A stretch of 33,959 bases of DNA from Candidatus Methanoperedens sp. (GCA_012026835.1 VEPN01000034.1:1-33959), one strand, 5' to 3'; shown: positions 1-33,959, counted from the first letter of the stretch. The notes: generated from the letters alone by a model not told the origin. Program-made: numbers and translations.

Positions 1-151
1 TTAGCCATTTTTTATTAACTTGTAGCATGTTTTTTATACGTTCGAAAAACTGGTCAAAATAGAAAAAGGATTTTTTGAGTTAATTGGATTCTCTCTTGGG
101 GAAAATCCTAATCGCGGAAACAATATAAACAAGAAAAAGTGAATAAGATAT

Positions 152-517
152 ATGGACTGGAAAGAATTTCTGAAGCCAGAAAAAAGAAAAATCTTTATAA
201 CTGTTTCAATACCGGCAAGCATGGCAATCGGTATGTTTGTCATGGGCAACATAGACAGTTCTTCACTATTTGGCATCGTCCTCGGGACATTTTTTGGCAT
301 GATTTTTTTTCTCGGTCTCCTCTCCATCAGCATTTTCTCCACTATCTTTAAGGCTTTCGGCATAGACCCTTTTTCTGATATGGCAACAGGCTCGGCTGTT
401 GAGACGATGAGTTCGAGTGTATCTATCTTGTCAATAATCCCGTGGTGGTACATTCTCTCATGCATTATTGTATTCGCTTATGGCAAAAGATATTTCTCAC
501 CGTTATCTAAAACATGA
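152..517 (+). CDS. Small integral membrane protein of unknown function
   Basis: I do not recognise a characterised family. The 121-residue product starts MDWKEFLKPEKRK, a short basic cytoplasmic-looking lead, followed by three hydrophobic stretches at about residues 15-30, 38-66 and 94-110. The last ends in an aromatic WWYILSC segment. A hydrophilic Ser/Thr-rich loop lies between the second and third. The ATG at 152 is preferred over the frame-shifted GTG at 139 because it gives the membrane protein. The 3' end overlaps the convergent hydrolase gene by about 40 bases. The composition and the basic-lead/three-helix pattern look like a real small archaeal membrane protein, but no function can be assigned. 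Confidence 0.65.
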   Translation: MDWKEFLKPEKRKIFITVSIPASMAIGMFVMGNIDSSSLFGIVLGTFFGMIFFLGLLSISIFSTIFKAFGIDPFSDMATGSAVETMSSSVSILSIIPWWYILSCIIVFAYGKRYFSPLSKT

Positions 518-1350
518 ATTATTTCTTTTAAACTGCTGTTCTCAACCAGTTTAAGCAACATATCCTTCGGTTCATTTATGCCATCATATGCCATCCTGAA
601 TGAACCCCAGTGAATAGGAATCATTTCTTTTGCTCCGAGCATTGCCATCGCCTGAATAGCATCATCAGGGTTCATGTGATGGCTTTTCATAAACCAGCGG
701 GGGCTATAGGCTCCAATAGGCAGCAGCGCCGCATCAATCTGGGAATAGTTCCCGATTTCTTTTAACCCGTCGAACAGCCCTGTATCCCCGGCGAAATAAA
801 CTGTTTTATCGCCTTGTACAATATAACCCAGAGCCTTAGGAAAATCAGCAGAGGCGGAATTGCGTGCTCCGCTGTGCTTTGCAGGAGCAGCGGTGATTTT
901 GATGCCGTTAACCTCAGTTTTGTTCCAAACATTCATTTCCCGAACATCTGTAAAGCCCCAGTCGCGTAAAATCGCTCCGTTTCCTTCTGAAATCAATACA
1001 GGCGTGTCTTTCGGAAGCTGCTCCATTGTCCACTTATCCAGGTGATCGCGGTGCGCGTGCGATATTAAAATTGCGCCAATTTTTGGGAGGTTTTCGATCT
1101 TTATGCCCGGTTCTCTTCCGCGGTGAACAATAACCGCCCAGTTGTTGAAGTTCGGGTCGGTCAGTATGTTTGTGCCGTTGAGATGGATTAGTACAGTAGA
1201 GTGACCGATAAATGTGATTGAGTTCTCACCTTCCTTGAAAGCTGGTGCAATGGAAGAGCCAGGGACTGACTGAGTTCTGGGAAAAGTGATCAGCGTTACG
1301 AGCGCAAGGACTGAAAGTGCGTACATGAGTTTCTTTTTAATGTTTGTCAT
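478..1350 (-). CDS. Membrane-anchored metallo-beta-lactamase-fold hydrolase (UlaG/NAPE-PLD-like)
   Basis: A 290-residue metal-dependent hydrolase. An N-terminal hydrophobic segment at about residues 8-24 acts as signal or anchor, placing the enzyme on the outside of the membrane. The metallo-beta-lactamase core is clear: a 'TFIGHSTVLI' strand, the metal-binding HxHxDH motif (H98, H100, D102, H103), H159, the bridging D189 in FAGDTG and H247 in PIHWG. This arrangement is that of the UlaG/NAPE-PLD-type subgroup, whose members cleave phosphodiester or lactone bonds. The substrate cannot be told from sequence. The gene stands alone, with about 290 bases between it and the upstream ABC operon on the same strand, so it probably has its own promoter. 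Confidence 0.85.
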   Translation of the reverse strand: MTNIKKKLMYALSVLALVTLITFPRTQSVPGSSIAPAFKEGENSITFIGHSTVLIHLNGTNILTDPNFNNWAVIVHRGREPGIKIENLPKIGAILISHAHRDHLDKWTMEQLPKDTPVLISEGNGAILRDWGFTDVREMNVWNKTEVNGIKITAAPAKHSGARNSASADFPKALGYIVQGDKTVYFAGDTGLFDGLKEIGNYSQIDAALLPIGAYSPRWFMKSHHMNPDDAIQAMAMLGAKEMIPIHWGSFRMAYDGINEPKDMLLKLVENSSLKEIIHVLDNGEKYLLP

Positions 1351-1642
1351 AAATGTAATTACAGGTACAAAACAATAGCCGGTGCTGTGAAAGACTGGAA
1401 GCCATGCATGAATGAGGGTGCATTACTTCTATATACGATAGTAGCTTCGTTAAATAGTAGTATTAATCGTATTTAAGTTTATTGTTTTGCAAAACTTCTA
1501 TTATATATATATATTAATTAGGTCATACTATAGTGATTGAAAGCAGAAAAAATAAATCTCAATATTAACGAATTATTAGAGATATCAAAATTTCGGCTGT
1601 GCGTCCGTTTTTCCCTGGGACTGCCGTTGATAGCAAGAATCT
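1351..1642. promoter_or_regulatory. Intergenic region with AT-rich promoter and 12-bp palindrome
   Basis: No convincing gene is present between the hydrolase start and the end of the ABC ATPase gene. The stretch holds a long alternating T/A tract at about 1500-1516 that could serve as a TATA element for the minus-strand hydrolase. It also holds a perfect 12-bp palindrome, GTTTTGCAAAAC, at 1484-1495, just on the hydrolase side of the TATA tract. A palindrome next to a TATA box is a plausible repressor or activator site. This is inference only, since such AT-rich palindromes can arise by chance. Confidence 0.35.
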
Positions 1643-2311
1643 TCATATATTTTCAATTGTTCCATCCCTGAAATGTAGAATCCTGTCCGCCATCCCGCCA
1701 ATCTCCGGGCTGTGAGTTACCATCACGATAGTCTGTTCCCGCTCCTGGTTAAGTTTCCTGAAAAGTTCAATGATCTCTATAGAGGATTTAGTATCCAGGT
1801 TGCCCGTAGGTTCATCAGCCAAAAGAATTTTCGGATTGTTGGCAAGACTTCTTGCAATGGTAACACGTTGCTGCTGCCCGCCGGATAATTCTGACGGCAG
1901 ATGATGCAGTCGGTCACCAAGACCAACAAGGTTGAGCAGTTCCTTAGACCGATCCTTATAATCAGACAGCTTGTTCAGCATCATAGGGAACATTACATTT
2001 TCCATGACCGTGAGCTCATTAAAAAGATTGAAGAACTGGAAAACAAAACCTATATATTTCAATCTATACTCTGCCCTCGTGTTGCTATTCATATTTGTTA
2101 CATCGTTACCCTCCAGGTATATTTCACCTGAAGTCGGGGTGTCAAGCATACCTGCCAAATTGAGAAAAGTTGATTTGCCGCAACCTGACGGGCCCATAAT
2201 GGCAACAAATTCACCCTGTTCTACAGAGGTATCCACGCCATTAAGCGCTTTAACCTCGACTTTTCCAAGCATATAGCTCTTTTTAAGATTGCTAGTTTTA
2301 ATTATTTCCAT
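1643..2311 (-). CDS. ABC transporter ATP-binding protein, LolD/MacB type
   Basis: A 222-residue ATPase that would power the two permeases encoded just upstream. All nucleotide-binding motifs are intact: Walker A GPSGCGKST (residues 40-48), Q-loop Q92, signature LSGGQQQR (142-149), Walker B ILLADEP with D166/E167, and the switch histidine in MVTHSPE. The closeness to LolD, MacB and FtsE and the partner type (FtsX-like permeases) indicate mechanotransmission-style export or extraction from the membrane, not solute import. It is the last gene of the minus-strand operon, one base downstream of the second permease. The transported substrate is unknown. Confidence 0.93.
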   Translation of the reverse strand: MEIIKTSNLKKSYMLGKVEVKALNGVDTSVEQGEFVAIMGPSGCGKSTFLNLAGMLDTPTSGEIYLEGNDVTNMNSNTRAEYRLKYIGFVFQFFNLFNELTVMENVMFPMMLNKLSDYKDRSKELLNLVGLGDRLHHLPSELSGGQQQRVTIARSLANNPKILLADEPTGNLDTKSSIEIIELFRKLNQEREQTIVMVTHSPEIGGMADRILHFRDGTIENI

Positions 2312-2312
2312 T

Positions 2313-3470
2313 TTAATTGCCCCATATTGCTTTTATTATGTTCGTTCTGCTTGCCATAAGTGCAGGAAATGCTGCTGCAAGGATTACAATGAGCATTGTT
2401 ACAAGCGAGGCATCATAGATTAGAAATAAATGAAATCTTGGACCTAAAGAACCAAGGGTTGGGTCAGGAAAAGGATGCGCTTCCAAATATTTAGTACCTG
2501 CATATCCCAGTGCATCTCCAATCAGGATACCTATTGCTCCGAGAAATACTGCCTGGAGAATATATACAAACAATACCTGTAAATCCTTCATTCCAATTGC
2601 TTTTAATATACCTATCTGCCTTCTTTTATGTAAAATATTTATATAAAGTACTATACCTACGGATACTGCTCCTGTAAATAATCCAATTGCATTCATAAAA
2701 TTACTGATTTCCCTGAATGTTTTAAATGAACTCAATACGGATTCAATCTCTTGCTTCCATTCTTTGATTTTTTGAATACCAAGTTCCTCGGATATTTTGT
2801 TTTTATATTGCCCTGAAAGAGTTTCATCTTGCAATTTGACAAGAATAATAGATGCCTTATTAAAAAGGTTAAGCTGTTCTGCTGCATCTTCAAAGTTTAT
2901 TATTATTGTGTTCGTATCCATTGCCAGCCCCGTGTGCAGTATACCTCTGATTTTAAAAACTCTGGGTTTGCCGTTTTCGAATACTATGGTGGCTTCATCG
3001 CCGGGTTTTACCTTTAAATCATCTGCCAGCCGGTATGACATCAACATTCCGTCCCGGTCATTAGTTGCAAGTGTTTCACCCGAGTCAACTTTACTTAACA
3101 GGATCGTAACTTCGTTTTCTTTTGAGGGGTCTAAGGCTAAAATTTTTATAGTTTTAAATTTTTCCTTATAATGTAAAGTTCCACCTGCCGTGATTCTTGG
3201 AGAATAAGCAACCACCCCATCCATGCCCTCAAGTTTTTTTTCCTTGATGCCCAGCCCTTCTATATATTTATCCTGCTCATCCGGATAGATGTTAACATGT
3301 CCTGAAGAAGTGTCCATGTTTTTTTCTAAAAAACCATCAGTTATGCCATCCATGAAACCATTCAGGATAATAATATTTGCAGTAGAAATGGCAATTGCTA
3401 TTATTACAAAAAAGAACGTTTTCCAATTTTTCTTTGCATCTTTTCTTGCATAGAAGAATATTGATGACAT
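2313..3470 (-). CDS. ABC transporter permease, FtsX/LolC/MacB type (second paralogue)
   Basis: A 385-residue permease with the FtsX-superfamily layout: one N-terminal transmembrane helix (about 19-39), a large extracytoplasmic domain (about 40-255), and three C-terminal helices at about 260-281, 302-325 and 348-373. The phrase KRRQIGILKAIG, just after helix 2, is the typical cytoplasmic coupling segment. It is clearly paralogous to the next permease upstream: both have SSGHxNIYPD, GIKE and AYSPRI in the periplasm-side domain and end in IKAIWG. The two probably form a heterodimer with the adjacent ATPase. The single-base gaps to both neighbours indicate one transcript. Confidence 0.9.
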   Translation of the reverse strand: MSSIFFYARKDAKKNWKTFFFVIIAIAISTANIIILNGFMDGITDGFLEKNMDTSSGHVNIYPDEQDKYIEGLGIKEKKLEGMDGVVAYSPRITAGGTLHYKEKFKTIKILALDPSKENEVTILLSKVDSGETLATNDRDGMLMSYRLADDLKVKPGDEATIVFENGKPRVFKIRGILHTGLAMDTNTIIINFEDAAEQLNLFNKASIILVKLQDETLSGQYKNKISEELGIQKIKEWKQEIESVLSSFKTFREISNFMNAIGLFTGAVSVGIVLYINILHKRRQIGILKAIGMKDLQVLFVYILQAVFLGAIGILIGDALGYAGTKYLEAHPFPDPTLGSLGPRFHLFLIYDASLVTMLIVILAAAFPALMASRTNIIKAIWGN

Positions 3471-3471
3471 C

Positions 3472-4647
3472 TTATGTACCCCATATCGCTTTGATAATTT
3501 CCACTCTGCTTGCTTTAATGGCGGGATATACTCCTGCCAGTATCGTTACTACAAAAGAGACAATTGTTACAATATAGAACAGCCGGGATTCGAACTTTGC
3601 ACTTATCCAGGTCTGCGATATGGCATCATAGAAAGGATTTGCTTCAAAGTACTTTATCGCGAGATATCCGAGAAAATCTCCGATAGAAACACCTATTACA
3701 CCAAAAATAGCAGCTTCCATCAAAAATACCGTGAAAATGAAGGCATTATTTGTTCCTATGGCTTTCATTATGCCAATTTGTCTTTTTTTATGAATTACAT
3801 TTATATATATTACAATCCCAACCGATATCGCTGCGGCGATTAAACCCACTCCAGATATTATACTTGAAATACTCCGCCATGAATTAGCGAAGTTTGATAT
3901 GAATTCTGTCTCTTCTTTCCATGTTTTTATATTATTTACATCCAGATTCTGCATAATTATTGGCCTGTACATTTCTGTCATGCTCTTATCTGAAAGCTTA
4001 ATCAGAATAACAGAAGCCATATTATCGATAGCAAGCTGCCTGTAGGCTTCATTAATGGGCATAATAATTGTGGAGCTGTCGAAATCCAGGTTACCGGTGC
4101 GAACAATTCCTTTAACAGTATATACTTTAATTATTCCATTTTCAAACGCCAGCGTGGCTTCATCTCCGACGTCCAGTTTTAAATCTTCAGCAAGGCGGGA
4201 GGAGACAAGAATGGCATTCTTATCATTAGAATTTACAGCAACACCCCGGATAAGTTTTTCAAGAAGTTTTGTTGTCTTTCGTTCTTTATCGGGATCCAGA
4301 GCCAGTATTGTATTGGATACTGATAGCTCTTTATTAGATAAAACACCGGTTGCCGAGATCCTTGGTGAATATGCTTCCACTTCCTTTAATGCAGCCAGTC
4401 TCTGCTCCTTTATCCCGATACCTTCTATAAACCGTTCATTATTATCAGGGTAAATATTTAAATGACCCACCGAAGATTCAACAGTGTTATCGACTAAATC
4501 TTCGATCATTCCATTAATAAGCCCATTGATAACAATGATATTTGCAGTCGCTAAAATAATCGATAAGGTTATAATTATGAAGATCTTTCTGTTTTTGAAG
4601 ATGTCTTTTCCTGAATAGAAAAGAGCGCAGCGTAAATCAACAGGCAC
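3472..4647 (-). CDS. ABC transporter permease, FtsX/LolC/MacB type (first paralogue)
   Basis: A 391-residue FtsX-family permease, paralogue of its downstream neighbour. It has an N-terminal helix near residues 22-42, a large outside domain containing SSVGHLNIYPD, and three C-terminal helices with KKRQIGIMKAIG between the first two. Its start codon shares one base with the end of the PGF-CTERM gene, so the two are probably translationally coupled. In the MacB/LolCDE family the outside domain transmits ATPase motion to an outside partner. The surface protein encoded immediately upstream is the obvious candidate partner, by inference. Confidence 0.9.
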   Translation of the reverse strand: MPVDLRCALFYSGKDIFKNRKIFIIITLSIILATANIIVINGLINGMIEDLVDNTVESSVGHLNIYPDNNERFIEGIGIKEQRLAALKEVEAYSPRISATGVLSNKELSVSNTILALDPDKERKTTKLLEKLIRGVAVNSNDKNAILVSSRLAEDLKLDVGDEATLAFENGIIKVYTVKGIVRTGNLDFDSSTIIMPINEAYRQLAIDNMASVILIKLSDKSMTEMYRPIIMQNLDVNNIKTWKEETEFISNFANSWRSISSIISGVGLIAAAISVGIVIYINVIHKKRQIGIMKAIGTNNAFIFTVFLMEAAIFGVIGVSIGDFLGYLAIKYFEANPFYDAISQTWISAKFESRLFYIVTIVSFVVTILAGVYPAIKASRVEIIKAIWGT

Positions 4648-5558
4648 TACTTGGCCCTCCGTTTATATATTAAAACAAGAGCGAATATTGCAAGAACCGG
4701 TATTATCAGGGTAAATCCCGGAGTGCTTAAACTATCTCCTGGATTTCCCGATTGGTTTGCAGGTTCGGCGGTCTTTGCACTTGCTCTTCTGTCAACAGTA
4801 AAAATCTTATCATAGTTGACGGCGAGATTTTTTCCATTTAATAATACTGAGACAATGTATGTGCCTTCATCCAGATTATCTGTCCACAGGATGTTTTCGG
4901 TTTTCTCCTTGTCATTTGACATGATAGACGGGGCGGCTATCTCCCTTGTTTCCATTACCCTGCCGTCCTGCTTCAGAGTAAAAATAATTTTAGCATCCAG
5001 GGGGACCATAGATACACTTTTTATGGTAGCACTTGCGCCTATGCCGTCCCCGTACACTTCGGTTATTTCAGCATCGTTCCTGGCCGTGAAATTCGAGCTT
5101 GTAGTGAGGTAATATTCGGGGTTTCCATCCCTGTACAGATACACATTTGCTATTCCAGTGTAGTTCTTACCCTCATCCAGGGCTACATTTCCCTGATGAT
5201 CAAGGATAATATTTCCCTCATTCCCTATTGATAATGGGATTTGTTCAACCCTTTTGGAATAAACAACCTGCTCCTGCACCATCAGAATATATTCTATATC
5301 AGCAAGGAACGGCTTGAAACTGGTCTCTGCGTGCCTCTCATAAGTTCTTAGGATCAACTTGAAACCGTTGGAATTCACGCCGAACCCGTCTATGTAGATT
5401 TTTGAAAATGCTGACCCGCTATCCTCGTTAAAAAAATTCCCTTTTTCAATGGGATTGCCTGTTGAAGCGCCCGCGGCAGAGGATATCAATATAATCAGGG
5501 CAAGGATTGTCACGATATGTTTAAGCATACGGTTTTTAAGCATACAGTGTTTAAGCAT
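4647..5558 (-). CDS. Secreted PGF-CTERM surface protein, probable archaeosortase substrate
   Basis: A 303-residue exported protein. A hydrophobic signal segment follows at residues 14-31, then a mostly beta-type extracellular region with Ig-like character and several N-glycosylation sequons, a Ser/Pro/Asn-rich linker, and a C-terminal PGF-CTERM signal. The PGF triplet is at 280-282, followed by a hydrophobic helix and the basic tail YKRR. In archaea this signal is cleaved by archaeosortase A and the protein is lipid-linked to the membrane. The start is unusual: three near-identical 15-base units each supply an in-frame ATG (5558, 5543 and 5528). The first overlaps the ArsA-like stop by 8 bases. 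I do not recognise the ectodomain; its place between the ATPase and the permeases suggests it is the outside component of the transport system. Confidence 0.8.
   Translation of the reverse strand: MLKHCMLKNRMLKHIVTILALIILISSAAGASTGNPIEKGNFFNEDSGSAFSKIYIDGFGVNSNGFKLILRTYERHAETSFKPFLADIEYILMVQEQVVYSKRVEQIPLSIGNEGNIILDHQGNVALDEGKNYTGIANVYLYRDGNPEYYLTTSSNFTARNDAEITEVYGDGIGASATIKSVSMVPLDAKIIFTLKQDGRVMETREIAAPSIMSNDKEKTENILWTDNLDEGTYIVSVLLNGKNLAVNYDKIFTVDRRASAKTAEPANQSGNPGDSLSTPGFTLIIPVLAIFALVLIYKRRAK
5514..5558 (-). repeat. Triplicated 15-bp unit carrying alternative start codons
   Basis: Read on the minus strand, the unit ATGCTTAAACACTGT is followed by ATGCTTAAAAACCGT and ATGCTTAAACATATC, giving the peptide pattern MLKHC-MLKNR-MLKHI. 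The first copy overlaps the end of the ArsA-like gene (stop TAA at 5551-5553). The repeat is therefore a duplication of the translational-coupling junction itself. Because the unit is a multiple of three, copy-number change would keep the frame and only alter the N-terminus and the number of starts. Confidence 0.8.
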
Positions 5559-6468
5559 ACAGCATCTCGCCTACCTGTCGTAATGTCGATATATCCGAAA
5601 CATCCCTGTCCAGGAGCGGCAGGCGCGACCTTTTCAGGTCACTAAAGCGCGTCTCTATCTCTTCCATGTACCGTGCCTGCAATTTCGCTCTTGCAGCCAG
5701 GAAGCGGTTGCCTTCTATGACCTCAGGAAGGATACACTGATTCACCACAAGCGCCTGAACCGGGATGCCCAGCCGGTCCAGCCCCGTAATTGCACTCTGT
5801 GTCTCCTCGATAGGCAAACGTTCAGGCAGCAATACTAAAGTGAAAACAGCGGTAGGGCGATTCCCCAGTATACTCAAAGCTTCTTCATAGCGCCGCTTAT
5901 CCCGTTCCAGGTCTTCAAAAGAATTGCTGCCCATATTCATCATCTGGGCCAGCTTCTTGCCTTCCTGAATCTGCTTCTGCAGGAACCCTGCCCAATTAAA
6001 CGGCATGGCAAGTTCCCTCAAGGTCTTGCCTGTAGGGGCTGTATCGAAAACTATGACATCGCTGTCCGGCTCCTCAAGAAAGGTTACGAACTGATCGAAG
6101 GTTGCCATTTCTTCCATGCAGGGGGTACTGACAACATCGCTGCCAAAGGTGCCTGCCATCTGTCCTATAACAGAATTAAGGCGCCCCAGGAATACTCCTT
6201 TTGCATCATTCGGGTTGATGTTGAGCCCGCACAGGTTTGATACATGGCGTATTGGTACTCTGGCATCACCCTTTATCTCCTGACCGAACATGGCTGAGAG
6301 GCTTACTGTGGGATCGGTTGAAACAATCGTTGTTTTGTAGCCATGATCGGCAAACCACACAGCAGTAGCCGTGGCGACCGTAGTTTTTCCCACACCTCCT
6401 TTGCCACCGAAGAACAGGTATTTGGTTGCTCCTTCGGGTACCATGAGGTGCTTGATATCTTCATTCAT
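5551..6468 (-). CDS. ArsA/GET3-family P-loop ATPase
   Basis: A 305-residue single-domain member of the ArsA/TRC40 (GET3) ATPase family, so it would act as a homodimer. It shows the deviant Walker A motif GGKGGVGKTT (21-30), the switch region STDPTVSLS (50-58) and the A-loop/signature DTAPTGKTLREL (142-153). C117, in STPCMEEMATFDQF, aligns with Cys113 of E. coli ArsA, a metalloid ligand. The position of ArsA His148 is a Lys here, and no cysteine is seen at the ArsA Cys172 region. The start overlaps the ArsD-like gene by 8 bases. Pairing with an ArsD-like protein argues for thiol or metal(loid) chemistry, while tail-anchored protein targeting remains an alternative. It is not CooC-like in context. 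Confidence 0.85.
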   Translation of the reverse strand: MNEDIKHLMVPEGATKYLFFGGKGGVGKTTVATATAVWFADHGYKTTIVSTDPTVSLSAMFGQEIKGDARVPIRHVSNLCGLNINPNDAKGVFLGRLNSVIGQMAGTFGSDVVSTPCMEEMATFDQFVTFLEEPDSDVIVFDTAPTGKTLRELAMPFNWAGFLQKQIQEGKKLAQMMNMGSNSFEDLERDKRRYEEALSILGNRPTAVFTLVLLPERLPIEETQSAITGLDRLGIPVQALVVNQCILPEVIEGNRFLAARAKLQARYMEEIETRFSDLKRSRLPLLDRDVSDISTLRQVGEMLYA

Positions 6469-6823
6469 CTTGCATCCCCCTTATTTTTCCTGCGTCCATT
6501 GCCTGAAGAAGCGCTGTCTTTACGTCCTCGACCTTCGGCACTCCATAAGAGATGATCTTACCATTGATAAGAACAGCAGGGACCGGCATCCTGCCTGACT
6601 GGTTTAACTCGGTTATTATTTTTGTCATTACTTCTTTGGGAACAGCACCAAAGTAGGCGGTGCTGGCAGGGATTACTTTTACCTGTGCTTTTACATCCGT
6701 TTCCGAGAGTGCCTGTTCCACTACATGCTTGGCCTGTTCATCAAAAGGAGCCATTCCGGGGATGCAGCAGCTTCCACTGATAATTATAATTCCCGGTTCG
6801 GATTTCTTTATTATTTTATTCAT
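6461..6823 (-). CDS. ArsD-like thioredoxin-fold protein with vicinal cysteines
   Basis: A 120-residue small soluble protein with a thioredoxin-type fold: beta strand GIIIISGS, the pair C19-C20 at the start of the first helix, and a VPAVLINGK strand with the expected cis-proline at P82. A vicinal Cys-Cys in this position is the hallmark of ArsD, the metallochaperone that hands As(III) to ArsA. The third ArsD cysteine (Cys18 in the R773 protein) is not present nearby. It is the first gene of the operon and overlaps the ArsA-like ATPase gene, so a donor-ATPase pair is likely. A generic redox or thiol-transfer role is the main alternative. Confidence 0.7.
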   Translation of the reverse strand: MNKIIKKSEPGIIIISGSCCIPGMAPFDEQAKHVVEQALSETDVKAQVKVIPASTAYFGAVPKEVMTKIITELNQSGRMPVPAVLINGKIISYGVPKVEDVKTALLQAMDAGKIRGMQDE

Positions 6824-6913
6824 GGTATTTGATAAAACGCAGCCAGAAAGGATAGAATTTTACCCATACATATAGGGTTATATTTATATGGTTACGATAC
6901 AAATAAGGTATTT
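6824..6913. promoter_or_regulatory. Divergent promoter with palindromic operator candidate
   Basis: This 90-base gap must hold the promoters of both the six-gene minus-strand operon and the plus-strand regulator. An imperfect palindrome spans 6864-6891, with outer arms CCATA (6864-6868) and TATGG (6887-6891) and A/T-rich inner arms around a GGGT centre. Its right half doubles as the TATA box of the regulator gene, about 25 bases before its ATG, which fits a leaderless transcript. A protein bound here could control both directions. The divergent HTH protein is the natural candidate. Confidence 0.5.
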
Positions 6914-7549
6914 ATGAGAAAAATGACTGTGCGGGCCACTGGCAATGTCCCGCACTGCTGCATTCCTTTTGCCGGCCTGGTCGAACGGCTTGAGGTCATT
7001 TCGATTTTCAATTTTACACCTGCGGCACATAGCGAAGTTTGCAACATCACACTCGCGGACGGGATAAGTCTTGAAGGGATTAAAAGCGATTTTATCACTG
7101 ATATAATTGTCTTAAGAAATGAAGGCAGGGATTATACCTGCCTATTAAAAGGAAAGTTTTCTGATGAGATCTCAAGGTTCATAGGCAAATTCGATCTTAA
7201 ACTTGAATATCCTCTGATTTTTGAAGGGGATACATGCCAGTTCAGTATGGTCGGTTCATCTGATGAATTGTATAATATCATAACCGCTGCAAAGGAAAAC
7301 GGGTGGGGATTTGAAGTATTGTCAGTGCAGAAGTACGACCCGCATGTCAGCAGCGTGTTTCGCGCGCTCACGGGAAAGCAAAAAGAAATACTTCTGCAAG
7401 CGTACAGGAGCGGCTATTTCGATCATCCAAGGAAAATCAATGCTGGCGAGCTTGCCGGGAAAATTGGAATGCATAAGACGACATTGCTTGAGCATCTGCA
7501 TAAAGCAGAGAAGCGGCTTATCGGGCATATAATTGAACTGACGAGTTAA
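6914..7549 (+). CDS. Bat-type (bacterio-opsin activator) HTH transcriptional regulator
   Basis: A 211-residue archaeal regulator. The C-terminal part (about 150-206) matches the HTH_10 domain: LTGKQKEILLQAY, a GYFDHPRK turn, then GELAGKIGMHKTTLLEHLHKAEKRL, the recognition region (split here as two runs: GELAGKIGMHK and TTLLEHLHKAEKRL). The N-terminal sensor region contains a vicinal cysteine pair, C15-C16, in HCCIPFAG, and three further cysteines. It is transcribed away from the ArsD/ArsA-like operon and the two share a 90-base promoter region, so it is probably the local regulator. The vicinal cysteines suggest sensing of a thiophilic metal(loid) or of redox state; this is inference. Confidence 0.8.
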   Translation: MRKMTVRATGNVPHCCIPFAGLVERLEVISIFNFTPAAHSEVCNITLADGISLEGIKSDFITDIIVLRNEGRDYTCLLKGKFSDEISRFIGKFDLKLEYPLIFEGDTCQFSMVGSSDELYNIITAAKENGWGFEVLSVQKYDPHVSSVFRALTGKQKEILLQAYRSGYFDHPRKINAGELAGKIGMHKTTLLEHLHKAEKRLIGHIIELTS

Positions 7550-7624
7550 TGTATTAAACAATCCGGGCTTCATAAAAGCTGATATAGCAAAAGCCATTTC
7601 TACAAGTGCCTCAAATTAATACCC

Positions 7625-8233
7625 ATGCTCTATCGTATCCCGCAACTGATGGGTAAAGGCCGTCCTGTGAGCGTGCTTTTTACAGGAGAAGAGGGTGAAC
7701 GCTCCTCTCTTTTGTACTGCGAACTTATCCAGCGTGCAAGGTCTGGCGAATCTTTCATGATAAAAAACCAGGGCTGCAAAGTTGGGGCGTACGTACTGGG
7801 TGAGACTGAAAATGCGCCTGTGGATTATTACTTCAAATCCGGCAGGTACGACAACACGGATGCTGCAAGTCGCGCTGTTTTCACTCTTCACAGGCTCGAT
7901 CTTAAACAACACTCAATTAAAATCTCACCATATTCGGGCGGGGATTTTGATGTCCTGATACTTTTCCTGAAACCCGCAAGTGCGATGCGGCTTATACAGG
8001 CATGTACTTATATGAAGGGTAAACCTGTCGAATTCAAGACCGGCGGGATAGCCTCGATATGCAGCGATTGTACAGCCTGCCCTGCACAGGGGAATACCGG
8101 GATTTCTCTTGGCTGCAAGGGCTCAAGGAAGCATAGCAACTATCCTGACGAGGAACTTCCTGTTGGGATACCTTCCCGGTTAGCAGGCGAGATCGAGACT
8201 GCACTTGGGAAAATCCCTGGAACGCTTTCATAA
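7625..8233 (+). CDS. DUF169 family protein
   Basis: A 202-residue protein of the DUF169 family, recognised by ARSGESFMIKNQGCKVGAYV near the N-terminus and by the later cysteine cluster C146, C149, C152 with C164. The four cysteines look like a metal or iron-sulfur site. DUF169 proteins are common in anaerobic archaea and bacteria and have no established biochemical role. The gene starts about 75 bases after the Bat-type regulator on the same strand, so it could belong to the same transcript, although the gap is large enough for its own promoter. Confidence 0.75.
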   Translation: MLYRIPQLMGKGRPVSVLFTGEEGERSSLLYCELIQRARSGESFMIKNQGCKVGAYVLGETENAPVDYYFKSGRYDNTDAASRAVFTLHRLDLKQHSIKISPYSGGDFDVLILFLKPASAMRLIQACTYMKGKPVEFKTGGIASICSDCTACPAQGNTGISLGCKGSRKHSNYPDEELPVGIPSRLAGEIETALGKIPGTLS

Positions 8234-8288
8234 TGAGTTTTATAATCATTCAAATACTATTTATTTTAGAACATCCTAAATAGAACAG

Positions 8289-8633
8289 ATGTCTCTCATA
8301 CAAAAGATTTCTCTATTTTTAAAGAAAAAACAGGGTACTACCCAGGGAAAAGAAGAAAAGCCTGATTTCCATAACTATATCGGCAAATTCGTCAAACAAA
8401 ACGGCACCAAAATCGGTGAAAGTATTGCTCTTGATGAAACCAGGTTCATAGTAAAAATCCCGGACGGATTCATTTCAGTCCCTATTGCTACTGTCACGAA
8501 AAATACAGAAAACATCGAAATAGGGGATTTTAATATGGAAGAATCCCGCAAGCTTGGGAATGAATGGTTCGAAAGGAAAGATACATTGCAGTTTGACAAG
8601 AATGGGATGATGGTCACAGGCAACTCCCAGTGA
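8289..8633 (+). CDS. Small beta-rich archaeal protein of unknown function
   Basis: A 114-residue protein with a basic N-terminal amphipathic stretch (MSLIQKISLFLKKK) and a core built of short beta strands around 'YIGKFVKQNGTKIGESIALDE'-type segments. The core resembles a small beta-barrel such as the PRC or DUF5749-type barrels found in methanogens. The match is from memory of the pattern and is not certain. It lies nine bases upstream of pth2 on the same strand, so the two are probably co-transcribed. No catalytic motif is visible. Confidence 0.65.
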   Translation: MSLIQKISLFLKKKQGTTQGKEEKPDFHNYIGKFVKQNGTKIGESIALDETRFIVKIPDGFISVPIATVTKNTENIEIGDFNMEESRKLGNEWFERKDTLQFDKNGMMVTGNSQ

Positions 8634-8642
8634 TTTTCCGAC

Positions 8643-8990
8643 ATGGCAGAATACAAACAATGTATAATCGTGCGCGATGACCTGAAGCTTTCAAAAGGAA
8701 AGCTTGCAGTACAGGTAGCGCATGCGGCAGTTTCTGCATCTGAATTTGCAGACAGGGATGCTTTTGAGGCATGGAAAGAAGGGGGACAGAAAAAAGTTGT
8801 GCTCAGGGTGCCTGGACTGCGAGATCTTTTTGAGTTGAAAGAAGCCGCGAGGAGACAGGGTTTACCCACTGCACTCATCACGGATGCGGGACTGACCCAG
8901 GTGCCGCCAGGGACAATCACGGTACTGGGGATCGGACCTGCTGAGGTCGGGGAGCTGGATAAGATAACAGGGCATTTGAAGCTGCTTTGA
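8643..8990 (+). CDS. pth2: Peptidyl-tRNA hydrolase, Pth2 type
   Basis: A 115-residue enzyme that releases peptides from prematurely dissociated peptidyl-tRNAs. The archaeal/eukaryotic Pth2 signature is complete: [19 protein letters not shown] (7-25), VAHAAV (25-30), [19 protein letters not shown], and the C-terminal [12 protein letters not shown]. The length is that of a standard single-domain Pth2. It follows the small beta-rich protein gene with a nine-base gap. The region after it contains small GC-containing hairpins and T-rich sequence that may end the transcript. Confidence 0.95.
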
Positions 8991-9290
8991 TATCGATTTC
9001 CAGAAAAGTGTATGGATTTATCACGTACTTTAGCGTAAAGTCGGCTATGAACCGCAAGTTCGCGGGTAACAATTAAAAACTATTATTATGCTATTTGTTT
9101 AGTTTTTGGCTATAATTCTCTGGCCTGATACCATTTCATAATCTATTATTAGTAACTGTTGCTTTTTTGAGAAGTATTTAAGTACTAAAAACACCATATA
9201 TTCTAATTGTGATAAAGTTGCACAAAAAGAATCTCAAAACACCCCTCCATCGCAACTTTTCTCAAAATCGATTTAAGGAGGCATAGGATT
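8991..9290 (+). promoter_or_regulatory. Upstream region of cooS with TATA box, hairpins and leader
   Basis: Three hundred bases without a full-length gene. At 9027-9041 there is a perfect ACTTTA-gcg-TAAAGT inverted repeat. At 9173-9186 a near-palindrome AGTATTTAAGTACT looks like the TATA/BRE element. This would put transcription start near 9205-9210, giving an 80-base leader. Inside the leader AAAGTTGC (9214-9221) pairs with GCAACTTT (9252-9259). A strong Shine-Dalgarno sequence (AAGGAGG, near 9274-9281) precedes the cooS ATG at 9291. The leader also contains a 25-codon GTG reading frame (9209-9286). Confidence 0.5.
9209..9286 (+). other. Possible leader peptide ORF upstream of cooS
   Basis: A GTG-started frame of 25 codons ends in TAG four bases before the cooS ATG. 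The product would be basic and His/Lys/Arg-rich. The GTG coincides with the predicted transcription start, so a leaderless start is conceivable. The frame runs through the AAAGTTGC/GCAACTTT hairpin and the cooS ribosome-binding site, so its translation could alter access to that site. Such short frames also occur by chance; there is no conservation evidence here. Confidence 0.25.
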
Positions 9291-11357
9291 ATGACCCATA
9301 AAGAAACGAAACAGGAAACAACCCAGGAACTAAATATAAACTCAACAGGGTCGGAACTGCCTGAGAAAGAGATGGAATCTCTTAAAGTGACACTCGACAA
9401 TGAAACGGCAGAAATGATAAAGCATGCCGAGAGACTTGGGATTGATACTGTTTTTCACAGGCAATCGAAATACGGCGGGCCTTCCATGTGCAAGGATAAG
9501 AGCAGATGTTATTTCGGGACCATGGGCCTGTGCTGCCGGCAATGCGGTATGGGCCCATGCAGGATACGGCAGGAAGATCTGCAAAAATCATATAAGATCA
9601 ACAAAGGAACATGTGGTGCCAGCGCAGATACTATAGTTGCCAGAAACCTAATAATGATGGTGGCAAGAGGTACTTCGGCACATGCGTCTCATGCAAGGCA
9701 TATAGCTTCAACCCTGCTTAAGACCGCACAGAATAAGACACCCTATACTATCAAAGAGCCTGGAAAATTAAGAGCGATAGCGGCCAGGCTGAATATCCAC
9801 GAAGCGCGATCAGTACAGGAGGTTGCGGAAAAAGTGAGTTCGATTGCGTTATCGGATATCCTTGGCAGTGGCGAATCGATGAGCTTTTCAACATCATACT
9901 GCAAAACAAGCAGAACCCATAATGAACTCAAACTCATTCCAAGATCTGTCGGACGTGAACTGCTTGATGAAGAACACGAGACCGCGATGGGCACAATGGC
10001 CGATCCTGAAATGTTCGTCTTGCATGCCGCAAGGCTTGGCATGGCTGATATAGCGTCCCTTGTAATAAGCTCGGAAATCGCAGATGTACTATTCGGGATA
10101 CCAACCCCCGTAGGTTCGAAAATCGGATTTAATGTACTTGATAAGAACAAAGTGAACATTGTCATCCACGGGCATGTCCAGTTACTCTCGGAAAAAATCG
10201 TGGAATTTTCAGAAGACAGGGAACTCATCGATAAGGCCAGGAGCCTGGGCGCAACAGGAATAAACGTTGTAGGCTGTTGCTGTACAGGGAACGAGGTTCT
10301 TATCAGGCATGGTGTCCCATTAGTAGGGAGCAACCTGCAGCAGGAACTGATAATCGCAACAGGTCTTGTGGAAGGCTTCGTCGTGGATGTGCAGTGCATA
10401 TACCCGAATATTGAGAATGTGGCCCGCAGGTTCCATACAAAACTCATATCAACAATGGAAGAAGCACGGTTCGCCAGCGCCACACATATCCCTTTTAACG
10501 AAGAAAATGCTGATGAGATCGCAAAAAATATCCTGAATATGGCTATTGAGAACTTTCCGAACAGGGGTAAAAACGTTTTTGTACCCCACGGGGAACCCAG
10601 GGATATGATTGCAGGTTTTTCGGTTGAAGCGATTGAAAGGATACTATCCAATATAAATCCCGATGACCCCCTTAAACCTTTGATCGGAAATATCGCATCA
10701 GGGAACATATATGGGATTGTCCTGCTTGCTGGATGCACAAGCCCGAAAGTCATTGCGGATGCAAGCCATGTGACAATAGCAAAAGAACTGCTTGCCAGGA
10801 ATGTACTCATAGCGGCTACCGGATGTGCAGCCCAGGCATGTGCAAGAGCCGGGCTTTTAACAGGGGATGCAACAGAAAAATATGCCGGGGACAAACTTAA
10901 GGAAGTCCTGCGTTCACTCGGAAAGGCTGCTGGTTACGATAAGCCCCTCCCGCCAGTCTGGCATTTTGGGGGTTGTTCGGATAACTCACGCGTGATTCTT
11001 CTGGCTTATGCCCTGGCCAGGAAGCTTGGAGTTGAAATAAAAGACCTGCCAATTGCTGTTTCGGCGGCTGAATGGGTTGCAGAAAAGGCAACAGCTATAG
11101 GGACAGGGTCTGTTGCCCTTGGTATGACAGTGCATCTTGGGATAACTCCCCCTATACTTGGCAGCCAGGCGGTAGTATCCCTTCTCACGCAAAGAGCTGA
11201 ACAACTCTTCGGAGGCAGGTTTTTCGTTGAACCGGACCCTGTCCGGGCAGCTAAGATTTTGCTGGAGCACATAGAACAGGCAAGGGGGAAGCTTGGTATT
11301 AGCACTTTAAATATACTGGAAAAACCTTTAAATTCCATGCCGGAATTAAAAGTTTGA
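9291..11357 (+). CDS. cooS: Anaerobic nickel carbon monoxide dehydrogenase catalytic subunit
   Basis: A 688-residue CooS-type enzyme that interconverts CO and CO2. All cluster ligands can be matched to C. hydrogenoformans CODH-II: C73 and C81 (D-cluster), C82, C85, C90 and C108 (B-cluster), H295, C331, C369, C482, C512 and C562 (Ni-Fe C-cluster), and the catalytic lysine K599. It is longer than the usual bacterial CooS (about 640 residues) because of a hydrophilic N-terminal extension of roughly 35 residues, plus an extra cysteine, C67, six residues before the D-cluster cysteine. The ATG at 9291 is backed by a strong AAGGAGG site. No cooF (ferredoxin), cooC (nickel insertion) or acetyl-CoA synthase genes lie beside it, so the electron acceptor must be encoded elsewhere. 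Confidence 0.95.
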   Translation: MTHKETKQETTQELNINSTGSELPEKEMESLKVTLDNETAEMIKHAERLGIDTVFHRQSKYGGPSMCKDKSRCYFGTMGLCCRQCGMGPCRIRQEDLQKSYKINKGTCGASADTIVARNLIMMVARGTSAHASHARHIASTLLKTAQNKTPYTIKEPGKLRAIAARLNIHEARSVQEVAEKVSSIALSDILGSGESMSFSTSYCKTSRTHNELKLIPRSVGRELLDEEHETAMGTMADPEMFVLHAARLGMADIASLVISSEIADVLFGIPTPVGSKIGFNVLDKNKVNIVIHGHVQLLSEKIVEFSEDRELIDKARSLGATGINVVGCCCTGNEVLIRHGVPLVGSNLQQELIIATGLVEGFVVDVQCIYPNIENVARRFHTKLISTMEEARFASATHIPFNEENADEIAKNILNMAIENFPNRGKNVFVPHGEPRDMIAGFSVEAIERILSNINPDDPLKPLIGNIASGNIYGIVLLAGCTSPKVIADASHVTIAKELLARNVLIAATGCAAQACARAGLLTGDATEKYAGDKLKEVLRSLGKAAGYDKPLPPVWHFGGCSDNSRVILLAYALARKLGVEIKDLPIAVSAAEWVAEKATAIGTGSVALGMTVHLGITPPILGSQAVVSLLTQRAEQLFGGRFFVEPDPVRAAKILLEHIEQARGKLGISTLNILEKPLNSMPELKV

Positions 11358-11367
11358 TAGGAATAGT

Positions 11368-12510
11368 TTAGAGGCGCTTGAGCATCAGGGACATAATTCC
11401 GGGCTTTGAATCCTTTTTGGGCCCGCCCTGAAGGGCGAACATTTCCATTCCTGACCCCAGGAACTCCTTCTCCCACCTGTCAGTTATTTCTTTGAATATT
11501 CTCTTATAAGCGATACAGTGAGGATCGACGCCTCTTATTTTACAATCTGTAGGCGCCATTGCATTGTACGGGCATCCGCCCCTGCAGAATTTAATGTATT
11601 TGCATTCCCCGCAATTTTGATCCACATATTCCTTGAAATGGAACATAAGCTTCCATGCATCAGATCTGGAAAGGTCCTCCCTGCCTGGATTGTCACGGAC
11701 ATTGCCCATAACATATTCAGGCAGGCCCACGAAACGATAGCATGGATAGATGCTCCCGTCCGGTCCCACGGCAAAGGTATCCCCCATGCAATCAACGAAG
11801 GTGCATACTGTGCCCCTGTTAGTGAACACGCACTTGCACAGGTGGTCTATATTCATTATTTCGATCCTGCCCATGTTTTCCAGGTATTTATCCAGGAGAT
11901 AAACCAGTAATTCGCCGTACTCCTGGGGGGAAAGTGCCCATTTGCCCGGATTTTCTGAACGTATTGATGGCAGTGCAGGGTGTAATTTAAGGTTCAGGCC
12001 ATTTTCCAGGAAAAAATTGAATATATCTTCTTTGTACTTTATTGAATGGGAAGTAAATGTGCAGATAAAGCTCACCTTAAGGCCCGCATTTCTGGCGATT
12101 TCATAGCCGCGCATGGTTTTTTTGTAGTACCCTTTTCCTCTCTGGAGGTCTGTAAGCTCCTCAGGGCCATCAAGGCTGGAACCGATGGGAATATCATACT
12201 CAGCAAGGATAGCGGCCAGTTCAGGCGTCATTTTCCAGAGATTGGTCTGGAGGGCAAAAGCAGGTTTCATATGATCTAAACCCTCAGCCAGCAGGGGCAG
12301 CGCTTCCCTGTAAAAATCGGCGCCTGCAAGGAGGGGTTCCCCGCCGTGGAAAGTAAATGTGACAGGATCATCCCTGAAGTCCGTAAGCCATTTTACGACG
12401 TCTTTAATGGTCTCAATATTCATTACAGGGGATTTTTCATCTGAACTCCAGCAATAACTGCACTTGGAAGGACAGCCCAGAGTAGGAATCAGCATCACGT
12501 GAAAAGCCAT
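11368..12510 (-). CDS. Radical SAM/SPASM peptide-modifying enzyme, anSME-like
   Basis: A 380-residue radical SAM protein. The N-terminal CxxxCxxC motif is C13, C17, C20, followed by GGEPL (56-60), typical for SAM binding. The C-terminal SPASM region carries C241, C257, C300, C303, C309, C313, C323 and C332, enough for two auxiliary iron-sulfur clusters, as in anaerobic sulfatase-maturating enzymes. No sulfatase is encoded here. The overall pattern resembles the methanogen group of putative peptide-modifying SPASM enzymes (the Mhun_1560 type), identified from memory. It converges with cooS, only 10 bases apart. A 53-residue Cys-rich peptide gene lies about 1.1 kb away and is a candidate substrate. 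Confidence 0.88.
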   Translation of the reverse strand: MAFHVMLIPTLGCPSKCSYCWSSDEKSPVMNIETIKDVVKWLTDFRDDPVTFTFHGGEPLLAGADFYREALPLLAEGLDHMKPAFALQTNLWKMTPELAAILAEYDIPIGSSLDGPEELTDLQRGKGYYKKTMRGYEIARNAGLKVSFICTFTSHSIKYKEDIFNFFLENGLNLKLHPALPSIRSENPGKWALSPQEYGELLVYLLDKYLENMGRIEIMNIDHLCKCVFTNRGTVCTFVDCMGDTFAVGPDGSIYPCYRFVGLPEYVMGNVRDNPGREDLSRSDAWKLMFHFKEYVDQNCGECKYIKFCRGGCPYNAMAPTDCKIRGVDPHCIAYKRIFKEITDRWEKEFLGSGMEMFALQGGPKKDSKPGIMSLMLKRL

Positions 12511-12592
12511 AAAGCTCGTTGGGTTTGACTTTCTTCAAACTATTAATAGTTTTCCAGCAATGCCGACAATGATATGATATTTATAAATTAAT

Positions 12593-13198
12593 TTAGGTTA
12601 ACAAATATTTATTAATACTCTCTGAGGGAATCTTTAATTCAGACCTGAACCTTTCCATCAATTCCAGGTTAAGTTCCTTTTTAAACAATTTGAATAGATA
12701 TTTTGCATCTTCGATATCTTTTTCAAAACCCTGTGACAGGTCGCTTAATATTAATATCTCAAGAGGGGAAATGAACAGAATTTTATCATCGATTCTTACG
12801 GTTTTCCGGTGTTTCAGCGTGAATCTCTCATGTTCATTTTTAATGAACTTTAGCTTGATGTTTGGGGCGTGGCTTCCCTTCCTTGCAATTCCGATAGCAT
12901 GGTGATTTACCAGGAAAGCGTTATAGGCATCAATCGGATCAGCAGTATTCAAGCATTCGTATTCTTTTTCGAATTCCAGCCAGGATTTCAGGAATTTTTC
13001 AAACGTGATGTGCTGGATCAGGATATTTACCTCTTCATTCGTTCTATCCTGGCCAAAGAGATTTGCGACGTACCCTGAAGTAATTACGTGTTTTATATTA
13101 TGGTTCCTGAGTATTTGTACAAAATCCATTACGAAATTATCAAGCGGTGAAGGCGCTTTACTTAAAATTATCTCGTTGTCCTTAAATACGATTTGCAT
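12593..13198 (-). CDS. Nucleotidyltransferase-fold protein with degenerate active site
   Basis: A 201-residue protein with the outline of an archaeal MNT-like nucleotidyltransferase: a helix-strand start (FVQILRNHNIKHVITSGYVAN), an RTNEEVNIL strand, and the C-terminal SPLEILILSDLSQGFEKDIEDAKYL segment (SPLEI and EKDIEDAKYL are the diagnostic parts). In active members the start of the core reads G[GS] and is followed by DxD. Here these are SG and EVN, so the metal-binding aspartates appear lost. It overlaps the small upstream gene by 17 bases, a two-gene arrangement reminiscent of toxin-antitoxin modules. Function is uncertain. Confidence 0.6.
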   Translation of the reverse strand: MQIVFKDNEIILSKAPSPLDNFVMDFVQILRNHNIKHVITSGYVANLFGQDRTNEEVNILIQHITFEKFLKSWLEFEKEYECLNTADPIDAYNAFLVNHHAIGIARKGSHAPNIKLKFIKNEHERFTLKHRKTVRIDDKILFISPLEILILSDLSQGFEKDIEDAKYLFKLFKKELNLELMERFRSELKIPSESINKYLLT

Positions 13199-13367
13199 TT
13201 TTATCCCTATATCTTAATTTAATACTGTCTGTTTTGGGTCTCATTTTGAACCGCTGCTTGCTGCTACCATCTTCCAGGGGTATCATAAATTCAATCCAAT
13301 TTCTATTTTTTAGACTTGTCTTTGTCTGTTCAACATTTTTCCTGTATTCATATTCATGCCACCCCAT
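13182..13367 (-). CDS. Small basic protein paired with nucleotidyltransferase-like gene
   Basis: A 61-residue, strongly basic protein (many Lys and Arg) that overlaps the next gene by 17 bases. I recognise no family. The central part (NWIEFMIPLEDGSSKQRF) looks like two beta strands and the tail KLRYRDKN is positively charged, so nucleic-acid binding is possible but not shown. The TATA-like sequence about 30 bases upstream (minus strand, near 13396) supports transcription starting close to the ATG. Its coupling to the nucleotidyltransferase-fold gene is the best clue to a shared role. Confidence 0.5.
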   Translation of the reverse strand: MGWHEYEYRKNVEQTKTSLKNRNWIEFMIPLEDGSSKQRFKMRPKTDSIKLRYRDKNANRI

Positions 13368-13518
13368 ATTAGATCGGATAATGTAACAGCAGGGGTATAA
13401 ATGTTATCGAAGATTTCTAATTTTGGATGTATTTAAAAATCTCTGCATTCTATCAGCTTACACCTGCTTCGACGCTCTCCATGCCAGGGTTGATGCACTA
13501 TAAGCGAACTAAGAAAAG

Positions 13519-13571
13519 TTAATATATCCAGAAAATATTTTAACATCTACAATCGTTATACTATGGAGGTG
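13519..13571 (+). promoter_or_regulatory. Promoter and Shine-Dalgarno of the Cys-rich peptide gene
   Basis: A TATA-like TTAATATAT lies at 13519-13527, which would start transcription near 13550. A strong ribosome-binding sequence GGAGGTG (13565-13571) sits eight bases before the ATG at 13580. Strong signals in front of a 53-codon frame argue that the short gene is real. The stretch between 13368 and 13519 shows no other clear feature. Confidence 0.6.
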
Positions 13572-13579
13572 AAAATAGC

Positions 13580-13741
13580 ATGTGCAGTGTCGGTGATGCG
13601 TTCAATATCGAGATTACAGCCCTAAACGCAAAATTTTATAAATGCGGTGATTGCAAAAACGAATTCAGAGGTGTCGGGAAAAAGGTAATATGCCCATCCT
13701 GCCAATCGGGTAATGTAAGCCCGATGTTCAAAGAAGAATGA
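13580..13741 (+). CDS. 53-residue Cys-rich zinc-ribbon-like peptide
   Basis: The peptide begins MCSVGDAFNIEI and contains C2 plus two CxxC knuckles: C22-x-x-C25 in KCGDCK and C38-x-x-C41 in ICPSCQ. This could form a zinc ribbon. It also resembles the short Cys-rich peptides (TIGR04165 type) that I recall as proposed substrates of Mhun_1560-type SPASM radical SAM enzymes, one of which is encoded at 11368-12510. The stop codon overlaps the next ATG (ATGA at 13738-13741), so the two genes are translationally coupled. The GGAGGTG site before the ATG is among the strongest in the window. A plain zinc-ribbon protein is the main alternative. Confidence 0.75.
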   Translation: MCSVGDAFNIEITALNAKFYKCGDCKNEFRGVGKKVICPSCQSGNVSPMFKEE

Positions 13742-14199
13742 CCCCGCTGGATAGTAACGAAATGCTCCTGTTAAGAGGGGCCGAAGGCACACTCGGGATA
13801 GTCAAGGTGGGAGAAAAGAACCAGTTTTACCTTGAAACCGATAAAGAGGAGATAATCCTTGCGCTTGGGCCCGAAGATCTGCTTGTGGCATCGGGTTTTG
13901 GAACAGATGAAACAATCGTGAACGGTTTGAAATGCGTTCTTTTTATTATCCGAGAGGTACGTTCGCCTTTTATCGTACTTCCAAAGAACCACCCTGCCTC
14001 AAAACGCCTGAAAATAGTGGTTTCCGCAGGCGACAGTACCCGGATCAGTTGCAGCATTACACCCGGAACCCATCCCGAACAGGATATACTGTGTGGCAGC
14101 AATGAATTTGATGGTGTTGAAATCTCAGGAGTGAAGGGCGGGGTTGAGTTCAAAAACCTGGCGGGCGGCAATATCGAACGGGTGCCCTTCGGAATTTAA
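13738..14199 (+). CDS. Conserved-looking hypothetical protein coupled to the Cys-rich peptide
   Basis: A 153-residue soluble protein with mainly beta-type sequence and no signal peptide or membrane segment. I do not recognise the family. It starts inside the stop codon of the Cys-rich peptide gene, so it is translated from the same message and probably acts with that peptide. Three cysteines (about 66, 104 and 119) are dispersed and form no obvious motif. Its stop overlaps by four bases the stop of the convergent thioredoxin-like gene. A role as partner, carrier or processing factor for the peptide is speculation. Confidence 0.7.
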   Translation: MTPLDSNEMLLLRGAEGTLGIVKVGEKNQFYLETDKEEIILALGPEDLLVASGFGTDETIVNGLKCVLFIIREVRSPFIVLPKNHPASKRLKIVVSAGDSTRISCSITPGTHPEQDILCGSNEFDGVEISGVKGGVEFKNLAGGNIERVPFGI

Positions 14200-14531
14200 C
14201 TCTTCACTGCCTGCCGCAATGCTTCCAGGGAAGGTGGCGCACCTACGAACGCACGTTTTCCGTTAATATATATAGTGGGTACTGCCTGGACACCATAGAA
14301 GGCGGCCTTTGCCATGCCCTGCGGTGTTGTGGTTGAAAGCTCAGCGACCTGGACCCCCGGCATCTGAGCCGCAAGCTCTTTTGCCATGGAGAGCGCCATC
14401 GGGCAGTGCGGGCATGTCGGGGATGTAAATACTTCGATCACAACAGGCTTTTTCGGAGTGAGAATATCCTGACGCCGTTTCATCATCTCTTCAAGTTTCT
14501 TCTTTTTTATTTTTTCGAGCTCTTCGTCCAT
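14196..14531 (-). CDS. Thioredoxin-like protein with CPHC active site
   Basis: A 111-residue protein: an N-terminal highly charged helix (MDEELEKIKKKKLEEMMKRR) is joined to a glutaredoxin/thioredoxin fold with the redox motif CPHC (in SPTCPHCPMA) and the cis-proline strand VPTIYING. The CPHC dithiol suggests a disulfide oxidoreductase, like the small archaeal thioredoxins MJ0307 and MTH807 but with a longer N-terminal helix. The gene directly precedes the MscS gene on the same strand in reverse order (12 bases between), so the channel gene is upstream and the two probably share a transcript. Confidence 0.87.
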   Translation of the reverse strand: MDEELEKIKKKKLEEMMKRRQDILTPKKPVVIEVFTSPTCPHCPMALSMAKELAAQMPGVQVAELSTTTPQGMAKAAFYGVQAVPTIYINGKRAFVGAPPSLEALRQAVKS

Positions 14532-14543
14532 ATATATTCTCTT

Positions 14544-15572
14544 TTAATCCTTCTTTAAATGGACATCCATCTGGTTATAGGGTATCTCAATTCCTTCTTC
14601 TTTGAACTTTATGAATATTTCCCTGTAAATCCGATCCAGTACAGGATGTCTGTCATCATAATGCCTGATCCAGATGACCAGTTCGAAATTCTGCGAAGAA
14701 GCTGCGTATTCAATAAACCGGACAAAAGGTTTTGGTTCCTTCAGGACATTGGGTATCTTAGTGGCAATATCAAGCATAATCCAGTCCACCTTTTTCGGGT
14801 CAGTCCCGTAAGCTACGCTGACAGGCACTTTCACCCTGACTGTAGTGTCGGGATATGCGTAATTTATGATGTTATCGTTAATAACTTTTGAATTCGGGAT
14901 TGTTATTATGAAATTATCCAGTGTTTTTATCCTTGTGTATCTCGGTTTTATTTCATAGACATCGCCATAGACACCGCCGAACTCTATCCTGTCCCCGGGC
15001 TTGTACAACTGGTCAATAGTTATCGTTACCCCTCCGAACACGTTAGAGAGCAGGTTCTGTGCAGCAAGTGCAACTGCCAGGCCCAGGATTCCCATGCCCG
15101 TGATAAGAGGTGTTATTTCGTATCCGACCCCTTTCAGGGCAATCATTATGCCGATAAACCATACGAGGTACATTGCAGACATATCGGCAAGCGCCACAAG
15201 CCTGTCGTCCATTTCGCCGTTCGTTTTTGAAGCCCACTCGTAACCGTATTCCCTTATTATTTTTTTTATAAGCAGGGCTACGACCCAGGTGCCGAAAATT
15301 GTGAGAATGAATTGCCTGTAAAGGTTATATTTATCGAGCTGGTTAATCATATCTCCAAGATACGGGGTCTGGTGGGCGGCATAATATATGCCTGCCACGA
15401 TAACTAACATATACAGGGGTTTCCCGATAGCATGTAATATGATATCGTCAAGTTTTGTACCTGTCTTTTCCGCTTTTTTTGTGAGTATCTTTAAAACTAT
15501 ATTTATGATGGCAGCTAATATCAGGCTGGCTGCAAGTATGGCAGCAGGTCGTAGAAAGGGAGTAAGTTCCAT
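14544..15572 (-). CDS. mscS: MscS-family mechanosensitive ion channel
   Basis: A 342-residue small-conductance mechanosensitive channel. Four or five hydrophobic segments occupy about residues 8-180. The pore-lining helix and first beta domain are recognised by GILGLAVALAAQNLLSN followed by the beta-domain sequence DQLYKPGDRIEFGG and the strand FIITIPNSKVIND. The C-terminal alpha/beta domain continues to about 340. It would open under membrane tension to release solutes. It stands just upstream of the thioredoxin-like gene on the minus strand. Confidence 0.92.
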   Translation of the reverse strand: MELTPFLRPAAILAASLILAAIINIVLKILTKKAEKTGTKLDDIILHAIGKPLYMLVIVAGIYYAAHQTPYLGDMINQLDKYNLYRQFILTIFGTWVVALLIKKIIREYGYEWASKTNGEMDDRLVALADMSAMYLVWFIGIMIALKGVGYEITPLITGMGILGLAVALAAQNLLSNVFGGVTITIDQLYKPGDRIEFGGVYGDVYEIKPRYTRIKTLDNFIITIPNSKVINDNIINYAYPDTTVRVKVPVSVAYGTDPKKVDWIMLDIATKIPNVLKEPKPFVRFIEYAASSQNFELVIWIRHYDDRHPVLDRIYREIFIKFKEEGIEIPYNQMDVHLKKD

Positions 15573-15683
15573 ATTTTGCTTTAATGAATGGCTGATTTAA
15601 AATATTTTTCTAATAAAAGGAGCAGGTAAGCATATCACAAATTACTTATATGTTATCATCACTGTGAGAGTAAGTGAAATATC

Positions 15684-16532
15684 ATGAAAAAATATTTAAT
15701 CCTTTTATTAGCATCTGCAATATTATTTAGCGGTTGTGTGGACCAGAGAACAGTGAAAACTGGCGATAATGTTACTATTGATTACGTTGGAAGCCTGCAG
15801 GATGGAACAGTATTCGATACTTCAATAAAGGCCGTCGCGGAAGAAAACAATATAACTAAATCAGACTATAAACCGCTCCCGGTTATCGTTGGAAAGGGGA
15901 AGGTTATCAAAGGTCTCGATGAGGGTTTAGTGGGTATGAAAGTCGGCGATTCGAAGACATTAACGATCACGCCTGATAGAGCCTACGGCCCTGTCGATCC
16001 TCAAATGATCCAGACTATACCAATAGTGCAGGTTGAGCCTGCAACTCTCCAGATTCCTAAAGTTCTTGAAATTCCTATTGACCAGTTTGAGGGAAATTTT
16101 GGTACTGGATATAAAATCGGTGACAGTATCAATTACCCGGGAACAAATATCAACATGACACTAAAAGACAATACCACCAATGCGACGCTGGTGTATAATC
16201 TTTCAGTGGGATACAAGATAATATCAGAAGGCGCTCCCTGGAACCAGACAGTCACAAAAATAGACGATAAGAATATTACTATCAGGCATGATGCAAAGAA
16301 GAACAGCACAGTCAATTTCTTCCCCGGAGCCCCGTGGAATACCACTGTGGTTGATGTTACAAACGATAATATTACCCTCAGGCATAACGCCGTTCCTGAT
16401 ACAGAGATCCCTACCATGTTTGGCAGGATAAAAGTGCATTTCAATGAAACTGATATAATTATGGACAGGAACCATGAATATGCAGGAAAGACATTAATCT
16501 TTAATGTAACCCTGAGGTCGATCGATAAATAA
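15684..16532 (+). CDS. FKBP-type peptidyl-prolyl isomerase lipoprotein with duplicated insert
   Basis: A 282-residue exported protein. The signal peptide ends in a lipobox (LFSGC, Cys18), so it is probably anchored outside the membrane. An FKBP domain follows: VTIDYVGSLQDGTVFDTS, VIVGKGKVIKGLDEGL and VGMKVGDSKTLTI, then the C-terminal NHEYAGKTLIFNV. A large insert-in-flap region separates these. It contains two near-identical 21-residue units, at about 183-203 and 215-235, both beginning GAPWN and ending in NITxRH. About a dozen N-x-T/S sequons mark it as heavily glycosylated. It would help fold surface proteins. A TATA-like TTATATG near 15645 lies about 35 bases before the start. Confidence 0.88.
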   Translation: MKKYLILLLASAILFSGCVDQRTVKTGDNVTIDYVGSLQDGTVFDTSIKAVAEENNITKSDYKPLPVIVGKGKVIKGLDEGLVGMKVGDSKTLTITPDRAYGPVDPQMIQTIPIVQVEPATLQIPKVLEIPIDQFEGNFGTGYKIGDSINYPGTNINMTLKDNTTNATLVYNLSVGYKIISEGAPWNQTVTKIDDKNITIRHDAKKNSTVNFFPGAPWNTTVVDVTNDNITLRHNAVPDTEIPTMFGRIKVHFNETDIIMDRNHEYAGKTLIFNVTLRSIDK

Positions 16533-16586
16533 GATCATTGAAATCATAGAAAATTTAATCTCAGCAGCAGTAAAAGGAAGGAGCAT

Positions 16587-17696
16587 ATGAAAGTAACAGT
16601 AAGTTTAATTAAAGCCGACGTTGGAGGCTACCCCGGCCACGCAAGCGTGCATCCGGCTCTGATCGAAACAGCAAAGAAAGAACTTGAAAAGGCAAAGAAG
16701 AGCAAGCTTTTAATAGACTATCATGTTCTCGCTGCCGGAGACGACCTGCAGCTTCTGATGAGTCACACCAGGGGTTGCGACGATGGCGAAGTGCATGAAC
16801 TGGCGTGGAACACTTTCAGGGCTGCTACTGAGGTGGCAAAAGACCTTAAGCTCTACGGGGCAGGCCAGGATCTCCTGAGCGATGCTTTTTCAGGAAATAT
16901 CAGGGGTATGGGGCCGGGCTCTGCCGAAATGGAGTTCACCGAGCGCAAGGCCGAACCCCTGCTGGCTTTCATGATGGATAAAACAGAGCCCGGGGCATTC
17001 AATCTTCCTGTTTACAAGATGTTCGCATCGCCTGAAAACACAGCCGGGCTTGTGATCGATCCGAGCTGCCATAACGGCTTCAGGTTCGAGGTGTGGGATA
17101 TCATGGAGCACAAGCGGGTTTTTATGAACGCGCCGGAAGAGGTTTACTCTATGCTTGCGCTCATTGGCGCGAAATCGCGCTATGTGATAAAGCGTGTTTT
17201 CCCGAAAGAAGGAAAACTTCCGGTTGATGAGCCTGCTGCTGTTGTGAGCACGGAAAAGCTCTACCAGATAGCGGGCGAGTACGTTGGCAAGGACGACCCT
17301 GTGGCCCTGGTTCGCGGGCAGTCCGGCCTGCCTGCCGTAGGTGAGATACTTGAGGCATTTTCCTTCCCGCATCTTGTCAGCGGATGGATGCGCGGCTCCC
17401 ATAACGGCCCGCTGATGCCTGTCTCGTTCAAGGACGCAAGATGCACACGGTTTGATGGCCCTCCGCGCGTGATCGCAGCGGGATTCCAGCTAAGTAACGG
17501 AAGGCTCATCGGGCCTGTAGATATGTTCGATGACCCGGCCTTTGACTACACGCGGCGGAAAGCGCAGGAGATTACTGAATACATGCGCCGCCACGGTGCT
17601 TTTGAACCGCACAGGCTGCCACTTGAAGATATGGAATATACGACTTTACCCAAAGTGATGGAGAAGCTGAAAGGCAGGTTCGAGAGTGTTGAGTGA
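16587..17696 (+). CDS. fbp: Fructose-1,6-bisphosphate aldolase/phosphatase (bifunctional)
   Basis: A 369-residue archaeal bifunctional enzyme (FBPase class V) that condenses triose phosphates and dephosphorylates FBP to fructose 6-phosphate, the one-way gate of gluconeogenesis. Recognised by MKVTVSLIKADVGGYPGH (1-18), VLAAGDDLQLLMSHTRG (47-63) with the metal-binding aspartates, the segment LSDAFSGNIRGMGPG, and GQSGLPAVGEILEAF later. The length is typical. A clear GGAAGGAG ribosome-binding site is seen before the ATG. The next gene starts within its stop codon (GTGA), so the two are coupled. Confidence 0.95.
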   Translation: MKVTVSLIKADVGGYPGHASVHPALIETAKKELEKAKKSKLLIDYHVLAAGDDLQLLMSHTRGCDDGEVHELAWNTFRAATEVAKDLKLYGAGQDLLSDAFSGNIRGMGPGSAEMEFTERKAEPLLAFMMDKTEPGAFNLPVYKMFASPENTAGLVIDPSCHNGFRFEVWDIMEHKRVFMNAPEEVYSMLALIGAKSRYVIKRVFPKEGKLPVDEPAAVVSTEKLYQIAGEYVGKDDPVALVRGQSGLPAVGEILEAFSFPHLVSGWMRGSHNGPLMPVSFKDARCTRFDGPPRVIAAGFQLSNGRLIGPVDMFDDPAFDYTRRKAQEITEYMRRHGAFEPHRLPLEDMEYTTLPKVMEKLKGRFESVE

Positions 17697-18112
17697 GTGG
17701 AGAAGATTCAGGTAAAAAGATATCTTTAAAATTCATACAAACGCTCAACAGGCATCTTCCCACAAAAAGGAAAACGCTCAAGGAACTACTCTTGGAAGAC
17801 AGGCCGAGTATAAAAAACCAGGACGGTACTACCCATTATTTCGATAAAAAAGAACTTGAGAAACTTTCTTCCCTTATCCCTGAGAGAGAGTACGGGGCGC
17901 TGAGGCTCCCATTATATCTTGAAATGAGTTCATCCCTTGAGAGGGGCAACATCAAAATCTCAGGCAGGCTTGAGTGCAGGATTATAAAAAAGATTCTGGA
18001 CATTCCTGAAAAAAATGGGGAAATCAGGGATTCAATGATAATCCATTATCCCCACCTTGCGAAAATAAGGAAAGAATTTTCTACAACAACGCAGTTCATG
18101 TTTACGATGTAA
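17693..18112 (+). CDS. UPF0216 (DUF61) family protein
   Basis: A 139-residue protein of the archaeal UPF0216 family, recognised by RKTLKELLLEDRPSI, DKKELEKLSSLIPEREY and LRLPLYLEMSS. No biochemical function is established. The start is a GTG that overlaps the FBP aldolase/phosphatase stop (GTGA), the only choice giving an N-terminus of normal length. The OB-fold protein gene begins one base after its stop, making a three-gene cluster. Confidence 0.85.
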   Translation: MSGEDSGKKISLKFIQTLNRHLPTKRKTLKELLLEDRPSIKNQDGTTHYFDKKELEKLSSLIPEREYGALRLPLYLEMSSSLERGNIKISGRLECRIIKKILDIPEKNGEIRDSMIIHYPHLAKIRKEFSTTTQFMFTM

Positions 18113-18113
18113 T

Positions 18114-18476
18114 ATGCTGCAAAAAGAAGAAAAAATCATCGTGGTGTTGCTTGTCATGGCTGCGCTTTCGCTGGTCATCGGTTATTTAGGATTTTCCGAG
18201 GAGATAAAAACTTATTCACAGGATTCAAAGATCGGGGAGCGCGTGCAGGTGGAAGGAACGGTACTATCCAGACAGATGACCGGGAAAGGCGACAACCTTC
18301 TCCTTTCGATTTCAAACCTGAATATCAAGGTATTCGTTCCAAAAGATAACGGGGCAAAAGAGATTTATAATTCGTTAAAAAATGGCGACAGAGTAAGGAT
18401 TACAGGCAAGGTATCGGAGTATAAGAGTGCAAGGGAAATTGTGGTCGAAAGCTCAGGGGATGTTATCAAATCATGA
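18114..18476 (+). CDS. Membrane-anchored OB-fold protein
   Basis: A 120-residue protein: one hydrophobic helix at about residues 8-26, then an OB-fold of the tRNA_anti/nucleic-acid-binding type, with GERVQVEGTVLSRQM, an 'IKVFVPKD' strand and NGDRVRITGKVSEYK. The helix orientation would place the OB domain outside the membrane, where such domains often bind polysaccharide or act as adaptor, so nucleic-acid binding should not be assumed. It starts one base after the UPF0216 stop. Its own stop lies six bases from the convergent lipoprotein gene. Confidence 0.75.
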   Translation: MLQKEEKIIVVLLVMAALSLVIGYLGFSEEIKTYSQDSKIGERVQVEGTVLSRQMTGKGDNLLLSISNLNIKVFVPKDNGAKEIYNSLKNGDRVRITGKVSEYKSAREIVVESSGDVIKS

Positions 18477-18482
18477 TCCGGG

Positions 18483-19052
18483 TTATGGATATAGCTTCAC
18501 GAACCTGTTTATCCCGTAAGAGCTTGGCGTTGTAATCTCAAGGTTCACTGCCTTGCCAAATTCCAGGTTAAGGGTTATCCAGAAAGTTTTTCTTATAGGC
18601 AATGTGATAGGTGAAATGGCCTTCGTACCTATTTCAATTGCAATGAGATCGCCGCTGTGAATTACAGGAGCCTGGGTATTGAATGAACCGGCATCATCCC
18701 TTACGGGGGAGGCAGTAAATACACGGCCATCAGTACCTGTGCTTATATATTTAAGGTCATATTTATTATTTGCATCTTTTATGGTAATTGTGACGTTTCT
18801 CAAGTCAATCGAATTGGTTCCCGAATCAGGTTTAGCCCGGATTATCAAACTTTGGATATTATCACTAACAGCACCGGTGTTATCAGTCCTGTTCCCGGTC
18901 ACATCTTCCACAATGATTTTTGAAGCTGTAGTTTTTACAGCGGGCTGGCTTTTGTTCGTTGAATTAGCATTCTGGTCACCAGTGCAACCAGATACCAAAA
19001 TTATCAGACCCAGTATTACCCCTATTAACATTTTTGTGTTATATTCCGCCAT
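18483..19052 (-). CDS. Lipoprotein with archaellin-like beta domain
   Basis: A 189-residue protein with a lipoprotein signal (LIILVSGC, Cys23) and a Thr/Asn/Ser-rich linker. Its C-terminal domain resembles the outer beta domain of archaellins and FlaG/FlaF-type proteins: SLIIRAKPDSG, DLRNVTITIKD, SGDLIAIEIG, the PIRKTFWITLNLEFG strand and a final TPSSYG followed by LYP. Archaellins normally carry a type III (prepilin) signal cleaved by FlaK/PibD. This one instead appears lipid-anchored and lacks the long hydrophobic assembly helix, so it should not polymerise as an archaellin. It may be a surface adaptor. No arl/fla genes are nearby. Confidence 0.75.
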   Translation of the reverse strand: MAEYNTKMLIGVILGLIILVSGCTGDQNANSTNKSQPAVKTTASKIIVEDVTGNRTDNTGAVSDNIQSLIIRAKPDSGTNSIDLRNVTITIKDANNKYDLKYISTGTDGRVFTASPVRDDAGSFNTQAPVIHSGDLIAIEIGTKAISPITLPIRKTFWITLNLEFGKAVNLEITTPSSYGINRFVKLYP

Positions 19053-19168
19053 AATAACATAGTATTAATTAAACTACACAATAATAAAGGTAACGTAATT
19101 ATTTTAGCAAATACCTGAAATATTCTGCAAACGGAAGTTTCATAAATCCATAAAACATCAATATACTG

Positions 19169-19372
19169 ATGAAAGTTCTTAATGGATACAGGGAGTTTTT
19201 CGAAAAAGCTGAGGATCCAAATCTTGCAGCCTCAAAAAATGAGGATGGCATGTTCTTCATATTCCGCTCAATTGAAGCATGGAAAAAGGAAAAATGCAAA
19301 GATGAAGACATCCCGGGGAAAGAACTCATACTTGATGAATACAAAAAAAACAGGTTTATCGCACATCCCTAA
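19169..19372 (+). CDS. Small charged protein of unknown function
   Basis: A 67-residue soluble protein, rich in Lys and Glu/Asp, predicted mostly helical (GYREFFEKAED, IFRSIEAWKKEK). No family is recognised. It lies 55 bases upstream of the KaiC-like gene on the same strand, with an AT-rich promoter-like sequence before it. The start ATG at 19169 is the first in a frame open from that region. It might be a partner of the KaiC-like ATPase, based on position only. Confidence 0.5.
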   Translation: MKVLNGYREFFEKAEDPNLAASKNEDGMFFIFRSIEAWKKEKCKDEDIPGKELILDEYKKNRFIAHP

Positions 19373-19427
19373 GCTTTTTTTCAGTCAATTATATATATTG
19401 ATAAATGCATAGTATTGGAAGAAACGA

Positions 19428-20195
19428 ATGGGTCGAGTACGAACAGGCATTCCAGGACTGGATGAATTAATAGAAGGAGGATACATCGAAGATGATGTGA
19501 TCCTTGTGACCGGCGGGCCAGGAACCGGGAAAACCACCTTCGGGGTACAATATCTCATCGGGGGAATAATGAATTATAACGAACCGGGCGTGCTCGTCGT
19601 TATGGAAGAAACACCCTCAAGAATAATCAGGAACATGTGGAGATTTGGATGGGATATAGAAAAACTCGTATCCCAGAAAAAAATGAAAATAATCTATGCA
19701 AATCCTTTCACCTACACAAAATTTGTCAAGACATTGGAAAACAGCCCTGTCAGTGTAATCACAGCAAGAAAAAACATCGGCGATACCTTCAGGCAGATAC
19801 AGGCCGAGGTCGAAGCGATAAAAGCCAAGAGGCTGTTCATTGATTCAATAACATCCCTTAAGATAGCCGCAGACCAGTCTGAAGTAAGGCACATAGTATC
19901 CGAATTTATCAAGAACCTTGAATTCCTGGATTGCACCACACTTATGTCAAGCGAGATACAGGGCAAGCAGCCATTCAGCATCGAAGAGTATCTTTCCTCA
20001 GGGGTTATACGCCTGCATGTCCTCAGGTCCGAGGGAAGCAGGATTAAAGCAATCGAAATATTAAAGATGCGAGGCGTCAAGCATGATGAAACCCTGCATC
20101 CATATGAGATCAAAGAAAAAGGTATCATCATATACCCGGCTGAGGCCGTGATGAGTGATGATAGAAGCTTGTTTGATTCCAGGGATACAAGATAA
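19428..20195 (+). CDS. KaiC-like RecA-superfamily ATPase
   Basis: A 255-residue single-domain KaiC/GvpD-type ATPase. Features are the opening TGIPGLDELIEGGY (6-19), Walker A GGPGTGKTT (29-37), tandem glutamates E60-E61 in VMEETPS, and Walker B RLFIDSIT with D139. A single domain is usual for archaeal KaiC-like proteins, which act in signalling and, for some members, motility or gene regulation; the specific role here is unknown. The stop is 14 bases before the argD start, so they may be co-transcribed even though the functions look unrelated. Confidence 0.88.
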   Translation: MGRVRTGIPGLDELIEGGYIEDDVILVTGGPGTGKTTFGVQYLIGGIMNYNEPGVLVVMEETPSRIIRNMWRFGWDIEKLVSQKKMKIIYANPFTYTKFVKTLENSPVSVITARKNIGDTFRQIQAEVEAIKAKRLFIDSITSLKIAADQSEVRHIVSEFIKNLEFLDCTTLMSSEIQGKQPFSIEEYLSSGVIRLHVLRSEGSRIKAIEILKMRGVKHDETLHPYEIKEKGIIIYPAEAVMSDDRSLFDSRDTR

Positions 20196-20209
20196 TATCG
20201 GGAATTGAT

Positions 20210-20248
20210 ATGGCGGTTAATATGGCAGTTAATACGGCAGTTAATAAG
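20210..20248 (+). repeat. 12-bp tandem repeat at the argD start
   Basis: ATGGCGGTTAAT, ATGGCAGTTAAT and ACGGCAGTTAAT follow one another, then a weaker fourth unit AAGGCTCTTAAA, giving MAVNMAVNTAVNKALK. The unit length keeps the frame. The repeat sits exactly at the start codon, like the 15-bp repeat in the surface-protein gene at 5514-5558. Confidence 0.8.
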
Positions 20249-21403
20249 GCTCTTAAATACGATGATATAGTCCGGAAGTTCGATAAATATATATTCGATA
20301 CGTACACGCGCCAGCCCGTAGCTATAAAAAAAGCTTGCGGGGCCGTCGTGACAGATGTCGACGGGAAAGAATACATAGACTGCGTGGCAGGCATTGCCGT
20401 AAATAATGTCGGCCATTGCCATCCTGCGGTCGTCGGGGCGATAAAGCGGCAGGTTGAGCAGTTAATCCACGTATCCAACCTCTATTATACTGAACAGCAG
20501 GCTGTCCTTGCAGAAGGGCTTGTGAACCTCACAGGTATGGACCGCGTTTTTTTTTGTAACTCAGGGACAGAAGCTGTCGAAGGCGCTCTCAAGCTTGCGC
20601 GCAAAGCCACAGGAAAAAAAGAATTTATCGCAGCAGAGCATGCCTTTCACGGAAGAACTCGTGGAGCGCTCAGCGTCACACATAAGGAAAAATACAGGAA
20701 GCCTTTTGAGCCCCTTGCACCTGCGGTATTTGTCCCATACAACGATGCAGATGCAATACGCGCAGCTATAAATGAAAACACCGCAGGCGTGATACTTGAG
20801 CCCATACAGGGGGAAGGGGGCGTGATCATACCTTCAGACAATTACCTGAAAGAAGTGCGGGAAATCTGCGACGAGAAAAATGTTTTATTGATCCTGGATG
20901 AAGTCCAGACAGGTTTTGGAAGAACAGGTAAATGGTTCGCCTCAGAGCATTCAGGTATCCGCGCGGATATCATGACAACAGCCAAGGCTATGGGAGGCGG
21001 TTTCCCCATGGGCTCAATGCTTGCACGGGAGAATGTAGCCTCTAAATTCGTACGCGGCGATCATGCATCGACCTTTGGCGGGAACGCACTTGCCTGCGCG
21101 GCCGCCATAGCAACCATAGATGTAATAAAAAAAGAAAAACTCGTTGAACGCTCCGAAGAAATGGGCAAGTACCTTATACAAAAGCTCAGTACCCTGGATA
21201 AAGACTATGTCAAAGAGATACGCGGCAAAGGCTTGATGGTAGGTATGGAACTCTCGGTCAAATGCGAGGATATTGTCAGCAAAGCACGAGAACGCGGCAT
21301 CCTTCTTAATTGCACATCTGAATCTGTGCTACGCTTCGTTCCGCCGCTTACAATCACAAAAGAACAGTTGGATAAAGTTGTTGGGGTACTGGATGAGATT
21401 TGA
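20210..21403 (+). CDS. argD: Acetylornithine aminotransferase (class III PLP enzyme)
   Basis: A 397-residue PLP-dependent transaminase of the arginine pathway. Typical motifs are FCNSGTEAVEGALKLARK (115-132), the HAFHGRT loop, LILDEVQTGFGRTGK with the PLP-binding Asp230, and the Schiff-base lysine K259 in TTAKAMGGGFP. The ArgD assignment fits neighbour hisC and length; other class III enzymes (LysJ-like) are possible. The N-terminus is odd: three 12-base units encode MAVN-MAVN-TAVN, providing ATGs at 20210 and 20222. The real domain begins near YDDIVRKFD. Its stop overlaps the hisC start. Confidence 0.9.
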   Translation: MAVNMAVNTAVNKALKYDDIVRKFDKYIFDTYTRQPVAIKKACGAVVTDVDGKEYIDCVAGIAVNNVGHCHPAVVGAIKRQVEQLIHVSNLYYTEQQAVLAEGLVNLTGMDRVFFCNSGTEAVEGALKLARKATGKKEFIAAEHAFHGRTRGALSVTHKEKYRKPFEPLAPAVFVPYNDADAIRAAINENTAGVILEPIQGEGGVIIPSDNYLKEVREICDEKNVLLILDEVQTGFGRTGKWFASEHSGIRADIMTTAKAMGGGFPMGSMLARENVASKFVRGDHASTFGGNALACAAAIATIDVIKKEKLVERSEEMGKYLIQKLSTLDKDYVKEIRGKGLMVGMELSVKCEDIVSKARERGILLNCTSESVLRFVPPLTITKEQLDKVVGVLDEI

Positions 21404-22484
21404 AAACCTCCTTCGTCCCGCGCTAAAGGACATCAAAGAGTACGTTCCCGGAAAATCGATCGAGGAGATTGCACGAAAATATGGAATTCCCCCTGAAAAG
21501 ATTATTAAACTCGGCTCGAATGAAAACCCGCTTGGCCCGTCAAAACTTGCGACAGCCGCAATCAGCAAAAATGCCGGAAAAGTTCACTTATACCCTCCTT
21601 CGGATGCACTTGAGTTAAGGAAAGCCATCTCAAATTACACAGGTTACCCGGCGGGTAATATCGTAGTTTCGGGAAACGGCATGGACGGTATAGTTGATAC
21701 TGTGGCGAGGCTTTTCATGTCACCAGGGGCAGAAACGGTAATTCCCATACCAACGTTTTCCTATTATGAGATCGCAACGCTTGCGAATGGTGGAAAATCC
21801 GTTTTCGTGGAAAGGGATGGGGATTTCAATATTACACCTGAAGAAATCCTTAAAAAAATTAATGGTAATACTAAAATTATTTTTCTCTGTTCGCCTAATA
21901 ACCCTTCAGGCAACCTTTTTCGTGAAGACGATGCAAGAAAAATCCTGGAATCGGCCAATGCGATAGTTTTCATAGACGAAGCGTATGTGGAATTTTCATG
22001 CAGTGACCTTTCAGGGCTTGTAAGGGAATACAATAATCTTATTATAGGCCGCACTTTTTCAAAAGCTTTCGGTCTTGCAGGAATGCGCATGGGTTATGCG
22101 ATCGTGCCAGAATGGATATGCAGGGAATATATGAAAGTCATGACACCGTTCTCTATGGATATACTATCATCGGCGGGCGGCATAGCTGCACTGGAAGATA
22201 GGGAACATCTTGAGAAAAGTATCGAAACTGTGAAAAAAGGACGTATACAGCTAACTTCAGGACTCGGAGCTCTGTGCAAAGTATACACTTCAGAGGCGAA
22301 TTTTGTCATGATAGATGTATATCCGCGTAAAGCATCCGATATCTCAGAATCGCTCTTAAGAAAAGGTATAATTGTGCGGGATTGCACATCATTCAGGGGA
22401 GCAGGCACATCTCTTATCAGGATAACGGTGGGCACAAAAGAACAGAATCAAAAAGTGATAGATGCCCTGGGCGCCATCCTATGA
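21393..22484 (+). CDS. hisC: Histidinol-phosphate aminotransferase
   Basis: A 363-residue class II-like fold type I transaminase. Motifs are KLGSNENPLGPS (39-50), SPNNPSG (167-173), FIDEAYVEF with Asp195, and the PLP lysine K224 in RTFSKAFGLAGMRMGY. This is the standard HisC pattern. The start at 21393 (MRFENLLRPALKDIKEY) overlaps the argD stop by 11 bases and gives the family's normal length. A longer in-frame start at 21273 lies inside argD and is rejected. The GGGGT before the ATG is a weak ribosome-binding site. Confidence 0.92.
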   Translation: MRFENLLRPALKDIKEYVPGKSIEEIARKYGIPPEKIIKLGSNENPLGPSKLATAAISKNAGKVHLYPPSDALELRKAISNYTGYPAGNIVVSGNGMDGIVDTVARLFMSPGAETVIPIPTFSYYEIATLANGGKSVFVERDGDFNITPEEILKKINGNTKIIFLCSPNNPSGNLFREDDARKILESANAIVFIDEAYVEFSCSDLSGLVREYNNLIIGRTFSKAFGLAGMRMGYAIVPEWICREYMKVMTPFSMDILSSAGGIAALEDREHLEKSIETVKKGRIQLTSGLGALCKVYTSEANFVMIDVYPRKASDISESLLRKGIIVRDCTSFRGAGTSLIRITVGTKEQNQKVIDALGAIL

Positions 22485-22527
22485 TTAAACTTTATGGAAG
22501 CTTAAGACGGGGGAGCTGCATGGGTTT

Positions 22528-23088
22528 ATGATCATTGCTCTTACAGGTACGCCAGGCACCGGGAAAACCACAGTCTGCGGGATTATCAAGGAAAACTCGC
22601 AATACAGGGGACTTTACAGCATCATCGACCTCAATAAAATCATCATCGAAGAAGGACTTCACTCAGGCAGGGATGAAGAAAGTGATTCATATATTGCTGA
22701 TTTTGAAAAACTTGAAAAACGTGTAAAAGAACTGACCAGTAACCCTGACAGGAATATAATCATTGAAGGACATCTGTCTCATTTCCTGCCTGCTGATTCT
22801 ATCATCGTACTCAGGGCGCATCCTGTAGCTTTAAGGAAACGCCTTGGCAGGAGGAAGGATTATTCATTCAAAAAAATTAAGGAAAACGCTAATGCAGAGG
22901 CGCTGGATGTAATACTGGTGGAATCATCTGAAAGGTCAGATAAGGTCTTTGAGATAGATACTACAAACATAAATGCCCTGGCCGTTGTGAAATCGGTTAT
23001 CTTTATAACAGAATCCCTAGAAAAAGGAAAAATCCCTGAAGGCTTTCTCCCTGGCAAGCTTAACTGGATCGACCTTGTAGAACTTTGA
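22528..23088 (+). CDS. Adenylate kinase-like NTPase (Fap7/AK6 type)
   Basis: A 186-residue P-loop kinase of the archaeal AK6/Fap7 type. Motifs are ALTGTPGTGKTT (4-15), a long helical NMP-binding region, IIIEGHLSHFLPAD, IVLRAHPVALRKRL, and the LID-like RRKDYSFKKIKENANAE (R132-E148 region). Fap7 homologues act in small-subunit rRNA processing and have adenylate-kinase activity. The start ATG at 22528 directly precedes the P-loop. A RBS-like GGGGGAG is present about 20 bases upstream. The stop abuts the convergent nitroreductase. Confidence 0.85.
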   Translation: MIIALTGTPGTGKTTVCGIIKENSQYRGLYSIIDLNKIIIEEGLHSGRDEESDSYIADFEKLEKRVKELTSNPDRNIIIEGHLSHFLPADSIIVLRAHPVALRKRLGRRKDYSFKKIKENANAEALDVILVESSERSDKVFEIDTTNINALAVVKSVIFITESLEKGKIPEGFLPGKLNWIDLVEL

Positions 23089-23607
23089 TCACCACGTTTC
23101 ACGATGAACCACCTTTTCCAGTCCCATTCTGGCTGGTGCGACCGGTTTATCATCTGAATGCCCAACAGGGATAATCGCTATGGGCGTTGCTCTTTGGGGA
23201 ATGCCCAGGATATCGCATACGGCATACTCATCAAATGCGCCGACCCAGCATGTCGCAAGCCCCCTGGAGTGGGCTGCAAGGAGCAGGTTCATCACTGCTG
23301 CCGTGGCATCCTGTATAGCGTACAGCTCTCCCCTTGACCTGTAAATGCGGGATGAGCGATCAATGTTCGCAACAATCACGATAACCACAGGTGCGTTCCC
23401 GATGAAGGACTGATCAAGTGCTGCCTGCGCAAGCTTCTGTTTTGTGATCTTATTTGATACCACTATGAAATCCCGTGCCTGCAGGTTGCCTGCAGAAGGC
23501 GCCATCTGGGCTGCCTCCAATAATTCCTCAAGTATCTCTTTTTTGACAGGGCTATCCTTAAATTTCCGTATCGACCGTCTTCCTTTGATGGCTTCCAGAC
23601 ACTCCAT
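23089..23607 (-). CDS. Nitroreductase family protein
   Basis: A 172-residue FMN-dependent nitroreductase-fold protein. Motifs are RRSIRKFKDSPV (10-21), AAQMAPSAGNLQARDF (31-46), the nucleotide-binding DATAAVMNLLLAAHSRGLATCWVG, and IPVGHSDDKP. Enzymes of this family reduce quinones, flavins or nitro compounds with NAD(P)H; the substrate here is unknown. It is a stand-alone gene that abuts the adenylate kinase gene tail to tail. The short length, lacking the C-terminal extension of typical NfsA/NfsB, is usual for small archaeal members. Confidence 0.9.
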   Translation of the reverse strand: MECLEAIKGRRSIRKFKDSPVKKEILEELLEAAQMAPSAGNLQARDFIVVSNKITKQKLAQAALDQSFIGNAPVVIVIVANIDRSSRIYRSRGELYAIQDATAAVMNLLLAAHSRGLATCWVGAFDEYAVCDILGIPQRATPIAIIPVGHSDDKPVAPARMGLEKVVHRETW

Positions 23608-23642
23608 ATACTATCACCTTAATGCGACCATTATTTCGCTTC

Positions 23643-23996
23643 TTACTTTATACTTCTGTATATCAGAAACGTAAAGGCCATCATTATCACAGAGAGAAGC
23701 AATCCGAAAAACCTCTGTAAATCATATGCAAGTAAAGGAGAACAATTCAAAATAAAATAAAAGAAGTGAGGTTCATAGATCAAAACTATGTGGAACACCA
23801 GTACAAAAGCGAACACGGCAAGCAATAAAAATGCGTTTTCAAATTTTCTAAAATTTAAAAAGATCCTTGATCGTATTATATCAGGATTTTTTTTCCATAG
23901 GTATGTAGCAATATAAACCAATAAAAAAAATGAAGCTACAGAAATAGGCAGAACAACAACTTCATTAATGAGTTCTAACAAGTTGCCAGTCTCCAT
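23643..23996 (-). CDS. Small membrane protein of unknown function
   Basis: A 117-residue protein with three hydrophobic segments at about residues 11-33, 53-74 and 87-112, with basic stretches between (KKNPDIIRSR and the C-terminal YRSIK). No family is recognised. It lies downstream of the winged-helix gene on the same strand with an 80-base gap that contains an AT-rich promoter-like segment. An independent promoter is likely. Confidence 0.6.
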   Translation of the reverse strand: METGNLLELINEVVVLPISVASFFLLVYIATYLWKKNPDIIRSRIFLNFRKFENAFLLLAVFAFVLVFHIVLIYEPHFFYFILNCSPLLAYDLQRFFGLLLSVIMMAFTFLIYRSIK

Positions 23997-24077
23997 AATA
24001 TACTATCATATATAACCTATTTATTTATATATATCGGTCTGTGAAGCAAATATGGATTCTCCTCATTATATTTGGGT

Positions 24078-24650
24078 TCAGGAGAGCTTTGTCTGCTGGA
24101 ATTTCGCTTTTAACCCTTCAAGATCAATTAATTCAGTAATAATATCTATCAAAATATCATTTCCGTGACTGAGAACATTACTATTTTCTTCACTTATCTC
24201 AAATGCAGGATCATCAGGAGGTATTTTAATTCGTGTGACTGACATTCTGTGTTCTTTGAGGCGCGAATCCTTCGATTCTTTTACGTTTGCGGTTTTTTGA
24301 GCTTCGATCCCCAGCAGGCCGAGTTCATATTTGAAACAGGGGCGGTGGAAAAGGGATGAAAGGATAAATACAGCTATCTCCATTCTCTCGGGAGCGTCGA
24401 TATCTTTGAGGCGCTCTTTTAAAATACTGTATATATCACGTTTCAGATCAGCTTTGAAAGTATATACTTTTGAAGGCGGTATGTCAAGTTCTTCAACATA
24501 CCCAAGATCATGAAGTGCCCGAAGATATCCTGTAAGAATCAGCCTGTGCTGGTCATAGCCGTTTTTTTTTAGTTCTCTTGCAATGCTGCTGATGGAGATT
24601 TGCTTATGTGCCAGAATTTCGGTGAGGATTTTATAAAACTGATCAGACAT
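24078..24650 (-). CDS. Winged-helix DNA-binding protein
   Basis: A 190-residue protein. Its first 70 residues form a winged helix: ILAHKQISISSIARELKK, then HRLILTGYLRALHDLGYVEELD and a PSKVYTF wing, resembling archaeal transcriptional regulators. The remainder, a helical region with a cysteine near 110 and a charged middle, has no family I recognise. It is divergent from the alkyltransferase gene with only 30 bases between annotated starts, so a shared control region is likely and the alkyltransferase may start further inside. It may regulate one or both neighbours; this is inference. Confidence 0.7.
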   Translation of the reverse strand: MSDQFYKILTEILAHKQISISSIARELKKNGYDQHRLILTGYLRALHDLGYVEELDIPPSKVYTFKADLKRDIYSILKERLKDIDAPERMEIAVFILSSLFHRPCFKYELGLLGIEAQKTANVKESKDSRLKEHRMSVTRIKIPPDDPAFEISEENSNVLSHGNDILIDIITELIDLEGLKAKFQQTKLS

Positions 24651-24680
24651 CCATATTTAATTTGATAACAAACCTGATAA

Positions 24681-25235
24681 ATGCTTTGGTTAGAGCAGGT
24701 TTATTTTACTATAAATGAATACTTATTAAAAATGACAGGATCTGCTGATAGACTTGCTGATAGACTTGTAGATATAATTTTTGCCGAGCCTCTCGATTGC
24801 TATATAGAGGTAAAATATAACAGGGATAACGAATTGGGCTCAATAAGATTCATCAAAAGAAAAGAGAATATCGAGGATATAAAAACATTGCAAACCACCG
24901 TTGAACTGGATGAGTATTTCAAAGGCGAAAGAGAGAGCTTTTCATGCAATTACGACATATCGGGGCTATCGGTATTTTCCAGGAAAGTCCTTAACGAGAC
25001 CAAGAAAATCAGATATGGGAGGACAATAACGTATTCAGGACTTGCAAGAAACTCCGGAACAAGGTCGGCTCGTGCCGTGGGTAGGGCGCTTGCGAACAAC
25101 CCAATCCCGATTATCATCCCATGCCACAGGATTATTGCAAAAAACGGGATCGGGGGATATTCTGGAGGACTGGAAATAAAAACCAGATTACTTGAATTTG
25201 AGAGAAAACATGCCCGAACATTTAACGTGCTATAG
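24681..25235 (+). CDS. ogt: O6-alkylguanine-DNA alkyltransferase (MGMT/Ogt)
   Basis: A 184-residue suicide DNA-repair protein. The active-site motif IPCHR with Cys148, preceded by SGTRSARAVGRALANNPIPII (parts RSARAVG and NNPIPIIIPCHR), and the downstream GGYSGGLEIKTRLLEFE are classic for this family. The N-terminal half is the poorly conserved domain. An alternative start is Met18 at 24732, giving a 167-residue protein. That would leave an AT-rich region containing TATA elements for both divergent genes. A 12-bp direct repeat (24744-24767) encodes ADRL twice near this start. Function is confident, start is not. Confidence 0.9.
   Translation: MLWLEQVYFTINEYLLKMTGSADRLADRLVDIIFAEPLDCYIEVKYNRDNELGSIRFIKRKENIEDIKTLQTTVELDEYFKGERESFSCNYDISGLSVFSRKVLNETKKIRYGRTITYSGLARNSGTRSARAVGRALANNPIPIIIPCHRIIAKNGIGGYSGGLEIKTRLLEFERKHARTFNVL
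24744..24767 (+). repeat. 12-bp direct duplication in ogt
   Basis: GCTGATAGACTT occurs twice in tandem without mismatch, encoding ADRLADRL near the N-terminus of the alkyltransferase. It keeps the reading frame. It is the third in-frame microrepeat near a gene start in this window. Confidence 0.75.
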
Positions 25236-25468
25236 ATGAATTGTTAGCCGCACCCCGATGGTGTAGTTTGGATATCCTCTGAGATTGCGGGAAGTTCCCT
25301 GATAAAATTTGAAGCACTCTCTTTTTTCAGATTTCTTGTACTTCATACAATCTCTGATTATTAACCAAGATCCAGTTAATTATTTTTGCCATATTGTAGC
25401 TCTGTAATAACCGAATACAGCAAGGTTTAATACACCATATAACAATAACATAAATGAGGAGGAATTAT

Positions 25469-26218
25469 ATGGGAGTTGTTGAATCTTTCGATGCTGCTGT
25501 AGGCAGCATAATAGTATTTCTGCCTAATTTGATTGCTGCAATAATTATACTGGTTATTGCATGGATTGTGGGACGAATAGTTGGTAAGCTGGTAAGCACC
25601 GGATTAGATAAAATCGGTGTCGACGATGCATTGAGGAAAACAGTTATCGGGAAATCTATTGAATCATCGGGGACCTCAATACCGCACGTGTTTGATTTAA
25701 TAATAAGATGGTTTATATATATTATCGGGATTATGGCTGCTGTAAACGTCCTGGGAATTCCCATGCTAACATCTTTCGCCCAGAGTGTGGTGCTTTATAT
25801 CCCGAATCTCATAGCAGCTCTGATAGTACTGATAATCGGGTTCATATTTGCTGATATAGTAGGTGATTTAATCAAAACAACAGCGGACGATTCAGAAATT
25901 CCATATATGGGCGTTTTCTCTGCGGCGATAGAGGTATTCTTATACTTTATAGTAATAATTGTCGCACTTGATCAGCTGAAGATTAACACCAGCATTATCT
26001 ACGTATTTGCAACCGCTCTTGCCTGGGGAATTGCAATAGGTGCAGGCGTGGGTCTTGGAATTGCCCTCGGCTTTGGCCTGAAGGATAGAGTACCAAGGTT
26101 TTTGGAGAGTTTATCAGGGGAAGAAGCAAAACAAAAATTACAGAAGGTAGAGGCTGTTCAGTCTTCGCCTGAGCCTGCTTCAGGACCTGCCAGCAGACCA
26201 GGGGCGGCAGCAGAGTAA
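25469..26218 (+). CDS. Membrane protein with TM_helix repeats, MscS-related
   Basis: A 249-residue integral membrane protein. Two copies of a hydrophobic unit of the type seen in small mechanosensitive-channel-like proteins are present: LPNLIAAIIILVIAWIVGR-IVGKLV at about 19-45 and IPNLIAALIVLIIGFIFADIVG at about 112-133. The C-terminal region has Gly-rich helices and ends in a Pro/Ala/Ser-rich disordered tail. It lacks the MscS beta domain, so channel activity is not established. The start is chosen at 25469: the upstream ATG at 25454 would place the strong AGGAGG sequence (25457-25462) inside the coding region, whereas it stands six bases before 25469. Confidence 0.8.
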   Translation: MGVVESFDAAVGSIIVFLPNLIAAIIILVIAWIVGRIVGKLVSTGLDKIGVDDALRKTVIGKSIESSGTSIPHVFDLIIRWFIYIIGIMAAVNVLGIPMLTSFAQSVVLYIPNLIAALIVLIIGFIFADIVGDLIKTTADDSEIPYMGVFSAAIEVFLYFIVIIVALDQLKINTSIIYVFATALAWGIAIGAGVGLGIALGFGLKDRVPRFLESLSGEEAKQKLQKVEAVQSSPEPASGPASRPGAAAE

Positions 26219-26230
26219 CGGTGCGGATAT

Positions 26231-26275
26231 TTAGTTACCTGTTACTACAGCGTCAGGTAACTAATTGAATTTTTT
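26231..26275 (+). terminator. Stem-loop terminator candidate
   Basis: TTAGTTACCTG (26231-26241) and CAGGTAACTAA (26254-26264) form a perfect 11-bp stem with a 12-base loop, closely followed by TTGAATTTTTTAC. It lies 12 bases after the stop of the membrane protein gene. The stem plus T-run looks like an intrinsic terminator. In archaea T-runs alone can terminate, so the hairpin could also act as an RNA 3' end stabiliser. Confidence 0.65.
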
Positions 26276-26386
26276 ACAGATGATATCGTTTTTGCTTATA
26301 ATATTTTCTCACAACTCCTTCTGCAACAAAAGCAACCTCATATTATACCAAATAAACTTATTAATTACCGATGCATAGTGGGAACC

Positions 26387-26899
26387 ATGATTGTCTCAAT
26401 GAGCCTTGAACTCAAAGATATCCCGGGGCAGCTTGTCTTAGCCCTTACTCCGATATCGGAGTTGCACGGGAATATCATGAGCGTTTTACACCATCGCGAT
26501 GAGAGGACACCGACAGGCACGATACCGGTCCAGATAACTTTCGGAATCGAACAGGAAGTACTGGATGAACTTATCGACCGCTTGGAAAAAAGCGGCGTCA
26601 GGGTGGCAAGGGTAGGAGAAGAAAGGCTCAGGGCAGCGGTTTCTGTGATACTTATCGGGCATATTGTCCATTCGGATATACGGGATACTATCGATATGAT
26701 AGATTCCACGGGGTTCGCTGAGGTAGTGGACCTGTCGCTCTCAATGCCGGGGATTGAAAAGGCCTCTTCTGCATACCTTGTCATAAATGCTACCGGGGAG
26801 AAGGAATTAAAAAGATCGCTTGATATCCTGCGCAAAGTCGCAAAGAAAAAAGACCTGCTCATGATCGAGCCCCTCAGGTTAAACTCAGAGGTTACATGA
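26387..26899 (+). CDS. ACT-domain amino-acid-binding protein
   Basis: A protein of about 170 residues with an N-terminal ACT domain ([16 protein letters not shown], then [18 protein letters not shown] and GTIPVQITF) and a C-terminal extension. ACT domains bind amino acids. The gene overlaps homoserine dehydrogenase (ATGA), so it probably senses threonine or methionine and controls that enzyme, as in other methanogens. The start is uncertain: ATG at 26387 is preferred over an in-frame GTG at 26378, because it begins the ACT strand directly. There is no strong ribosome-binding site. Confidence 0.8.
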
Positions 26900-27894
26900 A
26901 GACAGTAAAGCTATCAATTATCGGGTTCGGGGCAGTTGGCCAGGGAGTGGCCCGCTCCATTGTGTTAAAAAAAGAAGCCCTCAAAAAACAGGGTATCGAC
27001 CTTCGCGTTGTGGGAATAGCTGACTCGAAAGGATGCGAAGTGAATGCTAACGGGATAGACCTCAAAAGTGCCCTTTTAAGGAAAAAAGAGAATGGGTGTG
27101 TGGCAAAAGGAGCTGAAAGTGCCATAGATATCATTCGCGAAATCGAGCAGGATATCATCGTGGAGGTAACCCCCACCAACATCGAAAATGGAGAACCCGG
27201 ATTAAGCAATATGACCGCGGCTTTTGAATCTGGAAGGCATGTAGTCACTTCAAATAAAGGTCCGCTGGCACTGTGTTTTTCAGATTTAAAGGAATGCGCC
27301 GAGGATAACGGGCTTATATTCAGGTATGAGGCAACGGTTGGAGGGGCCATCCCGATATTCAACCTCGTCCATGAAGCACTTGCAGGCAACACTATCATAG
27401 GAATAGAGGGCATACTCAATGGAACCACTAATTACATACTTACAAGGATGGCTGAGGAAAGGCTGCCTTATGAACATGTATTGAGAGAAGCACAGGAGCT
27501 TGGGATAGCCGAGACTGACCCTACATATGATGTGGAAGGCATTGATTCGGCATGTAAGCTTGTCATCCTCGCAAACTCGATCTTCGGCCAGAGCGCCACT
27601 TACCGCGATGTGGATGTCACAGGAATCACAAAAATTACCCCCGAAGCCCTTGAACTTGCGGGAAGGAACAATTACGTGGTAAAACTCATCTGCGAGGCCG
27701 GGAACGGAGTACTGACCGTGGCACCGCACCTTGTTCCCAGGCGTCATCCCCTTGCCGTGGGAGGCACATTGAATGTGGCATCAATATTAACAGACCTTGC
27801 AGGAAGGATCACTATTAGCGGGAAAGGCGCCGGATCAATAGAGACCGCAAGTTCAATACTTAGCGATATTTTGTATATTGCGCGCAATTCATGA
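26896..27894 (+). CDS. hom: Homoserine dehydrogenase
   Basis: A 332-residue enzyme reducing aspartate semialdehyde to homoserine. The nucleotide-binding fingerprint is GFGAVGQG (10-17). Catalytic-domain motifs are [36 protein letters not shown] and [20 protein letters not shown]. There is no C-terminal ACT domain, matching the short archaeal type. The separate upstream ACT gene may supply feedback control. It overlaps the ACT gene and the downstream tRNA-modification gene by four bases each (ATGA), so all three are probably co-transcribed and translationally coupled. Confidence 0.95.
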
Positions 27895-28883
27895 AAGCTG
27901 TTCTTGCAAACAGGAAGGACGCCGAGGATATAAGGCAAAAACTGCTCTCAGGGGGCTTGTTTGACAGGAAACGAAAACTTGTGGAAAAAGGGGATTATGT
28001 TGAGATCCCTGTAAAGGATTTCCTTCCAGTTGAAAACTTAACTTTTATCGAGCAGGAGCAGCCCGAATTTTATAGTCCGAAAAAAACCCTTGCTGACTGT
28101 CTTGATATTCCAGACAGCAAGAAAAAACACCTGCCTGCCGGGTGGCAGGTATTGGGGTATATCATCATAGTTTCCCTTCATGAAACTGTTGAAATACATA
28201 AAGCGAATATTGGAAAGGCATTATTATCTTTATATCCAAGATGCAAGACAGTGCTTCTTGACAGGGGAATAAATGGCCGGATGAGGCAGCCCGCACGGGA
28301 AATAATCGCAGGAAAGGACACTCTGACCATACACAGAGAAAATGGCTGTATTTTCAAGCTTGACACCATGCAGATAATGTATTCGCAGGGAAACCTTGCT
28401 GAAAAAAAGCGGATGAGCAGGCTTGGGAAAGGGGAAATTGTGGTGGATATGTTCGCTGGTATCGGATATTTTACAATTCCAATAGCATTGCATTCGAAAC
28501 CAGAAAAAATATACAGCATAGAGATTAACCCGGTGGCGTTTGGTTATCTGAAAGAGAATATCAAACTTAATAAAGTTGAAGATATTGTTGAGCCCATACT
28601 CGGGGATTGCTCTGTTGCCACGCCTGAAGGTCTGGCGGACCGAGTTATAATGGGATACCTGGATGCACAGGAATATCTTGGAAAAGGTATAAAGGCGCTC
28701 CTCCCAGGTGGGATACTGCATTACCATGAAGCCGTGCCTGAGGCTATCAAGAGCCGTCCTGTTGAGAGGATTGTTGAGGCTGCATTGAAGCTGGGAAGGA
28801 AAGCTGAAATAATGAAGGTTCGAAAGATTAAGAAATACTCTCCCGGAGTGTGGCATATGGTGGTGGATGCAAGGATAGGATAG
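27891..28883 (+). CDS. tRNA wybutosine-pathway enzyme Taw2 or Trm5-family methyltransferase
   Basis: A 330-residue SAM-binding protein of the Trm5/Taw2 family acting on G37-derived bases of tRNA-Phe. The Rossmann motif [17 protein letters not shown] is at about 184-200 and [17 protein letters not shown] follows at 211-227. The motif DRVIMGYL at 250-257 lacks the Asn-Pro of Trm5 methyltransferases and is closer to what I recall for Taw2, the aminocarboxypropyl transferase. The C-terminal [16 protein letters not shown] also fits. A Trm5b assignment cannot be excluded. It is coupled by a four-base overlap to homoserine dehydrogenase; no wybutosine genes are seen next to it. Confidence 0.72.
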
Positions 28884-28938
28884 GAATAATTAGAAGATTT
28901 CAAGTACAATTAAAGCATCACTGACCGCAGGAGGACTT

Positions 28939-29116
28939 ATGGATTTTAAAGACTGTATTGAATTTGCAAATAAAAATCCGGTTTGCTATATTGCGACAGC
29001 AGAGGGCGATCAGCCGAGGGTGAGGGGATTCATGATGTGGTATGCTGATGAAACAGGGTTTTATTTTCATGGAAAATAACATGAGGGAATCTGAAGTCAA
29101 AGGAATAAAATTCTAA
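28939..29116 (+). pseudogene. PPOX-class flavin protein with internal deletion
   Basis: The 46-codon frame MDFKDCIEFANKNPVCYI to FYFHGK-stop is the N-terminal third of a pyridoxamine-5-phosphate-oxidase-like protein (normally about 125-150 residues). Immediately after, in a different frame (29069-29116), the sequence MENNMRESEVKGIKF-stop matches the typical C-terminal end of such proteins. The middle is therefore missing and the junction, inside FYF/MEN, is out of frame. A GCAGGAGGA ribosome-binding site precedes the ATG and may be relic. It lies 55 bases after the Taw2/Trm5 gene, and the presenilin-like gene ends four bases after it on the opposite strand. Confidence 0.7.
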
Positions 29117-29119
29117 GGG

Positions 29120-29917
29120 TCAGGCAACAGCTTTTTTAAACAGGATGGCGGCCCCTGTAAAAGACAGAGCCACAAATATTGTTGCGGGATAAGTCTGCCT
29201 GGGTAAATATGTGCCCACGATATAAAGTACAATTAAGAACAGGGCGGCAGTTATCCACACAAAAGCCAGGCTTTTAGTGCCTGTATAATTTTTTTCTTTT
29301 GTGAATTTAACACACAATAATCCGGTAACAAACACATCCCCCAGGCCGATCGTTATGCCTTTGCCAACTGGAATGATAATTAAAATAGGAATCTGAAGAG
29401 ATAATACCTTATTCCCGAAATGAACCATGTCTTTAGTGATAAACACAAGGATAATATCCATTGTCAGTATCAATATAAAAAATAATTTCAGGAGATTCCA
29501 TTTTATTAAATTACTCATCAATAAAATTATAGATATGGCGAATAAACAGGCTACCAGGTTAAATGTGTAAATATTCCAGTAATTAAAATAAAGTACTGGA
29601 TAAAGCAATCCTGAAAAAAGAGCTGCAAGATTTTTAGTCAGGATATACCCTAAAGAGCCCAGAATGAAAAAACCTGCAAAAAAATAGAAATATAATACGA
29701 TAGAACTGCTTAAATTAATCAGTATATATACGATAGCAGGGAAAAAAACAAGGGCATACAGAATTACATATCGCCTGTTAATTTCAAAGCCCCCCATGCT
29801 TTGTTTAAAAATGTCCTCAAAGTTCTTTGCGAACCGCTCCCTTAAAAACAAACATATCGTGAGAATAATCCCGATAACAAGCGATAGAGAGATTATATTG
29901 ATTATGTTTTCAAACAT
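29120..29917 (-). CDS. Presenilin/signal-peptide-peptidase-like membrane protease
   Basis: A 265-residue protein with about eight or nine hydrophobic helices. Catalytic features of the A22 aspartyl family are visible: D154 in the membrane-embedded segment LTMDIILVF (usually YD), and GLGDVF at 191-196 with the second catalytic D194. The C-terminal P244-A245-T246 lies where the PAL motif would be. Order and spacing fit an archaeal presenilin homologue (PSH type), not the prepilin peptidase FlaK. The absence of the YD tyrosine and an exact PAL suggests a divergent member. Substrate unknown; archaeal members cleave transmembrane helices. It is transcribed alone. Confidence 0.75.
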   Translation of the reverse strand: MFENIINIISLSLVIGIILTICLFLRERFAKNFEDIFKQSMGGFEINRRYVILYALVFFPAIVYILINLSSSIVLYFYFFAGFFILGSLGYILTKNLAALFSGLLYPVLYFNYWNIYTFNLVACLFAISIILLMSNLIKWNLLKLFFILILTMDIILVFITKDMVHFGNKVLSLQIPILIIIPVGKGITIGLGDVFVTGLLCVKFTKEKNYTGTKSLAFVWITAALFLIVLYIVGTYLPRQTYPATIFVALSFTGAAILFKKAVA

Positions 29918-29990
29918 TATTAATATCTAAATTAGTTCAATACTATAAAAACATTTTTTATATGCATCAGTCAATCAGTCATTTGGATGT

Positions 29991-30080
29991 TTGGGTCAAG
30001 GGGTAGAAATCTCTTGCTTTCAGGCAAGCGATGAATCATGCCCTTGGAATTTTAATCCTGACTTCGCCTGATTTACCCAA
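29991..30080 (+). ncRNA. Structured element resembling an IS605/TnpB right end
   Basis: The sequence after TTGGGTCAAGG contains GGGTAGAAAT, then the hairpin TCTCTTGC-TTTCAG-GCAAGCGA (30010-30031; seven of eight pairs), then TGAATCATGCCC. The pattern resembles, from memory, the subterminal hairpin at the right end of archaeal IS605/IS1341-type elements, where the omega (guide) RNA is encoded. An outer stem may form between TTGGGT (29991-29996) and ACCCAA (30075-30080). No tnpB or tnpA gene lies on either side, so it would be a solo relic. A free-standing structured RNA is the alternative. Confidence 0.35.
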
Positions 30081-30128
30081 TATTTTTTAAAAACCCGCCA
30101 ACAGAAAGCGAAATCTTTATATATTGCT

Positions 30129-30146
30129 ATTACGTATATACGTAAT
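30129..30146. promoter_or_regulatory. Perfect 18-bp palindrome at the transposase start
   Basis: ATTACGTAT followed by ATACGTAAT forms a perfect palindrome that ends three bases before the transposase ATG at 30150. The half-site ATTACGTA recurs at 31572-31579, over the transposase stop codon. Such a pair suggests a transposase-binding or autoregulatory site. It could alternatively be part of degenerate ends, but no longer matching terminal repeats were found. Confidence 0.5.
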
Positions 30147-30149
30147 ATT

Positions 30150-31580
30150 ATGGGACATCCTGACTGGGTAATGAAACACAAGACAAAAGGAACAGAAATA
30201 AGAAAACTTGGAAAATATTATTATCTCTACAAAATCAGAAGCGAATATGATAAAGAAAAAAAACGAGCAAAAAAAATCACAGAAAAATTCCTTGGTAAAA
30301 TAACAGAAGAAGGACTCATAAAACCAAAGCATGAAAGAATAATAGAATCAAGGAAAAACATAAGTGTAAAAGAGTTCGGTGCATCACAATTCATAACCAG
30401 AGAATCAAAGGACATCATCCAGAACCTGAAAGAAGTTTTCCCTGATACCTGGAAAGAGATATTCACATTCGCAGTATTTCGATTTTTCTCATCATCTCCA
30501 TTAAAGAATGTCCAAAATCACTACCAGAGTTCTTACTTATCTGATATCATACCAGATGCGAAAGTATCCCCCAGGTCGCTGGGCAACATGCTTCATACAA
30601 TGGGGCAGCAACGAGATCTTATCAAGAAATTCCTTTCAAAATACATAGCCCGGGAGGAATGTATGGCGGTTGATCTCACACATGTATTCTCTCTTTCAGA
30701 AAATGTTATATCAGCTACTTTAGGCCGAAATTCAGAAAAAAATTACCTCCCACAAATAAATCTTTTTTTGCTTTTTTCACTTGATAGAATGCAACCGATC
30801 TTTTATAGACTTGTTCCCGGTTCGATAAGGGATGTTTCCAGTTTGCTTTTATCCATGGAAGAATCGAAAGTAAAAAATATTATTCTGGTGGGGGACAAAG
30901 GGTTCTATTCCGCTGATAATGCAAAAGAACTTGAGACTAATAAGATCAGGTATATTTTACCGCTTAAAAGAAATAGCCAATTGATCGATTATTCACCTCT
31001 AATGCAGGCAGGAAGGAAGCAGTTTGATGGTCATTTTCTTTTTGAGAACCGGGTGATCTGGCACTATGGACGTGTAATTGATGGGAAAAGGATAGTTACA
31101 TTCCTGGATAACTTCTTGAAAGTGGAAGAGGAACGCGATTTCTTAATTAGAGTGAATGAGGGAAAGCTCAAGATAGGGGAGTTTTATGAAACTGATAGTA
31201 AGTTTGGAACAATATCTATTATTACGGGAGTAGATTTGTCTCCACAGAGGATTTTTGAGCTGCTGAAAAGTCGTGTTGAGATCGAGGTTACTTTTGACAC
31301 GTTCAAAAATGTGTTGAATGCAGATCGCAGTTATATGAGGGATGATTCTTCCATGGAAGGGTGGATGTTTGTGAATTTTATTGCTCTGCTTTTTTATTAT
31401 AAGGTCTATGGATTGCTATTTTCCAGGGATATTTTGAGTAGATGTTCACCAAAAGATGCTATTCTACATCTGTCAAGAGTGTTTAATGTTAAAATAGGGG
31501 ATAACCGGGTGATCCCTGAGATTCCGAAAAAAACTCGTTTACTTATTGAAAAATTGAACATTGATTTGAGTATTACGTAA
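30150..31580 (+). CDS. IS4-superfamily DDE transposase (IS1634-like)
   Basis: A 476-residue transposase that appears intact. The N-terminal segment (about residues 20-50) reads KLGKYYYLYKIRSEYDKEKK, typical of IS1634-type proteins. The DDE residues are D175 (MAVDLTHVF), D249 (VGDKGFYSADNA) and E379, the last embedded in R375-(3)-E379-(6)-K386, the IS4 Y-(2)-R-(3)-E-(6)-K signature with Leu in place of Tyr. Target-site duplications and terminal inverted repeats could not be resolved by eye. The palindromic ATTACGTA sites bracket the gene. The AT-rich composition and lysine-rich N-terminus differ from neighbours and suggest recent arrival. Confidence 0.9.
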   Translation: MGHPDWVMKHKTKGTEIRKLGKYYYLYKIRSEYDKEKKRAKKITEKFLGKITEEGLIKPKHERIIESRKNISVKEFGASQFITRESKDIIQNLKEVFPDTWKEIFTFAVFRFFSSSPLKNVQNHYQSSYLSDIIPDAKVSPRSLGNMLHTMGQQRDLIKKFLSKYIAREECMAVDLTHVFSLSENVISATLGRNSEKNYLPQINLFLLFSLDRMQPIFYRLVPGSIRDVSSLLLSMEESKVKNIILVGDKGFYSADNAKELETNKIRYILPLKRNSQLIDYSPLMQAGRKQFDGHFLFENRVIWHYGRVIDGKRIVTFLDNFLKVEEERDFLIRVNEGKLKIGEFYETDSKFGTISIITGVDLSPQRIFELLKSRVEIEVTFDTFKNVLNADRSYMRDDSSMEGWMFVNFIALLFYYKVYGLLFSRDILSRCSPKDAILHLSRVFNVKIGDNRVIPEIPKKTRLLIEKLNIDLSIT

Positions 31581-31922
31581 AATAGGAAGAGTTACGGATA
31601 ACATAATTTGAGATACTTAAAAATAAATATTCGTTAAAACTTGTGGGGATTACTGGCTCTTCTTCCGCTACCTCAAATTACAGCGAGGCTCCAGTACTTG
31701 GTTTGAATGATGAATTAATAGGTGAAAAACTTAGCCTGTTTTCAAGGATACATGATGCCAGAGTCAGCGCTTTAAGCGCATCTTTAAGTAAATGTTCGAC
31801 TAAATAATTCAAATGTCTATCCTTTCTGGTTTTGTGTGATTAACAAAATATTCCAGTAAGGATAGACTTAAATTTATCTTTCACTTGCGGAAGTACTGGC
31901 ATCGACCGGTGTTTTAAGGTGC
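31581..31922. other. Transposase 3' flank: gene fragment and long inverted repeat
   Basis: A frame open from 31607 to the TAA at 31805-31807 encodes a Ser-rich peptide ending SKCSTK, with a possible GTG start at 31643. It may be a gene remnant interrupted by the transposase, but I do not recognise it. Beyond it, GTCTATCCTT (31815-31824) and AAGGATAGAC (31858-31867) form perfect outer arms. Inner arms CTGG/CCAG and TTTTGT/ACAAAA continue the pairing. The convergent lipoprotein gene ends at 31923. Confidence 0.4.
31815..31867. repeat. Long near-perfect hairpin between convergent genes
   Basis: Outer arms GTCTATCCTT and AAGGATAGAC pair exactly. Inside, CTGG pairs with CCAG and TTTTGT with ACAAAA around a seven-base loop, with only single-base and four-base interruptions. 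The structure lies between the transposase and the convergent lipoprotein gene. It could end both transcripts or be the terminal hairpin of a small mobile element. Confidence 0.6.
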
Positions 31923-33617
31923 TTATGATACAAAGTGACGGTATTGAAAGCCTATCATAACTATTTTTCTACTTTCATCCAGGATGACAAATTGATCATT
32001 ACGGCTGAAACGGGTAGCCATAGACCATCCATAGTCATTAGCAAAAAAGACTCTGACTAATGTGGCATTGGAATAATTGATTACATCTGTGAAATTATTA
32101 TAACTATGTCTGAATGTTGTGTTGTCAGAAATTGATATTTCACTGTAATAGGCATTGATTAACTCTTCATTATTTTCATCGGTAATAACAACAGGATTTC
32201 CGGGATGGATCGAAACATTTTTTTCAGGTATCACCTTCAGTGTGTATATCGAGTATGTGGACGGCAGATCATCATCTGTTTTGATATTATTTAATTCCTT
32301 CAAATCGAGTTTTTTGAAGAATTCAACCACACTTCTGTTAGCCCAATTTGACCATATTTGTGAATAAGCTAACCCGCGATCTGTATAAAACTCAGGCTGT
32401 GGAGGCTCATATGTGTCAGACAATCCGTAATCTCTAACGTTGTATGGAGGTTTTCCCATAGCATTTGAATAATCAAAGAGATCTGCCTTTTCAAGAGCTA
32501 GGACGCAATTTTCAAATGATTTCAATGTAACGGGTTTTGAACCATAAATAAGCAGGAATGATCTGTTAATCATTGAATCAACCTTAAAAGCAGCATAACC
32601 TCTTGTAATCTGACCGGGAAGAAGAGAAATATCCTTTAATTCTTTATCATCGAAAGGGTATGTTGAGATCGGATCCCCGGATGATGGAATTGATGAACCA
32701 TTTTTAGGAATGAGGCGCAGCTTGCCTGGTTGGAATCGGGAAGCGTTAGATCCGTTATTTTTTATGGATAGGTTATAAATAGCGTAGCGCTTTTCTGAAA
32801 TACTATGACTCTGTAAACTGTCCACATCGTAAACAATATGGTTTCCATTTTTTTCCTGTACCGGAAATTGAATACCACCACCATCTCCATAGCTCAAGAA
32901 AACGCTCTGATTGGATATGAGTGAAATCTTTATTCTACCACCAATGTGAATAGTTCTGCTATCGCTGTAAATGTTTATTCTGCCATTTTCCTGTTTAACT
33001 TTGAATTGTTCAGTTCTGACATTATCGATCTCCATCAATGCTCTTGTCTTATCGTCAATTAAAGCAAAAGAAATATTTCTGTTCTGGATGGAGATATCGA
33101 TCCTATTCCCATCATCTCTTTTTTCAATCTTTCTATCCGTAGACCATGAAATTCCATAATTATCGGTCAACAGTTTTACAAGCGATTCGCTGCCATTTCC
33201 GGGAACCTCGTCCCAGACATACATTAGCTCATCTGTTTTTATGATCTGTGCATTATCGACCCACTGGAATCCGGGCCTTTTATTTATATAATCCAGCAGT
33301 ATGTTGCTATCATTTCCGGGTACATGTTCCCAGATAAACAGTGGCCTTGGATTTTCGTTATGATTGTCCCGGATATATAATCCCCTGAAAGACTCCAGAG
33401 TGAATTCAAAATCTGAATCTGACAAGTTCTCATCATCCTGCAGCAGCGTTATGCTTTCAGAGGTAAGATTGACCGATCCTTCGGGCGATATTTCCCGGTA
33501 TATGGAGGAATCCGCGGATATATCGTCAGCGTTTGAAGTATTGAATTTAATTGTTTTTTCTTCAGTACATCCACTGATGATTACTGAAAAAATGATTATC
33601 AATAGCATTTTGTTCAT
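31923..33617 (-). CDS. Large lipoprotein with duplicated WxxVPGN unit
   Basis: A lipoprotein of about 564 residues when started at the ATG at 33617 (MNKMLLIIIF, lipobox IISGC with Cys17). A longer frame starts further up but its extra N-terminus is Cys-rich, non-hydrophobic and overlaps another likely gene. The mature protein has a tandem repeat: W-E-H-VPGN (near residue 96) and W-D-E-VPGN (near 135), spaced 39 residues apart, each followed by a similar segment. A long beta-rich region with many N-glycosylation sequons follows, and tyrosine- and aromatic-rich sequence near the end. No family is recognised. It would sit on the cell surface; function unknown. Confidence 0.7.
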   Translation of the reverse strand: MNKMLLIIIFSVIISGCTEEKTIKFNTSNADDISADSSIYREISPEGSVNLTSESITLLQDDENLSDSDFEFTLESFRGLYIRDNHNENPRPLFIWEHVPGNDSNILLDYINKRPGFQWVDNAQIIKTDELMYVWDEVPGNGSESLVKLLTDNYGISWSTDRKIEKRDDGNRIDISIQNRNISFALIDDKTRALMEIDNVRTEQFKVKQENGRINIYSDSRTIHIGGRIKISLISNQSVFLSYGDGGGIQFPVQEKNGNHIVYDVDSLQSHSISEKRYAIYNLSIKNNGSNASRFQPGKLRLIPKNGSSIPSSGDPISTYPFDDKELKDISLLPGQITRGYAAFKVDSMINRSFLLIYGSKPVTLKSFENCVLALEKADLFDYSNAMGKPPYNVRDYGLSDTYEPPQPEFYTDRGLAYSQIWSNWANRSVVEFFKKLDLKELNNIKTDDDLPSTYSIYTLKVIPEKNVSIHPGNPVVITDENNEELINAYYSEISISDNTTFRHSYNNFTDVINYSNATLVRVFFANDYGWSMATRFSRNDQFVILDESRKIVMIGFQYRHFVS

Positions 33618-33661
33618 ATCTGCCATACATTTGTTTGTTGGATTTACTGCTGTCAGACCCA

Positions 33662-33862
33662 TCACCTGGTCAGAGGCATCACCGTCTCCCGATATGCTGC
33701 AATCACCAGTAACACAATCCCCGCAATAATACATAGAACTTCCTGTATGGACAGCCTGATATCGCGAAGGCTCATCGACTTGGTTGGTCCCCACTCTTTT
33801 CCCCATCTCCACCAGCTTCGGTATTGATAAACACCGAACTTCACTGTTGCGGCTGCTATCAA
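33662..33862 (-). CDS. Possible small single-pass membrane protein
   Basis: A 66-residue frame beginning with TTG, containing an aromatic region (YQYRSWWRWGKEWG) and then a hydrophobic helix (about residues 41-58, LCIIAGIVLLVIAAY). It ends 45 bases upstream of the lipoprotein start and could be translated with it. A shorter version begins at the internal ATG (MSLRDIRLSIQEV). No family is recognised; the start is uncertain because no ribosome-binding site is visible. Confidence 0.4.
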   Translation of the reverse strand: MIAAATVKFGVYQYRSWWRWGKEWGPTKSMSLRDIRLSIQEVLCIIAGIVLLVIAAYRETVMPLTR

Positions 33863-33868
33863 AATTTT

Positions 33869-33959
33869 ATGAATATTTCTGATGCTACACTTCTTGCCAG
33901 ATCAGGAAAGAAGGTGTATGGTGCTAAAAAGCTTATGAATTATGTTACTAAAAGTTATG
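33869..33959 (+). CDS. Possible 5' end of a plus-strand gene, truncated by the window
   Basis: An ATG at 33869 opens a frame that stays open to the window end (about 30 codons, MNISDATLLARSGKK then VYGAKKLMNYV). Too short to recognise. It diverges from the small membrane protein gene with only a few bases between starts. Both genes having real starts here is unlikely, so it may be a chance frame. Confidence 0.2.
   Translation, partial: MNISDATLLARSGKKVYGAKKLMNYVTKSY

Follow-up and report, generated by a model that had tools for sequence, protein, structure and literature searches.

We conclude that a six-gene operon of Candidatus Methanoperedens consists of two independent modules, namely a CC/ArsA pair and a LolCDE-like exporter cassette of four genes, one of which encodes a sorted surface protein. 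In our preferred reading, to which we assign a probability of roughly 55%, this is a thiophile-responsive operon, most likely responding to trivalent arsenic or antimony, which has recruited an envelope exporter. The joining of an arsenic-type module and its cysteine-rich switch to such an exporter suggests a new coupling of metalloid stress to the cell envelope. The initial annotation had regarded this combination as undescribed, and our search of the open-access literature likewise found no account of it.

Organization of the operon

The window, i.e. the whole analysed stretch of 33,959 nucleotides, belongs to a metagenome-assembled genome of 3.3 Mb and 99.8% completeness (G000), placed in the genus Ca. 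Methanoperedens on account of named relatives in which the same loci occur. The initial annotation comprised six closely spaced genes on the minus strand and a divergent Bat-type regulator, and every one of these genes was recovered, together with a predicted operator:

6914-7549, plus strand, divergent: HTH_10 (Bat-type) regulator, 211 aa (PF04967)
6861-6882, between regulator and operon: predicted palindromic operator TACCCATACATATAGGGTTATA, a conserved palindrome
6461-6823, minus strand: CC protein ('ArsD-like'), 120 aa, thioredoxin fold, C19-C20 (codons 6764-6769)
5551-6468, minus strand: single-domain ArsA ATPase, 305 aa (ArsA_ATPase PF02374, E 6.8e-66; Walker A GGKGGVGKTT)
4647-5558, minus strand: surface protein with signal peptide, two beta-sandwich domains and PGF-CTERM-like sorting tail
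3472-4647, minus strand: FtsX1, LolC/E-like type VII ABC permease (Pfam/NCBIfam)
2313-3470, minus strand: FtsX2, LolC/E-like permease with MacB_PCD (Pfam/NCBIfam)
1643-2311, minus strand: LolD-like ABC ATPase (ABC_tran/LolD-type)

The assignment of ArsA, the two FtsX-type permeases, the LolD-like ATPase and the regulator to their families was backed by Pfam and NCBIfam matches. Counted from the CC gene, the first three junctions are overlaps of 8, 8 and 1 bp, followed by two 1-bp gaps. Since relatives of the surface protein begin at 'ML/MFKxI', its true start is perhaps located 30 nt later (~5528, third Met), and the ArsA/surface-protein junction would therefore be a gap of ~22 nt and not an overlap. 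A short tandem repeat, MLKHCMLKNRMLKH, is found at the N-terminus of the surface protein (window positions 5528-5558) and is missing in most relatives. Rfam and tRNA scans gave no matches. Elsewhere on the same contig, a low-GC stretch contains a transposase-like ORF of 476 aa (window positions 30150-31580).

CC protein and ArsA ATPase

The vicinal cysteines C19-C20 are invariant in all 31 members of the CC protein family, and virtually every intact ArsA locus, whatever the phylum, has an adjoining gene for a small protein with an N-terminal-proximal Cys-Cys. The earlier designation 'ArsD-like' is appropriate by analogy, given the thioredoxin fold and the Cys-Cys pair, but not by family, as none of the 31 members matched the Pfam ArsD model (PF06953). 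Thioredoxin_3 matched 30 of the 31; the window protein itself gave a weak, below-cut-off match to Thioredoxin_3, and no ArsD model matched it. Its predicted structure contains a confident thioredoxin-like domain (pLDDT 84.5) in which a strand at residues 11-16 precedes the vicinal cysteines, and a fold search with this model matched thioredoxins and glutaredoxins weakly, none at E <0.001. The third ArsD cysteine (Cys18 of R773 ArsD) is present in canonical ArsD rows and absent from both types of Methanoperedens locus described below (types I and II). ArsD membership had been considered on the basis of an early match to solved ArsD structures and was rejected: the profile used included canonical ArsD rows, and the match was lost once these were left out.

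Cys113, Cys172 and Cys422 have been described as metalloid ligands of ArsA (PMC2440759). Residue C117 of the window ArsA (codon 6118-6120) is equivalent to Cys113/Cys422, the canonical metalloid cysteine; its column holds a cysteine in 36 of 38 aligned rows, including both halves of canonical ArsA, and the cysteine is missing in two other ArsA-family paralogues. A further cysteine, C80, occurs in this clade only (32/38 rows), and the new clade has no conserved cysteine column at the place of Cys172. With one domain only, the window protein scored 169 bits against the tandem two-domain pump model TIGR04291 (cut-off 650). ArsA may act as a homodimer of single-domain chains, in which the C117/C117' pair would mimic the Cys113-Cys422 site of tandem ArsA. 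A plasmid search returned canonical ArsA only, with at most ~36% identity among the matches listed. Acr3 genes are found elsewhere in G000 and already provide for ordinary efflux of As(III). The same genome also contains a canonical arsD broken by stops (G000:C31:68874-69224, L100), ~1.6 kb from an intact acr3.

It is highly improbable that this ArsA instead chaperones membrane proteins in the manner of Get3/TRC40, feeding the exporter or the surface protein. The window protein does score above the cut-off of TIGR00345 (GET3_arsA_TRC40), and archaeal Get3-type ATPases are among its best PDB matches. However, the Get3 CxxC zinc motif is absent, with GNRFLAARAK standing where the Cys-bearing segment would be, C117 is retained and the CC protein is an obligatory partner, while the surface protein carries an N-terminal signal and does not qualify as a tail-anchored cytosolic client.

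Regulator and operator

The regulator contains an HTH_10 domain (PF04967; 65.2 bits, cut-off 23.1, E 4.7e-18), and has five invariant cysteines (C15-C16, C43, C76 and C108); no other HTH_10 protein was found in G000. All divergent intergenic regions examined, of types I and II alike, have kept a palindrome, which reads TACCCATACATGTAGGGTTATA in relatives and from which the 22-bp window copy differs by one mismatch. This predicted operator is unique in the genome at ≤3 mismatches. Across 60 genomes the pattern occurs at 14 places (15 matches listed, two of them overlapping), 13 of which are at these loci and one away from them, in G028; a reversed control pattern gave no sites in the same 60 genomes. 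At L015 the operator is kept though the regulator gene ends after ~14 codons, and an intact copy is present at L011 in the same genome.

Type II operons are bordered downstream by a second, convergent HTH_10 regulator, 49-61% identical. It is complete and contains a CC pair at L017:773-1408, and is partial at L020:10946-11311 and L021:2454-2561.

In other taxa, MarR, ArsR or AbrB regulators of unrelated folds adjoin the CC/ArsA pair. Vicinal cysteines occur in these pair-adjacent regulators at six of the nine listed MarR loci, in one ArsR and in two AbrB proteins, against a background of 7.5% of size-matched ORFs. The ligand sensed by pair-adjacent regulators is probably a metalloid.

A broader response to thiol or redox stress (Cu(I), Hg(II), sulfide or nitrosative) and not to arsenic or antimony, with the CC protein as an atypical thioredoxin and ArsA as a redox-gated ATPase, is unlikely. 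Such a response would suit the thioredoxin fold of the CC protein and the one locus (L045) at which an HgcC-family AbrB regulator accompanies the module, but the metalloid cysteine of ArsA is in register, arsM is preceded by a member of the same AbrB family in most of the Methanoperedens genomes examined, and full-length HgcA is lacking in most of the tested genomes that carry the module. Because of these last two observations, mercury methylation was also rejected as a general theme; full-length HgcA is missing in G000 as well.

In most of these Methanoperedens genomes the AbrB-type proteins concerned (NF040962, 'HgcC / HgcAB-associated'; L065-L079, L099) are located directly upstream of arsM, and the family name 'HgcC' is therefore too narrow. 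One member lies upstream of hgcAB (L077), and members or look-alikes adjoin the CC/ArsA pair at L045:8610-8912 and L040:2009-2266.

Exporter and surface protein

The downstream genes have the features of type VII ABC systems (MacB/FtsX/LolE fold), namely FtsX permeases, a MacB-like extracytoplasmic domain and a LolD-like ATPase. The FtsX domain was recognized on both permeases (E 2.8e-17 and 3.4e-16), and MacB_PCD on FtsX2 only. Neither the LolD equivalog (243 vs 307.75 bits) nor, for the permeases, the lolCE equivalog (99 and 97 vs 362 bits) was reached.

The surface protein had initially been annotated as a PGF-CTERM protein. A PGF motif is visible in its tail, along with a hydrophobic helix and a basic terminus, and three G000 proteins score over the cut-off of archaeosortase A (TIGR04125), but the PGF_CTERM model TIGR04126 matches one of 21 relatives, compared with nine of 21 for Heimdall-CTERM, and the window protein's own tail just reaches the Heimdall-CTERM threshold (24.2, with a cut-off of 24). 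A fold search with the surface protein gave generic Ig/FN3-like beta-sandwich matches only.

The mature surface protein is cysteine-free. Conserved cysteines that could serve as metal ligands were sought in the permeases and the surface protein and none were found, which ruled out such ligands and makes a direct As(III) channel unlikely. Few residues separate ArsA-linked from unlinked exporters. Of the thiophilic or lipid-linked substrate suggested in the initial annotation, a thiophilic one is supported for the CC/ArsA/regulator part, because cysteines are conserved there, but not for the exporter and surface protein. YbbAP-TesA has been proposed to pull hydrophobic molecules out of the membrane (PMC12646458). 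By analogy, the exporter studied here would better fit the extraction of a membrane-associated compound, or the handling of sorted surface proteins.

Distribution and exchange of the modules

Among 60 related genomes, close homologues of the CC protein were found in the genus Ca. Methanoperedens only. Type I comprises eight loci (ArsA 84-93% identical, broken copies allowed for), three of which have the exporter directly downstream: the window, L014, where the exporter has one permease only, and L015. At the remaining five (L010-L013 and the remnant L022), a SAM methyltransferase takes the place of the exporter. In the six type II loci, ArsA is ~51% identical and the CC gene is placed after ArsA. 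Each of the six is followed by genes for the surface protein, permease(s) and ATPase, with a radical-SAM/B12-type gene inserted at L017 and a more distant, single-permease exporter at L020. Exporter and CC/ArsA are joined at nine of the 14 Methanoperedens ArsA loci, a recurrence that exceeds chance. The surface-protein/FtsX/LolD cassette also occurs without ArsA, at 15 Methanoperedens loci including a second copy in G000 (L084).

A scan of ~85,000 species genomes for the CC/ArsA pair yielded 37 loci, in Methanoperedens, Chloroflexota, Porphyromonadaceae (Bacteroidota), Ruminiclostridium (Bacillota), Methanomassiliicoccales and others, and at none of these loci outside Methanoperedens was a full exporter found behind the pair. 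At one of them (L045), a related surface-type protein lies behind the pair and the locus stops there. In Methanoperedens and in several bacteria, the gene behind the pair encodes an ArsM/UbiE-related methyltransferase; we use only this name because just one ArsM cysteine is in register, the others being shifted or missing, and its identification as a bona fide ArsM was rejected.

Several neighbouring genes recur. A squalene-cyclase-like secreted protein flanks the type II loci L017, L018, L019, L020 and L047, and an aquaporin (MIP) flanks four of these five. Some exporter cassettes that stand alone likewise have cyclase-like neighbours (L089, L090 and L098). A ClpP-like SDH-type serine protease, with an N-terminal CxxC-bearing segment resembling a TRASH domain, often follows stand-alone cassettes (L085, L086, L087, L094, L096 and L097).

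A fixed single system is contradicted by the 15 exporter cassettes without ArsA, by the five of eight type I loci in which the pair is unlinked to the exporter, and by the bacterial and Methanomassiliicoccales pairs examined, all of which lack it; an unlinked pair in close relatives is what the initial annotation had named as refuting the single-system reading. Coupling is nevertheless favoured by the phylogeny of the exporters. Trees were built for FtsX1, for the ATPase and for both joined. The ArsA-linked exporters form one clade, supported at 99/96 in the joined tree (L020 excluded) and less clear in the ATPase-only tree. This clade intermixes type I and type II loci, and a forced grouping of type I exporters, i.e. 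a single origin, was rejected (p-AU 1.8e-5). In the ArsA tree, types I and II are separate, with type I among Chloroflexota and other bacterial sequences. The single-permease exporter at L020 was joined to the pair separately. The partners have thus changed between lineages under a constant overall arrangement, and this favours a functional link; alternatively, recombination anchored in the exporter would account for the exchange.

That account leads to a reading in which the CC/ArsA module handles metalloids and the exporter is a passenger, merely co-transcribed, with an envelope function of its own and placed by homologous recombination between cassettes. We regard this as a genuine possibility, though not a probable one. 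An intermixed exporter clade is what recombination would give, and the cassette is common without ArsA, as is the pair without the exporter. GC content differs between the exporter half (0.367 at window positions 2001-4000) and the CC/ArsA half (0.471 at 5001-7000), in line with a mosaic operon. The ClpP-like SDH protease, cyclase-like and prenyltransferase-like proteins adjoining stand-alone cassettes also hint at envelope or lipid work. Against a passenger role are the well supported single clade of ArsA-linked exporters, the exporter directly behind in all six type II loci, the separate joining at L020, and junctions that overlap or nearly do so.

Proposed function

Under the preferred reading of a metalloid-responsive operon, the HTH_10 regulator would sense the metalloid by its vicinal and other conserved cysteines and control the divergent promoter via the single operator. 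The CC protein, with its thioredoxin fold, would bind the metalloid in the cytosol and pass it to the putative ArsA dimer. In many loci the methyltransferase comes directly after the pair; here and in other Methanoperedens this place is taken by the four genes of the LolCDE-like mechanotransmission exporter and its surface protein, which would have been recruited as an envelope arm. The likeliest task of this arm is the extrusion or turnover of a membrane-associated, metalloid-modified or lipid-linked compound, or of a surface protein; that it conducts free As(III) as a channel is unlikely. Against the preferred reading count the loci at which pair and exporter occur apart, the absence of counterparts to Cys172 of ArsA and to the third ArsD cysteine, the lack of conserved cysteines in exporter and surface protein, and the Acr3 genes of G000. 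It is rather doubtful that the operon constitutes a categorically new metalloid disposal route, with a cytosolic CC-chaperone/ArsA relay that passes its cargo on to a mechanotransmission ABC exporter, whose partner is anchored by archaeosortase, in place of ArsB/Acr3 as the membrane step; the cargo would be the thiophile itself or a thiophile-modified lipid or surface molecule.

Arsenate-dependent methane oxidation is under discussion for anaerobic methanotrophs. If our reading is correct, metalloid sensing in these organisms is tied to a Lol/Mac-type envelope machine, and ArsA-type ATPases have a role beyond ArsB/Acr3 pumps and Get3 targeting, within a small and mobile CC/ArsA module common to archaea and bacteria. 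The coupling lends itself to testing, since the operator is unique, there is a single HTH_10 regulator and the lineages have exchanged partners.

Comparison with known systems

The arrangement of arsM with AbrB-CC ('HgcC', NF040962), found in the same genus, likewise places a cysteine-pair regulator beside a metalloid methyltransferase, but its regulator has another fold and it has no ArsA; the exceptions are L040 and L045, at which AbrB-CC adjoins the ArsA pair. Archaeal ATPases of the Get3/TRC40/ArsA family share the fold, the P-loop and the best solved-structure matches with the window ArsA, which differs in its lack of CxxC, its metalloid cysteine and its pairing with the CC protein. With the type VII ABC systems LolCDE, MacB and YbbAP, the exporter has in common a LolD-like ATPase, FtsX-type permeases and an extracytoplasmic partner; here, however, the system is archaeal and ArsA-linked, its partner is a sorted beta-sandwich protein, and its components score below the NCBIfam equivalog cut-offs. 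The arsRDA(B) and acr3-arsD-arsA operons (plasmid R773 type), of which examples also occur in Methanoperedens (L024, L025), resemble the present operon in their Cys-Cys chaperone-like gene beside an ArsA with the metalloid cysteine, and in their cysteine-bearing regulator. In contrast to them, the operon described here combines a single-domain ArsA with a CC protein outside Pfam ArsD and an HTH_10 regulator, and in place of ArsB or Acr3 it continues into an ABC exporter and a surface protein.
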